DNA from: Microbacterium horticulturae
GTDB lineage: Bacteria; Actinomycetota; Actinomycetes; Actinomycetales; Microbacteriaceae
Length of the DNA: 64,000 nt
Assembly (NCBI RefSeq): GCF_029094505.1
Contig: NZ_CP119108.1
Span: 930,001 to 994,000 of the forward strand
Direction: 5' to 3'
Shown here: piece after piece, positions 1-64,000 of the stretch
How the letters are laid out: each line of letters opens with the position of its first letter
Numbering within the stretch: the stretch's first letter is position 1
The notes under the pieces: model-generated
The model's input: only the letters and a program-made list of their open reading frames with translations
Told to the model about the DNA's origin: nothing
Databases searched by the model: none
Made by a program: the position numbers and the translations under genes

Positions 1-782
1 GGCGTGGTGCGGTCTTCGACGCGGGGGTTCAGGTGCGCGTCGTTGAGTTTGATCAGTTGCGCGGCCACTTCGGGGAGCAGGGCGCCGCGGATGGGGACGA
101 TGTTGTCGCGTTCGCGGCCGAGGACGATCCCGCGCTTACGGGCGGCGCGTTCGTCGTCCGGAAGCTTCCCGTCCGGGTCGAGGACCAGTTCCCAGACTTT
201 GGCTTGGATGCGGGTCTCATCGGCGGTGCATGCCGGTGCCTGGTCGGTGCTGTTGCCGGTGGCTGCGGCGGTCAGTTCGTACTCGGCCGCAGCCCACTGG
301 GCGGGGTCGGTGCGATCGGCGATCGGGTTCAGAATGCTGGTGATCGCGGTGATCGAGTCGCCCCCGATGCCCCCGTCGATGAGTGCTTCCCGCACGGTGG
401 GGAACCGGGCCGGCAGCGGCTGGCCGGTCAACGTAGTGCGCACAGCGACCGCCCGGCCCTGCCTGATCCGGGCCCGCGCGGTGGCAGACGCGATCCCGGT
501 GACCCGGCACAGCAGATCCGCGGCGGTCGAGCACCCACTGCGGGCGGAGAGGCGCTCTTCCCCCAGTTCGGTGCGGGAGCGGTCATCGACCTCGGCGGCG
601 GTGGTGATCCGTAGCGCGTCGACGCGCCGGCCGAGTGCTTCGGTGACTCGGGTCAGTTCGAGCAGTTCGGTGTCGGACAGGCTCCGCACCGCGTCGGCGG
701 AGAGTGATTCATGCACGGTGTCACCCAGCGTGCTGTCGAGACCGGTGAGGGTCTCGATCAGGTCCGCGGGTGCCGTGTTCAT
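1..782 (-). CDS. DUF222 / HNH endonuclease-type protein, N-terminal part (cut by window edge)
   Basis: An open frame runs from an ATG at 782 to the window edge without a stop, about 260 residues. It begins MNTAPADLIETL and has the alternating helical, Arg/Ala-rich pattern of DUF222 (13E12-type) proteins, including a stretch like VTGIASATARARIRQGRAV. Family members normally end in an HNH nuclease motif, which would lie outside this window. The start is preceded by GGAAG 4 nt upstream. These proteins are multicopy in Microbacteriaceae and Mycobacteriaceae, and their role is not settled. The opposite-strand frames here are shadows. Confidence 0.8.
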   Translation of the reverse strand, partial: MNTAPADLIETLTGLDSTLGDTVHESLSADAVRSLSDTELLELTRVTEALGRRVDALRITTAAEVDDRSRTELGEERLSARSGCSTAADLLCRVTGIASATARARIRQGRAVAVRTTLTGQPLPARFPTVREALIDGGIGGDSITAITSILNPIADRTDPAQWAAAEYELTAAATGNSTDQAPACTADETRIQAKVWELVLDPDGKLPDDERAARKRGIVLGRERDNIVPIRGALLPEVAAQLIKLNDAHLNPRVEDRTT

Positions 783-928
783 GCTTCCATCATGCCGCCC
801 ACCACCGACATTGGAAGCAGGCGAATCCCAGATCAGCTCTGATATCTGTGGACAACTCGGGAAAGTCCGGAATCGAGGCTGCTTGTGGAGGAGCCGATGC
901 GCTTCACCGCCAGAGGGGCGCGATTCCA

Positions 929-2032
929 TCACGTCGCGCTGAGCGACGAACCGCGGTGCAGCTCGGCCACCCCGATCTTCGAATCGGCCATGCCGTAAAA
1001 GACGAAGGTGCGCCCATCGATCCGCTCGACGGCGGTGGGGAACACGACGTTCGCGACGGTTCCCGCCGTCTCGTCGCCGGTCTCCGGCTCCATGAGCGGG
1101 GTCTCGGTACGCGCGAGCACGCGTGACGGGTCCGCGGCATCCAACAGAAGAGCACCGACGACGTAGCGCACGTTCTGCTGCGGCACGAAGGCCCCGCCGA
1201 CTACCTCACCGGTGACGCCGTGGTGCAGCACGAGCCACCCCTCCGGCACCCGGATCGGTGCCGGCCCCGCGCCGATCTTCAGCGCCTCCCAATCGAACCG
1301 GGGACCGGCCACCATCCGGTGCCCCGTAGGCCGCGCCAGGGCGGAGAGATCGCGTTCGACATCCTCGACGGGGATGTACGAGATCCACACGCTCGCCCGG
1401 TCGTCCGTGATCCCGGCCGGCAACGGAGGCGCTTCGTCGGGACGGACGAAGCTGAAGTCCCACATCGGACGGTGCAACAGCGCGTAACTGAGGGCCCCCC
1501 CAGGACCGGGCACCGGCTCGGGGAAGAAGACCACGTCCTTGTTGGGGAAAAGGTTCAGGTCGGTGTCGAGCGTGTCATCGTACGCGAACTGCAGGGGGCC
1601 GAGACGCGTCCACTGCTCGCCGTCGCGCGATATGGCTACGGCCGGGCGAGGCCCGAGCGGGCCGAAGGCGACATACGTCATCACATGTCGATCCAGAGAC
1701 GGGATCCACGTGATGCGCGGATCCTCGACCCCGCCGTGCGCCACGCCGTGCTCCCAACCGCGGTCGGCCTCCAGCACGGACCCGAGCCGCTCGACGTCGC
1801 GGGGGACCCCGTCATCGACAAGCACCCGGGCGCGGCCGACGCGTGAGACGTTCCCCGCGGCCACGAGGCGCGGATACAGGTAGAGCGAGCCGTCGGCACC
1901 CCACGCCGTCGCGGGGTTGAGGACGCCCTCCTGCTCAAGGACGTTGTCGGCATCCGGCGACATGAGCACGCCCAGCCGCTCGAGCGTGTACGGGATGAGG
2001 GGAGTGGATGTCACGATGTGGGGATCTCTCAT
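929..2032 (-). CDS. Glycoside hydrolase family 130 protein (beta-mannoside phosphorylase/hydrolase type)
   Basis: A 367-residue protein with the GH130 five-bladed propeller pattern: GGVEDPRIT near residue 115 (the family's G-x-EDPR signature), NKDVVFFPE, LHHGV and FYGMADSKIG near the C terminus. GH130 enzymes phosphorolyse or hydrolyse beta-mannosides. It is the last gene of the sugar ABC operon, 10 nt after the MalG-like permease stop, so it probably processes the imported glycan in the cytoplasm; there is no signal peptide. The exact substrate (beta-1,2 or beta-1,4 mannoside) cannot be read from the sequence. The ATG at 2032 has no clear ribosome-binding site, so translation may be coupled to the upstream gene. 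Confidence 0.85.
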   Translation of the reverse strand: MRDPHIVTSTPLIPYTLERLGVLMSPDADNVLEQEGVLNPATAWGADGSLYLYPRLVAAGNVSRVGRARVLVDDGVPRDVERLGSVLEADRGWEHGVAHGGVEDPRITWIPSLDRHVMTYVAFGPLGPRPAVAISRDGEQWTRLGPLQFAYDDTLDTDLNLFPNKDVVFFPEPVPGPGGALSYALLHRPMWDFSFVRPDEAPPLPAGITDDRASVWISYIPVEDVERDLSALARPTGHRMVAGPRFDWEALKIGAGPAPIRVPEGWLVLHHGVTGEVVGGAFVPQQNVRYVVGALLLDAADPSRVLARTETPLMEPETGDETAGTVANVVFPTAVERIDGRTFVFYGMADSKIGVAELHRGSSLSAT

Positions 2033-2042
2033 GGAAGATGGG

Positions 2043-2915
2043 TCAGCCCTTGACAGCGCCGAGGACGCCGCTGACGAGGTACCGCTGGATGAACACGTAG
2101 CCGACGATGAGCGGCGCGGCCACGATGAATGTGGCGGCCGCCAGCAGCGGCCATTGGTTGGAGTACGTGCCTTTGAACGCGTACAGGCCGACGGTGACGG
2201 GGAACTTCGCAGGGTCGGCGAGCAGCACGGTCGCGAGGATGATCTCGTTCCAGATCCACACCGCCTGCAGGATGAAGATCGTCGCGAGCGCCGGCTTGGC
2301 GAGGGGGAGGACGAACGCGAACAGGTAGCGCCAGTAGCCGACGCCGTCGATGGCGGCGGCCTCGTCGAGCTCGCGCGGGATCGACGAGACGAAACCGCTG
2401 AACAGCAACGGACCGACGCCGACTCCGACGCCGACCATCAGGATGTAGCCGAGGCGGTTGTCGTAGAGGCCGAGACGCAGCAGCAGCTGGAACTGCGTGA
2501 TCAACGCGTTCGGCAGGAACAGGACGAGGACGAACAGCACCGACCAGAGCTTGCCGCCGCGGATGTAGCCGCGTGAGACGGGGAAGGCCAGCACGAGCGA
2601 GATGAACGTTCCGATCGTGGCGCCCGCGGCCGTGTACAGGACGCTGTTGAGGATGTAGGCGCCGAAGTCGCCCTGACGCCACGCATCGAAGAAGTTGCCC
2701 CACTGGGGGTCGCGGACGATCCCGACCGGATCGGCGATGAACTCCGCGTTGCTCTTGAGGGCTGTGTTCAGCAGGTACAGCAGCGGGAAGAGGAAGACGA
2801 TGAGCAGGATCACCGCACACACGTACCCGCCGATCGCCGGGCGCCGCCGATGCTGCACTCGGGTGTCGCGCGTCTGCAGCGCGACGGGTGAGGTCCGGGT
2901 CGGAGTGAGGGTCAC
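2043..2915 (-). CDS. Carbohydrate ABC transporter permease, MalG/UgpE type
   Basis: A 290-residue inner-membrane protein with six predicted helices. The first covers about residues 30-50, and the EAAxxDG coupling loop reads EAAAIDGVGYW. It is the second permease of a type I sugar importer. The chosen start is the GTG at 2915, which overlaps the upstream permease stop as GTGA and has GGGAGG 8 nt before it; a longer frame upstream is only an out-of-frame reading of the neighbouring permease. No ATPase gene is in the operon, so it probably shares a general MsiK/UgpC-type ATPase encoded elsewhere, as is common in actinobacteria. Confidence 0.92.
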   Translation of the reverse strand: MTLTPTRTSPVALQTRDTRVQHRRRPAIGGYVCAVILLIVFLFPLLYLLNTALKSNAEFIADPVGIVRDPQWGNFFDAWRQGDFGAYILNSVLYTAAGATIGTFISLVLAFPVSRGYIRGGKLWSVLFVLVLFLPNALITQFQLLLRLGLYDNRLGYILMVGVGVGVGPLLFSGFVSSIPRELDEAAAIDGVGYWRYLFAFVLPLAKPALATIFILQAVWIWNEIILATVLLADPAKFPVTVGLYAFKGTYSNQWPLLAAATFIVAAPLIVGYVFIQRYLVSGVLGAVKG

Positions 2916-3823
2916 AGTCTGGCCTCCCGTCGGCGAAGGAACCACAGCGAGAGCAGGCTGATGACCGCCACCAGCGCGAACTGGACCATCGAGACCGCGG
3001 CAGCGTACCCCTGTGACTGCGAGAGCGTCGTGCCCGACTGTCCGCCGAAGCCTTGCACGTAGACGAGGAGCGAGAGGACCTGCGTCGCCTTGTTGCTTGG
3101 GCCGGTGAGCACGTAGATGAGCTGGTAGCTCTGCAGTGCGTTGACGATGCCCAGGAGGACATTGGCAGTGATCGACGGAGCCAGCATCGGCACGGTGACG
3201 AATCGGAAGGCCTTCCACCCCCCGGCGCCGTCGATGCTGGCGGCCTCGTACAGCTCGGTCGGGATCGCCTGCAGTCCGGACAGGAAGATGATCACGGAGA
3301 TGCCCACGACCATCCAGATCTGCACCACGATGACCAGCGCGAGGGCGAGGTGTGGGTCGCCGAAGAACGCGGATTCGCCGCCGAACCACCCGAGCACCGA
3401 CGCCGCCGGCCCGCCGCTCACGTTGAACATCAGTGACCAGATCAGCCCGGTCACCGTCACGCCGAGCACGGTCGGCATGAACACGACGGCGCGGACGAAG
3501 TTCCGGCCGCGCAGCGGGCGGTTGAGCAGGATCGCGGTCCCCAGCGCGAGCACGATCTGCACGACGGTGCTGACGACGGCGAACACCAGGGTGTTGCCGA
3601 CCGCGTTCGCGCTGTCGGCCCACTTGGCGGGGGAGAAGAAGGTGAGGTAGTTCTCGATGCCGACCCAGTCGACGGGCAGGTAGGGGAGACCGCGCAGGTT
3701 CGTGAACGACACCACCAGGACGGCGACGGCGGGCACGAGACCGAACACGGTGAGGACCAGCAGCCCGACGGTGAAGCTGAGGCGTACCGGTCCGCGGCGC
3801 GGGAAGGGGAACGAAGTGGACAC
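2912..3823 (-). CDS. Carbohydrate ABC transporter permease, MalF/UgpA type
   Basis: A 303-residue membrane protein with six helices and the coupling motif EAASIDGAGGW, typical of the first permease in CUT1 sugar importers. It lies 60 nt after the substrate-binding protein gene and overlaps the next permease by 4 nt, so the two are translationally coupled. It pairs with the MalG-like partner to form the translocation channel for the sugar delivered by the upstream lipoprotein. The start ATG at 3823 gives the short basic leader MSTSFPFPRRG before the first helix. Confidence 0.92.
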   Translation of the reverse strand: MSTSFPFPRRGPVRLSFTVGLLVLTVFGLVPAVAVLVVSFTNLRGLPYLPVDWVGIENYLTFFSPAKWADSANAVGNTLVFAVVSTVVQIVLALGTAILLNRPLRGRNFVRAVVFMPTVLGVTVTGLIWSLMFNVSGGPAASVLGWFGGESAFFGDPHLALALVIVVQIWMVVGISVIIFLSGLQAIPTELYEAASIDGAGGWKAFRFVTVPMLAPSITANVLLGIVNALQSYQLIYVLTGPSNKATQVLSLLVYVQGFGGQSGTTLSQSQGYAAAVSMVQFALVAVISLLSLWFLRRREARL

Positions 3824-3883
3824 GTGGTCTCCGGGTCAGGGGCGACGACTCCGGGATGCCGGAGCCGCCGCCCGTGCGGACGG

Positions 3884-5221
3884 TCAGAAGGCGGCGGACC
3901 AGGCCTTCTGCGCGGCCGCGGCGGCCTGAGAGGCGTCATCAGGGCCGAGTGGTGCGAGCGCGGGGTAGTTGAACGGGAAGACCGCGTCCTGCCCCGCCTT
4001 GTTGTTCGCGATCCACAGCGTGTCCCACGCCGGCTGGAAGGTGCTGGTGTACTTCGCGATCGACTCCAGGAACGGGGTCGCGGCGATGTCGGGCTGCGCG
4101 GATGAGAACCCGGACTTCTCCAGGAACGTCTTGTAGTTCGCCGGGTCGGAGAAGAAGTCGAGCCATGCGAGCGCGGCGGTCTTGTTCTTCGCGCCGGAGG
4201 AGACCGCCAGCTGCAGCTCGATCTTGCCGTTGAGCATCGCGTTGTCGGCGGCATCGTCGCTGGTCGGCAGCGGGAAGTAGCCGAAGTCGAACGCGCCGTT
4301 CACGGCCGACTCGATCGTCGGCTCGTTCCAGGTGCCGTCGATGGTCATCGCGTAGTCGCCCTTCGCGAATCCGGCGGGGATGTCGTCGTACCCGGTGCCG
4401 GCGAAGTTCGGCTGCGCGTTCTGGAAGATCGTCTCGGTCTTCTGCAGGATGCTCAACGGTTTGTCGTCGGTGAGCGACACGGTGTTCTTCCAGAGTCCTT
4501 CGACGAGGGCGTTCTTGTCGTCGGCGGTCGGGTAGGCGCTGCCGACGGCGCCGAGCATCGCCAGACCCGCCGGCCAGCTGTCCTTGCCGCCGATCCCGAA
4601 CGGGTTGACGCCCTTGTCCTTCAGCGTGCTCATCACCTTCTGCAGCTCAGACCAGGTCGTCGGCACCTCGAGCCCGTACTTGTCGAAGATCGCCTTGTTG
4701 TAGTACACCCCGGTCGAATAGCTGAGTCCCGTGGGGACGGCGTACTGCTTGCCGCCGATCGCCTGGGTGTCCAGAACGCTCGGCGTGTAGTTCTTCATGA
4801 ACGGTTCGCCGGTGAGGTCGACGAGGCCGCCGGACTTGGCCAGGAGCACGTCGTCGGAGGTCGAGTCGGACGCGAAGTCGGGGACCTCGACGAAGTTCTT
4901 CACGACGATGATGTCGACATTGCCGGCCGTCAGCCGCGACGACTTGGTCGCCGGGTAGTTGTCGTTCGACACCGTCGAGAGCGTCACCTTCACATCGGGA
5001 TACTTCTTCTCGAACGCGTCGGAGATCGCGGTGAAGGCCGCGTCCGACGCGCTTGCGCTGGAGACCAGGATCTGAAGGTCTCCCGACGGGTCGCCCGATG
5101 CCTCGGTGCCGTCCGATGTGTTGCCGGAGCATCCGGCGAGGCTGATCGCCGCCGTTGTGATGGCCGCCACGGCCGTCAGTGCTCGTGTCAGGCGGAAGGA
5201 CCGCCTCTGTGCCTGTGCCAT
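3884..5221 (-). CDS. Extracellular solute (sugar)-binding lipoprotein
   Basis: A 445-residue family 1 solute-binding protein. The N terminus has a basic region, a hydrophobic stretch and a lipobox LAGC with the lipidated Cys at about residue 31. The body has the usual long bilobal pattern with GLSYSTGVYYNK and a C-terminal W-rich lobe. It captures the sugar outside the membrane and delivers it to the two permeases. The start is the ATG at 5221 with GAGGAAGC about 8 nt upstream; the open frame reaches further upstream but without a signal peptide. A LacI-type operator sits 58-75 nt upstream, so the operon is probably repressed until the sugar or a derivative appears. Confidence 0.93.
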   Translation of the reverse strand: MAQAQRRSFRLTRALTAVAAITTAAISLAGCSGNTSDGTEASGDPSGDLQILVSSASASDAAFTAISDAFEKKYPDVKVTLSTVSNDNYPATKSSRLTAGNVDIIVVKNFVEVPDFASDSTSDDVLLAKSGGLVDLTGEPFMKNYTPSVLDTQAIGGKQYAVPTGLSYSTGVYYNKAIFDKYGLEVPTTWSELQKVMSTLKDKGVNPFGIGGKDSWPAGLAMLGAVGSAYPTADDKNALVEGLWKNTVSLTDDKPLSILQKTETIFQNAQPNFAGTGYDDIPAGFAKGDYAMTIDGTWNEPTIESAVNGAFDFGYFPLPTSDDAADNAMLNGKIELQLAVSSGAKNKTAALAWLDFFSDPANYKTFLEKSGFSSAQPDIAATPFLESIAKYTSTFQPAWDTLWIANNKAGQDAVFPFNYPALAPLGPDDASQAAAAAQKAWSAAF

Positions 5222-5278
5222 GTGATCGCTGCTTCCTCGTTGATGACAGAAATGGCGCATCCGCCGTGGAACCGCATG

Positions 5279-5296
5279 AACCAAAACGTTTCGGTT
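5279..5296. promoter_or_regulatory. LacI-family operator upstream of the sugar operon
   Basis: An 18-bp near-perfect palindrome, AACCAAAACGTTTCGGTT, with one mismatched pair and the central CG typical of LacI/GalR operators. It lies in the 121-bp gap between the LacI gene and the binding-protein gene, on the upstream side of the latter. The adjacent repressor is the obvious ligand. Confidence 0.75.
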
Positions 5297-5342
5297 GCGG
5301 GCGTGAACAGTGTGGCACACGCCCCGGCGCGGCGCAACCGCG

Positions 5343-6359
5343 TCAGCGCGGAGCGGGGCCGGTGGAGTCGCGGACGACGAACGAGGCCGCGGGGATATCG
5401 GTGTCTGCGACGTCGACATCGTCCAGCAGAGCGAGGAGCATACGTGCGGCCTCTGCCCCCAACGCCTTGGGCGAGGTCTGCACAGTGGTCAGCGAGGGTC
5501 GCAGATAGGCGCCGAGCTGGATGCCGTCGAAGCCGGTCACCGACAGATCGCGGGGCACTGACAGGCCCAGGTGCTCGGCCTGGGCGATGAAGCCCATGGC
5601 CGACAGGTCGTTCGCGCAGACGACCGCAGTGGGTCGCTCGTCGCCCGCGAGCAGCTGCGCCGCCGCAGCGAGACCACTCTCGTAGGTGAAGGCTCCGAGG
5701 ACGACGCGACGCGGCGAGAGTCCGCAGGCGGTGATGCTCTCGCGCCACGCGCGCTCGCGCTGGCGCGAGTGCACGTAGTGCGGTGGCCCGCCCACGAATG
5801 CGATGTCGCGGTGTCCGAGCGCGACGAGGTGCTCGACGGTGTCGCGGATCCCCTCGGCGTGGTCCTGCCGGACGCTCGGCAGGGGGAAGTCGGCGTCGGC
5901 ATTGATGCCGACGGTCGGCAGGCCGAGCTCGCGGACCACATCGATGCGCGCGTCGTCGACCTCGAGCTCGTTGAGGAAGACCCCGTCGACTCGGCGGCCC
6001 GCCGCCAGTCGGCGGTAACGATCGAGCACCTGATCCCTGCTCGAACTCGTCTGCAGCACGAGCGCGAAGCCGTACCGGTCGATGTACGACTCGATCCCGC
6101 CGATGAACGCGCCGAAGAACGGGTCGAGCTCGAGCACATCGGGGTCGCGGTGCACGACCAGTCCGACGGCGTATGTGCGCTTGCCCGCCAGACTGCGACC
6201 GCGCACCGACGGCACGAAGCCGAGCTCCTCAGCGAGGGCGACGATCTTCTCGCGGGTGCGGTCCGACACTCCGGGGCGGCCGTTGAGCGCGGCCGAGACC
6301 GAGCTGATGGAGACACCGGCGCGCGCGGCGACCTCAGTGATGGTCACGCGTGCAGCCAT
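5343..6359 (-). CDS. LacI-family transcriptional repressor
   Basis: A 338-residue regulator. The N-terminal helix-turn-helix reads TITEVAARAGVSISSVSAALNG, followed by the hinge helix region and a periplasmic-binding-like effector domain (FFGAFIGGIESYIDR through GFDGIQLGAYLRPSLTTV). AGGAGG lies 8 nt before the ATG at 6359. It is encoded just ahead of the sugar ABC operon on the same strand and most likely controls it through the palindrome at 5279-5296. The effector is unknown; a mannoside is suggested by the GH130 gene. Confidence 0.93.
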   Translation of the reverse strand: MAARVTITEVAARAGVSISSVSAALNGRPGVSDRTREKIVALAEELGFVPSVRGRSLAGKRTYAVGLVVHRDPDVLELDPFFGAFIGGIESYIDRYGFALVLQTSSSRDQVLDRYRRLAAGRRVDGVFLNELEVDDARIDVVRELGLPTVGINADADFPLPSVRQDHAEGIRDTVEHLVALGHRDIAFVGGPPHYVHSRQRERAWRESITACGLSPRRVVLGAFTYESGLAAAAQLLAGDERPTAVVCANDLSAMGFIAQAEHLGLSVPRDLSVTGFDGIQLGAYLRPSLTTVQTSPKALGAEAARMLLALLDDVDVADTDIPAASFVVRDSTGPAPR

Positions 6360-6428
6360 GTGACGCCTCCTCGATCCGCCGATAAGAATCTAACCATCTG
6401 CAGGCGCCACGACGGATGAACGGGGTTG

Positions 6429-7193
6429 TCAGCGTTCGGGCAGCGTCGGAATCAGGTCTTCAAGGTAGACGGCGGTGTCTTCCCACCCGGTGACGGCATG
6501 GCAGCGCACGCCGAGGGCGAGCACGGGGTAGTCGTTGCCGTCGGGGTCGAGGCGGTCGCCGACGAAGAGCATGTCGTCGAGGGTGATACCGGTCTGCTCG
6601 GCGAGCTGGCGCATGCCGTACGCTTTATCGATGCCGCGGTGGGTGATGTCGACGCTGGTCGAGCCGCCGCTGCGCACCTCGAGATCGGGCAGCAGAGCGG
6701 CCACAGCCGCCCGCAGCGTGTTCTTCTTGGCTCCGGTGGGGTCCCAGGCGCTCTTGGCCTCGAGAGGCGCCTGCTGGCCCAGCGCGGAGAACGTGATCTG
6801 CGAACCGCGGTCTTCGAGGATGGGTCCCCAGGTCTCGCTCTCCCAGTAGCCCAGGCGTCGGGCCTCCTGCTCGATCGCGGTCAGCGCACGCGCCTTCTCG
6901 TCGTCGGTGAGGGCGTGGGCGTACACCGTGCGCACTCCGTTCTCGGTGAGACGGTAGTACTGCGTGCCGCAGGTGGGCAGAAGGTGGATGCTGTCGCGCA
7001 CGGCTGCTGCGGCATCCGGCAACCTGTCCACGACCTGCGTGGTGAACTGCGCCAGCTGGCCGCCGGAGATCACCGCGACCTCCACCCGCTCGGCGAGGGC
7101 GACCAGCAGCTCACCCATGCGTGGATCGATCGCGCTCTTGGACGGCGCGAGGGTGTCGTCGAGGTCGAACGCGACCAGGCGCGGTGCGGGCAT
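6429..7193 (-). CDS. HAD-IIB family phosphatase, phosphomannomutase-like
   Basis: A 254-residue HAD protein. Motif I is DLDDT near residues 10-14 and motif IV is GDRLDPDGND; the cap contains GGSTSVDITHRGIDKAYG, which resembles eukaryotic-type phosphomannomutases and their bacterial HAD-IIB relatives. It probably dephosphorylates or rearranges a sugar phosphate, but the substrate is not certain. The start chosen is the ATG at 7193, with AAAGGA 6 nt upstream; an ATG at 7244 would add 17 residues that overlap the tRNA flank. Its place near the sugar operon suggests sugar metabolism, though it has its own spacing and may be independent. Confidence 0.8.
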   Translation of the reverse strand: MPAPRLVAFDLDDTLAPSKSAIDPRMGELLVALAERVEVAVISGGQLAQFTTQVVDRLPDAAAAVRDSIHLLPTCGTQYYRLTENGVRTVYAHALTDDEKARALTAIEQEARRLGYWESETWGPILEDRGSQITFSALGQQAPLEAKSAWDPTGAKKNTLRAAVAALLPDLEVRSGGSTSVDITHRGIDKAYGMRQLAEQTGITLDDMLFVGDRLDPDGNDYPVLALGVRCHAVTGWEDTAVYLEDLIPTLPER

Positions 7194-7250
7194 TGGTGTC
7201 CTTTCGTACGGAAATGGGCCCGCCCGAAGGCGAGCCCATTCCACAATGCG

Positions 7251-7324
<74 letters not shown>

Positions 7325-7398
7325 TGGCAACCGTTCGAGTCTACCCCGAACAGGGCCTGGGGCTGAAATCGAGGAGACCGGTTCGGGCGGTCCGTGCG

Positions 7399-9762
7399 TC
7401 AGCCGTGGTCGCCGTGTCCCTTGCCGCCGCCGGAGTCACCCGACCCCTTGTCGCCGCCCGAGCCCTTGTCGGATCCCTTGTCAGAGCCCTTGTCTTTGTC
7501 GGATCCCTTGTCGCCGTCATCCTTCTTCTTGGGCGGCGGTGCCACGTAGTAGGGGTTGGAGTAGACGAGCAGCTTCTTGTCCGGCTGGTCCAGTGCCTTG
7601 CCCGGGTAGTAGTCGTCAGCCGCGCTCTGGATGCTCTTAGACATCGCGTAGCGGATGTCGGCGAGATCCACGCCCTTGTACCAGTAGTGGAACAGGTCGA
7701 TCTTGTCCAGCGCCATAGATCCGGCGTCGACCACGCCCGACCACACCAGCGAAGTCATCGCCGTGCTCGACGTGATCAGCCATGTCTGGTTGCCCTCATT
7801 CGTTCCCGTCTTGCCGAACAGCTTGGTTCCGTCGTTGGGGTTTGCGATCGCGGCGGTACCGCCGGGGTGCATGACGGTCTGCAGGGCATACTCGGCGGTG
7901 GCCGCAATCTTGGGGTCGATGATCTGCTTGCAGCTGTGGTCGGGGGCGGCCAGCTCCTTGCCCGACGCGTCGGTGACCTTCGAGATGACGTAGGGCTTGC
8001 AGAACTCCCCATGGTTCGCGATCGCCGCGTACGCGCCGGCCATGGCGATGGGGGAGACGCCGTAAGCCGTGTTCCCGATGACAGAAGTCTGCGTCGTCAT
8101 CTGGACGGTCTTGCCGTTCGCATACGTGACGCCCAGCGCTTCAGCATCCTTCGCCGCCTTGCACAGGTCGATCTCCGCAGCCATGCCGAAGTACCCCGAG
8201 TTCAGCGACTCCTCGGTGAACTTGAGCGGTGTGCTGTACACGCCCGCCTCGTTTCGGTAGTTGCCGACGATCACGCGACCGTCGTTCGTCCAGTTACCTT
8301 GACACGAGTTCTTCAGGCTCGGGATGACGCGGACCGTGCCGTTGACGACCTCGTTGAGCGAATGTCCCGACTGCAGCCACGCCAGCAGCGTGAACAGTTT
8401 GAACGATGAACCGGCGGGGAACCCGTTCGTGTTTCCCTGGTTGTGGTCGCCCGCATACACGATCGAGGTCTCACCGGCGGACGCCTTCACGCTGTTGTAC
8501 TTCGTGTTCTGCGCGATCGACATGATCGCCCCCGTCGAGGGCTGCACGTTGACGATCGTCGATCCGTAGGTGAAACCGCTCACCTTCTTCGGTGCGTACT
8601 TCGACACCGTGCGCTGCGCGACCTTCTGCAGGTGCCAGTCGAGCGTCGTGTAGACGTTCAGACCGCCCTGGCGCAGGGCCTGCTCCCGATCGTCGCGCGT
8701 CTTCCCGAATGCCGGGTCGGTGCGGATGATCGAGGTGACGTACTCGCAGAAGTAAGGCGCGTCGGTGACGCCGCACCCCGTCTTGGGAGCCGTGATGTGA
8801 GGTGTGATAGGCGCCTTCACCGCGTCGTTGTACTGCGCGTCGGTGATCTTGCCCTCAAGATGCATGCGCCCCAGCACGTACAACTGGCGCTGCTTGGTCA
8901 GCTTGTAGCCGTCCTTCTTCGAATTGACGGCCTTGCCGTCGGCATCGGTCACAGAACCCTTCGTCATGTCGATGCGGTACGTGTTCGGGTTCTGCACCAT
9001 GCCGGCCAGCGTCGCCGCCTGCGTCAAGCTCAGGTCCTTGGCATGCACGCCGAAGTAGTATTCGGCAGCCGCCTCGATGCCGTACGTCACGCCGCCGAAG
9101 TTGGCGATGTTGAGATACCCGATCAGAATGTCGTTCTTGGAGTACCGCTGCGTCAGCGCAATGGCGTAGCGCATCTCCTGCAGCTTGCGCGCGTAACCCT
9201 CCGAGCCCTGGTCGTTCGTGGCCTGGCTGTAGCACTCCTCGATCTTCTTCTGCTTCTGCTTCTTGGTGAGGTCCTTCTCGTCCTCGACGCCGTTGTAGCA
9301 GTCCTGCACGAGCACGTTCTTCACGTACTGCTGGCTGATCGTCGATCCGCCCTGGATGTCGCTGTCGCCCCGGATGTTCGACAGGAGCGCGCGGGCCGTC
9401 CCCGTCAGGTCGATGCCGCCCTCGCTGTAGAAGCGCGGGTCTTCGCTGGAGAGGATCGCGTCGTACATGACCGGCGCGATCTCCTTCCACGTGACGGGAA
9501 TGCGGTTCTGGTCGTAGTACCGGGTGAGTTCCTTCTCCTTGCCGGTCTTCGGATCCTTCGCATAGATCGTGGTGGGCAGCTGCAGTTTGGCGATCTTCAG
9601 CTTGCTGGGCAGGTTGTCGAAGGTCGTGATGGCGCTGCTCGCGCTCACTCCTGCAATCGCGAGGGCCGGAGTCAGCGACATGCTCACCAGCAGGCCGGCG
9701 ACCACGCCGAGCGCGACAAGCCCGAGCAGACCGCCGACGATCCCGCCGACAGTCCGTTTCAT
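7399..9762 (-). CDS. Class A penicillin-binding protein (transglycosylase/transpeptidase) with K/G/S/D-rich tail
   Basis: A 787-residue bifunctional peptidoglycan synthase. It has an N-terminal membrane anchor (about residues 5-35), a GT51 domain (SSEDPRFYSEGG, then GGSTISQQYVKN) and a transpeptidase with SSFK, SLN and KTGT motifs. The usual His after the GT51 ED motif is Glu here (FYSEGG). The C-terminal 45 residues are a low-complexity KGSDKGSDK/GGGKGHGDHG tail instead of PASTA domains. It is a paralogue of the PBP at 10766-13408. The start is taken as the ATG at 9762; a GTG at 9783 in frame has no ribosome-binding site and adds a non-conserved leader. Confidence 0.93.
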   Translation of the reverse strand: MKRTVGGIVGGLLGLVALGVVAGLLVSMSLTPALAIAGVSASSAITTFDNLPSKLKIAKLQLPTTIYAKDPKTGKEKELTRYYDQNRIPVTWKEIAPVMYDAILSSEDPRFYSEGGIDLTGTARALLSNIRGDSDIQGGSTISQQYVKNVLVQDCYNGVEDEKDLTKKQKQKKIEECYSQATNDQGSEGYARKLQEMRYAIALTQRYSKNDILIGYLNIANFGGVTYGIEAAAEYYFGVHAKDLSLTQAATLAGMVQNPNTYRIDMTKGSVTDADGKAVNSKKDGYKLTKQRQLYVLGRMHLEGKITDAQYNDAVKAPITPHITAPKTGCGVTDAPYFCEYVTSIIRTDPAFGKTRDDREQALRQGGLNVYTTLDWHLQKVAQRTVSKYAPKKVSGFTYGSTIVNVQPSTGAIMSIAQNTKYNSVKASAGETSIVYAGDHNQGNTNGFPAGSSFKLFTLLAWLQSGHSLNEVVNGTVRVIPSLKNSCQGNWTNDGRVIVGNYRNEAGVYSTPLKFTEESLNSGYFGMAAEIDLCKAAKDAEALGVTYANGKTVQMTTQTSVIGNTAYGVSPIAMAGAYAAIANHGEFCKPYVISKVTDASGKELAAPDHSCKQIIDPKIAATAEYALQTVMHPGGTAAIANPNDGTKLFGKTGTNEGNQTWLITSSTAMTSLVWSGVVDAGSMALDKIDLFHYWYKGVDLADIRYAMSKSIQSAADDYYPGKALDQPDKKLLVYSNPYYVAPPPKKKDDGDKGSDKDKGSDKGSDKGSGGDKGSGDSGGGKGHGDHG

Positions 9763-9836
9763 TTCCGGCCACTCTCTGCGCACGGTAGCGACGCTATGAC
9801 GGCTTGCTGAGCATCAGGTGGATGCCGCGCCGAGTG

Positions 9837-10766
9837 TCACCGCGGCAGGAGCGTGATCAGCGACGCCTCGGGGCGGCAGCCGAAGCGCACCGGAGCGTAG
9901 ATCGAGTGGCCGATACCCGCGCTCACGTTCAGGGGCACGGTGCGTCCGCCGTGCGTCCAGCGAGACAGGCCGCGCGCCTGGTCGAGGGGGATGTCGCAGT
10001 TGGCCACGAGTGCCTTCGATGAGAAGGGGACGCGCACCTGTCCGCCGTGGGTGTGGCCGCCGAAGAGGACATCGGCGCCCAGATCCGTGAACCTGTCGAG
10101 CACACGGCGGTAGGGCGCATGAGTGACGCCCCAGCTGAGGTCGGCGCCCGAGCCGAGCCCGGCGATGGCGTCGGGCAGGTCATCCAACCGATCCCAGTCG
10201 CGATGCGCGTCGCTGACACCGAAGGCGTCGATGCGCGTTCCGCCCACCGTCAGTGTGGCGGCCGCGTTGTTCAGATCTGACCAGCCGAGGTCGTCGCGCA
10301 GGAACGAATCGAGGGCCTCCGGATCGAGGTTCGTCGCGTGCGGCACGTGTTCGGAAGGCCCGAGGAAGTACTTGAGCGGGTTGCGCGGTGCCGGCGCGAC
10401 GAGGTCATTCGACCCATGGACGAAGACACCGGGGATGCCGCGGAACGGTGCGAACGCGGTGCGCACGCCGTCGAGCCCCTCGGCGTGCCCGATGTTGTCG
10501 CCGGTGTTCACGATGACGTCGGGCTCCAGCGCCGCGAGGGAAGCGATCCAGCGCTGCTTGCGGTGCTGCCAGGGCGCCATGTGCGCATCGGAGAGGTGCA
10601 GCACACGAAGGGCCCGCGCGCCGTGGGGGAGGAGGCGCAGCTCATGTCGGCGCACGGTGTAGAGGTGACGTTCGATGCCGACGCCCCAGACGGCGGCGCC
10701 GACGCCGACCGCCCCCACCGTGCCGAGCACGGTGAGGGCGGCGCGCGCTGACGAGGGACTCGCCAT
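9837..10766 (-). CDS. Membrane-anchored metallophosphoesterase
   Basis: A 309-residue calcineurin-like phosphoesterase. One N-terminal hydrophobic segment (about residues 8-28) is followed by the metal-binding motifs LSDAHM, NTGDNIGH, HGSNDL and GGHTHGGQ. It overlaps the upstream ponA2-type gene by 1 nt (TGATG), so the two are probably co-translated. The same pairing of PASTA PBP and metallophosphoesterase is known in mycobacteria (Rv3682-Rv3683). The substrate is unknown; relatives act on UDP-sugars or lipid-linked pyrophosphates. Confidence 0.9.
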   Translation of the reverse strand: MASPSSARAALTVLGTVGAVGVGAAVWGVGIERHLYTVRRHELRLLPHGARALRVLHLSDAHMAPWQHRKQRWIASLAALEPDVIVNTGDNIGHAEGLDGVRTAFAPFRGIPGVFVHGSNDLVAPAPRNPLKYFLGPSEHVPHATNLDPEALDSFLRDDLGWSDLNNAAATLTVGGTRIDAFGVSDAHRDWDRLDDLPDAIAGLGSGADLSWGVTHAPYRRVLDRFTDLGADVLFGGHTHGGQVRVPFSSKALVANCDIPLDQARGLSRWTHGGRTVPLNVSAGIGHSIYAPVRFGCRPEASLITLLPR

Positions 10767-13408
10767 CAGTTGCCGCGGCCGTTGCCGTTGCCGGGGCCGC
10801 CGCTGTCACCGGGGCGCCCGCCGCAGTCGTCGGCTTCGTAGTTCACGGTGATGGCGGCGTCGCGGCTGACGGCGGTGCCCTCGCCCGGCGAGGTGCCGGT
10901 GACCAGACCCGACCCGTCGTCCTTCTGCGTGCACGCCGCGGTCACATTGCTGAACCCTGCAGCCCGCAGAGAGGCCACCGCCTGCGCGGGTGCCTGCCCG
11001 GCGACGCCGGGCACTTCCAGGCCCTCACCGTTGCTCGGACTCAGCGTCACCAGGCTGCCGCCGGCCGTCTTGCCGGCTTCGGGGCTCTGCTCAGCGACCT
11101 TGCCCTTCTCCACGGTCGAGTCGACCTCCTTGCCGACCTTCACCTGGAAGCCGGCATCCGTCAGCGTCTTCGTGGCGTCATCGATCGACATGCCGACCAC
11201 CGAGGGGAGGTTCACGAGCACCTGTCGGGTCAGGGACGAATCGGGCTGTGGGAACGAACCACCCTTATAGATCTTGTCGATGGCACCCTGGATCTGCCGT
11301 GCCAGCGGATATCGCAGGCTGGAGAGCTGATAGTACTTGTAGTACCGGTGGAAGATGTCGGGCGTCGTGTGGTAGCCGCCGTCGGCGTTGCCGACCCAGT
11401 TTGCCGTTGTCACCTTGGTGCTCGAAGTGATCAGCCATGTCTGCAGGTTGTTGTGGGTACCCGTCTTGCCGATCAACTCGGTGCCGTCGTTCGGGTTGCC
11501 CTGCGCCCCCGAGCCGCCTTGCGACAGCGGCCCCTTGAGCGCATACGCGGCCGTCGCCGCGACGTTCTCGTCGAGCACCTGCTCGCACGTGGTGTCGGGG
11601 ACCGGCACGTCCTTCCCCGAAGAATCGGTGATCTTGTCGATGACCTTCGGCTCGCAGTACTTACCCTTGTTCGCGACGGTCGCGTATGCCGCGGCCATCG
11701 CCAGCGGCGAAACGTTATCGGAGCCGATGATCTCTGCCGGCAGCGGAGGGTTGTCCGGGTCGGAGCCGTCGGTGGCCAGGCCGACCGGCTTGCCGTTGCC
11801 CAGCGTGACACCGAGCCGGGTGGCGACCTTTCCGATGTCGCAGAGATCCAGCTGCTGCGCCATACCCATGAACCCCGTATTCAGCGACTGCTTGGTGAAC
11901 GACATGGGCGTGCCGAACACACCCCGCTCCTTGTTGTAGTTCGGGATGTCGCCGTCGTTGACATGCACCGTGCCGCCGTCGACGCAGCTGTCCTTCCAAT
12001 CGGTGCGGTTGTACTTGCGGCCGTCCACGATCTGGTTGACGGATTTGCCCTGCTCGAGCCAGTCCAGGAGGGTGAACAGCTTGAACGTCGATCCAGCATT
12101 GAAGCCGATGGAACCGCCGAGCTTGCTGCTACCGGCGTAGACGACCGACGATTCGCCCTTCTTGGCCTTGCCGCTGGAGACGTAGTCGGTGTTCTGCGCC
12201 ATCGCCAGAACCCGTCCGGTCGAGACCTCGACGCTCACCGAGGTTGAGCCGAGGTCCATGTTGTCTTGGTAGGAAGGGATCCAGTCGTCCTGTGCCTTCT
12301 GGGCGGCCTTCTGCACGGCCGGATCCAGCGTGGTGTAGATCTTGAGACCACCCTTCTGCAGGAGGTCGGCGCCGATATCCGGGTCCTGCTTGAGAACCGC
12401 CGTCACGTAGGCGCAGAAGTAGGCTGCCGAACCGGCCGCGCAGCCGTTCTTGGCCACCTTGATGTGGGGTTCGATCGGCGCCTTGACGGTTTCGTCGTGC
12501 TGCTTCTGGGTGATCTTGCCGTCCTTGAGCATGCGGTCCAAGACGTAGGTCTGCCGCTGCTTGGTGAGCTTGTAGCCGTCCTTCTTGGAGTTGACGCCGT
12601 TGCCGTCGGAGTCGGTGACCGAACCGCCCTCCATGTCGATGCGGTATGTGTTCGGGTTCTGCACCATGCCCGCGAGCGTCGATGCCTGCGAGAGGTTCAG
12701 ATCCTTCGCGTGCACGCCGAAGTAGTGCCACGCGGCGGCCTCGATGCCGTACGTCGTGCCGCCGAAGTTCGCGAGGTTCAGATAGCCGACCAGGATGTCG
12801 TTCTTCGAGTACTTCTGCTCGAGCGAGATGGCGTAGCGCATCTCCTGCAGCTTGCGCTCATAGCCGTCTGCGCCGCTGCTGTCACTGGCCTTCAACCAGC
12901 AGGCGTTCAGCTCTTTGTCGGTCGTGGCCGACCAGTAGCACTTGTTCAACTGCACGTTCTTGACGTACTGCTGGCTGATCGATGACCCGCCCTGGGTCTG
13001 CGAACCGCCCTTGATGTTCGAGATCAGCGCGCGGGTCGTGCCGATGAGATCGATGCCGCCGTGCTCGTAGTAGCGGGGGTCTTCGCTCGAGAGCAGTGCG
13101 TCATACATCACCGTGTTCACCTGCTTGAAGGTGACCGGCGACCTGTTCTGGTCGTAATACGTCGCCATCAGGGTGTTCTTGCCCTTGTCGTCGGTGTAGT
13201 AGATCTTCGACGGCAGGATCAGCTTGTCGATCTGCAAGACGCTCGGCAGGTTGTTGAACATGTCGATCGCGCCGGTGGCAGCGGCACTGGTGACGGCGAC
13301 GGCGGGGGTGACGGTCGCCGTGATCAGGACACCGGCGACAGCGCTCAGGCCGATGAGGCCGAGGACGCCGCCGAGCACGCCGGATGCCTTGCGTTTCGAG
13401 TGGGGCAT
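10766..13408 (-). CDS. Class A penicillin-binding protein with two PASTA domains (PonA2-like)
   Basis: An 880-residue peptidoglycan synthase. In order: membrane anchor (about residues 10-40), GT51 transglycosylase (SSEDPRYYEHGGIDL, GGSSISQQYVKN), transpeptidase with STFK, SLN and KTGT motifs, two PASTA repeats starting LPSVVGMSIDDA and LEVPGVAGQAPA, and a Gly/Asn-rich end. PASTA domains bind peptidoglycan or beta-lactams. The start is the ATG at 13408: a -10 hexamer TACGAT lies exactly 7 nt upstream, suggesting a leaderless transcript. The frame continues upstream but that part is not PBP-like. Confidence 0.95.
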   Translation of the reverse strand: MPHSKRKASGVLGGVLGLIGLSAVAGVLITATVTPAVAVTSAAATGAIDMFNNLPSVLQIDKLILPSKIYYTDDKGKNTLMATYYDQNRSPVTFKQVNTVMYDALLSSEDPRYYEHGGIDLIGTTRALISNIKGGSQTQGGSSISQQYVKNVQLNKCYWSATTDKELNACWLKASDSSGADGYERKLQEMRYAISLEQKYSKNDILVGYLNLANFGGTTYGIEAAAWHYFGVHAKDLNLSQASTLAGMVQNPNTYRIDMEGGSVTDSDGNGVNSKKDGYKLTKQRQTYVLDRMLKDGKITQKQHDETVKAPIEPHIKVAKNGCAAGSAAYFCAYVTAVLKQDPDIGADLLQKGGLKIYTTLDPAVQKAAQKAQDDWIPSYQDNMDLGSTSVSVEVSTGRVLAMAQNTDYVSSGKAKKGESSVVYAGSSKLGGSIGFNAGSTFKLFTLLDWLEQGKSVNQIVDGRKYNRTDWKDSCVDGGTVHVNDGDIPNYNKERGVFGTPMSFTKQSLNTGFMGMAQQLDLCDIGKVATRLGVTLGNGKPVGLATDGSDPDNPPLPAEIIGSDNVSPLAMAAAYATVANKGKYCEPKVIDKITDSSGKDVPVPDTTCEQVLDENVAATAAYALKGPLSQGGSGAQGNPNDGTELIGKTGTHNNLQTWLITSSTKVTTANWVGNADGGYHTTPDIFHRYYKYYQLSSLRYPLARQIQGAIDKIYKGGSFPQPDSSLTRQVLVNLPSVVGMSIDDATKTLTDAGFQVKVGKEVDSTVEKGKVAEQSPEAGKTAGGSLVTLSPSNGEGLEVPGVAGQAPAQAVASLRAAGFSNVTAACTQKDDGSGLVTGTSPGEGTAVSRDAAITVNYEADDCGGRPGDSGGPGNGNGRGN

Positions 13409-13499
13409 AGGGTTGATCGTAAAGGAGATATCTGGGCGATGCCTCCAGGAGTCTCCGTCGTGAATCCTGTGACCCCCTGCCGAAGGAGCCCGCGTCGCG

Positions 13500-13718
13500 A
13501 TGACCGCCTGGGAATACCTCACCACACCGCTGGTGATCCACAACACCGCCGCCATCCTGAACAACTGGGGCAAGCAGGGCTGGGAGCTCGTGCAGGTCGT
13601 CCCCGGCCCCGAGGGCGGTCTCGTCGCCTACTTCAAGCGCCCGGTCGCCGACGGTTCGTCGGCGAATGCGGGATTGGATGCCGCGGCCGACGCCGCGCGT
13701 CGGTTCGGGGGGAACTGA
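13500..13718 (+). CDS. Small conserved actinobacterial protein (DUF4177-like)
   Basis: A 72-residue protein beginning MTAWEYLTTPLVIHN and containing NNWGKQGWELVQVV, the pattern of short conserved proteins found before RidA genes in actinobacteria. AAGGAG precedes the ATG by about 11 nt. The RidA gene follows 2 nt after its stop, so they form one operon. Its function is unknown. Confidence 0.85.
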   Translation: MTAWEYLTTPLVIHNTAAILNNWGKQGWELVQVVPGPEGGLVAYFKRPVADGSSANAGLDAAADAARRFGGN

Positions 13719-13720
13719 TC

Positions 13721-14179
13721 ATGACCGTTTCGCAGACGCTCGCCGACCTGGGCATCGAGCTGCCCGACGTCGTCCCACCCGTGGCGGCGTACATTCCCGC
13801 CGTCGTGCACGGTGACCTCGTCTACACCTCCGGCCAGCTGCCGATGTCGGGCGGGGCGCTGCCCGCGACCGGCAAGGTCGGGGCAGAGGTGTCGGCCGAC
13901 GACGCCGCCTCCTATGCGCGCCAGTCGGCGCTGAACGCTATCGCCGCGGCCGCGGACGCCGTCGGCGGGGTCGACCGACTCACCGGCGTCGTGAAGGTCG
14001 TCGGGTTCGTGGCATCCACCCCCGACTTCACCGGCCAGCCCGGCGTCATCAATGGCGCGAGCGAGTTGCTGGGCCAGGTGTTCGGCGAGGCCGGCCGCCA
14101 TGCACGCTCGGCCGTCGCGGCCCCCGTGCTGCCGCTGGACTCGCCCGTCGAGGTCGAGGTCATCTTCTCGTTCGTATAG
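13721..14179 (+). CDS. RidA/YjgF-family enamine/imine deaminase
   Basis: A 152-residue RidA-like protein (longer variant), with HGDLVYTSGQLPM near the N terminus and GRHARSAVAAPVLPLDSPVEVEV at the C terminus, which holds the conserved Arg used to bind the imine substrate. The family releases ammonia from reactive enamine intermediates of PLP enzymes. It follows the small 72-residue gene by 2 nt. The ATG at 13721 is used because the frame upstream reads antisense through the PBP gene. The mycobacterial counterpart (Rv3678c) has the same neighbour. Confidence 0.9.
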   Translation: MTVSQTLADLGIELPDVVPPVAAYIPAVVHGDLVYTSGQLPMSGGALPATGKVGAEVSADDAASYARQSALNAIAAAADAVGGVDRLTGVVKVVGFVASTPDFTGQPGVINGASELLGQVFGEAGRHARSAVAAPVLPLDSPVEVEVIFSFV

Positions 14180-14268
14180 GGCGGCCGACCGCAGCCCTCG
14201 CTCGCGGCATATCCACCTGCTTTCGCGAAATTCTCACGCGGGGCGTACGCGGGGGGCCGCACGAGAGC

Positions 14269-14312
14269 GCGAAGGGCCGGTGCCCGGGGAATTCCCGGCA
14301 CCGGCCCTTCGC
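14269..14312. terminator. Bidirectional terminator between ridA and acs
   Basis: A long GC-rich hairpin. The left arm GCGAAGGGCCGGTGCC pairs perfectly with GGCACCGGCCCTTCGC, and the loop region CGGGGAATTCCC can extend the stem. It lies between two convergent genes. There is no strong U-tract on either side, as is usual in high-GC actinobacteria. Confidence 0.75.
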
Positions 14313-14326
14313 GTGTGTCGCGCGGC

Positions 14327-16294
14327 TTACTTCACCTGTGCCGAGATAACGCTCATGACCGCAGTGTCGGCCAGCGTCGTCGTGTCGCCGACCTCCTTGC
14401 CGTCGGCGACGTCTCGCAGCAGGCGGCGCATGATCTTGCCCGAGCGGGTCTTGGGCAGTTCGCTGACGATGTAGATGTCGCGCGGGCGAGCGATCGGACC
14501 GATCTGCTCACTGACCCACGACCGCAGCTGCACCGCGAGTCCTTCGGGCGTGTGCGCGGACAGATAGCTCTCCTTGAGGATCACGAACGCGACGACGGCC
14601 TCGCCGGTCGTCTCGTCCTTCGCGCCGACCACGGCAGCCTCGGCGGTGGCCTCGTGAGCGACCAGCGATGACTCGATCTCTGTCGTCGACAGGCGGTGGC
14701 CCGACACGTTCATGACGTCGTCCACGCGACCGAGCAGCCAGATGTCGCCGTCCTCGTCCTTGCGGGCTCCGTCGCCGGCGAAGTAGTAGCCCTGCTCGGC
14801 GAACTTGGCCCAGTAGGTCTCTTTGAACCGCTCCGGGTCGCCCCAGACACCGCGCAGCATCGACGGCCACGGGGCGGTGACCACCAGCAGGCCGCCGTTG
14901 CCGTTCGCCACCGGCTGTCCGCTTTCATCGACCACGTCGACGAGGATGCCCGGCAGCGGCACCTGGGCCGAGCCCGGCTTGGTCGCCGTGACGCCGGGCA
15001 GGGCGGCGACCATCGTGGCACCGGTCTCGGTCTGCCACCACGTGTCGACGATCGGGGTCTCGCCGTGACCGATGATGTCGCGGTACCAGACCCACGCCTC
15101 GGGGTTGATCGGCTCGCCGACCGAGCCGAGCAGGCGCAGGCTCGACAGGTCGCGCTCCTGCGGAATCTGCCGGCCCTGCTTCATGAACGAGCGGATCGCA
15201 GTGGGCGCGGTGTAGAGGATCGACACACCGTACTTCTCGACGATGTCCCACCAGCGGCCTGGTTGCGGAAACTCGGGCGTGCCCTCGTAGATGACCTGCG
15301 TCGCGCCGAGCGCGAGCGGCCCGTAGACGACGTAGGTGTGACCGGTGACCCAGCCGATGTCGGCGGTGCACCAGAAGACGTCCGACTCCGGGTGGATGTC
15401 GAGCGTGTACTTGTTCGTGAAGGCAGCCTGTGTGAGGTAGCCGCCGGAAGTGTGGATGACGCCCTTGGGTTTTCCCGTCGTGCCCGAGGTGTACAGGATG
15501 TACAGCGGGTTCTCGGCGGGGAAGGCGGGCGCCTCATGCTCGTCGGACGCATTGTCGACCGTGTCGTGCCACCACAGATCGCGCTCGTCGTCCCAGTCGA
15601 CGTCGTTGCCGCCGCGCTTGACCACGAGCACGTGCTCGACGGTCTCCTGCGCGCCGTTCCCGCGGTCGGCGAGCGCCTGGTCGACGGCGGGCTTGAGCGC
15701 CGAGACCTTGCCCTTGCGGTAGCCGCCGTCGGCCGTGATCACGACACGGGCGGCCGCGTCATCCACCCGCGAGCGCAGACTGTCGGCCGAGAACCCGCCG
15801 AACACGACGGAGTGGATAGCACCGATGCGCGCACAGGCGAGCATGGCGATGACCGCTTCCGGGATCAGCGGCATGTAGATGGCGACGCGGTCGCCATGAC
15901 CGATACCCAGCCCCTCGAGTGCGTTGGCGGCCTTCTTGACCTCGCGGGTCAGTTCGGCGTAGGTGATGCGGCGCTCGTCGCCGGGCTCGCCTTCGAACAG
16001 CAGCGCGACGCGGTCGCCGTTGCCCGCCTCGACGTGACGATCGAGGCAGTTGTAGGCCACCGACAGCTCTCCGTCGTCGAACCACTTCGCGAACGGCGCG
16101 TTCGACCGGTCCAGAACCTGCGTGAACGGCTTGTGCCAGTGCAGCAGCTCGCGCGCCTGGTCGGCCCAGAAGCCCTCGCGGTCGGCGGCAGCGCGCTCAT
16201 AGAGGTCGGCGGTGCCGTTGGCCTGGGCGGCGAACTCGGGTGACGGTGCGAACTGACGTTCTTCGTCGAGGAGATGGTCGATGGTACTGCTCAT
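14327..16294 (-). CDS. acs: Acetyl-CoA synthetase
   Basis: A 655-residue AMP-forming acetate-CoA ligase, full length for the family. The adenylation signature [11 protein letters not shown], the substrate-pocket sequence WWQTETG, and the hinge/C-terminal motif [11 protein letters not shown] with the acetylation-regulated Lys are all present. It activates acetate to acetyl-CoA via acetyl-AMP. AAAGGAG lies 8 nt before the ATG at 16294. It is a single-gene unit facing ridA, with the 6C RNA and Tad locus divergent behind it. Confidence 0.97.
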
Positions 16295-16468
16295 AGTGCG
16301 CTCCTTTGCGAGGGACAGTCATCCGGTGACGTGCAACCGGGCCGCGGTCAATCTACTCCGCGCGTCTGGAAGCGACTACCTCCGATAGTGGGTGGTCGGT
16401 GTCGTTGTCCAGCCTGCGAGATGAGGAAATCGGAACCTGATATATCGTCATGCGTCGGCTGGATTTGT

Positions 16469-16497
16469 TTGGCAGGCACGCAGAAAGTGCGTATGCT
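16469..16497 (+). promoter_or_regulatory. Sigma-70-type promoter of the 6C RNA
   Basis: TTGGCA and TATGCT separated by exactly 17 nt, ending 31 nt before the first 6C hairpin. The predicted start is about 16503-16506. The rest of the gap back to acs (16295-16468) shows no gene; it should hold the acs promoter. Confidence 0.65.
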
Positions 16498-16503
16498 CAT
16501 CCT

Positions 16504-16612
16504 CGGCCGAACATTCGATTCTGGCATTGCGGCACCCGACCACCCCCCCGATTGCGGTGCTGCGCGTGGCGGCATCCCATTCCCCCCATGGGATGCCGCC
16601 CTCATTTTCTCC
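16504..16612 (+). ncRNA. 6C RNA (actinobacterial small RNA with two C-rich hairpin loops)
   Basis: Two stem-loops follow the promoter. Hairpin 1: GCGGCACC (16529-16536) with GGTGCTGC (16556-16563), loop containing seven Cs. Hairpin 2: a perfect 13-bp stem, GGCGGCATCCCAT (16568-16580) with ATGGGATGCCGCC (16588-16600), loop TCCCCCC, then CTCATTTTCT as a terminator tail. Two loops each with six or more Cs define the 6C RNA family, called B11 in Mycobacterium tuberculosis, where it also sits near the tad genes and represses mRNAs by C-rich loop pairing. The 5' end is inferred from the promoter. Confidence 0.85.
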
Positions 16613-16755
16613 CGCCGTCGATGAGCGGCATCGACCGACGATGCGCCACGCGCACTGCGCGTCGGTTCCTCCCCAGGCGGGGGTGTCGCGCGAGTTGTCC
16701 ACGGATGTCGGGAACCGGCACCCGCGGTGGCCGTCGCGCTGCCTACATTCGACGC

Positions 16756-17805
16756 ATGCCTGAGCCGTTCGTCGTCCGTCCCCGTCGCGGGACCACCGGC
16801 GTGCCCGGGCGTCTGCCGGACCAACGCGAGGCCGCCGCCTTGGCAGCGAGGGCCGTGCCGGCACGGGAGCACGAATGGCCGACCGCGCTCGCACCACTGG
16901 CCGAGTTCCTCGACGACGCCGCGGTCACCGACCTGTTCGTGAACGGGGCATCTGGTCTGTTCGTCGATCGCGGGAACGGCGCGGAGCGTGCGGTCCGCTG
17001 GCGAGCCGGTGAGTCGGATGTGCGAGAGCTTGCCGTTGCGCTGATAGGACTCGGTGGACGGCACATCGACGACGCGCATCCCGCCGTCGACGTGCGGCTC
17101 GAAGGCGGGATGCGCGTCCACGCCGTGCTGCCGCCGGTCGCGCGCCGGGGCACGCTCATCTCGATCCGCATCCCGCGGCGCACGCGGCTGGATCTCGCCG
17201 GGCTGGTACATGCCGGTGCCGTCGACGCCGCAGGGCATGCGCGGCTCGAACAGCTCATCGCGGCGCGCGAGAACCTGTTGATCACCGGCGGCGCCGGCAC
17301 CGGCAAGACCACGCTGCTGTCGGCGATGCTCTCGCTCGTGCCGCGCAACGAGCGCATCGTGACCATCGAAGACGTGGCCGAGCTCGCCCCAGACCACCCG
17401 CACCACGTGTCGCTCGAGGCCCGGCAGGCCAACCTCGAGGGCGCCGGTGGGGTGGGACTGGCGCGGCTGGTGCGAGAGGCCCTGCGCATGAGACCCGATC
17501 GGCTCGTCGTGGGCGAGTGTCGCGGCGAAGAGGTCCGTGAGCTGCTGAGCGCGCTGAACACCGGACATGACGGCGGCGCGGGCACTCTCCATGCGAACAG
17601 CCTCGCCGATGTGCCCGCCCGGCTGGAGGCCCTCGGCGCGCTCGCCGGCCTCGGTGACATCGCGCTGGCTCGCCAGGTGGCGAGCGCCATCGGCTGCGTC
17701 ATCCACCTGCACCGCGGCCGTGACGGCGTGCGTCGGGTCGCCGGCGCCGGCAGGCCTGTGGTGCGCGACGGGCGTCTCGCGATCCAAGAGCTGCCATGGG
17801 ACTGA
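16756..17805 (+). CDS. tadA: TadA/CpaF-type secretion ATPase
   Basis: A 349-residue type II/IV secretion ATPase. The Walker A is GGAGTGKTT (about residues 178-186), the Asp box region reads IVTIEDVAEL, and LRMRPDRLVVGECRG is the Walker B region. It powers assembly of the Flp/Tad pilus at the inner membrane. The ATG at 16756 lies exactly 6 nt after a TACATT -10 box (16744-16749), suggesting a leaderless transcript separate from the 6C RNA. It overlaps the next gene by 10 nt. No TadZ/Ssd-like gene precedes it, unlike in mycobacteria. Confidence 0.92.
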   Translation: MPEPFVVRPRRGTTGVPGRLPDQREAAALAARAVPAREHEWPTALAPLAEFLDDAAVTDLFVNGASGLFVDRGNGAERAVRWRAGESDVRELAVALIGLGGRHIDDAHPAVDVRLEGGMRVHAVLPPVARRGTLISIRIPRRTRLDLAGLVHAGAVDAAGHARLEQLIAARENLLITGGAGTGKTTLLSAMLSLVPRNERIVTIEDVAELAPDHPHHVSLEARQANLEGAGGVGLARLVREALRMRPDRLVVGECRGEEVRELLSALNTGHDGGAGTLHANSLADVPARLEALGALAGLGDIALARQVASAIGCVIHLHRGRDGVRRVAGAGRPVVRDGRLAIQELPWD

Positions 17806-18674
17806 AGCACGCCGCCGCCCCCGCACGTGCCGATGCCGGCACGGTGCTGCGCCTCGCCGTCCTGCTGCAGGCAGGAGTCGCGCCGGCCGATGCGTGGCGG
17901 TACCTCGCGGAGGCGGGGGATGCCGCAGCAGCCGTGGTCGCCGCGAAGCTGGGTGCCGGCGGCGACGTGCCCTCGGCGATCGGTGCGCTTGCCGGGTGGG
18001 GCGACGTGGCTGCGGCCTGGCGCATCGCCGAGACCGTGGGAGCGCCGCTGGCCGAGAGTCTGCGCGGCATCGCCGCGGCCCTGCAAGATGCGGCACGGAC
18101 CCGAGACGAGGTGCGCATCGCCCTTGCCGAGCCGGCCGGTACGGCAAGGCTCATGTCTTGGCTGCCGCTCGTGGCCGTCGCCCTCGGTGCCGCGCTCGGG
18201 TTCGACACGCTGCGCACCCTCGCCACCAATCCGATCGGCATCGGATGCGCGCTGGGCGGCGTCGGCCTCATCCTGGCCGCGCATCGCTGGAACACGCGTC
18301 TCGTGCGGCGCGCCGATCCCGACGAGGCCGTCGCCGGACTCGGCGCCGACCTGATGGCGATCGCGCTGTCTGGCGGTGTGTCGCTGGACCGCGCGACGGA
18401 GCTCGTGAGGGCGGCCGGCGCCGTCCAACCCGATGACGAGACCCGCGGCATCCTGACCCTTTCCCACAGCGCCGGCGTGCCGGCGGCCGAACTGCTGCGG
18501 GCGGCCGCGGGGCTCGCGCGGCACCGCGCGCGCACCGACGGGCGGATGCGCGCGGCGCGACTCTCGTCGTCGCTGCTCGTGCCGCTGGGCGTGTGCACGC
18601 TGCCGGCCTTCCTGCTGCTGGGCGTCGCGCCCATGCTGCTCAGCGTGCTGTCGACCACGCCCTTGTCGCTGTGA
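17796..18674 (+). CDS. TadB-TadC-like pilus assembly membrane protein (fused type II secretion F domains)
   Basis: A 292-residue inner-membrane protein with two consecutive T2SSF-like helical units. The first is about residues 15-125, followed by membrane helices near 130-180; the second starts near residue 190 (DPDEAVAGLGADLMAIALSGG) and ends in a C-terminal helix (LVPLGVCTLPAFLLLGVAP). Tad systems usually have separate TadB and TadC of 190-320 residues each; here both appear compressed into one chain. It starts inside tadA (10-nt overlap), consistent with translational coupling. Confidence 0.8.
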   Translation: MGLKHAAAPARADAGTVLRLAVLLQAGVAPADAWRYLAEAGDAAAAVVAAKLGAGGDVPSAIGALAGWGDVAAAWRIAETVGAPLAESLRGIAAALQDAARTRDEVRIALAEPAGTARLMSWLPLVAVALGAALGFDTLRTLATNPIGIGCALGGVGLILAAHRWNTRLVRRADPDEAVAGLGADLMAIALSGGVSLDRATELVRAAGAVQPDDETRGILTLSHSAGVPAAELLRAAAGLARHRARTDGRMRAARLSSSLLVPLGVCTLPAFLLLGVAPMLLSVLSTTPLSL

Positions 18675-18714
18675 ACGAACGTGCCCATCCATCCCTATCT
18701 ATAAGGAGAACGCC

Positions 18715-18918
18715 ATGAGTATCCCCACCCTCACCCGCCGGCGCGCCGAGCGGCTGTTCCTGGACGAGGCCGACGACGTCGGGGCTGCGACCGCCGAGTA
18801 CGCCATTGCGACGATGGCGGCGGTGGCCTTCGCGGGGCTGCTGGTCGTGATCATGCGCTCAGACGAGGTCCGCGGCATCCTCACCGACCTTGTCCGCCGC
18901 GCGCTCACGGTCTCATGA
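18715..18918 (+). CDS. DUF4244 Flp-like pilin
   Basis: A 67-residue protein with a prepilin-like segment. An acidic leader ends in Gly, then ATAEYAIATMAAVAFAGLLVVIM forms the hydrophobic helix with the Glu-Tyr pair typical of Flp pilins. It is probably the major pilus subunit, cleaved by a prepilin peptidase that is not encoded in this window. AAGGAG precedes the ATG by 7 nt. It overlaps the TadE-like gene by 4 nt (ATGA). Confidence 0.85.
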   Translation: MSIPTLTRRRAERLFLDEADDVGAATAEYAIATMAAVAFAGLLVVIMRSDEVRGILTDLVRRALTVS

Positions 18919-19253
18919 GCACCCGGTGGGGCGACCGCGGCTCGGTGACCGCCGAGTTCGCGGTCGTCCTCCCGGCCGTCGTGCTGGTGCTCGTGCTGGG
19001 TGCGGCTGTGCTGGGCGCATGCGGCCGTCAGGTGCGGTTGCAGGATGCCGCGGCCGATGCCGCGCGTCTTGTAGCACGTGGCGAGCCGGTGTCGAGGGCG
19101 TCGGCAGCGGTGGGAGCGGCCGTGGCGGGCGCGAGCACCGCGGTCAGCCACCGCGACGATCTCGTGTGCGTGCAGGCCTCGGCCCCGGCGGGTGTGCCGC
19201 TCGTGCCGGTCACGCTGCACGCCGACTCGTGCGCGTTGGCCGGGGGACTGTGA
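18915..19253 (+). CDS. TadE-family minor pseudopilin
   Basis: A 112-residue protein with the TadE N terminus: basic start, then DRGSVTAEFAVVLPAVVLVLVLGAAVL, followed by a Cys-containing extracellular domain. TadE-like proteins are processed minor pilins needed for Flp pilus assembly. It is coupled to the pilin gene by a 4-nt overlap, and the next TadE-like gene starts 37 nt after its stop. Confidence 0.88.
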   Translation: MSTRWGDRGSVTAEFAVVLPAVVLVLVLGAAVLGACGRQVRLQDAAADAARLVARGEPVSRASAAVGAAVAGASTAVSHRDDLVCVQASAPAGVPLVPVTLHADSCALAGGL

Positions 19254-19290
19254 TGCTCGCTCGTCGGAGCGGCGCGGAAACCGTCGCCTG

Positions 19291-19611
19291 ATGGCCGGGA
19301 GCATCCTCGCGGTGGGGGCGATCGGCTGTGCCGCCGCCCTGACCATGGGGCTGGCGACGGTAGGTGCTGCCGCCGTGCAGTCGCAGCGCGCCGCCGACGC
19401 CGCCGATGCCGCGGCGCTGGCGGCCGCCGACGGCGCGTCGGGTGTGGCTTTCGGCGTGCCCTGCGAGTTGGCGGCGCGCGTCGCAGCCGCCGGCGGTGCG
19501 GCCGTGACCTCGTGCGCCGTGGACGGTCTTATCGCGACGGTGACGGTGGCGGTGCCGTTCGGCGCCGTCACAGCCACGGCGACGGCCCGCGCGGGGCCGC
19601 CGGGAGAATGA
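19291..19611 (+). CDS. TadE/TadG-like secreted protein (Rv3654c-type)
   Basis: A 106-residue protein with a short N terminus and a hydrophobic helix (SILAVGAIGCAAALTMGLATVGAAAV), then the Ala/Asp-rich QRAADAADAAALAAADGASG segment typical of Rv3654c-like proteins that close actinobacterial tad clusters. It has two Cys residues in the exported part. The ATG at 19291 is the only usable start; upstream in-frame sequence is an out-of-frame reading of the TadE gene. Confidence 0.75.
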   Translation: MAGSILAVGAIGCAAALTMGLATVGAAAVQSQRAADAADAAALAAADGASGVAFGVPCELAARVAAAGGAAVTSCAVDGLIATVTVAVPFGAVTATATARAGPPGE

Positions 19612-19619
19612 GCGCTCGG

Positions 19620-20168
19620 TCAAGGCGTCTGGCCGGAGTGCGAGCCCTCGGCGACCTCCTCGATGGCCTTCGCGTTGAACGCAGGCAGGTCGTCGGGCGT
19701 GCGACTGGAGACGAGACCCTGGTCGACGACGACCTCTTGGTCGACCCACGTGGCACCGGCGTTGCGCAGATCGGTGCGCAGGCTCGGGTAGCTCGTGAGG
19801 GTGCGCCCCTCGACGACGCCGGCCTCGATCAGGATCCAGGGCCCGTGGCAGATCACTGCGACCGGCTTGTGCTGCGCGAAGAAGTCGCGCACGAAGTCGA
19901 CGGACGGCTGATCCATGCGCAGGTGATCGGCGTTGACGACGCCGCCCGGCAGCACCAGCGCGTCGAAGTCGTCGGCGTGGGCCTGCTCGGCGTGCAGATC
20001 GACGGCCTGCACGTGGCCGTTCTTTCCTGTGATCTCATCGCCGTCGGGGGCGATCATCGTCGCGGACGCCCCGGCCGCGGTCAGCGCGTCCCACGGGCTG
20101 GTCAGTTCCGCGTCCTCGAATCCATCGGTGGCGAGGAACGCGACGGTCCGGTCGGTCAACTGTGCCAT
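19620..20168 (-). CDS. DJ-1/PfpI family protein (type 1 glutamine amidotransferase-like)
   Basis: A 182-residue single-domain protein. The nucleophile elbow AVICHGPW places the reactive Cys at about residue 107, with the family Glu in TDGFEDAEL near the N terminus. Members act as glyoxalases, deglycases or stress proteins; intracellular YhbO/PfpI types are the closest by length. AGAAGGGA lies about 10 nt before the ATG at 20168. It converges with the Tad cluster and diverges from topA. Confidence 0.9.
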   Translation of the reverse strand: MAQLTDRTVAFLATDGFEDAELTSPWDALTAAGASATMIAPDGDEITGKNGHVQAVDLHAEQAHADDFDALVLPGGVVNADHLRMDQPSVDFVRDFFAQHKPVAVICHGPWILIEAGVVEGRTLTSYPSLRTDLRNAGATWVDQEVVVDQGLVSSRTPDDLPAFNAKAIEEVAEGSHSGQTP

Positions 20169-20367
20169 GATGCATATCCCTTCTCTTGCTCTCCCGCCCA
20201 GGGTCTGGGCAGGCTCTCCGAGCGGTGAAGGGGGTGGTCAGGATGCTCTCGACGTGCTAGCCGGGCTCGACGTCGCACGCGCGTGTAGACCTCTCCGCCT
20301 GAGATGAAAGCGGCGCCGCACTCAGGAATCTGTGTGTATGGTGTGCTTCGAAGAAAGGACCACCCCT

Positions 20368-23073
20368 TTGGCACACGGTAAGAAGCTCGTCATCGTCGAG
20401 TCCCCGACGAAGATGAAGTCGATCCAGGGATACCTGGGCGACGGCTACGAGGTGCTCAGCTCTGTCGGTCACATCCGCGATCTCGCCGATCGCAAGGCGA
20501 TTCCGGCTGAGCTGAAGAAGACCTCGGTGGGGCGCTACTCGATCGACATCGAGAACGACTTCTCGCCGTACTACGTCGAGTCGGAGCGTGGCAAGAAGAC
20601 GGTCGCCGAGCTCAAGCGCGCACTCAAGACAAGCGACGAGCTCCTGCTCGCCACTGATGAGGACCGCGAGGGCGAGGCCATCGCGTGGCACCTCCTCGAG
20701 GCGCTCAAGCCCAAGGTGCCCGTCAAACGCATGGTGTTCCACGAGATCACGAAGGACGCGATCCGCGCCGCCGTCGACAAGACGCGCGAGCTCGACCTCA
20801 ACCTCGTCGACGCGCAGGAGACCCGTCGCATCCTCGACCGGCTCTACGGATGGGACGTCTCGCCGGTCCTCTGGCTGAAGGTGCAGCAGGGACTGTCGGC
20901 CGGCCGCGTGCAGTCGGCCGCCACGCGTCTGGTCGTCGATCGCGAACGTGAGCGCATCGCGTTCGTCTCCGCGTCGTACTGGGATGTCGCGGCCACTGCC
21001 TCGAAGGAGAAGGACGCCTTCGGCATCCAGCTCGTCCGCCTGGGCGGTGCGTCGATCGCCCGCGGGTCCGACTTCGACGACGCCGGAAAACTCAAGAAGG
21101 CCGTCGTCGTGCTGGACGAAGCGGCCGCCCGAGCGCTCGCCGACGAGGTCGCGACCGCCGGAGAGGCCTCCGTCACCAAGCTGGAGTCCAAGCCGGGCAC
21201 CCGTCGCCCCTATGCACCGTTCACCACCTCGACCATGCAGCAAGAGGCCGGGCGGAAGCTCTCGATGAGCGCGAAGCACGCGATGAGCGTGGCCCAGCGT
21301 CTGTATGAGAAGGGGTACATCACCTATATGCGCACCGACTCCACGGCGCTGTCGACGCAGGCCGTGCAGGCCGCGCGTGAGCAGGCCGTGGAGCTGTACG
21401 GCCCCAAGGCCGTGCCGTTGAACCCCCGGGTGTACAAGAGCAAGAGCAAGAACGCGCAGGAGGCCCACGAGGCCATTCGCCCCTCCGGCGAGCATTTCCG
21501 TACGCCGTCGTCGGTGTCGGGCTCGCTCGACCGCGACGAGCTGCGCTTGTACGACCTGATCTGGAAGCGCACAGTCGCCAGCCAGATGTCCGACGCGACA
21601 TACGAGACCACCACCGTCACACTCGAGATCGTGCTCGCCGAGAAGAAGGCCGAGTTCACGGCATCCGGCACCGTCTACACCTTCAAGGGCTTCCTCGAGG
21701 CGTACGAAGAGGGACGGGACGAGAAGCGGTCCGACGCCGACAAGCATGACGACCAGGCGCTGCCCCAGATGGCTGTCGGCGACGTGCTTGCCATCCGCGA
21801 CGTCGAGCCGAAGGGCCACGCCACCAGCCCCAAGCCGCGCTACACCGAAGCGTCGCTGGTCAAGGCTCTGGAGGAGAAGGGCATCGGACGCCCCTCGACG
21901 TTCGCGAGCATCATCGACACGATCATCGCTCGCGGCTACGTGACCAAGCGCGGGCAGGCGCTCGTGCCCAGCTGGGTCGCATTCAGCGTGGTGCGGCTGC
22001 TCGAGCAGCACTTCACCGAGCTGGTGGATTACGACTTCACCGCGGCGCTCGAAGACGATCTCGACGCCATCGCCCGCGGCGAGCGAAAGCGCGTCGACTG
22101 GCTCAAGGACTTCTACTTCGGCTCCGGCGACCACACCGGTCTGCGCGCCATCGTCGACAACCTCGGCGACATCGACGCCCGCGAGCTGAACTCCACGCGC
22201 GTCACCGATAACGCCGTGCTGCGCATCGGGCGATACGGGCCCTACCTCGAGGTCATCGACCCCGAGCATCCCGACGCCGATCCGCGCCGGGTGAACATCC
22301 CCGAAGAGCTTGCACCTGATGAGCTGACGGCCGCCAAGGCACAGGAACTCATCGACGCCCCCGTTGCGGGCGACCGCGTGCTCGGAGAAAACCCCGACAA
22401 CGGCAAGGTCATCGTCGTCAAGGATGGCCGCTACGGCCCGTACGTGCAAGAGAACGATCCGCCGACGGACGAAGAGGTGGATGCCGCGACCGGCGAGGTG
22501 ACCGAGCCTGCCACGTCCGCGAAGAAGAGCGCGAAGAAGGCCGCGGCGCCCAAGCCCCGCACCGCGTCGCTGTTCAAGACGATGTCGGTCGACACGATCG
22601 ACCTCGAAGACGCGCTCAAGCTGCTGTCGCTGCCGCGCGTGGTGGGCGCCGATCCCGAGTCGGGCGAGGAGATCACCGCGCAGAACGGCCGGTACGGTCC
22701 GTACCTGAAGAAGGGCACCGACTCGCGCACGCTCGATTCCGAGCAGCAGCTTTTCGACATCACGCTCGACGAGGCATTGGAGCGGTACAAGCAGCCCAAG
22801 TACGGCGCACGACGCGCCTCGAGCGCGCTCAAGGAGTTCGAGGCCGATCCGGTCAGCGGCAAGCCGATCAAGCTGCGTGACGGGCGCTTCGGCCCGTATG
22901 TCACCGACGGTGAGACCAACGCCACGGTGCCGCGCGGTGAAGACGCGATGGCCGTCGACTTCGCCCGGGCTGTGCAGCTGCTCGCCGACAAGCGCGCGAA
23001 GGGACCGGCCAAGCGCAAGCCCGCGGCCAAGAAGCCCGCCGCGAAGAAGTCGACCGCGGCGAAGAAGAAGTGA
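20368..23073 (+). CDS. topA: DNA topoisomerase I
   Basis: A 901-residue type IA topoisomerase. The TOPRIM start is KLVIVESPTK, and the catalytic Tyr is in YITYMRTDST at about residue 320. C-terminal topo repeats (NGRYGPYLKKG, DGRFGPYV) replace zinc fingers as in other actinobacteria, and the chain ends in a Lys/Ala-rich tail. It relaxes negative supercoils. The start is taken as TTG at 20368 because it precedes AHGKKLVIVESP and has AAAGGA about 10 nt upstream; in-frame GTG/ATG codons further upstream overlap a possible -10 box TATGGT. It overlaps tmk by 4 nt. Confidence 0.96.
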   Translation: MAHGKKLVIVESPTKMKSIQGYLGDGYEVLSSVGHIRDLADRKAIPAELKKTSVGRYSIDIENDFSPYYVESERGKKTVAELKRALKTSDELLLATDEDREGEAIAWHLLEALKPKVPVKRMVFHEITKDAIRAAVDKTRELDLNLVDAQETRRILDRLYGWDVSPVLWLKVQQGLSAGRVQSAATRLVVDRERERIAFVSASYWDVAATASKEKDAFGIQLVRLGGASIARGSDFDDAGKLKKAVVVLDEAAARALADEVATAGEASVTKLESKPGTRRPYAPFTTSTMQQEAGRKLSMSAKHAMSVAQRLYEKGYITYMRTDSTALSTQAVQAAREQAVELYGPKAVPLNPRVYKSKSKNAQEAHEAIRPSGEHFRTPSSVSGSLDRDELRLYDLIWKRTVASQMSDATYETTTVTLEIVLAEKKAEFTASGTVYTFKGFLEAYEEGRDEKRSDADKHDDQALPQMAVGDVLAIRDVEPKGHATSPKPRYTEASLVKALEEKGIGRPSTFASIIDTIIARGYVTKRGQALVPSWVAFSVVRLLEQHFTELVDYDFTAALEDDLDAIARGERKRVDWLKDFYFGSGDHTGLRAIVDNLGDIDARELNSTRVTDNAVLRIGRYGPYLEVIDPEHPDADPRRVNIPEELAPDELTAAKAQELIDAPVAGDRVLGENPDNGKVIVVKDGRYGPYVQENDPPTDEEVDAATGEVTEPATSAKKSAKKAAAPKPRTASLFKTMSVDTIDLEDALKLLSLPRVVGADPESGEEITAQNGRYGPYLKKGTDSRTLDSEQQLFDITLDEALERYKQPKYGARRASSALKEFEADPVSGKPIKLRDGRFGPYVTDGETNATVPRGEDAMAVDFARAVQLLADKRAKGPAKRKPAAKKPAAKKSTAAKKK

Positions 23074-23690
23074 CCGGCCTGTTCGTCACGTTCGAGGGCG
23101 TCGACGGCGTCGGCAAGACCACGCAGGCCGCGCTCCTGGAGCAGTGGCTGCGCGATGCCGGCCGCGAAGTCGTGCGCACGCGTGAGCCGGGCGGCACCGA
23201 GGTGGGCGAGCGCATCCGCGACATCGTGCTCCACCATCGCGGGCACGTGGATCCGCGGGCCGAGGCCCTGCTGTACGCCGCCGATCGCGCGCATCACATC
23301 GCGACGGTCGTGCAGCCTGCTCTCGAGCGCGGGGGCGTGGTCATCCAGGACCGCTATCTCGACTCGTCGGTGGCCTACCAGGGCGCCGGACGCGTGCTCG
23401 ACGCCGACGACGTGCGCCGGCTCTCACTGTGGGCGACCGAAGGGCTTCTGCCCGACGTCACGGTGCTGCTCGACCTCGACGAGGCCGATGCCCGTCGTCG
23501 CCTCGACGCCGACGACAAGCCGTTCGACCGCCTCGAGGCCGAGAAAGCCGACTTCCACGCACGGGTGCGGGCGGCGTTCCTGCGACTGGCTGAGGCCGAA
23601 CCCGAACGGTTCCTGGTGGTGGATGCCGCGCAGCCGGTCGAGTGGATCGCCGAGCTCGTGAGGGTCCGCGTGACCGAGCGCCTGGCGTGA
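23070..23690 (+). CDS. tmk: Thymidylate kinase
   Basis: A 206-residue dTMP kinase with P-loop FEGVDGVGKTTQ at about residues 8-19, DRYLDSSVAYQGAGR as the DR(Y/H) motif, and a lid region. It phosphorylates dTMP to dTDP. The GTG start overlaps the topA stop (GTGA). It is followed by holB after 36 nt; topA, tmk and holB thus form a replication-related block, as in other actinobacteria. Confidence 0.95.
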   Translation: MTGLFVTFEGVDGVGKTTQAALLEQWLRDAGREVVRTREPGGTEVGERIRDIVLHHRGHVDPRAEALLYAADRAHHIATVVQPALERGGVVIQDRYLDSSVAYQGAGRVLDADDVRRLSLWATEGLLPDVTVLLDLDEADARRRLDADDKPFDRLEAEKADFHARVRAAFLRLAEAEPERFLVVDAAQPVEWIAELVRVRVTERLA

Positions 23691-23726
23691 CGCGCGGTGT
23701 CGGGTGCCACGGTTAGGCTGGTCGGC

Positions 23727-24902
23727 ATGGACGCCGCCTCCGAGACCGTGACCCGCGTCTCTGAGCGTGCGGTCCCGTGGGGCGAAGTGTGGGGGCAAAC
23801 CGACGCCGTGCGCTCGCTGCAGGCCGCGGCATCCGACCCTGCAGAACTCACGCATGCGTGGCTCATCACCGGCCCCCCTGGTTCGGGCCGCTCCACGATC
23901 GCCCGAGCCTTCGCCGCGGCGCTGATCGCCGAGCCCGGTGACGAGCTCGTCATGCGCCAGGTGCTCGCGGGCACGCATCCCGACTACACGGCACTGCGCA
24001 CCGAGGGCGTCATCATCTCGATCAAAGACGCGCGGGCACTCGTCGAGCGTTCGTACTTCGCGCCGTCCCTCGGTCGTTATCGCGTGATCGTGATGGAAGA
24101 CGCCGACCGCATGAGCGAGCGCACCTCGAACGTGCTGCTGAAGGCGCTCGAAGAACCGCCCGAGCGCACCATCTGGGTCCTGTGCGCGCCGAGCGACGCC
24201 GACCTGCTCCCGACGATCCGCTCTCGGGTACGGGTCCTGCGCCTGCACGACCCCGAGATCGCCGACGTGGCGGCCCTCGTGGCCGAGCGCACCGGCGTGG
24301 ACGTGCAGATCGCCGAGCAGTCGGCCCGACACGCACAGCGGCACATCGGCATGGCGCAGCGACTGGCGACGGATGCCGCGTCCCGTGATCGGCGTGATGC
24401 CATGCTGCGCGCGGTGCTGAAGGTGCGCGGAGTGTCGACGGCCGTCGAGGCCGCCGCTCAGATCGATGCGGGTGCCTCCGATGACGCAAAGGCGCTGACT
24501 GCCGAGCGCGACGAGGCCGAGCGCGCCCAGCTGCTCGCGACGATGGGCGTGGCGCCCGGCGCGGCGGTTCCACCGGCAGTCCGTTCGCAGGTGAAGGCCC
24601 TCGAAGACGAGCAGAAGCGGCGTGCGACCCGCAGCCGGCGCGATGGCGTCGATCGGGTGCTCACCGATCTGCAGTCGATGTACCGCGACGTGCTCATGCT
24701 GCAGTTCGGGCGCGATCACGATCTCATCAACCGTGAGCTCGAGCCCGAACTGCGTGCCGTTGCCAAGGCGTGGGAGCCCGCGCGCACTGTCACCGTGCTC
24801 GACGCCATTTCGGCGACCCGTAAGAACATCGAGCAGAATGTCGCTCCGGCACTCGCGCTGGAGAGCATGCTCATCACCGTCGCAAGCGGAAGGACCCCGT
24901 GA
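23727..24902 (+). CDS. holB: DNA polymerase III subunit delta'
   Basis: A 391-residue clamp-loader subunit with an AAA+ fold. The P-loop is ITGPPGSGRST, with Arg where active ATPases have Lys, consistent with the non-hydrolysing delta' role. The sensor region reads VLLKALEEPPERTIWVLCA. The ATG at 23727 sits 7 nt after TAGGCT (23714-23719), suggesting an extra leaderless promoter inside the block. It overlaps the next gene by 4 nt (GTGA). Confidence 0.9.
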   Translation: MDAASETVTRVSERAVPWGEVWGQTDAVRSLQAAASDPAELTHAWLITGPPGSGRSTIARAFAAALIAEPGDELVMRQVLAGTHPDYTALRTEGVIISIKDARALVERSYFAPSLGRYRVIVMEDADRMSERTSNVLLKALEEPPERTIWVLCAPSDADLLPTIRSRVRVLRLHDPEIADVAALVAERTGVDVQIAEQSARHAQRHIGMAQRLATDAASRDRRDAMLRAVLKVRGVSTAVEAAAQIDAGASDDAKALTAERDEAERAQLLATMGVAPGAAVPPAVRSQVKALEDEQKRRATRSRRDGVDRVLTDLQSMYRDVLMLQFGRDHDLINRELEPELRAVAKAWEPARTVTVLDAISATRKNIEQNVAPALALESMLITVASGRTP

Positions 24903-26449
24903 ACACCAAGACCCGTCTGCTGGCAGTGCTCGCCGGTGTGGCCGTGGCATCCGTCTCCCTGTCCGGGTGCCTGTTCACCGTCATCCCCGACGGGGGAGCG
25001 GCCTCATCTCAACCTGCGTCGAGCCCCACTCCCGACGCGGAGGGCGTGGCATCCGAACTGCTGCCGTTCTACACGCAGACGATCGACTGGTCGTCGTGCG
25101 CGGGTGCTGATCAGTGCGCCGACATCGATGCTCCGCTCGACTGGAACGATCCGGGCAAAGGCAAGGTCTCGCTGTCGATCATCAAGCACGGCGCGACCGG
25201 CACCTCGCAGGGGGCGCTTCTGGTCAATCCCGGGGGACCGGGCGCCAGCGGCGTCGAGCTCATCCGCGACTCGCTCGATTACGCCGTGGGATCGACCCTC
25301 GCCGAGCACTACGACGTGATCGGCTTCGATCCGCGTGGCGTGGGCGGGTCCACGGCGGTGAAGTGCTTCAACGCCAAGCAGATGGATGCATACCTATTCG
25401 ACATCCCCAGCGCACCGCGCAACACCGCCGAGTGGCGCGAAGAGGTCCTCGCTTCGGCGAAGGGCTTCGCGCAGGCGTGCGAGGAGAACAGCGGCGGCAT
25501 CCTGCCCTACATCACCACCGAGTTCGCGGCACGTGACATGGACCTCATGCGCGCCGTGCTCGGCGACAAGAAGCTCAACTACCTGGGCTACTCGTACGGC
25601 ACGTTCCTCGGGGCGACGTACGCAAAGCTGTACCCGCAGAAGGTGGGGCGGTTCGTGCTCGACGGCGCGCTCGACCCGTCGACCTCGTCACTCGAGGTGA
25701 GCGTGACCCAGGGCGTCGGGTTCGAGTCGGCGCTGCGCGCCTACATGGCGTCATGCCTGAAGACTCGGGGATGCCCCTTCTCGGGGACGGTCGACGACGC
25801 GATGTCGAGCCTGGGCGCGCTGTTCGCCAGGGTCGACAAGTCGCCACTGCGCAACACCGACGGGCGCATGCTCGGTGCCGACGCGATGCTGACCTCGATC
25901 GTGGCCGCGCTCTACTCGCAAGACAGCTGGCAGTACCTCACCCAGTCGCTCGCGGGCATCGCCAAGGGCAACCCGAGCATCGCCTTCCAGCTCGCTGACT
26001 TCTATTACAACCGCGTGGATGGAAAGTATCAGGACAACTCGCAGGAGGCATTCACGGCCTACAACTGCATGGACTACCCGAATGACGCGACCGACGCGCA
26101 GATAGCGGCCGCGCAGGCGACGCTGAAGCAGAAGGCCCCGGTGATCGCGCCGTACTGGAACGTCGACATCGACGGCTGCGAGAGCTGGCCGGCGAAGGCG
26201 ACGGGCGTGCGTGAAGAGATCCACGCCGCGGGTGCGGGCCCTATTCTCGTCATCGGCACGACCAACGACCCGGCGACCCCGTACACCTGGGCCCAGGCGC
26301 TTGCGAAGCAGCTGGATTCGGGCATCCTGATCACCCGCGTCGGTGAGGGGCACACCGGATTCAACAAGGGCAACAGCTGCGTCGATGACACCGTGAACGA
26401 CTACTTCGTCGACGGCACGGTACCCGACGCCGACGTGCGTTGCGACTGA
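24899..26449 (+). CDS. Secreted alpha/beta-hydrolase lipoprotein, tripeptidyl aminopeptidase type
   Basis: A 516-residue exported hydrolase. The lipobox LSGC has Cys at about residue 24. The alpha/beta-hydrolase core has the oxyanion motif NPGGPGASG, the nucleophile elbow GYSYGTFLG with Ser about 232, and late NDPATP and EGHTGF segments supplying Asp and His. C-terminal TAP-like sequence is present, as in Streptomyces SlpD/SlpE and tripeptidyl aminopeptidases. It probably trims peptides at the cell surface. The GTG start overlaps holB; GGAAGGA lies about 5 nt upstream. Confidence 0.9.
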   Translation: MNTKTRLLAVLAGVAVASVSLSGCLFTVIPDGGAASSQPASSPTPDAEGVASELLPFYTQTIDWSSCAGADQCADIDAPLDWNDPGKGKVSLSIIKHGATGTSQGALLVNPGGPGASGVELIRDSLDYAVGSTLAEHYDVIGFDPRGVGGSTAVKCFNAKQMDAYLFDIPSAPRNTAEWREEVLASAKGFAQACEENSGGILPYITTEFAARDMDLMRAVLGDKKLNYLGYSYGTFLGATYAKLYPQKVGRFVLDGALDPSTSSLEVSVTQGVGFESALRAYMASCLKTRGCPFSGTVDDAMSSLGALFARVDKSPLRNTDGRMLGADAMLTSIVAALYSQDSWQYLTQSLAGIAKGNPSIAFQLADFYYNRVDGKYQDNSQEAFTAYNCMDYPNDATDAQIAAAQATLKQKAPVIAPYWNVDIDGCESWPAKATGVREEIHAAGAGPILVIGTTNDPATPYTWAQALAKQLDSGILITRVGEGHTGFNKGNSCVDDTVNDYFVDGTVPDADVRCD

Positions 26450-26511
26450 GCTCGGACGATTTCACGGGTCGCCCTGCGACCATGTAAGATCGATCATCGT
26501 GCACAGCGCAC

Positions 26512-26584
26512 GCCGCCTTAGCTCAGTCGGCAGAGCGATTCACTCGTAATGAATAGGTCGTCGGTTCGATTCCGACAGGCGGCT
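26512..26584 (+). tRNA. tRNA-Thr (anticodon CGU)
   Basis: A 73-nt tRNA. The acceptor GCCGCCT pairs with AGGCGGC, the D-arm is TAGCTCAGTCGGCAGAGC, the anticodon stem ATTCA/TGAAT encloses CTCGTAA, and the T-arm is present. A -10 box TAAGAT lies at 26485-26490, about 20 nt upstream. CCA is not encoded. Confidence 0.95.
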
Positions 26585-26590
26585 CACACA

Positions 26591-26618
26591 GAAGGCCCCC
26601 TCGAAAGAGGGGGCCTTC
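26591..26618. terminator. Bidirectional terminator after tRNA-Thr
   Basis: A perfect 12-bp stem GAAGGCCCCCTC/GAGGGGGCCTTC with GAAA loop, between the tRNA and the convergent desaturase gene. Confidence 0.85.
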
Positions 26619-26635
26619 GTCGTGTGTGGGGAGTG

Positions 26636-27781
26636 TCAGACGCGTCGGTAGGACGACGCCATCGGGCAGTCGAACGGGTCGCGTGCGGCCAGGCCGACGC
26701 GGTTGAGATACCCGATCACGATCGCGTAGGAGCGCCACAGCGTCGTCTCCACGTAGGGCACGTCGAGCGTGGCGCACTGGTCGCGCACGAGCTCGCGAGC
26801 ACGCGCGAGATGCGGACGCGGCATGCTCGGGAACAGGTGGTGCTCGACCTGGTAGTTGAGGCCGCCCATCAGCCAGGTGGCCCACCAGCCGCCGGTGATG
26901 TTGCGCGAGGTGCGCACCTGCTTGCTGAAGAAGTCGAGCTTCGCCGTGCGGTCGATGACCGGCATGCCCTTGTGGTTCGGCGCGAACGAAGCGCCCATGT
27001 AGATTCCGAAGACCGCCAGCTGCACTCCGAGGAACGCGAAGGCCATGCCCAGCGGCAGCAGCAGGAACACCGGTACGACGAAGATCGCGAAGCGCAGCGC
27101 GATCAGGCCCAGCTCGATCCAGCGGCCCTTCACGGGCTTGCGCGTCAGCAGGTGGGTGAACGCCAGCCGGTGCAGGTTGATCCCCTCGAAGGCCAGCAGC
27201 GGGAAGAACAACCAGCCCTGACGGCGGGTGATCGCGCGACGCAGACCGCGCGCGGTTGCGGCGTCTTCGTCGAGGAATGAGATCGTGTCGATCTCGATGT
27301 CGGGGTCACGACCGACCCGATTCGGGTTGGCGTGGTGGCGGGTGTGCTTGTTGCTCCACCACGAATAGCTCATGCCGACCACGCCGTTGCCCAGCAGCCG
27401 CGCGAGACGGTCGTTTGCGGGGCCTGAGGAGAGGATCTGGCGGTGCGCGGCCTCGTGCGAGAGGAAAGCGACCTGCGTGAAGAGGATGCCGAGCCCCCCG
27501 GCGATCAGCAGCTGGAACCAGCTGGCGCCCAGGAGCAGGAAGCCCGTGACGGCTCCGCCGAAGCCGAGAGCGATCAGCAGGCCCACGAAGGCGTAGAACC
27601 ACGGTGTGCGAGCCAGCAGCCCGCTCTCCCGGGCAACCTGCGACACGTCAGTGAACGCACGGGTGAGCGGCGGAAAGTCCTCGGTGCGCGCGTAGGTCTG
27701 ACGAACGGGCCCGAGCCGCGGCTCGAGGGTGGTGGAGGAGATGAGAGCACCTGTGCTTTCGATCGTGACCGCTTCGGCCAT
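26636..27781 (-). CDS. Membrane fatty-acid desaturase
   Basis: A 381-residue di-iron desaturase with the three His boxes: HEAAH, HTRHH and QVEHH. Four or more membrane helices lie between them. It introduces a cis double bond into acyl chains of CoA or lipid substrates, probably to adjust membrane fluidity. A possible -10 box TAGGGT lies about 45 nt before the ATG. Together with the adjacent cold-shock gene it suggests temperature adaptation, although the genes are separated by a strong terminator. Confidence 0.92.
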   Translation of the reverse strand: MAEAVTIESTGALISSTTLEPRLGPVRQTYARTEDFPPLTRAFTDVSQVARESGLLARTPWFYAFVGLLIALGFGGAVTGFLLLGASWFQLLIAGGLGILFTQVAFLSHEAAHRQILSSGPANDRLARLLGNGVVGMSYSWWSNKHTRHHANPNRVGRDPDIEIDTISFLDEDAATARGLRRAITRRQGWLFFPLLAFEGINLHRLAFTHLLTRKPVKGRWIELGLIALRFAIFVVPVFLLLPLGMAFAFLGVQLAVFGIYMGASFAPNHKGMPVIDRTAKLDFFSKQVRTSRNITGGWWATWLMGGLNYQVEHHLFPSMPRPHLARARELVRDQCATLDVPYVETTLWRSYAIVIGYLNRVGLAARDPFDCPMASSYRRV

Positions 27782-27868
27782 GGAGCCAAGGGCAGTTGCC
27801 GATCGCTGATGCCCACCCTACGCGCGGTCACGTGCGCGAGGCGGAATATACAGGCCCCGCACAGACAC

Positions 27869-27906
27869 AGAACGGCCGGGGTCCAGATGAGGACCCCGGC
27901 CGTTCT
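27869..27906. terminator. Terminator downstream of the cold-shock gene
   Basis: A perfect 16-bp stem AGAACGGCCGGGGTCC/GGACCCCGGCCGTTCT with 6-nt loop AGATGA, 8 nt past the cold-shock stop. Confidence 0.9.
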
Positions 27907-27914
27907 TCGAGAGA

Positions 27915-28118
27915 TCAGAGCGGGCGGATGTTTGCCGCCTGCATGCCCTTGGGGCCCTGCTCGGCGTCAAACTCGACCTTCTGCGCCTCGCGCAGCTCCT
28001 TGAAGCCGTTGCCGGTGATCGCGCTGTAGTGCGCGAACAGGTCGGCGGAGCCGTCGTCGGGTGCAATGAACCCGTAGCCCTTTTCGGCGTTGAACCATTT
28101 CACGGTGCCAGTGGCCAT
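27915..28118 (-). CDS. Cold-shock protein (CspA family)
   Basis: A 67-residue cold-shock domain with RNP1 KGYGFIAP and RNP2-like DLFAHYSAI motifs; it binds single-stranded RNA/DNA and melts mRNA structure. AGAAGGAAAG lies 5 nt before the ATG at 28118. Its reading frame is open far upstream without a stop (see the next entry), so an N-terminally extended form is formally possible, but the strong ribosome-binding site supports the normal start. Confidence 0.95.
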
Positions 28119-28427
28119 CGTGTCTTTCCTTCTGTTGTGCGGGCCGCCGGAGCGGCCGGGGGTGCCGCGCCGACGAATGCGGAGCGGACGGCGGGATCGG
28201 CGACGGGACTCCGGCGCCGAAAGATTGGATGCCTCGACCGCCGCGACCGCGTCGGAACGGGTCGCATGCAGACCGAGGTCGGCACCGAGGCCGCTGTGTG
28301 CGGCGTAGCCGTGCACGGTGACCTCGATGAAACCAGCATACGCACCTGCGAGGTGTGCGACGTGGACGTCGTCGTCGGCCTGGCGCCATTGCACGGCGGC
28401 GACGGGGACGGAAGCGGGGGAAGACAT
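27915..28427 (-). CDS. Candidate small-protein frame reading in frame into the cold-shock gene
   Basis: From an ATG at 28427 the frame runs 103 codons and continues without a stop into the cold-shock ATG. The first 70 residues look protein-like, not like shadow sequence: [19 protein letters not shown], then [20 protein letters not shown], then [15 protein letters not shown]. This resembles short Microbacteriaceae proteins recalled as hypothetical. The following 30 residues are Arg-rich and look like translated leader. AAGG lies 7 nt before the ATG, and a -10 box TAGGGT lies at 28573-28578. Either a stop was lost, giving a 170-residue fusion, or the resemblance is chance. The rest of the 28119-28592 gap shows nothing else. 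Confidence 0.4.
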
Positions 28428-28592
28428 GAAGAACCTTGGCTGTGTGACGCGGGGCAGGCCACGCGTAGGAGATGGATGCGGCGTTGTGCGCCGGTGCGGA
28501 CGTCGGTCCACGAACTGCTCGACGGTGAGGCGGCAGGATCACGACGTGCGGTGCGCCCCGAAGGGCACCTCCACCCTAGCACGACCCCGCTG

Positions 28593-29555
28593 TCAGCCGA
28601 CTGCGAGCATGACGCCCGCCGCGAGGGCGAGCACCAGACCCGCCCACTGCACGGTGGCGATGCGCTCGCGCAGCACGAGGGCCGCGAGGATGATCGTGCC
28701 GGCCGGATACATCGCCGTCAGCGCTGAAACAACCGAGAGGTCGCCCATCCGCAGCGCGACGAGCATGACCGCGTTGGCGGAGGCGTCGGCCAGCCCGCAG
28801 ACGGCCGCCAGCCACCAGGCGCTCGGCGCAATCCCGGCGTTGGCGACCGCGCCGGTATCGCCGACGGCATGCTCGAGGTCGGCATGGCCGGTGGGCGTCG
28901 CGCCGATCTCCACGCCCTGGGCGGCCAACACCTGTCGCGCGCTTCGCCCGCGGCGTCGGCCGGCAAGAAGCAGCATCCCGACGATCACTCCGGTGATGAC
29001 GGCATTCGTCCCGCGATTGACCACGAGCGGCAGGATGCCGCTGGTCGACGATGTCTGATCGATCGCGATGACGAAGGCGCCGATCGCGAGCCCTGCGCCC
29101 GCTGCCATCACGAGCCCCCGCGCAGCAGGGCGCACGGCGGCCTCACCGGGGATGAACCCCACCAGCACGACCGCCACCAGCGCGACGCCGAGCCCGGCGT
29201 AGCCCACTGCGCTCAGCTGCTCGCCGTCGACGAGCAGTCCCCATGTCATCGGCGCGATGGCCGAGACGACGGCGGTCAGGGGAGACAAGATGCTCATCGG
29301 ACCGATGGCGAGACACGCGTACAGGAGGGCGATGGCGATCGCGCCGAAGACCCCCGAGAGGGCGCCCCATGCCGCATCCACCCCGTTCCACTCGCCGCCC
29401 AGCACCGGGGACAGCGCCGCGAGCAGAACGAGCCCGGATGCCGCGGCGACGGCCGTGGCGACGATCGAGCGCAGCCGCTTGGCGGCAAGGCCCCCGAGGA
29501 AGTCCGCCGAGCCGTAGACGAGCGCGCCGAAGAGAGCGATGGCTGCGGCGGGCAT
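28593..29555 (-). CDS. EamA/DMT-superfamily transporter
   Basis: A 320-residue membrane protein with about ten helices in two EamA-type halves; the first begins IALFGALVYGSADFLGG, and the last helix is QWAGLVLALAAGVML. An unusual hydrophilic insert of about 40 residues (RRRGRSARQVLAAQGVEIG and on) lies between helices in the second half. The ATG at 29555 is exactly 6 nt after TAGGCT, so a leaderless mRNA is likely. The substrate is unknown; the family exports metabolites or amino acids. Confidence 0.88.
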   Translation of the reverse strand: MPAAAIALFGALVYGSADFLGGLAAKRLRSIVATAVAAASGLVLLAALSPVLGGEWNGVDAAWGALSGVFGAIAIALLYACLAIGPMSILSPLTAVVSAIAPMTWGLLVDGEQLSAVGYAGLGVALVAVVLVGFIPGEAAVRPAARGLVMAAGAGLAIGAFVIAIDQTSSTSGILPLVVNRGTNAVITGVIVGMLLLAGRRRGRSARQVLAAQGVEIGATPTGHADLEHAVGDTGAVANAGIAPSAWWLAAVCGLADASANAVMLVALRMGDLSVVSALTAMYPAGTIILAALVLRERIATVQWAGLVLALAAGVMLAVG

Positions 29556-29608
29556 GACGTCAGCCTAGAGTGTCGCCGTCTGCCGAAGAGGCTCTCTAGT
29601 CTGGGGGC

Positions 29609-31843
29609 ATGATGTCGCGACCTCGTCCGCACACTCGTCGAGAGCTCCGTGAGCAGAGCAGGTTGCCGACGCGGTGGCTGCGCATCGGCATCCCGGTGCT
29701 GCTGGTACTCGTGTGGCTGGTCGGGGGAGCCATCGGCGGCCCGTACTTCGGAAAGGTCAGCGAGGTCTCCACGAACGACCACGCGGCGTACCTGCCCGAC
29801 TCGGCCGAGTCGACGGTCGTGCAGAACAGGTTGGCCGACTTCACCGGCAGCGACAGCATCCCGGCCGTCGTCGTGGTCACCGCCGACGACGGTGCGAAAC
29901 TCACTGACGATCAGCTCTCCGCGCTGCGCGATCTCGTCGACCCACTCGGCGACGTCGCCGGTGTGAACGGCAGTGTGTCGCCGCCGATCACCTCCGACGA
30001 CGGCAAGGCGGTGCAGCTGTTCGTGCCGATGGGCACCGAAGAGGTCTCCGACTCGGTCGATGCCGTGCGCACCGCTCTCGACGCAGACCTCCCCGACGGT
30101 ACGACGGCGTGGATCACGGGACCCGCCGGGTTCACCGCCGATCTCGTGCAGGGGTTCCTCGGCATCGACGGCCTGTTGCTGGGGGTTGCGCTGCTCGCCG
30201 TGTTCGTCATCCTCGTGATCGTGTACCGGTCACCGCTGCTGCCGATCCTCGTGCTGGCGACCGCCTGCTTCGCACTGTGTGTGGCGCTGCTCACCGTCTG
30301 GTGGCTCGCCAAGGCGGGGGTGGTGGTCCTCAACGGTCAGGTGCAGGGCATCCTCTTCATCCTGGTGATCGGCGCCGCCACCGACTATGCGCTGCTGTAC
30401 GTCGCGCGATATCGCGAGGCCGTGGCGCAGGGGGCGAAGCGGTGGGATGCCACGACCACCGCCTGGCGCGGCGCGTTCGAGCCGATCCTCGCTTCCGGCG
30501 GCACGGTGATCGCGGGCCTGCTCTGTCTGCTGCTCAGCGATCTGGCCACCAACCGGGCCCTCGGGCCGATCGCCTCCATCGGCATAGCGTTCGCGATCCT
30601 GTCGGCGCTGACGTTCCTGCCGGCACTGCTGGCTCTGGTCGGGCGGGCGGCGTTCTGGCCGTTCATCCCCAGGCAGCCGCTCGCGACGATTCCCGACGAC
30701 CTCACCGTGCCGGTCAAGGGTTTCTGGCCGCGTCAGGCGCGGCTGGTGGCCCGGCACTCGCGTCCGGTCTGGATCGTGTGCCTGGTGGTCCTCCTGGCGG
30801 CCGGCACCGGCATCCTGCAGTTGAAGGCCGAGGGCGTGCCCACCAGCGACCTCGTCACGAGCGCGTCCCAGGCCCGCGACGGTCAGGCCGTGCTTGGCGA
30901 ACACTTCGACGCCGGCAGCGGCAGTCCGGTGTACGTGCTCGTCGAGAAGGCCGATCTGGACCGCGCCGCGGTGGTGATGGATGCCTCGCCCGGCCTCGAG
31001 TCACTGGCCGCGGCATCCGACGACTCCCCATCGGGGCAGGCGACGGTCACCGTTGACGACGGCGACGTGACGATCGCCGCGCAGGGGCCGCCCGGAACCG
31101 CCGCACCAGAGCCGACCGTGTCGGACGGGCAGGTGCTCCTGACCGGCACGCTCGCCGACCCAGCCGACTCGGACGCGGCCGAGCAGACGGTGCGCGACCT
31201 GCGCGGTGCGCTGTCGACCGAACTCGGCGACAGCGCGGTGCAGGTGGGCGGGGTGACCGCGACCGACATCGACACGAACGACACGTCGATCCGCGACCGC
31301 ACGCTCATCATCCCGATCGTGCTCCTGGTGATCTTCGTGATCCTGATGCTGCTGCTGCGGGCGGTCCTCGCGCCGGTGCTGCTGATGCTGTCGGTGATCG
31401 TGTCGTTCGCTGCCGCCATGGGCGTGTCGGCCCTGGTGTTCAACCACGTCTTCCAGTTCCCGGGGGCAGACCCGGCGGTGCCGCTGTACGGCTTCGTGTT
31501 CCTCGTCGCGCTGGGGGTGGACTACAACATCTTCTTGATGACGCGCGTGCGTGAGGAGTCGAAGCGACACGGCACGCGGCCGGGCATCATGCGCGGGCTC
31601 GTGGCCACCGGCGGCGTGATCACCTCGGCAGGTCTCGTTCTGGCCGCGACGTTCGCGGCGCTCGCCGTCATCCCGATCCTGTTCCTCGCGCAGATAGCGT
31701 TCATCGTCGCATTCGGCGTGCTGCTGGATACGTTCATCGTGCGCTCCCTGCTGGTACCGGCCGTCTCGTACGACATCGGGCGCGCGATCTGGTGGCCGTC
31801 GAAGCTGTGGCGCAGGGGAGTGGATGCCCGGACCCGCGACTGA
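29609..31843 (+). CDS. MMPL-family (RND-type) membrane transporter
   Basis: A 744-residue transporter with two matching halves, each with one helix, an extracellular domain and a block of five helices. The first block starts GLLLGVALLAVFVILVIVYRS, and the second includes LIIPIVLLVIFVILMLLLRA and GVDYNIFLMTRVREE. MmpL-like proteins export lipids or small molecules using proton motive force. The start ATG is 6 nt after TAGTCT (29597-29602); a second ATG follows at once (MM). It is divergent from the DMT transporter. Confidence 0.92.
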   Translation: MMSRPRPHTRRELREQSRLPTRWLRIGIPVLLVLVWLVGGAIGGPYFGKVSEVSTNDHAAYLPDSAESTVVQNRLADFTGSDSIPAVVVVTADDGAKLTDDQLSALRDLVDPLGDVAGVNGSVSPPITSDDGKAVQLFVPMGTEEVSDSVDAVRTALDADLPDGTTAWITGPAGFTADLVQGFLGIDGLLLGVALLAVFVILVIVYRSPLLPILVLATACFALCVALLTVWWLAKAGVVVLNGQVQGILFILVIGAATDYALLYVARYREAVAQGAKRWDATTTAWRGAFEPILASGGTVIAGLLCLLLSDLATNRALGPIASIGIAFAILSALTFLPALLALVGRAAFWPFIPRQPLATIPDDLTVPVKGFWPRQARLVARHSRPVWIVCLVVLLAAGTGILQLKAEGVPTSDLVTSASQARDGQAVLGEHFDAGSGSPVYVLVEKADLDRAAVVMDASPGLESLAAASDDSPSGQATVTVDDGDVTIAAQGPPGTAAPEPTVSDGQVLLTGTLADPADSDAAEQTVRDLRGALSTELGDSAVQVGGVTATDIDTNDTSIRDRTLIIPIVLLVIFVILMLLLRAVLAPVLLMLSVIVSFAAAMGVSALVFNHVFQFPGADPAVPLYGFVFLVALGVDYNIFLMTRVREESKRHGTRPGIMRGLVATGGVITSAGLVLAATFAALAVIPILFLAQIAFIVAFGVLLDTFIVRSLLVPAVSYDIGRAIWWPSKLWRRGVDARTRD

Positions 31844-31859
31844 TCGGTACCCTCGAGGC

Positions 31860-32444
31860 ATGGGCACAGCATTGTTCATCGTCGACGTGCAGAACGATTT
31901 CACCGAAGGCGGAGCCCTCGGTGTCGAGGGCGGGGATGCCGTCGCCGAAGGCGTCTCGCGGCTGCTCGCCGAGCACGCCGACGACTACGACATCATCGTC
32001 GCCTCGCGCGACTGGCACGACGGCACGGGCGACAACGGCGGGCACTTCGCACTCTCCGGCGAACCCGACTTCGTCGGCACCTGGCCGGTGCACTGCGTCG
32101 CCGGCACAGAGGGTGCCGCCTACGATCCCGGCCTGGTCACGGCATCCATCACCCACCACGTCAAGAAGGGGCAGGGCAAGCCGGCGTACTCGCTGTTCGA
32201 GGGCGTCACCGACGACGGAGAGACCGTCGAGCAGCTGCTGGACGCGCACGGCATCATCGACGTCGACGTGACCGGTATAGCGACCGATTACTGCGTGCGT
32301 GCGTCTGCGCTCGACGCGATAGCGCATGGCCGCCACGTGCGCGTGCTGACAGACCTGGTGGCGGGCGTCGCGGCTGCCTCGAGCGAGGCCGCGCTCGCCG
32401 AGCTGGCGCACGCCGGAGCCGAGCTGGTCGCCGTGATGAGCTGA
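31860..32444 (+). CDS. Nicotinamidase/isochorismatase-family amidohydrolase
   Basis: A 194-residue cysteine hydrolase. The active-site Asp is in FIVDVQNDF, metal ligands lie in SRDWHDG/GGHF, and the nucleophile Cys is in ATDYCVRAS, the PncA pattern. It most likely converts nicotinamide to nicotinic acid in NAD salvage; pyrazinamidase activity would follow. It starts 16 nt after the MMPL stop. The ATG lies 6 nt after TACCCT (31848-31853), so it may have its own leaderless promoter. Confidence 0.88.
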   Translation: MGTALFIVDVQNDFTEGGALGVEGGDAVAEGVSRLLAEHADDYDIIVASRDWHDGTGDNGGHFALSGEPDFVGTWPVHCVAGTEGAAYDPGLVTASITHHVKKGQGKPAYSLFEGVTDDGETVEQLLDAHGIIDVDVTGIATDYCVRASALDAIAHGRHVRVLTDLVAGVAAASSEAALAELAHAGAELVAVMS

Positions 32445-32478
32445 GTTTTGGACAGTGGCGCCGACGTAGACTCGCCTC

Positions 32479-32715
32479 ATGGCAGCCAAACGGCAGTGGA
32501 TAGACCTCTCGCCCGCGGCGCGTGCGGCCGTGGTGGTCGGCGGCGTTGCGCAGCTCGCACTTCTCGCCCTCGCGCACGCCGACCTCACGCGGCGCACCGA
32601 CGCGCAGGTGCGCGGCCCGAAGCGCATGTGGCGGCTGATCACCCTGGTCAACTTCGTCGGCCCGATCACGTACTTCGCCGTGGGGCGGGAACCGGATGCC
32701 GCAGGGCGGCGCTGA
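32479..32715 (+). CDS. Small membrane protein (phospholipase D N-terminal-like, PLDc_N)
   Basis: A 78-residue protein with two hydrophobic segments (AAVVVGGVAQLALLALAHADL and ITLVNFVGPITYFAVGR) separated by a basic loop. The ending VGPITYFAVGR is the PLDc_N signature. The ATG lies 6 nt after TAGACT (32467-32472). Its function is unknown. Confidence 0.85.
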   Translation: MAAKRQWIDLSPAARAAVVVGGVAQLALLALAHADLTRRTDAQVRGPKRMWRLITLVNFVGPITYFAVGREPDAAGRR

Positions 32716-32745
32716 GCTCGTCACCCACTGACACGCGCCGTGAGC

Positions 32746-33078
32746 TCAGTGGGCGTGGCCGCCCGTGGAGCGCACCCCGGTCATGCCCTGCGGGCCGTTG
32801 GTGCCGAACGAGAAGTCCACCACGCCATCGGGGCCGACGCTCGCCTCGAGGACGAAGTCTTCGAGGTCGTCGACGACGTCGGGGGCGAGGAAGATGTGCG
32901 CGCCCGACTGCTCGAGCACCACATCGCCTTCCTCCGGGCCGCCGGCCGGTTCGAGGGCGAAGTCGGTGCCGCGGTCGGAGCCGTCGTAGACGCGGATGCC
33001 GCCGGACTCGCGCCCGCCGTCGGTACGGTCGGCGATGGCCTTCACGATGATGCAGGCGTCGTCGGTGAGGGTGAACAC
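32746..33078 (-). CDS. HesB/IscA-like small protein
   Basis: A 110-residue protein beginning [18 protein letters not shown], with IRVYDG and a C-terminal [16 protein letters not shown]. The start and strand pattern match HesB/IscA-like proteins of actinobacteria, but the Cys residues that bind iron-sulfur clusters are missing apart from one near the N terminus, so cluster carriage is doubtful. The GTG at 33078 is chosen because TATCGT lies exactly 7 nt upstream; a GTG at 33087 is the alternative. It is divergent from msrA. Confidence 0.7.
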
Positions 33079-33218
33079 ACTCAGCACGATACCGGCGCCG
33101 CGTGACGCCGAGGGCGCCCGAGAGCCGGGAGAATGGAACGGGACCAAAACGGACTCGTGCGACGTTGTGTCCTGTGGATGCCGCAGCCCGCGGCATCCGG
33201 AACGGAGGAACAGTCATC

Positions 33219-33773
33219 ATGACCAGCGGCATTCACGACACGGGGGACATTCGGCGCGAACCGGGCATGGAGACGGCTGTGCTCGCGGGCGGGTGCTTCT
33301 GGGGGATGGAAGACCTGATCCGTCGCCAGCCGGGCGTTCTCGACACGCGTGTCGGCTACACCGGCGGCGAGAACGACCACGCCACCTATCGGCATCACCC
33401 CGGCCATGCCGAAGCGGTCGAGATCGTCTTCGACCCGACGAAGACCACGTACCGCGACATCCTGGCGTTCTTCTTCCAGATCCACGACCCGTCGACCCTC
33501 GACCGGCAAGGCAATGACATCGGCACCAGCTACCGATCGGCGATCTTCCCGCTCACGCCGGAGCAGGAACAGACCGCACGCGAGACGATCGCCGATGTCG
33601 ACGCCTCGGGGCTGTGGCCGGGCAAGGCCGTGACGACGATCGAGCCCGCGGGGCCGTTCTGGGAGGCCGAGCCCGAGCATCAGGACTACCTGATCACCTA
33701 CCCGAACGGGTACACCTGCCACTTCCCGCGGGCGGGCTGGGTGCTGCCGCGGCGTGACACCACCGCGGTCTGA
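33219..33773 (+). CDS. msrA: Peptide-methionine (S)-S-oxide reductase
   Basis: A 184-residue MsrA. The catalytic motif GCFWG is near residue 25, followed by VGYTGG, HAEAV and the C-terminal [15 protein letters not shown] region. It reduces S-methionine sulfoxide in oxidised proteins using thioredoxin. GGAGGAAC lies before the ATG at 33219. It is a single gene converging on the SDR gene. Confidence 0.95.
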
Positions 33774-33788
33774 TCAGCGCGGTCCCGG

Positions 33789-34685
33789 TCACCGGGCATG
33801 CCTTTCGGTCGGCATGACCGCGGTCCAGGCGACCCCGGTTAGCTCTTCGGAGACCGCCCAGAGGCGGGCCGCAAGGTCGCTGTTGTCCGCCTGCGCGGAA
33901 CGGGGGATCGGCGCGGGCGCACCGCGCATGCGCGCCCACCGGCTCGGGCCGATGAAGCTGTCACCCGGCACATCGGCGAGGGCTGCGTGCAGCACCGGCA
34001 GGGCGCCGCGCTCCGGCGTCTGGGCGAGGGTGCGCACGAGCAGTCGGGTCGCAGCTCCTGCCTCCGAGTAGATGTCCGTCGCGATGAAGCCGGGGTGCGC
34101 GGCGAGCGCGCGAACCGACGAGCCTGCGGCCTCGAGTCGGCGCTGCAGCTCGCTCATGAACAGCAGGCCGGCGAGCTTTGTGCGGCTGTAGGCCCGTGCG
34201 GATGTGTATCCACCGTGCGCCCACGCGAGGTCGTTCCAGATGAAGCGGCCGCTGCGCTCTGCCTGTGACGACACCGTGACGACCCGCCCCGTGATGTGCG
34301 GGAGCAAGAGCACGGTCAGCGCGAAGTGACCCAGATGGCCGGTGCCGAACTGCAGCTCGAAGCCGTCCGCGGTGTGCTGAAGGGCAGGGGATGCCGCGTA
34401 CGCGTTGTTGATGAGCAGGTCGATGTTGCGCGAGCCCCACTGCGAGACGAAGGAGTGAACAGCCGACAGGTCGGCGAGGTCGAGTCGGCGCACCTCGGTG
34501 CTGCCGGCGATGCGGCTCGCGGCATCCTCTCCCTTCGACACATCACGGACCGCGAGCACGACGTGGCAGCCGGCGGCGGCGAGCGCCCGCGCGGTGGCCA
34601 GACCGATCCCCGCAGACGCGCCGGTGATCACCGCCGTCCGTGCGGAGAGGTTGGGAAGGGTAAGACTCGGGAGTGAAGTAGGCAT
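33789..34685 (-). CDS. SDR-family oxidoreductase (retinol dehydrogenase-like)
   Basis: A 298-residue short-chain dehydrogenase. The NAD(P)-binding TGASAGIGLA motif is at about residues 21-29, NNAY follows, then the active-site Ser (TVSSQ) and YxxxK as YSRTK. It is longer at the C terminus than classical SDRs and similar to retinol dehydrogenase/WW-domain oxidoreductase types. It is divergent from a TetR gene across a 63-bp gap with two palindromes, so that regulator probably controls it. TACTAT lies 7 nt before the ATG, within one palindrome. Confidence 0.88.
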   Translation of the reverse strand: MPTSLPSLTLPNLSARTAVITGASAGIGLATARALAAAGCHVVLAVRDVSKGEDAASRIAGSTEVRRLDLADLSAVHSFVSQWGSRNIDLLINNAYAASPALQHTADGFELQFGTGHLGHFALTVLLLPHITGRVVTVSSQAERSGRFIWNDLAWAHGGYTSARAYSRTKLAGLLFMSELQRRLEAAGSSVRALAAHPGFIATDIYSEAGAATRLLVRTLAQTPERGALPVLHAALADVPGDSFIGPSRWARMRGAPAPIPRSAQADNSDLAARLWAVSEELTGVAWTAVMPTERHAR

Positions 34686-34687
34686 GG

Positions 34688-34700
34688 CCTACATAGTAGG
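34688..34700. promoter_or_regulatory. Palindrome over the SDR gene -10 box
   Basis: CCTACATAGTAGG, a 5+3+5 inverted repeat that contains TACTAT, the likely -10 box of the SDR gene on the minus strand. A regulator bound here would block that promoter. Confidence 0.5.
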
Positions 34701-34704
34701 CGAC

Positions 34705-34719
34705 GCCAACAATGTTGGC
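34705..34719. promoter_or_regulatory. Candidate TetR operator in the SDR/TetR gap
   Basis: GCCAACAATGTTGGC, a perfect 6+3+6 inverted repeat. It overlaps TTGGCA (34715-34720), which lies 16 nt from TAGAGT (34737-34742), the likely promoter of the TetR gene. This is a typical autoregulatory arrangement. Confidence 0.6.
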
Positions 34720-34748
34720 AAGGGATACATTGGTGATAGAGTGGGTGC

Positions 34749-35324
34749 ATGACGGGCGTGCCCTACCACCACGGCAATCTGCGCGCGGTGCTGCTCGTGG
34801 CCGCCGAGCAGACGCTGCGGGAGGGGGGGATCGATGAGATCTCTCTGCGCGATCTGGCGCGTCGCAGCGGAGTGAGCAAGAGCGCGCCGAACCGCCACTT
34901 CCGCGACAGGCAGGCGCTGCTGGCAGCCCTTGCCGTGCGCGGCTTCGAGCGGCTCGACGACGAGATCACACAGGCGGTCGCACGTGCCGGTGATGTTTGC
35001 GCCGCACGGGTGCGCGCAGCGGCGGCTGCTTTCGTCGCCTTCGCCGTGCGCGACGGGGCCCTGCTGGAGCTGATGTTCACGATGGCCAAAACCGAGGGCC
35101 GCAGCGATGTCGGCACGGCGGCGGAGCGGGTCTTCACTCGGCTCGGCGCACTCATCGAGGAGGGGCAGGCATCCGGCGAGCTGCGCGGGGGAGACACGAC
35201 GCGCCTCAAGCTGCTGCTGGCCGCCACGCTGCAGGGGATCGCGACGCTCGTGGCGAGCGGTCGAGTGCCCGCAGAACTGACAGACGACCTCATCGATGAC
35301 GCGGTGGCGTTGTTTCGCGGATGA
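34749..35324 (+). CDS. TetR-family transcriptional regulator
   Basis: A 191-residue regulator. The N-terminal HTH reads ISLRDLARRSGVSKSAPNRHFRDRQALLAAL, followed by a TetR_C-like helical ligand domain. The start MTGVPYHHGNLRAVLL is typical of the TetR/WHG subgroup. The ATG is 6 nt after TAGAGT, so the mRNA is probably leaderless. It likely represses itself and the divergent SDR gene. The ligand is unknown. Confidence 0.92.
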   Translation: MTGVPYHHGNLRAVLLVAAEQTLREGGIDEISLRDLARRSGVSKSAPNRHFRDRQALLAALAVRGFERLDDEITQAVARAGDVCAARVRAAAAAFVAFAVRDGALLELMFTMAKTEGRSDVGTAAERVFTRLGALIEEGQASGELRGGDTTRLKLLLAATLQGIATLVASGRVPAELTDDLIDDAVALFRG

Positions 35325-35341
35325 ACGTCTCGACGTCGGAG

Positions 35342-35414
35342 TGGGCCCGGAGGGGCTCGAACCCTCGACCCGCGGATTAAAAGTCCGATGCTCTGCCAAC
35401 TGAGCTACAGGCCC
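35342..35414 (-). tRNA. tRNA-Lys (anticodon UUU)
   Basis: The reverse strand folds as a 73-nt tRNA. The acceptor GGGCCTG pairs with CGGGCCC including one G-U, the anticodon loop is CTTTTAA (TTT), and the T-arm is GAGGGTTCGAGCCCCTC. CCA is not encoded. Confidence 0.95.
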
Positions 35415-35456
35415 GTGACATCAAGCCTACTTGTCGCAGGGGCATGCATGACACCA

Positions 35457-36668
35457 TCACTCCGCCACGGGGATCGTCGCGGTCACGTGGAACGCGCCGT
35501 CGTCGCTCGCGCCCGACGTGACCGCGCCGCCCAGGCGCCGGATGTCGGCCCGCGTGCGGCTGAGGGTCATCGCGTGCTCCGCCTGCGCGGTCAGCCGCCC
35601 GGGCCCGTGCCCCACTTCGATCTCGACGGCGTGGGGCAGATAGCGGACGGCGGCCGTGGCATCCACCCCTCTCGTGCGGGTCAGCACGAGCGCCGCGCCT
35701 TCCTGTAAGGCGCGGAACGCGACCTCGTCGACGTGAACCGGCAGCCGGCGCTCGTCGCCCTCGATCGTCAGGGTGATGGGCATCCCGGCGGTCTGCAACC
35801 CGGCGACGAGTTCGCGCGCATTCGACAGCGATGGCTCGGGCGCGGTGGGCAGGGGAGCGCGCACGATCGAGATGCCGCCGATGCCCGTCCCCTTCGGGTT
35901 CTTCGCCTGACCGTCCGAACCGGTCTGCTCGCGCAGCCAGGCCGCGAAGTCTTTGCCGCGCACCTGTGCGGCGGTGCCGGCCAGCAGGCTGCCGTCACGC
36001 ATCTGCCGACCCGAAGAACCGGGCAGCGAGAGCTCGACGACGCGGCCCTGCAACCCGGCGGCGCGGCCGTAGCGGCGGGCCATATCGGCCATCCGCTCGA
36101 CGCGAGGACCGGCGATGTCGGCCACGCGCCCCGCCGGGGCTCCCTCGGCGAGCTCGACGAGTCGTTCGGCGACCTCGGACGCATCGATCGGCTGCGAGCG
36201 CATCGTCGGCACGAGCACGAACGGGCCGGTCTTCATACGCTCGAACATCTGCCGCGCGAACTCGTGAAACTGCGTCGCCCGTACGAGCGAGTAGGGAATG
36301 GCCCCGGCCTCGACCGCGCGCTCCTGCGCACGCTTGCCCTGGTAGTAGCCGTACCCCTTCTCGGCGCTGTCGATGCCGACGATCGACAGCACGACGTGGT
36401 GGCGTACGCCCGCGCGCTCCTCGGCAGCCAGCAGATTCTTCGTCACGGTCTCGAAGAAGCGGATGGATGCTGCAGCCGACATCGACGGAGTGCTGGTGAC
36501 ATCGATCACCACGTCGACGTCGCCGAGCACGGCATCCACCCCCTCGCCGGTGACGAGGTCCACACCCGTGGACCGTGAGATGACGATGGGCTCGTGTCCG
36601 TGGTTCAGGACGAGGTCGGCGACCAGGCGCCCGACCGTCCCCGTGCCTCCGGCGATGGCGATCCGCAT
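35457..36668 (-). CDS. NmrA-like NAD(P)-binding protein fused to a degenerate histidine-kinase-type ATPase domain
   Basis: A 403-residue protein. Residues 1 to about 248 form an atypical SDR/NmrA domain: MRIAIAGGTGTVGRLVADLV, then HVVLSIVGID and YYQGKRAQE. Residues about 265-403 follow the ATP-binding domain of NarL-type histidine kinases: LVAGLQTAGMPITLTIEGD, then VDEVAFRALQEGAALVLTRT, AVEIEVGHGPGRL and RLGGAVTSG. The N-box Asn and G1-box Asp are replaced, and there is no HisKA domain or His. The ATG is 6 nt after TACGCT. It is divergent from the AraC gene. I know of no named family with this architecture. Confidence 0.75.
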   Translation of the reverse strand: MRIAIAGGTGTVGRLVADLVLNHGHEPIVISRSTGVDLVTGEGVDAVLGDVDVVIDVTSTPSMSAAASIRFFETVTKNLLAAEERAGVRHHVVLSIVGIDSAEKGYGYYQGKRAQERAVEAGAIPYSLVRATQFHEFARQMFERMKTGPFVLVPTMRSQPIDASEVAERLVELAEGAPAGRVADIAGPRVERMADMARRYGRAAGLQGRVVELSLPGSSGRQMRDGSLLAGTAAQVRGKDFAAWLREQTGSDGQAKNPKGTGIGGISIVRAPLPTAPEPSLSNARELVAGLQTAGMPITLTIEGDERRLPVHVDEVAFRALQEGAALVLTRTRGVDATAAVRYLPHAVEIEVGHGPGRLTAQAEHAMTLSRTRADIRRLGGAVTSGASDDGAFHVTATIPVAE

Positions 36669-36674
36669 GGTCCG

Positions 36675-36697
36675 AGCGTACTGCCGTCCGCTAGCCT
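36675..36697. promoter_or_regulatory. Back-to-back leaderless promoters of the NmrA-fusion and AraC genes
   Basis: The 35-bp gap between two divergent starts holds two -10 hexamers: TACGCT on the minus strand (36675-36680) and TAGCCT on the plus strand (36692-36697). Each is followed by CGGACC and then the start codon. RNA polymerase cannot occupy both at once. Confidence 0.65.
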
Positions 36698-36703
36698 CGG
36701 ACC

Positions 36704-37111
36704 GTGGCATCCGCCCCCCAGAGTCCACAGACCCTCGCGCACCTGCGACGCGCCCGCGACCTCATGGATCGCGAGTACGCGCGCCCACTGGATGTGCCCA
36801 CGATGGCGGCACGCGCGTTCATGTCACCCGCGCATTTCTCGCGCGAATTCAAGACCGCCTACGGCGAGACGCCGTACGCCTACCTGATGACGCGACGCAT
36901 CGAACGGGCGATGGCGCTGCTCCGCAGCGGTTTCACCGTGACGGATGCCTGCACCGCCGTCGGGGCGACGTCGCTCGGTTCGTTCAGCTCGACGTTCACC
37001 GAGATCGTCGGCGAGGCCCCCAGCGCCTATCGGGCCCGGCCGCACGACGACACCGAAGCGCTGCCCGAATGCTTCGCGCGCGTGCTCACCCGGCCGACGC
37101 GGTACGCCTGA
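36704..37111 (+). CDS. AraC-family regulator, HTH domain only
   Basis: A 135-residue protein consisting of the AraC double HTH: LDVPTMAARAFMSPAHFSREFKTAYGETPYAYL and FTVTDACTAVGATSLGSFSSTFTEIVGEAPSAYR. There is no effector domain. The GTG start lies 6 nt after TAGCCT. A VOC-family gene follows 52 nt downstream; stand-alone AraC HTH proteins are often paired with glyoxalase-like genes, so co-regulation is likely. Confidence 0.9.
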   Translation: MASAPQSPQTLAHLRRARDLMDREYARPLDVPTMAARAFMSPAHFSREFKTAYGETPYAYLMTRRIERAMALLRSGFTVTDACTAVGATSLGSFSSTFTEIVGEAPSAYRARPHDDTEALPECFARVLTRPTRYA

Positions 37112-37163
37112 TCGAGCAGGATTCGAGAAGCGACGGCGGATGCCGCCGCGTAGCGTTTCGGGC

Positions 37164-37574
37164 ATGGCAGACATCAGATTCGGATACTTTCCGCTCACGG
37201 TCGACGACGTCGACGAAGCCCTGACCTTCTATCGCGACGCGCTCGGATTGACCGTGCTCAACGACGTCTCGGGCAACGGCTGGCGCTGGCTCAGCATGGG
37301 CCTTCCCGAGCAGCCCGGCGTCGTGCTCGTGCTTTCGGCGCCTGGCGCGGGACGCTCGCCCGACGACGCAGACGCGCTTGCGCGGCTCGTCGCCAAAGGT
37401 GCAGGACCCGGCCCCGTCGTCTTCGCGACGAGCGATCTCGACGCGACCTTCGAACGGGTGCGCGCAACCGGCGCCGAGGTGCTGCAGGAGCCCATGGACC
37501 AGCCGTGGGGCCCGCGGGACTGCGCGTTCCGCGACCCGGCCGGCAACCTCGTGCGGATCAACGGCACCGCGTGA
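37164..37574 (+). CDS. VOC-family (glyoxalase/bleomycin-resistance-like) protein
   Basis: A 136-residue protein with two beta-alpha-beta-beta-beta units: GYFPLTVDDVDEALTFYRDALGL at the N terminus, and QPWGPRDCAFRDPAGNLVRI at the C terminus. Metal ligands of a glyoxalase are not clearly all present, so activity is uncertain. The ATG is 7 nt after TAGCGT (37151-37156). It follows the AraC gene. Confidence 0.88.
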   Translation: MADIRFGYFPLTVDDVDEALTFYRDALGLTVLNDVSGNGWRWLSMGLPEQPGVVLVLSAPGAGRSPDDADALARLVAKGAGPGPVVFATSDLDATFERVRATGAEVLQEPMDQPWGPRDCAFRDPAGNLVRINGTA

Positions 37575-37591
37575 CGGCGTAGCCTTGACGG

Positions 37592-38221
37592 GTGCAGGAT
37601 TCGGGCAGGGAGTTCCACAAGCCGGTGCGTCGCGCCAGTGAGGAGTTCGACAGGTTGTTCGGGGCGCACGACCCCGCCGAGGCGACCCGCATCGCGCACT
37701 CGACCGCGACCGCGCTGCTGTCGCGGGTGCGCGCCGACCCCGACACCGAGACCGTCGACCGGCTCGTCGACTTCACGCGCACGCACGGGATCGACGACAT
37801 CGCCGAGCTCTGGTCGCGCGCGCCCGCGCGGAGTCTTCCGGGGTCGCTGTGGAACCTGTACCTGCTGCAGCTGATGATCCACCGCGACCCGGCCACAGCG
37901 GCACTGTTGTACGAGCGCGGACGAGTCGAGATCAGCTCGGCCGACCCCGTGATCGCGGGCGCGCCGGTGCCCTCCGGGCCGGACGAACTCGTCGCCACCG
38001 TCGACCGCATTCTGCGCGGCGTGTTCGACGGCGACTTCGCCGTGGCGCTCGACCGGGCCGCGGCGTTCAGCCGGGTGCAGGCATCGGGTGCGACGCACGT
38101 GGCCGACGACTCCGAGCCCGAGCGGGCGACGACGCTCACCCGACGCGCGTCGCGCCTGGCCACGATCGCGGCCGACCTTTCGGCCAGCGCCGCACTGTGG
38201 CGGATGGATGCGCTGAGCTGA
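37592..38221 (+). CDS. Conserved hypothetical helical protein
   Basis: A 209-residue protein I do not recognise with certainty. It is mostly helical, starting MQDSGREFHKPVRRASEEFDRLF, with a Trp/Leu-rich centre (SLWNLYLLQLMIHRD) and an Ala/Arg-rich end. It has no signal peptide or membrane segment. The GTG start lies exactly 6 nt after TAGCCT (37580-37585), and codon use matches the neighbours, so it is a real gene. It follows the VOC gene by 17 nt and may share its transcript. Confidence 0.75.
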   Translation: MQDSGREFHKPVRRASEEFDRLFGAHDPAEATRIAHSTATALLSRVRADPDTETVDRLVDFTRTHGIDDIAELWSRAPARSLPGSLWNLYLLQLMIHRDPATAALLYERGRVEISSADPVIAGAPVPSGPDELVATVDRILRGVFDGDFAVALDRAAAFSRVQASGATHVADDSEPERATTLTRRASRLATIAADLSASAALWRMDALS

Positions 38222-38297
38222 GCCCGCGGCATCCACTTCTCTCCTCAGGCTCGAGACGCCGTTCGCGTGCGCGACGCCCACAGGCTTCGGAGAATCT

Positions 38298-38340
38298 CAC
38301 CGAGCTCGGAACTTTTCGCGCAAAGCCTCCGAGCTTGGTG
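38298..38340. repeat. Inverted repeat after the hypothetical gene
   Basis: CACCGAGCTCGGA and TCCGAGCTTGGTG pair over 13 positions with one G-T mismatch around a 17-nt loop. It lies 77 nt past the stop, in a 481-bp gene-free gap (38222-38702) that otherwise holds direct repeats and a second inverted repeat. Confidence 0.6.
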
Positions 38341-38384
38341 CGACTTTCCGAAGTCTGAGAGGGACGGGGCAGGGCGGGGCAGGG

Positions 38385-38475
38385 CACAGTAGTGCCGGGC
38401 CGCAGAACGCCGCGGTGCTGATGCCGCCTCGCGGGAGAGGCGTCCTGACACAGTAGTGCCGGGCCGCAGAACGCC
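38385..38475. repeat. Pair of 27-bp direct repeats
   Basis: CACAGTAGTGCCGGGCCGCA plus GAACGCC occurs identically at 38385-38411 and 38449-38475, 64 bp apart. A partial inverted copy (CTGCGGCCCGG) lies at 38524-38534 between GGTTAC and GTAACC ends (38519-38550). No gene or known element explains it. Confidence 0.7.
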
Positions 38476-38591
38476 TCTCGGCGCAAGGCCGCTCGAAGCG
38501 GCAGAAGATGGAGCCCGGGGTTACTGCGGCCCGGCCGATCCAGTGTAACCGACGTCACGGCCTGGCTATTCCCTCCCCAGCGACTTCTCGT

Positions 38592-38677
38592 GTTCATCTC
38601 GCAGGAGGCTTCTGCGACACGGCGCGCGACACGCCGTCGACACGCGCGGGACCGCGAAAACGTCCTGCGAGATGAAC
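38592..38677. repeat. Long-armed inverted repeat upstream of the PabC-like gene
   Basis: A perfect 15-bp pair, GTTCATCTCGCAGGA at 38592-38606 and TCCTGCGAGATGAAC at 38663-38677, around a 56-nt GC-rich spacer. It ends 14 nt before the -10 box of the next gene. Confidence 0.75.
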
Positions 38678-38702
38678 GCGCGGCTGGCCGTACGCTCGAA
38701 CC

Positions 38703-39587
38703 ATGGCCGCACACTTCGCCCTGCTCATCGACCCCGCAGCTCCCGACGACCTGCGCGACGACTTCGCGGCCACCTTCACCGCGCTCGACCCTTCGGCGCC
38801 CGCGCTGAGCGTCAGTGAACTGAGCACGCAGCGCGGCGACGGCATCTTCGAATCGATCGGCGTCGTCGACGGCCACCCGCAGGAGGTCGCCGCGCACCTC
38901 GAACGACTCGCGCACTCGGCAGCGCTCTGCGACCTGCCCGCGCCGCATCTTGGCCAGTGGCGGCAGGCTGTCGAGCGGGCGGCCGCAGCATGCGGCGCAG
39001 GGGAGTCGGTCATCAAGCTCATCCTCAGCCGCGGCGTCGAGCACGGGCCGGCACCCACCGCGTGGGCGACGGCCGCGCGGGCAGCCGACAACACCGGGGT
39101 GCGCGAGCGCGGCATCCGCGTCGTCCTGCTCGATCGCGGCATCGACAGCGGCGCGGCCGACCGGGCTCCCTGGCTGCTGCTGGGCGCCAAGACGCTGTCG
39201 TACGCGGTCAACATGGCGGCCATCCGCGAGGCGCACCGCCGCGGCGCTGACGACGCCGTCTTCGTCTCCAGCGACGGCATCCTGCTCGAGGCGCCCACCG
39301 CGTCGCTCATCCTCCAGCTCGGCGAACGGTTCGTGACCCCGGCCGTGGGCAGCGGCATCCTGCACGGCACGACGCAGATCAGCGTGTTCGAGCACGTCGC
39401 CGCGCAGGGGCACCCGACCGCCTACGAGATCGTTCCGGCCGAGAAGCTGAGAACAGTGGATGCCGCATGGCTCGTCTCCAGCGTCCGCCTGGCAGCTCCG
39501 ATCACGGCCGTCGACGGCGTCGGCATCCCGACCGATCGCGAGCTGACGGCATCCCTCAATCGGTACCTTCTGAGCCCGCGCGACTGA
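38703..39587 (+). CDS. Aminodeoxychorismate lyase / class IV aminotransferase
   Basis: A 294-residue fold-type IV PLP enzyme. The Schiff-base Lys is in GAKTLSYAVNM (about residue 163), with ADDAVFVSSDGILLEAPTAS following as the cofactor-binding part. It is annotated by family as 4-amino-4-deoxychorismate lyase (PabC, folate pathway); a branched-chain or D-amino-acid aminotransferase is the alternative. The ATG is 6 nt after TACGCT (38691-38696). Confidence 0.82.
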   Translation: MAAHFALLIDPAAPDDLRDDFAATFTALDPSAPALSVSELSTQRGDGIFESIGVVDGHPQEVAAHLERLAHSAALCDLPAPHLGQWRQAVERAAAACGAGESVIKLILSRGVEHGPAPTAWATAARAADNTGVRERGIRVVLLDRGIDSGAADRAPWLLLGAKTLSYAVNMAAIREAHRRGADDAVFVSSDGILLEAPTASLILQLGERFVTPAVGSGILHGTTQISVFEHVAAQGHPTAYEIVPAEKLRTVDAAWLVSSVRLAAPITAVDGVGIPTDRELTASLNRYLLSPRD

Positions 39588-39591
39588 TCTC

Positions 39592-39636
39592 GCCCCGACG
39601 CGCCCCGCCCCGACGCGCCGTGCCCCGACGCGCCGT
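39592..39636. repeat. Three tandem 15-nt repeats
   Basis: GCCCCGACGCGCC(GT/CC) repeats three times with exact 15-nt period, starting at 39592, 39607 and 39622, just past the PabC-like stop in the gap before the convergent pstB gene. Confidence 0.7.
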
Positions 39637-39747
39637 GCACACGGTAGGGCATCTTCGCGGACACGCCGTGATTCCCCGGCCGATGGCGGCGTGTTGCTGA
39701 GAATCCCCGACGCTGTGCACAGGGACGGGATGCTGCGGCTGCCGCGA

Positions 39748-40527
39748 TCAGCCGAACCGGCCCGAGACGTAGTCCTCGGTGGCCTGCTCGCGGGGGGTCG
39801 TGAACATCGTCGCCGTCTCGCCGTACTCGATGAGCGTGCCCGGCTTGCCGGTGCCGGCGATGTTGAAGAACGCCGTCTTGTCCGACACCCGCGACGCCTG
39901 CTGCATGTTGTGCGTGACGATGACGATCGTGTACTCGGTCTTCAGCTTCGCGATGAGCTCTTCGATCGCGTAGGTCGAGATGGGGTCCAGGGCCGAGCAG
40001 GGCTCGTCCATCAGCAGCACCTGGGGCGAGACCGCGATGGCCCGCGCGATGCACAGGCGCTGCTGCTGGCCGCCCGACAGGCCGGCACCGGGCTTGCCCA
40101 AGCGGTCTTTGACCTCGTTCCACAGGTTCGCGCCGCGCAGCGAACGCTCGACGAGGTCGTCGGCGTCGCTGCGGGCGATGCGCCTGTTGTTGAGCTTGAC
40201 GCCCGCCAGCACGTTGTCGCGGATCGACATCGTGGGGAAGGGGTTCGGCCGCTGGAAGACCATGCCGATCTGCCGGCGCACCGCGACCGGGTCGACGCCC
40301 GGGCCGTAGAGATCGTCGCCGTCCAGCAGCACCTCGCCGCCCACGCGTGCGCCGGGAATCACCTCGTGCATGCGGTTGAGCGTGCGCAGGAACGTGGACT
40401 TGCCGCATCCCGACGGCCCGATGAAGGCGGTCACGCTGCGCGGCTCGATGTGCATGCTCACGCCCCCGACGGCGAGGAACTCGCTGTACCAGACGTTCAG
40501 ATCGGTGACGTCGATGCTCTTTGACAC
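39748..40527 (-). CDS. pstB: Phosphate ABC transporter ATP-binding protein
   Basis: A 259-residue ABC ATPase with Walker [10 protein letters not shown], the Q-loop [12 protein letters not shown] typical of PstB, signature LSGGQQQRL and Walker [14 protein letters not shown]. It energises high-affinity phosphate import with PstCA and PstS. The GTG start at 40527 has AAGGAG about 5 nt upstream. The open frame upstream only reads through pstA out of frame. It is the last gene of pstSCAB. Confidence 0.97.
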
Positions 40528-40541
40528 GGGTCTCCTTGGGG

Positions 40542-41657
40542 TTACAGGCCGCGCTTGGGCGCGAAGATCTTGGCGATGAGCCGGCCGGCGAGATTCAGCA
40601 CCAGCATGATGACGATGAGGGTGAGGGCAGCCGTCCAGGCGCGGTCGATCGACGCCTGCGCGCTGACTCCGGCCGCCTGCGTGTACTGCGTGTACACGAA
40701 CACCGGCAGGGTCATCATGCGGTCGTCGAACAGGTTGTAGTTCATGCTGAAGGTGAATCCGGTCACCAGCAGCAGTGGTGCGGTCTCGCCGATCACACGC
40801 GCGATGGCCAGCATCACACCGGTGACGATGCCCGCGAGCGAGGTCGGCAGCACGATCTTCAGGATCGTCAGCCACTTCGGCACGCCCAGCGCGTACGACG
40901 CCTCGCGCAGCTCGTTCGGCACGAGTCGCAGGATCTCTTCGCTCGATCGCACGACGACGGGGATCATGAGCACGGACAGGGCCACCGCGCCCATGAAGCC
41001 GTTGCGCACCGCAGGCCCTGCGATCAGCGCGAAGAGTGCGAACACGAACAGGCCGGCGACGATCGACGGGATGCCGGTCATCACGTCGACGAGGAAGGTG
41101 ATGGCCTTGGCGAACGCCCCGCGGCCGTACTCGACGAGATAGATCGAGGTGAGCAAGCCGATCGGCACCGAGATGACCGCAGCGGCCAGCGTGATCAGCA
41201 GCGTGCCGATGATCGCGTGCAGCGCGCCGCCGCCTTCGCCCACGACATTGCGCATCGACTGGGTGAAGAAGGCCACGTCGAGCCGCGCGAGCCCGCCCAG
41301 AACCACCGTCCAGATGAGCGAGACCAGCGGCAGCAGCGCGATCACGAAAGCCGTCGACACGAGCGAGGTCACCAGGCGGTCCTTCGCGCGCCGGCCTCCC
41401 TCGACGATGCGCGAGATGACGTACAGCACGATGTCGAACAGCACGGTTCCGAAGAACACGGTGCCCACGAGGCTGAACGTCGTGGTGATCCCCGCGGCCC
41501 ACAGCAGTCCGAAGAAAGCACCGGCGAACACCCAGCCGCCGAGCAGCACCATCCAGGTCGTGCCGCGGGGGAGGGTGCCACCGGTCAGAGACAGATGCGG
41601 GGCGTGGATGCCGGAGGCCTCGCTGACCGCGGTGGACTCGGGGACGATGGTGGTCAT
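40542..41657 (-). CDS. pstA: Phosphate ABC transporter permease PstA
   Basis: A 371-residue permease with six transporter helices and the coupling sequence [22 protein letters not shown]. It has an N-terminal extension with two extra hydrophobic segments (about residues 30-70), common in actinobacterial PstA. The ATG at 41657 overlaps the pstC stop (ATGA). It lies 14 nt ahead of pstB. Confidence 0.96.
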
Positions 41658-42580
41658 GCGTCGGCTCCTGAGAAGGCGGCGCGGCGGCTGATGATCCACC
41701 GGGCCAGGACGTTCACCAGCAGGGTCACCACGAACAGCACAAGACCGGAAGCGACCAGTGCATTCACCGAGACCCCCGTGGCTTCAGGGAACTGCAGCGC
41801 GATGTTCGCGGCGATGGTGTTGGGGTTCTGTGCCTGCAGCAGCGCGAAATTGACGATGAACGCGGGGGAGAGCACCATGGCCACGGCGAAGGTCTCGCCC
41901 AGCGCCCTGCCCAGCCCCAGCATGATCGCGGAGACGATGCCGCTGCGCGCGAACGGCAGCACCGACATCCGGATCATCTCCCACTTGGTCGCACCCAGCG
42001 CGAGCGCGGCCTCCTCGTGCAGGCGCGGTGCCTGCAGGAAGACCTCGCGGCAGATGGCGGTCATGATCGGGATGACCATGACCGCCAGCACGATCGCGGC
42101 CGTGAGGATCGTGCGCCCGGTGCCGGAGACGGGGCCCGCGAACAGCGGGATCCAGCCGAAGTTGTCGCCCAGCCACCGGTACAGCGGCTGCACGAGCGGC
42201 GCGAGCACGACGATGCCCCAGAGTCCGAACACGACCGACGGGACGGCGGCCAGCAGGTCGATGACGTAGCCGAGCGTCTGCGCCACGCGCCGTGGTGCAT
42301 AGTGCGAGATGAACAGCGCGATGCCGATCGACAGCGGCGTGGCGAACACCAGGGCGAGGAAAGCGGCCCAGATGGTGCCGAACACCAGGGGGCCGACGTA
42401 CTGCCAGAAGTTCGCCGCGTCGTTCGGCAGTTTGCCAGGGCCCGCCACCAGCGCCGGGATGCTCTGGATGACCAGGAAGATCGCGACGGCGGCGAGTGTC
42501 GCGAGGATCGCCGCGCCGGCGACCACGGTGGTCGTGGAGAACACCCGGTCGCCGACGCGGACGGTGGATTTCGTCGTCAT
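41654..42580 (-). CDS. pstC: Phosphate ABC transporter permease PstC
   Basis: A 308-residue permease. It contains [22 protein letters not shown] and the coupling helix [23 protein letters not shown], then the [12 protein letters not shown] motif typical of PstC. It starts 27 nt after pstS and overlaps pstA by 4 nt. Confidence 0.96.
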
Positions 42581-42607
42581 TCGATTCCTACGTGAGGGCC
42601 TGAGCCG

Positions 42608-43711
42608 CTACTTGATGGTCTGCGCCGCGGCGATGACCTGGGCCGAAAGCTCAGCCGAGAGCGGGGCGGAGCCGGCCTGGGCAGCCGCCGCCTGCTGCGC
42701 CTCGGAGCTTGCGACGTACTGGATGTACGAGCTGACGAGCGAGGCGGTGTCGGCGTCCTGGTACTGCTGGCAGGCGATCAGGTATGACACCAGCACGAGC
42801 GGCCAGGCGCCGTCCTGCGTGTCGGTGCGGTCGATGTCGATCGCGAGGTCGCCGTCGGCGCGGCCCTCCACCAGCGGCGAGTCGGCGACCACCGCGGCGG
42901 CGCCGTCGGCGGAGATCTTCACGAACGTGTCGCCGACCTTCAGCTGCGCGATCGACAGGCCGGCAGCGCCCGACTCGTCGATGTAGGTGATCGAGTTCTT
43001 GGCGCTCTTGGTGGCCTCGGCGACGCCCGAGGTGCCCTTGGCCGCGTCGCCGACCTGGAACGGGAACGTCTGCGACGGCTCCTGTCCCCATGCGTCGGCG
43101 GCGTTGGCCGCGAGGTACTCGGTGAAGTTCTGGGTGGTGCCCGAGTCGTCCGAGCGGTGCACGACGGTGATCGACGCGTCCGGCAGGTCCGCCCCCTCGT
43201 TCAGTGCCGCGATCTGCGGGTCGTTCCAGGTCGTGATCTTGCCCGAGAAGATGCCGGCGATGGTCGCGGCATCCAGCTTCAGGTCATCCACGCCCTCGAG
43301 GTTGTACGCGATAGCGATCGGCGAGATGTAGACCGGCAGGTCGATCGCCTTCGTGCCGTCGGCGCACATCGCGAACGAGCCGGCGAGCTCGTCGTCGCTC
43401 AGTGCCGCGTCCGAGCCCGCGAAGTCGGCGGCGCCCGAGATGAAGCTCTTGCGGCCGGCGCCCGAACCCTGCGGGTCGTAATTGATGTTCAGGTCGGGAT
43501 TGGCGGTCTGGATGCCGGCGATCCACGTCTGCTGGGCGGTGCCCTGCGCCGACGAGCCGATGCCGTTGATCGTGCCGGACAGGGCCGCGGCCGACGAGTC
43601 GCCGGAGGGGGTGTTGCCGTCGGCGGCCGCCTCGTTCGAGGCGCAGCCCGCCAGGATGAGGGCGGATGCCGCCACGAGGGCGCCGAGCGGGGCGATGCGG
43701 GTGAGCTTCAC
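42608..43711 (-). CDS. pstS: Phosphate-binding lipoprotein PstS
   Basis: A 367-residue periplasmic-type phosphate receptor. The lipobox is LAGC (Cys about 23). Phosphate-contact segments include GIGSSAQGTAQQTW, GSGAGRKSF and HRSDDSGTTQNF. The GTG start at 43711 has GAAGGG 9 nt upstream. A PHO-box-like direct repeat lies about 90-110 nt upstream, so it should be induced on phosphate starvation through RegX3. First gene of the operon. Confidence 0.96.
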   Translation of the reverse strand: MKLTRIAPLGALVAASALILAGCASNEAAADGNTPSGDSSAAALSGTINGIGSSAQGTAQQTWIAGIQTANPDLNINYDPQGSGAGRKSFISGAADFAGSDAALSDDELAGSFAMCADGTKAIDLPVYISPIAIAYNLEGVDDLKLDAATIAGIFSGKITTWNDPQIAALNEGADLPDASITVVHRSDDSGTTQNFTEYLAANAADAWGQEPSQTFPFQVGDAAKGTSGVAEATKSAKNSITYIDESGAAGLSIAQLKVGDTFVKISADGAAAVVADSPLVEGRADGDLAIDIDRTDTQDGAWPLVLVSYLIACQQYQDADTASLVSSYIQYVASSEAQQAAAAQAGSAPLSAELSAQVIAAAQTIK

Positions 43712-43743
43712 TGTGTGAACCCTTCACGTTGTTCGGGATGTCG

Positions 43744-43760
43744 GCCCCGCTCTGCGGGGC
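43744..43760 (-). other. Small hairpin in the pstS leader
   Basis: GCCCCGC-TCT-GCGGGGC, a perfect 7-bp stem with 3-nt loop, about 33 nt before the pstS start and just after the likely transcription start (-10 candidate TACGGT at 43769-43774). It could stabilise the leader; no riboswitch pattern is seen. Confidence 0.4.
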
Positions 43761-43801
43761 TCGGCTCGACCGTAGGCGGCGTCGGTGACCAGACTGCGCT
43801 G

Positions 43802-43823
43802 TACGGGTGAACGGAAGGTGAAC
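43802..43823 (-). promoter_or_regulatory. PHO box (RegX3/PhoP site) upstream of pstS
   Basis: On the minus strand two adjacent 11-nt units read GTTCACCTTCC and GTTCACCCGTA. This is the direct-repeat form of the actinobacterial PHO box. It lies 28 nt upstream of the -10 candidate, so it covers the -35 region, as expected for an activator of pstS. Confidence 0.75.
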
Positions 43824-43833
43824 GAGAAGCGTC

Positions 43834-44787
43834 TCAGCTCTTCGAGTCTGCGATCTTCGGCTCGTGGGTCTCGATGGCGACGATGCCCGAACCGGGGTTC
43901 GTCGCCGAAAGGTGCACAACGGAGAACGCGCCGACCGGGAGGGCTGCGGCGTCATCGAGGTATGAGCCGCGCAGCGTGCCGGTGGCCAGCGCCAGCTCGC
44001 GCAGGATGTCGGGCAGCACCGGCCCGTGGCTGCACAGGACGGCCGGCTTGCCGGCGCGCACCCGGGCGCCCACGGCGGCGCGCACGTCGGAGGTGCCGTC
44101 TTCCCAGGCGTCCTGGCTGATCTCGGGAACGCGGTGCACCCGGCGCCCGGTGGCGGCGGCGAATGGTGTGACGGTGTTCACACACCGCACCGCGTCGGAT
44201 GAGTAGACCTTGCGCACGCCGAACGCCTGCAGGGGCGCCACTATGGCCTTGGCCTGCTTCGTGCCCCGACCGGTGAGCGGGCGCAGCGCGTCCTCTCCGC
44301 TCCAGTCCTCGCGCGGTGCGGCCTTGGCGTGCCGCTGCACCACGATGGGGAAGGTGTGGCGCACGCCGTCGTCGACGAGGGCCAGGAAGTTCTCCAGGAT
44401 CTCGACGTCGACCGGGTAGCTCAGGCGGCCGAGCGCCTTCTTGGGCGAGATCCACTCGAGCGCGGCGATCTCCTTGTTCGGCACGAACCGCGACGCGCGG
44501 ATCGCCTCGTCGGAGGCGAACGTCGACCAGTAGTGGACGATCTTGGTGCGACCGCTCGGCAGGGCGTAGCGCGAGACGCCGATCGGCGCCCCCAGGCACA
44601 CGGCGATGCCGGTCTCTTCGAGGATCTCGCGCACCGCGGTGGCCGCCAGCATCTCGCCGGCGTCGACCTTGCCCTTGGGCAGTGTGACGTCGGCATACGC
44701 GGTGCGGTGGATGACGAGGATGCGCAGCTTGCCCTCGACGAGGCGCCACACGACGCCTCCGGCGGCGTAGACGGCCGTCTCGCTCAT
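43834..44787 (-). CDS. MutT1-like protein: Nudix domain plus histidine phosphatase domain
   Basis: A 317-residue two-domain enzyme. The N-terminal Nudix box [22 protein letters not shown] spans about residues 40-62. The C-terminal phosphoglycerate-mutase-like domain has the VQRHAKA motif and a second SHGPV. The architecture matches mycobacterial MutT1, which hydrolyses 8-oxo-GTP and diadenosine polyphosphates and is also next to ppk. The ATG at 44787 overlaps the ppk stop (ATGA). Confidence 0.92.
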
Positions 44788-46949
44788 CGCACCGCCCGTG
44801 CCCGGCGCCGCCGCTGCACATTGGTCATCGTCTTGTCCTGGAGATCCACGAGCCTCTTCCCGTTCTCGCCGACACTGTGTCTGATCCAATCACCTTCGGG
44901 CTGCAGATGCCACGAACTCGTGCCGTCGCTCATCGCGAGGGTGAAGAGGTCTTCCAACGACTTGATCTGCGCGGGTGCGACCACCCGTACCAGCGCCTCG
45001 ATACGCCGATCGAGGTTGCGGTGCATCATGTCGGCACTGCCGATGTACACCTGCGGGTCGCCGTCGTTCGCGAACGAGAAGATCCGCGAGTGCTCCAGAT
45101 AACGGCCGAGGATGCTGCGCACGGTGATCGTCTCGCTCATACCCGGCACGCCCGGCTTGAGGCTGCAGATGCCACGCACCCAGATCTCCACCGGAACCCC
45201 GGCCTGGCTGGCGCGGTACAGGGCGTCGATGATCTGCTCGTCGACCATCGAGTTGACCTTGATGCGGATGCGTGCGGGCTTGCCGGCGAGCGCATTGTGG
45301 CGTTCCTTCTCGATGAGCCGCAGCAGCCCCTTGCGCAGGTAGCGCGGGGCCACCAGCAGCCGCTTGAACTTCTTCTCGATCGCGTAGCCGCTCAGCTCGT
45401 TGAACAGGCGGATGAGCTCGCGACCGACCTGCTCGTCGATCGTGAAGAGTCCGAAGTCCTCGTAGATGCGGCTGGTCTTCGGGTTGTAGTTGCCGGTGCC
45501 GATGTGCGCGTAGCTGCGCAGCTGGCCTTCCTCCTCGCGGATGACCAGGGCGAGCTTGGCGTGGGTCTTCAGTCCGACGAGCCCGTACACCACATGGACG
45601 CCGGCCTTTTCGAGTTTGCGGGCCCAGGTGATGTTCGCGGCCTCATCGAAACGGGCCTTCACCTCAACGAGCGCGAGCACCTGCTTGCCGGCCTCGGCCG
45701 CGTCGATGAGCGCCTGCACGATGGGGCTGTCGCCCGAGGTGCGATACAGCGTCTGCTTGATGGCGAGCACGTACGGATCTTTGGCCGCCTGCTCGAGGAA
45801 GGCCTGCACGCTGGTCGCGAACGGCTCGTACGGGTGGTGCACGAGCACGTCGCCCTTGCGGATCGCGGCGAACAGATCGGCGCGGCCGTTCTGCTCGGCC
45901 GGTTGGAACGCGGCCGCGGTGACCGGAACGTGCGCCGGGTAACGCAGCTCGGGCCGGTCGAGCCGGCCGAGGCTGAACAGCCCGCCGAGATCGAGCGGAC
46001 CCGGCAGGCGATGCACCTGGTTCTCGGTGATGGCGAGCTCGTCGATGAGCAGGTCGAGGGTCAGCGCGTCGATGTCGTCGGTGACCTCGAGTCGGATCGG
46101 CGGACCGAACCGGCGGCGCAACAGCTCTGCCTCCAGAGCTTGGATGAGGTTCTCGGTCTCGTCCTCCTCGACTTCGACGTCTTCGTTGCGGGTGAGGCGG
46201 AAAGCGTGGTGGTCGAGCACCTCCATGCCGGGAAAGAGGTCGGCCAGGTTGTTAGCGATCAGATCTTCCAGGGGCAGGAAGCGGATGCGGTCGGTCTCGT
46301 CCTCCACGCGCACGAACCGGGGCAGCATCGGCGGCACCTTGAGCCGGGCGAAGTCCTGGCGCCCGGTGCGCGCGTTGCGGATGCGGATGGCCAGATTCAG
46401 GGACAGACCGGAGATGTAGGGGAAGGGGTGCGCGGGGTCGACCGCGAGTGGGGTGAGGACAGGGAACACGTTCTCCTGGAAGTACCGGTACAGCCGGTCG
46501 CGCTCGGCGTCGGTGAGGTCGTCCCAGCAGAGGAAGTCGATGCCCGCGTCGGCCAATGCCGGCTTGACGAGGTCGGTCCAGGCCGCGGCGTGTCGCAGCT
46601 GCAGCCGGTGGGCCTCCTCCGAGATGTCGGTGAGCACCTCCTGCGGGGCGCGTCCGACATTGGTCGGCACGGCGAGACCGGTCACGATGCGGCGACGCAG
46701 CCCCGCGACCCGGACCATGAAGAACTCGTCGAGGTTGCTGGCGAAGATCGCGAGGAAGTTCGCGCGCTCGAGCACGGGGAGGGAGGGATCTTCGGCCAGC
46801 TCGAGCACGCGCCGATTGAAAGCGAGCCAGCTCAGCTCGCGGTCGAGATAGCGGCCCTCCGGCAGCTCGGAGTCGTAGACCTCTTCCAGGTCGAAGTCGT
46901 CGTCCTCGCCGTCGTCCAGTCCCGTGTCCAGAGCCCCGTGTTCGATCAT
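44784..46949 (-). CDS. ppk: Polyphosphate kinase
   Basis: A 721-residue PPK1. The N-terminal region has [19 protein letters not shown]; the phosphorylated catalytic His is in [19 protein letters not shown], and a second essential His in [14 protein letters not shown]. It reversibly makes polyphosphate from ATP. The first 35 residues are acidic ([12 protein letters not shown]). The ATG at 46949 is used; a GTG 2 codons upstream is an alternative. It follows the GlnR-like gene by 34 nt, so they may share a transcript. Confidence 0.96.
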
Positions 46950-46983
46950 CTTCACATCATTGCAGGATGACGTGAGCGGAGTG

Positions 46984-47676
46984 TTAACGGGTTGCCGAGG
47001 GTTCGGCGGCGGCCTCGTCATCTTCGGTCACATTGAAGCGGTAGCCCACATTGCGCACCGTGCCGATGAGCTGCTCGAACTCGCCGAGCTTGGCCCGCAG
47101 GCGCCGCACGTGCACGTCGACCGTGCGCGTCCCGCCGAAGTAGTCGTAGCCCCAGACCTCGCTGAGCAGCTGCTCACGCGTGAAGACCCGAGAGGGGTGC
47201 ATCGCGAGGAAATAGAGCAGCTGGAACTCCTTGTATGTGAGGTCCAGCGGCTTGCCGTGCAGCTTCGCCGAGTACGAGGCCTCGTCGATGGTCAGACCCG
47301 ACGTCTGCACGCGCGCCGGCTCCGAGCTCTCCGCCTCAGATCGCCCGAGCGCCAGTCGCAGTCGCGCGTCGGTCTCGGCGGGGCCCGCGGTGCACAGGAT
47401 CACGTCGGCGACCCCCCAGTCGGCGGCGACCGCGGCCATGCCGCCCTCGGTGACCACGAGGATCAACGGGGCCTCCAGGCCGGTCGTGTTCAGCACCCGG
47501 CACAGCGATTTGGCGGCGACCAGGTCGGTGCGGGCATCGAGCAGGATGACATCGGCCTGCGGAGCGCGCACCAGCTGCGCGGGCTCCGCCGGGATCGTCT
47601 GCACGTGGTGACTCAGCAGCTCGAGCGTGGGCAGCGCGGCATCCCGTACCGAACTGAGAAGCAGTATCTGTGCCAC
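46984..47676 (-). CDS. GlnR-like orphan OmpR-family response regulator
   Basis: A 230-residue regulator. It has a diverged receiver domain ([11 protein letters not shown] keeps one Asp, but the acidic pocket and the conserved Lys are not evident) and a C-terminal winged helix [55 protein letters not shown]. This matches GlnR/MtrA-type regulators of actinobacteria, GlnR best because of the receiver and lack of a kinase partner. The GTG at 47676 has AGGAGG 4 nt upstream. GlnR controls nitrogen genes; the link to ppk and mutT1 suggests nitrogen-phosphate cross-talk. Confidence 0.8.
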
Positions 47677-47755
47677 GCGACCTCCTGGGACCATGCCGGG
47701 CGACGGCGGCCGGTCGTTGTGTGGGGACATTTTAGGGCCGTGCGACAATGGGCGC

Positions 47756-48043
47756 ATGTCGAGCGAATCCGAACACGCCGCTCGCGGGCGGATCGGCGGA
47801 GTGATCGTCGCCTGGGTGGGCTCTGTCGTCATCGGTCTGCTGATCGCTCTGCTGACCCCCGTCGGCCAGCGCGCGGCATGGCTGACGGTGGGGGTGGCGG
47901 GATGCCTCGTGCTCTCGTTCGCGGTGCAGCTGTGGTCAGGACGGGCCGAGGGGTTCATCTCGCGGGTCGCGCTCAGCATGCTCGGATCGTTCATCGTCCT
48001 GGGCCTGTTCGGTCTCAGCTTCGGCCTGGCCGCGCTGGCCTGA
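47756..48043 (+). CDS. Small three-helix membrane protein
   Basis: A 95-residue protein with three hydrophobic helices ([57 protein letters not shown]). It is conserved-looking but of unknown function. The ATG lies 6 nt after GACAAT (47744-47749), probably a leaderless start. It is divergent from the GlnR-like gene. Confidence 0.8.
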
Positions 48044-48068
48044 CGGCGGGGCGGGATAGAGTAGAGAC

Positions 48069-48182
48069 ATGGACACGATGGCGCTGGAACTCTTCTTCGT
48101 CGGACTGCTGGGCCTCGCCTCGCTCGCGATCCTCTTCTGCTCGGTCGTGGTGATCAAGAACCTGTACCGCGGCCAGCGCTGA
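48069..48182 (+). CDS. 37-residue single-helix membrane protein
   Basis: A short gene encoding [20 protein letters not shown] and then [17 protein letters not shown]. One membrane helix (about residues 7-29) is followed by a basic tail, so the N terminus is probably outside. It is real because the ATG lies exactly 6 nt after TAGAGT (48057-48062) and codon use is typical. It is 25 nt after the previous small membrane gene and 13 nt before nitrobindin. Its function is unknown. Confidence 0.75.
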
Positions 48183-48195
48183 ACGTGAGCGCGTC

Positions 48196-48795
48196 GTGAT
48201 CGAGATCCCGACAGGCCTGCCTGCCGAACTCGTCCCCCTCGCGTGGTTGCGCGGGGTGTGGGAGGGAACCGGCGTCATCGATTACGAGGCCGACGGTCAT
48301 CACTACTCCACGGAGTTCACGCACCGGGTCAGCTTCAGCACCGGCGAGGGCCCGTACCTGAGCTACTCCGCCGACGGCTGGACCGGCGACGGCGACGACC
48401 GTGCGCCGCTGCTGGCCGAGATCGGCTACTGGCGTCTCGGGCGCGCCCAGACTTCGGCAGACCCGGGCCCGGCCCTGCTGCCGGCCCGTGCCGCGGCCGC
48501 CCCGCTGACGGCCGACGACGTCGAGAAGCTCCGCGGCGACGACGACGCGTTCCCCCTCGAGGTGGCGCTCGTGCGCGCCGACGGCACCAGCGAGCTGCTG
48601 CTCGGCGAGGTGCGCGGGCCGCGCATCGACCTGGCGAGCGACGCTGTCGTGCGTCCGGCCACCGCGAAGCCGTACACCGCCGCATCCCGCATGTACGGGC
48701 TGGTCGAGGGCCACCTGCTGTGGGCGTGGGACATCGCAGCGCTCGGCGCTCCGATGGCCTCGCATGCGTCCGCGCGCCTGGCGAAGGTGGAGTGA
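48196..48795 (+). CDS. Nitrobindin-like heme-binding beta-barrel protein (DUF1794/FABP family)
   Basis: A 199-residue protein with the family N-terminal motif GVWEGTG (GxWxGxG) at about residues 20-26. Beta-barrel strands follow (FTHRVSFSTGEGPYLSYSADGW). Nitrobindins bind ferric heme and isomerise peroxynitrite. There is a 30-residue Ala/Pro-rich insertion in the centre. It overlaps YgfZ by 1 nt (TGATG), an arrangement that suggests a shared oxidative or nitrosative stress role. Confidence 0.85.
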   Translation: MIEIPTGLPAELVPLAWLRGVWEGTGVIDYEADGHHYSTEFTHRVSFSTGEGPYLSYSADGWTGDGDDRAPLLAEIGYWRLGRAQTSADPGPALLPARAAAAPLTADDVEKLRGDDDAFPLEVALVRADGTSELLLGEVRGPRIDLASDAVVRPATAKPYTAASRMYGLVEGHLLWAWDIAALGAPMASHASARLAKVE

Positions 48796-49871
48796 TGGAC
48801 GCGTTCGGGGCTCTTCTGCACGCGGCCGACGGCGCGATCGTCGACGACGGTGTGCTCCTGCACACCGGCAATCCGCTCAGCGAGCAGCGCGCGCTGACGT
48901 CAGGGACGGCCGTGGCTCCGCTCGGCGACCGCGTCGTCTTGGGCGTGCCGGGGGAAGACCGCCTGAGCTGGATCGAGTCGTTCTCGACGCAGAAGGTCAC
49001 CGCTTTGCTGCCGGGCGAGAGCGCCGAACTGCTCATCCTCGACCCCGCGGGCCACGTCGAGCATGCGGCATCCTTCGTCGACGACGGCACGACCTCGTGG
49101 CTCATCGTCGACCGTGCCGACGCGGATGGGCTGCTCGACTTCTTGAAGAAGATGCGCTTCCGCCTGCGCGTCGACCCGCGCGACGCGCGGGAGGAGTACG
49201 TCGTCGTCGGCGGCACGCCGCTGGCGGTGGCAGCCCTCGGCGCGGCGCTCGTGTGGCACGACCCGTGGCCCGGTGTCGCAGAGGGCGGCTGGGCGTACTC
49301 CGCCGTCGACCCGCACCCGGGCGCCGAGCGGGACTGGGCGGAGGCACTGATCGACGCGGACGGTATCGCGCGGCTGACGGCGGCTGTGGCATCCAGCTCT
49401 GTTCGCCTCGCCGGCTCGCTGGCGGCCGACGCCCTGCGGATCGCCGCGTGGCGACCGCGCATCACCGATGCCGACGAGCGGATGCTGCCGCACGAGGCCG
49501 ATTGGCTGCGCAGCGCCGTGCACCTGAACAAGGGCTGCTACCGCGGGCAGGAGACCGTCGCGAAGGTGCACAATCTCGGGCATCCGCCCCGGCGGCTCGT
49601 GGCGTTGCAGCTCGACGGCGAGGCCGCCGCCCGGGGCGACGTCGTGCGCGCGGGCGAGAATGAGGTCGGCGCGGTCGTCGCGGCCGCGCAGCACTACGAG
49701 CAGGGGCCGATCGCCCTCGCGCTCGTGCGCCGCAACGCCCCCGTCGATGCGGACCTCATCGTCGACACCGCCGACGGGCCGGTCGCCGCCGCGCAAGAGG
49801 TCATCGTGCCGCCCGAGGCAGGGGCCACGGCGTCAGTGCCCCGCATCCCGCGGCTCGGCCGCCGGCGCTGA
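48795..49871 (+). CDS. ygfZ: Folate-binding protein YgfZ (iron-sulfur cluster maturation)
   Basis: A 358-residue GcvT-like protein. The family signature KGCYRGQE is at about residue 243; it is the redox-active Cys motif of YgfZ/IBA57 proteins. These use tetrahydrofolate to support assembly or repair of 4Fe-4S enzymes. The ATG at 48795 overlaps the nitrobindin stop. An inverted repeat follows the stop. Confidence 0.93.
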   Translation: MDAFGALLHAADGAIVDDGVLLHTGNPLSEQRALTSGTAVAPLGDRVVLGVPGEDRLSWIESFSTQKVTALLPGESAELLILDPAGHVEHAASFVDDGTTSWLIVDRADADGLLDFLKKMRFRLRVDPRDAREEYVVVGGTPLAVAALGAALVWHDPWPGVAEGGWAYSAVDPHPGAERDWAEALIDADGIARLTAAVASSSVRLAGSLAADALRIAAWRPRITDADERMLPHEADWLRSAVHLNKGCYRGQETVAKVHNLGHPPRRLVALQLDGEAAARGDVVRAGENEVGAVVAAAQHYEQGPIALALVRRNAPVDADLIVDTADGPVAAAQEVIVPPEAGATASVPRIPRLGRRR

Positions 49872-49888
49872 CCGCCCTCACCGATTCG

Positions 49889-49957
49889 GTGAGAGTGCAG
49901 CTGGTGGACGAGGATGCGGGTGGTTCCCTATCTCTCGGCGACCAGTTGCACTCTCAC
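49889..49957. repeat. Long-armed inverted repeat between ygfZ and the lipoprotein gene
   Basis: GTGAGAGTGCAGCTGGT (49889-49905) and ACCAGTTGCACTCTCAC (49941-49957) pair over 17 positions with one mismatch around a 35-nt spacer. It starts 18 nt past the ygfZ stop. It may end transcription, but there is no U-tract and the loop is long. Confidence 0.7.
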
Positions 49958-50031
49958 GGTCGCACCGGGCGGGGTGTCAGGAACCGGCGCGGGCGGCAAC
50001 CCTCCTGGTGACGACCGATCAAGGAGGACGT

Positions 50032-50949
50032 GTGCGAAGAGGGATGCTGGTGGCCGCGACGATCGCGGCACTCATACTGACCGCGACCGCCTGCAGCGCC
50101 ACACCGCAGCCGCAGGCGAGTCTCGATCTGCCGGCGAAGGACCAAGCCGCGTGGGTGATGCCGCTCGACCAGTTCCACGTCGCGGGGCTCGAGCAGGTGG
50201 TGACCGCCGCCGAGGACGGGCTCATCGCCGAGTGCCTCGCGAAGTCCGGCGTCGACTGGCCGGCCACCCACGACGACATCGAGGGGCAGCTGACGTGGAA
50301 GAGCTCGTCGCAGACGTGGTCGAACATCCCGCTCATGACCAAGGAATCGGCCCAGAAGTGGGGGTACGGCTTTGAACCCGCGGGAGGCGCAGCCGCACAA
50401 GCGAAGAAGCAGGCTCGGGCCAAGAAGCTCAATGCCATCGCCGACGCCACGCCGGGCTTTGAGGCGCTGTTCCGCCCGTGCCTCACGGCCGCTCGCAAGC
50501 AGCTGCCTCCTTTGTCGGACAGCCTGAACCAGCTCGTGGCATACGTGTGGGATGCCCGAGACGCCGCGGCGAACGAGAAAGACGTGCGGGATGCCGCTGC
50601 CCGGTGGCGCGCCTGCTTGCAGAAAGCCGGCTACTCGGGGCTGCCGAACAGCCCCGTCGACGCGATGCCGACCGACGCGTTGCGTGCCCAGGTGGGAATT
50701 CCGGCCTTCGGGAAGCAGGATGGTGGCCCCATCGCCGCCGCCACGCCCCAGGAGATCACCCTCGCGCTCGCCGATGTGGCCTGCCGCGACTCGAGCGGCT
50801 GGGCAAAGGCGCAGTACGCGGCGGAGTGGGATCAGGAAGTGAAGATCCTGAACAAGAACGCCGACCGGATCGTCCGCGACCATGACGCGGATCTTGCGAC
50901 CCTGAAGAAGGACCTCGCCGTGCTCGCCGCGCATCCGGACGAGCAATGA
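50032..50949 (+). CDS. Putative secreted lipoprotein of the export cluster
   Basis: A 305-residue exported protein. VRRGMLVAATIAALILTATACSA is a signal sequence with a poor lipobox (ATAC), so it may be lipidated at about Cys 21. The mature part is Ala/Lys-rich with several Cys (AECLAKSG, FRPCLTAA, WRACLQKAG, VACRDSSGW) that may form disulfides. The GTG at 50032 has AAGGAGG just upstream. It overlaps the next gene by 4 nt, so it belongs to the export cluster. I do not recognise a domain. Confidence 0.75.
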   Translation: MRRGMLVAATIAALILTATACSATPQPQASLDLPAKDQAAWVMPLDQFHVAGLEQVVTAAEDGLIAECLAKSGVDWPATHDDIEGQLTWKSSSQTWSNIPLMTKESAQKWGYGFEPAGGAAAQAKKQARAKKLNAIADATPGFEALFRPCLTAARKQLPPLSDSLNQLVAYVWDARDAAANEKDVRDAAARWRACLQKAGYSGLPNSPVDAMPTDALRAQVGIPAFGKQDGGPIAAATPQEITLALADVACRDSSGWAKAQYAAEWDQEVKILNKNADRIVRDHDADLATLKKDLAVLAAHPDEQ

Positions 50950-52120
50950 GCCGCGTCGTCGCGATCGGGGCGGCAGCGGTCGGCGCGATCGCGCTGGTTG
51001 CGGGCGGATGGTTCGCCGCCGCGGCCTTCACCTCGCCCGCGCAGCGCGCCGCAGCTGCGGCCGCGCCGGAGGAGCAGCCGATCGTCGCCGAGGTGTCGCG
51101 CGGTGATCTCATCGAACAGCGGACGCTGCCCGGGCAGGTGCAGCCGCAGGCAGCGTCCACGGTGTCGCTGGTCGCCGTGCCCGACGCGCCGCGCAGCGTC
51201 GTGACGGCCAGCCCGCTACGCGTGGACGCCACGGTGAAGGCCGGCGACGTCGTCGTCCGGATCAACGGATCGCCGGTGTTCGCCCTCGCCTCGCCGTTCG
51301 CGTTCTACCGCGATCTCGGCGTCGGCGACCACGGGCCCGATGTGACACAGCTGCAGAAGGCCCTCGTCGGCGCGGGATATCTGTCGACCGTAGACGGCAG
51401 ATTCGGCGCGGCGACCGCCCGTGCAGTCGCCGCGCTGTACGCCGCACACGGTGACGTCGCGCCGACACGCGATGATCCGGCATCCACCACCGCACCGGCG
51501 GTCGACGCCGACGCCGACGACGCCCCGCCGGTCGTGGCCCACGCCTCGCCCTATCTGCCGTACGCGGCGGTCGCGGCGCTGCCGAGCCTTCCCGCGCGGG
51601 TCGCCTCGACACCCGCGGTCGGGGCGGACGCGGCATCCGCCCAGATCACCGTCTCGTCGGCGTCGCTCGTCGCCCGCGTCAGCGTCACGGATGATGCGCG
51701 GGATGCCGTCACCCGCGGCGCACGGGTCGATTGCGCGATCGGCGGCACCGACATCACCCGGTGCCGGGTCGCGGCGGTCGCCGACGAGAAGTCCGCCGAC
51801 ACCGGCGGGGCGGCAGGGGATGCGGCAACCGACATCACCACGCGCTCCGCCGATCTCGTGCCCGCCGACGGCTCGGCGATCCCGCAGACCGCCGCGGACG
51901 TGCCCGCCACGGCCGTCGTCACCGTCCGGACGATCGCCACCGATGCCCTGCTCCTTCCCGCCACGGCCGTCGCCGATCGCGGCGGCAGCGCCGGCGCCGT
52001 GCTGCGCCGCGGCGACGACGGCGCCTTCCATGAGGTGCGTGTCACGGTGATCGGCGCGACCGGGGGAGAGGTCGCGGTCCGCGGCGACCTTGACGCGGGC
52101 GATACCGTCCGGGTGGGCTG

Positions 52121-52121
<1 letters not shown>
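50946..52121 (+). CDS. Membrane-fusion-like protein with peptidoglycan-binding domain
   Basis: A 391-residue protein. An N-terminal helix (about residues 5-28) is followed by an efflux adaptor barrel region (LPGQVQPQAASTVSLVAVPD). A peptidoglycan-binding domain is inserted (DLGVGDHGPDVTQLQKALV, then VDGRFGAATARAVAALYA; about residues 122-165), and the chain ends in a HlyD-like part (ATDALLLPATAVADRG, AVRGDLDAGDTVRVG). It probably links the ABC exporter to the cell wall. It is coupled to both neighbours by 4-nt and 1-nt overlaps. Confidence 0.82.
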
Positions 52122-54010
<1,889 letters not shown>

Positions 54011-54091
54011 ATGCGACATCCCGATGTCAGGATTCCGTCGCTGCGGCGACCTTACAGTCAGAAGACGCACGACGACGCGGCGAGGAGGCAT

Positions 54092-54625
54092 GTGGACGCC
54101 AGACGAACCGCGTTCGAAGCCGTGTTCATCCGGCATCACGCCGCCGTGCTGCGCTTCGTGCAGCGACGCGTCGACGATCGGGAGCGTGCAGAGGAGCTGG
54201 CGATGGACTGCTTCGAGATAGCGTGGCGGCGGTTCGATCCTGCCGCGCCCTTCGAGTTGCCGTGGCTGCTGCAGACCGCGCGCAACCTCGTCGGCACGTC
54301 GTATCGACGTCGCGACCGCGAACGCGCGGGCCTCGAAGATCTCGCCGGTGCCGTGCGTGACCGCGGCGGTGCCGATGACCTCGAGCGGCTGGAGGTCCGG
54401 CTGGCGATGGAGGCGCTGCGCCCCGCCGACTGCGAGGTGCTGCAACTGGTCTATTGGGATGGGCTGTCGGCCGACGAGGCGGCGGAGGTCCTGGGATGCC
54501 GCACCGCCGCCGTGTGGAAGAGGCTCAGCCGCGCGCGCTCGGCGCTGCGGAAGCGCCTGGAACCGGAGGCGGCGTCGCCCGCACGGTTTCCGGAGAAGGG
54601 GGTGAGTGACCTTGCGCTGGACTGA
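54092..54625 (+). CDS. ECF-type sigma-70 factor
   Basis: A 177-residue sigma factor with region 2 (HHAAVLRFVQRRVDDRERAEELAMDCFEIAWRRF, then PWLLQTARNLVGTSYRRR) and region 4 (CEVLQLVYWDGLSADEAAEVLGCRTAAVWKRLSRARSALRKRL). The GTG at 54092 is chosen because AGGAGG lies 4-5 nt before it. An in-frame ATG at 54011 would add 27 residues but overlaps a possible -10 box TACAGT. It overlaps the next gene by 20 nt. Confidence 0.85.
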   Translation: MDARRTAFEAVFIRHHAAVLRFVQRRVDDRERAEELAMDCFEIAWRRFDPAAPFELPWLLQTARNLVGTSYRRRDRERAGLEDLAGAVRDRGGADDLERLEVRLAMEALRPADCEVLQLVYWDGLSADEAAEVLGCRTAAVWKRLSRARSALRKRLEPEAASPARFPEKGVSDLALD

Positions 54626-55610
54626 GGAAGAATTGGATGCCGCGATCCGGGCGGCCGACCCGGCCGTGGCGCCCGCGGGGGCCGAGCCGTCGGCCACGGC
54701 CCGCGCGCGGCTGCAGGCCATCATGGCCGAAGCGGTGTCGGCGCCGGCCGCGCCGCCGCGCCGTGGACGTGCACGGGTCGCCGGTTGGAGCATCGGCGGC
54801 GTGGTCGCCGGCCTCGCCGCGGCCGTCACCGTCGCGGTCGTGGTGACCACCGCGGTGCCGGCGCCCGCGGTGGCGGTCACGCCGCCGCCGCTCGAGCCCA
54901 CCCCGATCGCGGCGACCCTGCCGCAGCTGATGGCGGAGTCGGTCCGCACGCTCGACACCGAACCCGCGGGGACCCTCGCCCGCAACGGCCAGGTCGTGAC
55001 GTGGCAGATGCCCGACGGCGAAGACCGCGGGCCCATCGTGCCCGAGCGTTACAAGTGGGTTCCCGACGGCGACGGGACCGGGCATCTGAAGGTCGTGACC
55101 GACCCGGCCTACTCCGTGGTGGACGGCAAGGTCGCAGCCCCCACGGGCGACGTCCCCACGCCGGGGACGACCGTCGCGCCGCAGCGGTGGGCGAACGGTC
55201 GGGGGCTGTTCCCCGAGGCACCGCCGTCCGACGGGCCGGATGCGCTGGCCGCATACCTGCGTGCGCACGTGCCGCTGCCGGCATCCCCCGACGCCATGAA
55301 CTACTTCGGCGCGCTCAGCATCCTGCTGGGGGAGTGGACGCTGACCCCGCAGCAGCATGCCGACGCGCTGCAGCTGCTCGAACAGACAGGCGATCTGCGG
55401 GTGCTGGGCCGAGTCACCGACAGACTCGGACGAGACGGTGTCGCCTTCTCGATCCACTCGGCGAAGCGCCCGCAGTTCACCGTGACGGTGGTGCTGGATG
55501 CCGCGACCCGCCGCATCATCGCGGCCGACACCGTCTACGCCGGCGGCGTCGACACGATCGATGCCGCGCCCGGCTCGGTGGTCGAGTACTCGGCGTGGGT
55601 CGCGCCCTGA
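54606..55610 (+). CDS. CU044_5270-type membrane protein, probable sigma-factor partner
   Basis: A 334-residue protein. The cytoplasmic N-terminal part (EEELDAAIRAADPAVAPAGAEPSATARARLQ) is followed by one membrane helix (about residues 62-85, VAGLAAAVTVAVVVTTA) and a large extracellular domain with a mixed sheet pattern. Such proteins regularly follow ECF-like sigma factors in actinobacteria and are thought to act as sensors or anti-sigma partners. The GTG start lies inside the sigma gene. Confidence 0.75.
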   Translation: MTLRWTEEELDAAIRAADPAVAPAGAEPSATARARLQAIMAEAVSAPAAPPRRGRARVAGWSIGGVVAGLAAAVTVAVVVTTAVPAPAVAVTPPPLEPTPIAATLPQLMAESVRTLDTEPAGTLARNGQVVTWQMPDGEDRGPIVPERYKWVPDGDGTGHLKVVTDPAYSVVDGKVAAPTGDVPTPGTTVAPQRWANGRGLFPEAPPSDGPDALAAYLRAHVPLPASPDAMNYFGALSILLGEWTLTPQQHADALQLLEQTGDLRVLGRVTDRLGRDGVAFSIHSAKRPQFTVTVVLDAATRRIIAADTVYAGGVDTIDAAPGSVVEYSAWVAP

Positions 55611-55613
55611 CGG

Positions 55614-56435
55614 CTACGCGCGCGGCGCGACGGCCTCCCACGGCACGGTGACCTCGCCCAGGCGCCAACGCGAGCGGTTCCGCAGCGGCCAGCCGGCGTC
55701 GACGAGCGCCTGCATCGCCGCGCGCCAGCGCTGCACCGGCCCGAACGGCGACATGGCCGCCGCGCGGTTCCACTCGCGATCAAGCGCCGAGATGAAGTCG
55801 TGGATGCGCTCGCCGGGCACATTGCGATGGATGAGCGCCTTCGGCAGCCGCTCCGCAGCGATCGAGGGACGCTCCAGGGTCGCCAAGCGCAGCGAGATCG
55901 TCAGCGACCGGGGCACGCCGCGGTCGTCGACGGCGATCCAACTGGAGACGCGCCCGATCTCGTCGCAGGTGCCCTCCACCACGAGTCCCGCGGGCGCGAG
56001 CCGCGCGGACATTCGACCCCAGGCATCCCGCACGTCGTTCTCGTCGTACTGGCGCAGCACATTGAACGCGCGGATCACCGCAGGTCGTCGCGCGTGCGGG
56101 GTCGGCACCTCGAACCCGCCCCGTGCGAACGAGACCCGGGCATCGGGCGCGAACGGCGTGCGTCGCGCCCGCACTTCGTCGAGCTGCGCCCGCGCCCGCG
56201 CGACGCGGTCGGGGTCCAGCTCGAGGCCCAGCACGTGGACGTCGCGGCGCACCGGACGCAACCGCGCTTCGAGTTCGAGTGCCGTCACGCCGCTGGCGCC
56301 GTATCCGAGGTCGACGACCAGCGGGTCGGCGGCACGACGCAGGGTGGGGTGGCGGGCGATCCAGCGATCGACACGGCGCAACCGATTGGTCCCCGTCGTG
56401 CCGCGCGTCGGACGGCCGACGGGGGAGGATGTCAT
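55614..56435 (-). CDS. SAM-dependent methyltransferase-like protein
   Basis: A 273-residue class I methyltransferase-like protein. Motif I reads VVDLGYGASGVTALELE at about residues 40-56 and a motif II-like LGLELDPDRVARA follows. The target is unknown; relatives in actinobacteria are annotated as hypothetical class I methyltransferases. The ATG at 56435 is chosen; the frame upstream reads antisense through the gpmA start. It is divergent from gpmA. Confidence 0.7.
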   Translation of the reverse strand: MTSSPVGRPTRGTTGTNRLRRVDRWIARHPTLRRAADPLVVDLGYGASGVTALELEARLRPVRRDVHVLGLELDPDRVARARAQLDEVRARRTPFAPDARVSFARGGFEVPTPHARRPAVIRAFNVLRQYDENDVRDAWGRMSARLAPAGLVVEGTCDEIGRVSSWIAVDDRGVPRSLTISLRLATLERPSIAAERLPKALIHRNVPGERIHDFISALDREWNRAAAMSPFGPVQRWRAAMQALVDAGWPLRNRSRWRLGEVTVPWEAVAPRA

Positions 56436-56475
56436 CACCTCTATGATCTCACCGGGCCGTCTGTAAGCTGGCTCC

Positions 56476-57222
56476 ATGACCGCGCCGTACACACTGATCC
56501 TGCTCCGCCACGGGCAGAGCGAGTGGAACAAGTCCAACCAGTTCACCGGATGGGTGGATGTCCGTCTCACCGACCAGGGCAAGGCTGAGGCCCAGCGCGG
56601 CGGCGAGTTGCTGGCCGAGAAGGGTCTGCACCCCGACATCGTGCACACCTCGGTGCTCTCTCGCGCCATCCAGACCGCAGATATCGCGCTCGACGCGGCA
56701 GACCGGCTCTGGATCCCGGTGAAGCGCTCGTGGCGGCTGAACGAGCGCCACTACGGTGCACTGCAGGGCAAAGACAAGGCGCAGACCCTCGCCGAGTTCG
56801 GCGAGGAGCAGTTCATGCTCTGGCGCCGCTCGTTCGACGTGCCGCCGCCCGAGCTCGCTGATGACGCCGAGTACAGCCAGGCGCACGATCCGCGCTACGC
56901 CGACATCGACGGCGACATCCCGCGCACCGAGTCGCTCAAGCTGGTCATCGACCGGCTGCTGCCGTACTGGCACGGCGAGATCGTGCCCGATCTGCAGGCC
57001 GGCAAGACAGTGCTCGTGGCTGCGCACGGCAACTCGCTGCGCGCCCTCGTCAAGCACCTCGATGGGATCAGCGACGACGACATCGCAGCGCTGAACATTC
57101 CGACCGGCATCCCGCTCGTCTATCACCTCGGCGAAGACCTGCAGCCGCTGGGGCCGGGGGAGTACCTCGACCCCGAGGCCGCCGCCGCGGGTGCCGCGGC
57201 CGTCGCGAACCAGGGCAAGTAG
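56476..57222 (+). CDS. gpmA: 2,3-bisphosphoglycerate-dependent phosphoglycerate mutase
   Basis: A 248-residue dPGM. The phospho-His motif [10 protein letters not shown] (His about 12), [15 protein letters not shown] and [14 protein letters not shown] are all present. It interconverts 3- and 2-phosphoglycerate. The ATG lies 6 nt after TAAGCT (56464-56469). It precedes phoU/senX3/regX3, as gpm1 does in mycobacteria. Confidence 0.96.
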
Positions 57223-57240
57223 CGCCGCGAGACGCGCGAC

Positions 57241-57268
57241 GGGCCGCCGGGGGAATTCCCGGCGGCCC
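57241..57268. terminator. Terminator after gpmA
   Basis: GGGCCGCCGGG/CCCGGCGGCCC, a perfect 11-bp stem with a 6-nt loop, 18 nt past the gpmA stop. Confidence 0.8.
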
Positions 57269-57299
57269 GGTTCACGTCATGCCGGGATCGCCCGCCCCG

Positions 57300-57369
57300 A
57301 ATCAGGTGTTCTCGCGAGATCAGGCCGATTCGGCTCCACAATGTCCTGATCTCGCGAAAACACCTGATT
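57300..57369. repeat. 25-bp inverted repeat between gpmA and phoU
   Basis: The arms 57300-57324 and 57345-57369 pair over 25 positions with one mismatch around a 20-nt spacer. The right arm holds CTGATCTCGCGAAAACACCT. The complement GTGTTTTCGCGAGATC shares all but one base with the tandem units at 61744-61821. It lies just past the gpmA terminator. Confidence 0.8.
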
Positions 57370-57422
57370 TCGTGACGGGGTTCGCGCGGGTAAGGCGCGG
57401 CATCCGCTCCGTACCCTCGAAC

Positions 57423-58073
57423 TCAGTCGTCTCCGGCCCAGTCGCCGGTGGCGAGGTAGACGACCTTCTTGGCCACCGATACGGCGTGATCGGCGAACCG
57501 CTCGTGATAGCGGCTGGCAAGGGTCGCATCGACGGTGGCCGAGGCCTCACCCTGCCAGCTGTCGCTGAGCACCTTCTCGAACACGGCGATGTGCAGTTCG
57601 TCCACGTCGTCGTCGGCATTGCGGATGCGCTCCGCCAGATCGAGGTTCTCGGTGCGCAGCAGTTCGGCGAGCGTGCGTGCGACGTCCACATCGAGCTCGC
57701 CCATCTTCGTGAAGGTGGCCTTCAGGCCCTTCGGGATCGCCCGTTCCGGAAAGCGCATGCGCGTCAGCTGTGCGATGTGCTCGGCGATGTCGCCCATGCG
57801 CTCCAGGGAGGCCGAGACCCTCAGGCTCATCACCACGATCCGCAGGTCGCGCGCGACCGGCTGCTGCCGGGCGAGGATCTCGATCGCCAGCTCGTCGAGC
57901 GCGAGTGCCCGCTCGTCGATGACGCTGTCGGCGTCGATGACCTCCTCGGCCAGCGTCACATCGCTCGTGCCGAACGCCGTCGTGGCCTTCTCCATGGCCG
58001 TGGCAACGAGCTCGGCGATCTCGACGAGTCCGTTCTGGAGCTCTTCGAGGGACTGATGGAACACCTCGCGCAT
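57423..58073 (-). CDS. phoU: Phosphate-signalling regulator PhoU
   Basis: A 216-residue protein of two three-helix bundles with the metal-binding sets (SLRVSASLERMGDIAEHI, SRYHERFADHAVSVAKKV). It links Pst transport to SenX3-RegX3. The start is taken as the ATG at 58073 giving MREVFHQSLEEL, the usual PhoU N terminus and length; an ATG at 58121 would add 16 residues. A PHO-box-like repeat lies about 90 nt upstream. It is divergent from senX3. Confidence 0.93.
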   Translation of the reverse strand: MREVFHQSLEELQNGLVEIAELVATAMEKATTAFGTSDVTLAEEVIDADSVIDERALALDELAIEILARQQPVARDLRIVVMSLRVSASLERMGDIAEHIAQLTRMRFPERAIPKGLKATFTKMGELDVDVARTLAELLRTENLDLAERIRNADDDVDELHIAVFEKVLSDSWQGEASATVDATLASRYHERFADHAVSVAKKVVYLATGDWAGDD

Positions 58074-58161
58074 GCGGATACCCGTTCTGATCGGAAAGTC
58101 GGTCGATGCGATCTTCGCCATCGAAGGTTAACGGACGGTGTCGCGGCGGCGAACTCTTCGG

Positions 58162-58183
58162 CCACGGTGCACGGCTGGTGAAC
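58162..58183 (-). promoter_or_regulatory. PHO-box-like direct repeat in the phoU/senX3 gap
   Basis: On the minus strand, GTTCACCAGCC followed by GTGCACCGTGG: two 11-nt units with the G-T-(T/G)-C-A-C-C core, like the pstS site. It could serve phoU and the divergent senX3-regX3. Confidence 0.6.
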
Positions 58184-58214
58184 GAGGGATGTCGCGGGCC
58201 CATACCCTGTTCGT

Positions 58215-59411
58215 ATGGATGCCGCGGAGCTCGCTCTGTTCGCGCTGCTCATCGGGGCGGTGCTGGGGGTGTCGGTCGCGCTCGTGGTCGCGGCGGCGTA
58301 CCGGGCGCGCGACCGCGCCGTGCGGCGTGGAGCTATCACCGTTCCGGAGGGCATCGGGACCGTCCTTGCCGGCATGGATGATGCGGCCGTCGTGGTGGAT
58401 CCGTCGGGCACGGTGGTTGTGGCATCCACCCCCGCCGCCGAGGCGGGGCTCGTGGAGGGCCGCACCCTCCCGGAGGCGCAGCTTGCGCTGCTCGCCCGCG
58501 CCGCACGCGCAGGCACCGCCTCGGACCCGGTCGTGGTGCCGCTGCGCAGTGCCGGGGAGGTGCGATCGGTCGCCGTCCACGCGCGCGCCATCGCGCCGCG
58601 CCTGGTGCTGCTCGTGCTCCACGACGTGACCGAGCAGGAGCGCCTGGCGAAGATGCGCCGCGACTTCATCGCCAACACGAGCCATGAGCTGAAGACGCCC
58701 GCGGGTGCGGTGAGCCTGCTGGGTGAGGCGATCGAGTCGGCGGCCGACGATCCGGCCGAGGTGCGCGGCTTCGCGCGGCGTTTGCGGGCGGAGGCCGAGC
58801 GCCTGGGGGCTCTCACGACCCGCATCATGACGCTCTCGCAGCTGGAGGCCGACGAACCCCTTGCGATGCGCGAGGTGCCGGTCGACGAATTGGTCACGGG
58901 CGCCATCGAGGCGCACGCCGCGCAGGCCGACGCCGCGCGGGTCCAGATCGTGCGCGGCGGCGAGACCGGTGCACAGCTTTACGGCGACCCGCGGCTGCTC
59001 TCGGAGGCGCTCGGCAATCTCATCGCGAACGCGATCGCGTACTCCTCGCCCGCGACCCATGTCGGCGTGGGCGTGAAGACGGTCGGGGGCGTCGTCGAGA
59101 TCTCCGTCACCGATCAGGGCATCGGCATCGCCGAAGACGACCAGGAGCGCATCTTCGAGCGCTTCTACCGCGCAGATCGCGCGCGCTCTCGCCGCACGGG
59201 CGGCACCGGCTTGGGCCTGGCCATCGTCAAGCATGCCGTGCAGCGGCACGGCGGCGAGGTGCGTCTGTGGTCGAGGCCTGGGCAGGGTTCGACGTTCACG
59301 ATCCGTCTGCCGCAGGCGGTTCGCGATGCCGCGGACGAGGCCGCCCTGCGGCATCCCACCCGCTCATCCGACAAGAAGAAGCGCAAGCGACGGAAGGACA
59401 GCGCCGCATGA
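58215..59411 (+). CDS. senX3: Sensor histidine kinase SenX3/PhoR type
   Basis: A 398-residue kinase. An N-terminal hydrophobic segment (about residues 5-30) is followed by a PAS-like region (GMDDAAVVVDPSGTVV). The HisKA motif is FIANTSHELKTP, and the ATPase domain has the N box NLIANAIAYSS and G boxes DQGIGI and GGTGLGLAI. It senses phosphate supply via PhoU/Pst. The ATG is 6 nt after TACCCT (58203-58208). It overlaps regX3 by 4 nt. The end is a Lys/Arg-rich tail. Confidence 0.94.
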   Translation: MDAAELALFALLIGAVLGVSVALVVAAAYRARDRAVRRGAITVPEGIGTVLAGMDDAAVVVDPSGTVVVASTPAAEAGLVEGRTLPEAQLALLARAARAGTASDPVVVPLRSAGEVRSVAVHARAIAPRLVLLVLHDVTEQERLAKMRRDFIANTSHELKTPAGAVSLLGEAIESAADDPAEVRGFARRLRAEAERLGALTTRIMTLSQLEADEPLAMREVPVDELVTGAIEAHAAQADAARVQIVRGGETGAQLYGDPRLLSEALGNLIANAIAYSSPATHVGVGVKTVGGVVEISVTDQGIGIAEDDQERIFERFYRADRARSRRTGGTGLGLAIVKHAVQRHGGEVRLWSRPGQGSTFTIRLPQAVRDAADEAALRHPTRSSDKKKRKRRKDSAA

Positions 59412-60094
59412 CCCGTGTATTGATCGTCGAGGACGAACCCGATCTCGCCGACCCCCTCGCCTACCTGCTTCGTCGAGAGGGGTTCGAGGTCGAGATCGCC
59501 GGGGACGGCAACGCGGCCCTGGCCACGTTCCAAGCGCACGGGGCCGACATCGTGCTGCTCGACCTGATGCTGCCCGGGATGCCCGGCACCGAGGTGTGCC
59601 GGCAGATCCGCACGACCAGTGCGGTGCCCATCATCATGGTGACGGCCAAAGACACCGAGATCGACATCGTCGTCGGGCTCGAGCTGGGCGCCGACGACTA
59701 CATCACCAAGCCGTACTCGGCACGTGAGCTGCTGGCGCGCATGCGGGCGGTGCTGCGCCGCACCGCGGAGGCCGACGCGGACCTCGATGACGGCGTGCTC
59801 GAGGCCGGGCGCGTGCGGCTCGATGCCGATCGGCACATCGTCACGGTGGGCGGTGAGGCAGTGAACATGCCGCTGAAGGAATTCGAGTTGCTCGAGGTGC
59901 TGATGCGCAACGCGGGCCGCGTGCTGACCCGCGGGCAGCTCATCGACCGCGTATGGGGGAGCGACTACTTCGGCGACACCAAGACGCTCGACGTGCACGT
60001 CAAGCGCATCCGGTCGCGCATCGAGGCCGACCCGCGCAACCCGGTGATGCTCGTCACCGTGCGCGGGCTCGGCTATCGCTTCGAAGAGGCGTGA
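59408..60094 (+). CDS. regX3: Response regulator RegX3/PhoP type
   Basis: A 228-residue OmpR-family regulator. The receiver has IVEDEPDLADP, the phospho-Asp in VLLDLMLPGMPG and KPYSARELLARM; the winged helix has LKEFELLEVLMRNAGRVLTRGQLIDRVWG. It activates phosphate-starvation genes through PHO boxes like those found before pstS and phoU. It is coupled to senX3 by ATGA. Confidence 0.95.
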   Translation: MTRVLIVEDEPDLADPLAYLLRREGFEVEIAGDGNAALATFQAHGADIVLLDLMLPGMPGTEVCRQIRTTSAVPIIMVTAKDTEIDIVVGLELGADDYITKPYSARELLARMRAVLRRTAEADADLDDGVLEAGRVRLDADRHIVTVGGEAVNMPLKEFELLEVLMRNAGRVLTRGQLIDRVWGSDYFGDTKTLDVHVKRIRSRIEADPRNPVMLVTVRGLGYRFEEA

Positions 60095-60097
60095 GGG

Positions 60098-60616
60098 TCA
60101 GGACGCCGGGGTCTCGGTCGCCATGGGCGTCGGCGTCGGCGTCGGGACGAAGCCGGTGAGGTATTCCTCGCCGCCGTCCAGCACAGGCACGTTGGCCTGG
60201 GCACCGGCGGCCGTGCCGGACTGGAAGTACACCTTCACGGTGAGGCCGGGCTTGACGCCCAGGTTGTCGAGGCGCAGCGGGTCGACGTTCTCGCCGAGGC
60301 TCGACACGCTGTGCGCGGCCACGCGCACGGTCTCGCTGATCTTGCCGGCGGAAGCCTCGACCTGGACGTTGAGGGTCTGATCATCGGCCGTGGTGTTGAC
60401 GATCGTGGCGATGAGGTTGCCGGTGCTGCCGTCGTCGGTCGCGACGATCAGCGCGTTGCGCACCTGCAGCGGGGCGCCTTCGGTGTCGGCGACGTTGATG
60501 CCGTCACTGGGTGAGTAGGGGATCGTCGTGTCCTGCGCGGAGATCATGGAGCAACCAGTGGCGCCCATGACGACGGCGGCGCAGACGGCGATGGACGCGA
60601 GCAGGCGCGATTTCAC
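60098..60616 (-). CDS. LpqE-like lipoprotein
   Basis: A 172-residue exported protein. The signal peptide ends in GATGC (Cys about 22). A beta-sandwich-like domain follows (VRNALIVATDDGSTGNLIATIVN), then a Thr/Pro-rich tail. Its place divergent from carD matches lpqE in mycobacteria. Its function is unknown. Confidence 0.8.
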   Translation of the reverse strand: MKSRLLASIAVCAAVVMGATGCSMISAQDTTIPYSPSDGINVADTEGAPLQVRNALIVATDDGSTGNLIATIVNTTADDQTLNVQVEASAGKISETVRVAAHSVSSLGENVDPLRLDNLGVKPGLTVKVYFQSGTAAGAQANVPVLDGGEEYLTGFVPTPTPTPMATETPAS

Positions 60617-60728
60617 GGTTCCTCCCAGGGCAAGACGATAAGCTCTTGCATTCTACGGGGTCCTCGGGAACCGCGAGACATCGCTTCTGCAGCGACGCAG
60701 AGCGAACCTTAGTGCATACGCGCTGTGG

Positions 60729-60734
60729 TATCCT
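60729..60734 (+). promoter_or_regulatory. Extended -10 promoter of carD
   Basis: TGGTATCCT, an extended -10 hexamer 27 nt before the carD ATG. AAAGGA at 60745-60750 is its ribosome-binding site, so this gene has a short leader, unlike many neighbours. No good -35 is seen. Confidence 0.5.
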
Positions 60735-60760
60735 GGTAGTTGCCGAAAGGATATAACTGC

Positions 60761-61243
60761 ATGCTTTTTGAGGTTGGCGAGACGGTCGTTTATCCGCACC
60801 ACGGGGCGGCGACGATCGCGGAAGTGAAGACCCGAGTCATCAAGGGCGAAGAGAAGGTCTATCTGAAGCTCCGCGTCACCCAAGGCGATCTGACCATCGA
60901 GGTGCCGGCTGAGAACGTCGACCTGGTCGGCGTCCGCGACGTCATCGGCAAGGAGGGGCTCGAGAAGGTCTTCGAGGTCCTGCGCGCGCCGTTCACGGAA
61001 GAGCCCACGAACTGGTCGCGCCGGTACAAGGCGAACCTCGAGAAGCTCGCCTCCGGTGACGTCATCAAGGTGAGCGAGGTCGTGCGCGACCTGTGGCGCC
61101 GTGATCAGGACCGCGGCTTGTCCGCGGGCGAGAAGCGGATGCTCGCCAAGGCGCGTCAGATCCTCGTCTCCGAGCTCGCGCTTGCTGAGAAGACCGATGA
61201 AGAGAAGGCCAGCGGCCTGCTCGACGAGGTGCTCGCCTCCTGA
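60761..61243 (+). CDS. carD: CarD-family RNA polymerase-binding regulator
   Basis: A 160-residue essential transcription factor. The N-terminal RNA polymerase interaction domain begins [19 protein letters not shown]; the C-terminal helical DNA-binding part includes [20 protein letters not shown]. It stabilises open complexes, especially at rRNA promoters. AAAGGA lies about 10 nt before the ATG. Its stop overlaps the proposed CTG start of ispF. Confidence 0.96.
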
Positions 61244-61731
61244 GCGCGATTCCCCGGGTCGGCATCGGCACAGACGTGCACCGCTTCGGCGGTGCGGGAG
61301 TGCTGTGGTTGGCCGGGCTGGAATGGCCGGGCGAACCGGCTCTTGAGGGGCATTCCGACGGGGATGCCGTGGCCCACGCCATCGTGGACGCTCTGCTGTC
61401 CGCAGCGGGCCTCGGCGATATCGGCACGCACTTCGGTGTCGACCAGCCGGAAGCGTCGGGCGCCCATGCTGCGGCGTTTCTCGCGCGCAGCCTTGAGCTC
61501 GTGGCCAAGGCAGGCTTCGCCGTCGGCAACGTCGCCGTGCAGGTGCAGGCGAACAGGCCGCGGCTGACGCCGCGCCGGGCCGAGGCTGAGGCTGTGCTGT
61601 CGGCGGCGCTCGGCGGTGCACCCGTGTCGGTGTCGGCGACGACCACCGACGGCCTGGGCTTCACCGGCCGCGGCGAGGGCGTCGCGGCCCACGCCGTGGC
61701 GCTGCTCCTGCCGCTGCCGCTCACGCGCTGA
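61240..61731 (+). CDS. ispF: 2-C-methyl-D-erythritol 2,4-cyclodiphosphate synthase
   Basis: A 163-residue IspF in the non-mevalonate isoprenoid pathway. [11 protein letters not shown] holds the zinc Asp and His, followed by [14 protein letters not shown] and a C-terminal [15 protein letters not shown]. The frame has no ATG, GTG or TTG upstream of the zinc-binding residues; the GTG at 61276 would remove the Asp. CTG at 61240 is therefore the likely start, with GAGGTG 8 nt upstream and a CTGA overlap with carD. ispD, usually between carD and ispF in mycobacteria, is absent. Confidence 0.9.
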
Positions 61732-61743
61732 CCCCGGCCGGCC

Positions 61744-61821
61744 TTTCGCGAGGTCGTACGTGTTTTCGCGAGGTCGTACGTGTTTTCGCGAGGTCGTAGG
61801 TGTTTTCGCGAGGTCGTACCT
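61744..61821. repeat. Four tandem 20-nt repeats (TTTTCGCGAGGTCGTACGTG)
   Basis: Four near-identical copies with exact 20-nt period, right after ispF and just before the GNAT stop. The core CGCGAGGTCGTA is the reverse complement of the core in the array at 62380-62459. Confidence 0.9.
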
Positions 61822-61828
61822 CTCCTCT

Positions 61829-62290
61829 TCAGAGGCCGCGGGTCATGAACACCGACCGCGGGTCGCGTCGGTAGTCGCCGAACGGCTCGCACCGCATGAA
61901 ACCCTCGCTCGCGTACAGGCTTCGGGCCGGCAAGAAGGATGCCGTCGAGCCCGTCTCGAGCCACAGCCGCGGCATCCCCTCGATTTTCGCGTGCGAGATG
62001 ATGTGGCGCAGCACCGCGCGTCCGACTCCGGTGCCGCGGAAGGCATCATCGACACGCATGGACTTGATCTCGCCGTCGCCCGTCTCGAGCTGCTTGAGCG
62101 CACCGATACCGGCGATGCGGTCGCCGGCCCACGCCGACCAGAACACGATGGACGGATCGCATAGCTCGTGGATGCCGAGGGCGTGGACGCTCTCGACCGG
62201 GGTCTGCGCGTGCATGTCGGTGAGATGGGCGGTGACGAGTGCCAGAGTGGGGGATGCTGTCGGGTCATCGGTGCGGATGGTCACTGCCAT
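61829..62290 (-). CDS. GNAT-family N-acetyltransferase
   Basis: A 153-residue acetyltransferase. Motif A reads KSMRVDDAFRGTGVGRAVLRHII (about residues 72-95) and the end LYASEGFMRCEPFGDYRRDPRSVFM is the typical GNAT C terminus. The substrate is unknown. AAGGAG lies 7 nt before the ATG at 62290. It is flanked on both sides by tandem repeat arrays in opposite orientation. Confidence 0.9.
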   Translation of the reverse strand: MAVTIRTDDPTASPTLALVTAHLTDMHAQTPVESVHALGIHELCDPSIVFWSAWAGDRIAGIGALKQLETGDGEIKSMRVDDAFRGTGVGRAVLRHIISHAKIEGMPRLWLETGSTASFLPARSLYASEGFMRCEPFGDYRRDPRSVFMTRGL

Positions 62291-62379
62291 GGGAACTCCT
62301 TGCGTGCAGCCCGACGATATGCGAACGATGTGACAGACACATTTCGAAGTCATATCGCTGAAGGAGCGGGAGATCGGCG

Positions 62380-62459
62380 CTACGACCTCGCGGGATCGGC
62401 TACGACCTCGCGGGATTCGCTACGACCTCGCGGGAACGGGTGCGACCTCGGCGGAGGGG
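62380..62459. repeat. Four tandem 20-nt repeats (CTACGACCTCGCGGGATCGG)
   Basis: Four copies with 20-nt period (62380, 62400, 62420, 62440), the last diverged. The core TACGACCTCGCG is the exact complement of the core in the 61744 array. It ends 10 nt before the cysS -10 box. The rest of the 62291-62481 gap shows no gene. Confidence 0.9.
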
Positions 62460-62481
62460 GCGGCGCCGGTAGGCTGGGTGG

Positions 62482-63882
62482 GTGACTCTCCGGCTCTATG
62501 ACACCAAGGCGCAGACGCTGCGCGACTTCGTGCCCGGCGACCCCGAGAACGTCACGATCTACGTGTGCGGGCCGACGGTTCAGTCGGGTCCGCACGTCGG
62601 CCACTTGCGCGGGGCGCTGAGCTTCGACATCCTCACGCGCTGGCTCGAGCGCCGCTTCGGCCGCGTCACCTCGGTGCGCAACGTCACCGACATCGACGAC
62701 AAGGTGCTCGTGGGCGCGACCGACACCGAGCCGTGGTGGGCCCTCGCGTACCGCATGGAGCGCGAGTTCGCGGCGGCATATGCCGCGATCGGCATCCGGC
62801 CGCCGACGTACGAGCCGCGGGCGACGGGGCACATCCCGGAGATGCTTGAGCTCATCGGCGAGCTCATCGAGCGCGGCCACGCGTACGCCGCGGCCGGCGA
62901 CGTGTACTTCGACGTGCGCTCGTGGTCGGAGTACGGCGCGCTCACGCATCAGGCCCTCGACGCGATGGAATCGGCTGACGACGCCGACCCGCGCGGCAAG
63001 CGCGATCCGCACGACTTCGCGCTGTGGAAGGGCGCCAAGCCCGACGAGCCGGCGACGGCCGTGTGGGACTCGCCGTGGGGGCCGGGACGCCCCGGTTGGC
63101 ACATCGAGTGCTCGGCCATGTCGCGGCGCTACCTCGGCGCGCAGTTCGACATCCACGGTGGCGGGCTCGACCTGCGCTTTCCGCACCACGAGAACGAGCT
63201 GGCGCAGTCGACGGCCGCGGGCGACGGCTTCGCCCGGTACTGGGTGCACAACGGCCTGGTCACCGTCGATGGGCAGAAGATGTCGAAGTCGCTCGGCAAC
63301 TTCGTGCTCGCCCACGACTTGCTCGCCGAGCGCGACCCGCTCACCGTGCGCTACGCGCTGGCCGCAGCGCACTACCGGTCGAACCTCGACGTCTCCGACA
63401 AGGCTCTCGATGAGGCCGAGGCCGCTCTCGACCGCATCGAGACCTTCCGGCAGCGCGTCCTTCGCGCGGTGGATGCCGACCCCCTCGTGCTCGTCCCGGG
63501 CGAGATCCCTGAGGCGTTCGCGGCGGCGATGGACGACGATCTCGGGGTGCCGCAGGCACTCGCCGAAGTGCACGAGACGGTACGCGCGGGGAACTCCGCG
63601 CTGGATGCCGGTGATGCGGATGCCGCGGTCCGTGCAGCACGGGCTGTGGCCGCAATGCTCGATGTGCTCGGGCTCTCGGGCGGCGCAGTCGGCTCCGTGT
63701 ATGTCGGGCCCGAGGCATCCGCCCTCGACGCCCTCGTGCAGGCGATGATCGACCAGCGCGCCCAGGCGCGGCAAGACAAGGATTGGGCGACCGCCGATCG
63801 GGTGCGCGATGCACTCGGTGCGGCAGGGATCGCTCTCGAAGACGGTCCCACCGGGACTCATTGGAGTGTGCAGAATGGCTAA
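62482..63882 (+). CDS. cysS: Cysteinyl-tRNA synthetase
   Basis: A 466-residue class I synthetase with [18 protein letters not shown] (the HIGH motif is HVGH, zinc Cys before it), [19 protein letters not shown] and KMSKS at about residues 266-270. It is full length. The GTG start lies 6 nt after TAGGCT (62470-62475), so the mRNA is probably leaderless. It overlaps rlmB by 8 nt. Confidence 0.96.
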
Positions 63883-64000
63883 GCCGAAGCGCGCCGGCAA
63901 CACCGGCAACAGCAAGAAGAAGGGCCCCACCAAGGGCACCGGCGGGCACGGGCGCAAAGCGCTCGAGGGCAAGGGCCCGACCCCGAAGGCCGAAGACCGC
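63875..64000 (+). CDS. 23S rRNA methyltransferase RlmB-type, N-terminal part (cut by window edge)
   Basis: The first 42 residues begin [20 protein letters not shown] and continue with a Lys/Gly-rich [19 protein letters not shown] stretch. This is the basic leader typical of actinobacterial SpoU/RlmB-type 2'-O-methyltransferases, which follow cysS in this order. The catalytic domain lies outside the window. Confidence 0.75.

Follow-up and report, generated by a model that had tools for sequence, protein, structure and literature searches.

An SDR domain fused to an altered histidine-kinase ATPase domain in a lineage of Microbacterium

In the genome of Microbacterium horticulturae, one gene appears to join an oxidoreductase-like domain to a part of a bacterial histidine kinase, which raises the questions of whether the two parts form one protein, from where the second part was derived and what it may do beside an enzyme. 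The gene lies on the minus strand (35457..36668) of the window, that is, the whole stretch of 64,000 nucleotides that was analyzed (contig NZ_CP119108.1, positions 930,001 to 994,000).

The fusion gene and its carriers

The gene is an uninterrupted open reading frame of 403 amino acids, running from an ATG at 36666-36668 to a stop codon at 35457-35459. Residues 1-250 (35919..36668, minus strand) form an SDR domain, as indicated by a match to NAD_binding_10 above the cut-off and by conserved columns; residues 251-271 (35856..35918, minus strand) form a linker that varies among relatives; and residues 272-403 (35460..35855, minus strand) form a putative pseudo-ATPase domain of GHKL derivation, with matches to kinase ATPase domains in profile searches and by hhalign, and with altered N, G1 and G2 boxes. 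The domain order given in the original prediction, an NmrA/atypical SDR domain followed by a kinase-derived tail, was borne out, with the SDR domain at about 1-250 and the tail at about 272-403. Weak matches of the protein to RPOC_hybrid, MltB, uL10 and the like were regarded as chance.

The same architecture, which the original prediction had suggested searching for in other genomes, was found in 21 proteins including that of the window; they comprise 402-429 residues, and among them are one with a frameshift in its tail and one that looks chimeric. Their identity to the protein of the window is 62-93%, with two at 55%. At E <= 1e-25, the tail profile matched in 7 of 366 Microbacterium genomes, and among 396 genomes sampled evenly from the order, the window's own genome alone matched. 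The named carriers are Microbacterium luticocti, M. elymi, Microbacterium sp. SYP-A9085 and a MAG, and protein names add M. protaetiae, M. bovistercoris and M. kribbense. A full-length tail is present in six of the seven carriers; in M. elymi (G106), the fusion is split over two frames in the tail (L052 6884-8770 and 6907-7257), and since this genome is rated 68% complete, the break may be a sequencing error, or else a mutation. A plasmid-borne fusion was rejected, since among 368 matching plasmid records, none reached 80% query coverage. Two metagenome proteins, P0018 and P0014, are nearly identical from about column 150 and strongly different in their first parts, a pattern that is probably due to an assembly chimera and possibly to recombination.

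We give practically no credence to the idea that a frameshift or an assembly error has joined two genes here. The tail's missing Pfam match is the one point in its favor, and it is ruled out by the recurrence of the same fusion, at full length and with 55-93% identity, in the seven carriers and in metagenome contigs; the case of two separate genes with a frameshift in this genome, by which the original prediction could have failed, is excluded on the same ground. Relatives of this architecture, where named by the sources, are called SDR or NAD(P)H-binding protein, YbjT, or hypothetical. Public protein names cover the SDR half alone, and a third of the chain has been overlooked; among the titles and abstract openings returned by searches of the open-access literature, none describes the fusion.

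Origin and alteration of the tail

In a Pfam/NCBIfam scan, the tail reached no family cut-off, and no Pfam HATPase model, HATPase_c included, matched at E <= 1 in 22 fusion proteins and fragments; the genuine kinase L088 also falls below the Pfam HATPase_c cut-off (25.4 vs 26.4 bits). Other comparisons support the descent from the ATPase domain of a NarL-type kinase that had been predicted. The kinase-like segments quoted for it are all present in the reading frame, and a search of 5.8 billion sequences with residues 255-403 (E <= 0.01) returned 20 proteins, namely 16 fusions or fragments and four HisKA_3 + HATPase_c proteins (E 2.5e-9 to 6.4e-3, the best at 37% identity). With a profile built from the tails of six carriers, matches at E <= 1e-12 were obtained in 97 of the 398 genomes of the family, among them the window's own, and the matching frames span about 380 residues or more; outside the fusions, the top match (E 1.1e-27) contains HisKA_3 and, slightly below the cut-off, HATPase_c, and it is directly followed by a gene that by eye encodes a NarL-type response regulator. 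When 14 fusion tails were compared with 39 kinase domains by hhalign, the probability was 99.8% over 131 columns, compared with <= 1.2% for 20 column-shuffled controls. Against solved structures, the tail profile had a single weak match (E 0.87), and the nearest kinase, L088, matched DevS (3zxo), VraS (4gt8) and DesK (3gie). A protein search at the altered domain's own size returned the fusion fragment P0020 and five proteins annotated with a kinase ATPase domain, so that in this search the altered domain was found only inside fusions or a fragment of one. Judged from these profile comparisons, the tail (about 272-403) is a homologue of the ATPase domain of NarL/DesK-type (HisKA_3) histidine kinases, which it resembles in its sequence profile over the 131 columns, in its scaffold residues and, as judged from the alignment, in the order of strands and helices; by homology, its fold would be GHKL. 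In contrast to these kinases, the fusion has its ATPase domain behind an SDR domain and lacks HisKA_3: as predicted, no HisKA-family model, and hence no DHp domain with a phospho-accepting His, was matched at E <= 1 in 22 members.

The fusions also differ from NarL/DesK-type kinases in lacking the N-box Asn and His, G1 and most G2 residues. This comparison was based on 14 fusion rows, of which 13 are distinct (L023 and P0012 are at zero distance), and on 39 kinase rows that are the best matches to the fusion profile, hence biased toward likeness, and that were mostly recognized by profile match and alignment (with a Pfam scan for L088 alone and Pfam labels for P0122-P0126). The 14 fusion rows are also those of the hhalign comparison, of the tree of ATPase domains and of the charge comparison below. 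The N-box Asn, found in 39 of 39 kinase rows, occurs in 0 of 14 fusion rows, where it is replaced by Leu (11) or Ile (3), and the N-box His, found in 36 of 39 kinase rows, occurs in one fusion row, with Arg in 13 of 14. The G1 Asp is present in 27 of 39 kinase rows (otherwise Asn in 9 and Ser in 3) and in 0 of 14 fusion rows (His 13, Gln 1), so the replacement of Asn and Asp expected from the single protein of the window extends family-wide. The G2 glycines, on which the original prediction was silent, are largely lost too: positions 366, 368 and 371 are Gly in 38, 39 and 39 of the 39 kinase rows and in 0, 3 and 0 of the 14 fusion rows. In place of these residues, others have become fixed in the fusions (Leu/Ile327 in 14 of 14 rows, Arg331 in 13, His354 in 13 and Arg371 in 12), and the scaffold residues G295, G304, R307, Q322, R342, E349, R373, G380, G381, G391, A397 and P400 are kept in all 14. 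The mean charge of the segments of the former pocket is +4.2 in fusions (3 to 6) and +1.4 in kinases (0 to 5), with overlapping ranges, and the charge of the whole domain is similar in both. The ATP site of the tail has thus been altered rather than just eroded.

Pairwise omega among the six intact carriers (15 pairs), a rough measure here given the high synonymous divergence, was 0.22-0.61 for the tail, 0.14-0.44 for the SDR half and 0.24-1.44 for the linker, and the tail evolved faster than the SDR half in 15 of 15 pairs. In the tree of SDR domains, all fusions lie to one side of a single branch (97% SH-aLRT); this tree took every second of 98 single-domain proteins and excluded P0018 (chimeric-looking by eye), P0019 (frameshifted) and the fragments P0020 and P0055. 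The same holds for the tree of ATPase domains (100/100). A GyrB tree of 30 genomes groups six carriers in one clade (100/99) and places the carrier G159 near it, with the non-carrier G114 between them at weaker support. This distribution requires two changes, meaning either two gains or a gain followed by a loss; a single gain is favored because the same neighbor and the same altered tail are found across carriers, and the position of the close non-carrier G114 amid carriers then means that loss was tolerated, unless there were two gains. At the AraC locus of G114 (L079 1896-3227), other reading frames, reductase-like and HNH-like by eye, occupy the place of the fusion.

In a lineage of Microbacterium, the ATPase domain of a NarL/DesK-type kinase, without the phospho-acceptor domain, has therefore been joined to a complete SDR domain. 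Of the ATP-site residues tested, the fused domain has lost nearly all, with Leu, His and Arg now fixed there under constraint, and its scaffold has been kept.

The SDR half and possible roles of the tail

The N-terminal part scored above the cut-offs of NAD_binding_10 (E 4.1e-11, 43.5 bits against 27.2) and Epimerase (22.8 bits against 20.9) and slightly below the curated cut-off of NmrA (PF05368; 25.9 bits against 27, for P0001). Thus, of the label NmrA-type, assignment to the SDRs stood and membership in the NmrA family did not. Gly7, Gly8, Gly10, Gly13, Arg32, Ser95, Tyr108 and Lys112 are conserved in 21 of 21 fusions, a tally that counts P0018 and P0019, so that every fusion has the Rossmann glycine motif (residues 7-13) and the Ser/Tyr-xxx-Lys site (Ser95, Tyr108-xxx-Lys112) of an atypical SDR of the NAD_binding_10 kind. 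Among 98 single-domain relatives, Gly7, Gly10, Gly13, Arg32 and Lys112 occur in 98, Gly8 and Tyr108 in 97 and Ser95 in 86. From what is known of SDRs, we take the conserved Gly, Arg, Ser, Tyr and Lys residues to be cofactor and catalytic sites; a YxxxK-S triad is named in PMC3793261. Because the Ser/Tyr-xxx-Lys site and the glycine motif are both kept, this half is more likely to be an enzyme than a sensor of the NmrA kind, and the "redox-sensing" role first proposed for it is unsupported as worded. We infer that the SDR half has oxidoreductase activity, probably dependent on NADP(H). NmrA, HSCARG and YtfG share its NAD(P)-binding Rossmann fold with weak sequence similarity, and the single-domain profile matched an NmrA family regulator (8r2j, E 2.3e-7) and YtfG (2zcu, E 2e-4) distantly; we know of no kinase-derived tail in these proteins.

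Closer relatives are single-domain proteins, to which the SDR half is about 45-62% identical. Matches to the SDR half at E <= 1e-30, fusions included, were found in 199 of 295 Microbacterium genomes, and in four of the seven carriers, no single-domain relative was found at E <= 0.001. An ECF41-like sigma factor pattern was found within 1.5 kb in 21 of 40 single-domain loci, and two sigma factors scanned there were above the SigJ cut-off and matched SnoaL_2. According to PMC3426412, ECF41 factors adjoin NmrA/Epimerase-domain genes of this kind and their neighbors were the sole targets detected in two species tested, the neighbor there being a decarboxylase. The SDR half shares catalytic residues with these ECF41 (SigJ)-linked single-domain proteins, and the fusion differs from them by its extra tail and by loci without an ECF41 signature (none in 13 loci spanning the seven carriers and none in the window) or promoter motif. 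An ECF41 promoter at the fusion was rejected, the sole motif match in the window being at 10804; a SigJ-type factor is encoded elsewhere in the genome in six of seven carriers. No separate kinase gene was found beside single-domain SDRs at E <= 1e-3 (40 loci, flanks up to 1.5 kb).

We consider the best explanation, with a probability of roughly 0.6, to be that the protein is an SDR enzyme whose pseudo-ATPase tail has been repurposed for docking a partner or for binding a ligand other than ATP, in line with the interaction or ligand module suggested in the original prediction. The tail would then have neither kinase activity nor ordinary ATP binding and would act as a docking or allosteric module, in which the rebuilt, Arg-rich former pocket may bind an anionic ligand or another protein and thereby position or tune the SDR half. 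Against it stand the Gly368 kept in 3 of 14 fusions, the absence of the G1 Asp from 12 of 39 kinase rows as well, the overlapping charge ranges, the faster evolution of the tail than of the SDR half and the place of the non-carrier G114 among carriers. The family may be viewed as a compact natural experiment in which one genus has retained a kinase catalytic domain without its ATP site on an apparently working enzyme, and if the tail is a partner or ligand module, the role of altered GHKL domains would be testable in a single two-domain protein. Tentatively, the kinase domain might even have become a receptor that allosterically controls the oxidoreductase and reads a new anionic signal or partner through its rebuilt Arg-rich pocket; if true, the GHKL fold would have gained a new use, and an enzyme would have taken over a part of a two-component system.

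Known kinase-derived proteins offer partial parallels. SspH of Streptomyces is, like the tail, a kinase ATPase domain without a phospho-acceptor domain, and it is able to act alone; however, it is a single domain that retains both its Asn and its Asp and cannot function without them, whereas the fusion has lost both and has an SDR domain attached (PMC9137472, as far as consulted). RocA and FasC of group A Streptococcus and DivL are kinase-derived and proposed to act without kinase activity of their own. RocA and FasC, as proposed pseudokinases, still have their membrane and DHp parts and could do without the ATPase domain when overexpressed, whereas the fusion keeps the ATPase domain alone. 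The consulted portions of the SspH, RocA and FasC literature describe no fusion to an oxidoreductase.

The SspH example bears on the idea of an unusual mode by which the tail would still bind ATP or another nucleotide, perhaps for control of the SDR half by energy status. The kept scaffold would suit such binding, and SspH itself has an unusual G1 box and is still G1-dependent, but the Asn and Asp that it needs are gone in all 14 fusion rows (PMC9137472, in part), and we regard nucleotide binding as very doubtful. Hardly better are the chances of a decaying relic without function. The faster evolution of the tail in every pair, the frame broken within it in G106 and the lack of the gene at the AraC locus of the close relative G114 would fit decay, but the omega of the tail (0.22-0.61), its full length in all carriers except G106, where the incomplete genome may explain the break, and the new residues fixed at the old ATP site argue for a maintained domain; "kinase relic", the original wording, is too weak for a constrained tail with new conserved residues at former ATP-site positions. 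Somewhat less improbable, though still unlikely, is a redox-responsive regulator whose SDR half is mainly a cofactor sensor and whose tail sets the activity of a NarL-type kinase, a response regulator or the neighboring AraC protein by docking onto it. There are precedents for regulators with an SDR fold, for example NmrA and HSCARG (PMC3793261, in part), the tail derives from a signaling protein and a divergent AraC gene accompanies the fusion in all carriers, but the kept catalytic Ser, Tyr and Lys would be unexpected in a pure sensor, and the single-domain relatives often neighbor a sigma factor of which the SDR-type gene is the presumed target (PMC3426412, in part).

The AraC neighbor and its surroundings

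The divergent AraC-family gene (36704..37111, plus strand; 135 aa; HTH_18 E 3e-20) is short in each of the seven carriers. The intergenic region that it was predicted to share with the fusion gene is indeed common to both, with 35 bp between the two start codons (36669..36703), and a TAnnnT hexamer lies 6 nt ahead of each start codon in the window as well as in G206, G112 and G236; the spacer is longer in G284 and G106 and different in G159. A sigma-70 scan found no consensus in this region, and the paired hexamers are possibly back-to-back leaderless divergent promoters. A near-perfect inverted repeat (36666-36706; 11-nt arms, 91%, 19 nt apart) covers both start codons and may be considered a candidate AraC operator. 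A scan for GGTCCGAG-N19-CTCGGACC returned one perfect match, but two matches with <= 3 mismatches against 1.2 expected; the arms are variable in relatives.

Adjoining the AraC gene is a VOC/glyoxalase-fold gene (37164..37574, plus strand; Glyoxalase E 2.4e-21), and at 37592-38221 lies a gene of 209 residues with no Pfam or NCBIfam match, of which similar frames (about 210 residues) occur at the AraC locus of several carriers and non-carriers. Another gene, an aminotransferase by eye, recurs at the loci of several carriers. In G159, the fusion is placed between a SigK-type sigma/anti-sigma pair and AraC, and several non-carriers have a pair that looks similar by eye directly before AraC, which suggests that the fusion was probably inserted there.

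On the other side of the fusion gene, the window holds a second, classical SDR gene (adh_short) with a divergent TetR-family gene (33789-35324), adjoined by a tRNA-Lys (35341-35414). In G112, a stretch of 83-84 bp (L050 about 10870-10951), with 89% identity to the part of the fusion gene that encodes the N box, is found about 2.5 kb downstream of this gene, where the frame context differs, and may be the trace of a small duplication or rearrangement.
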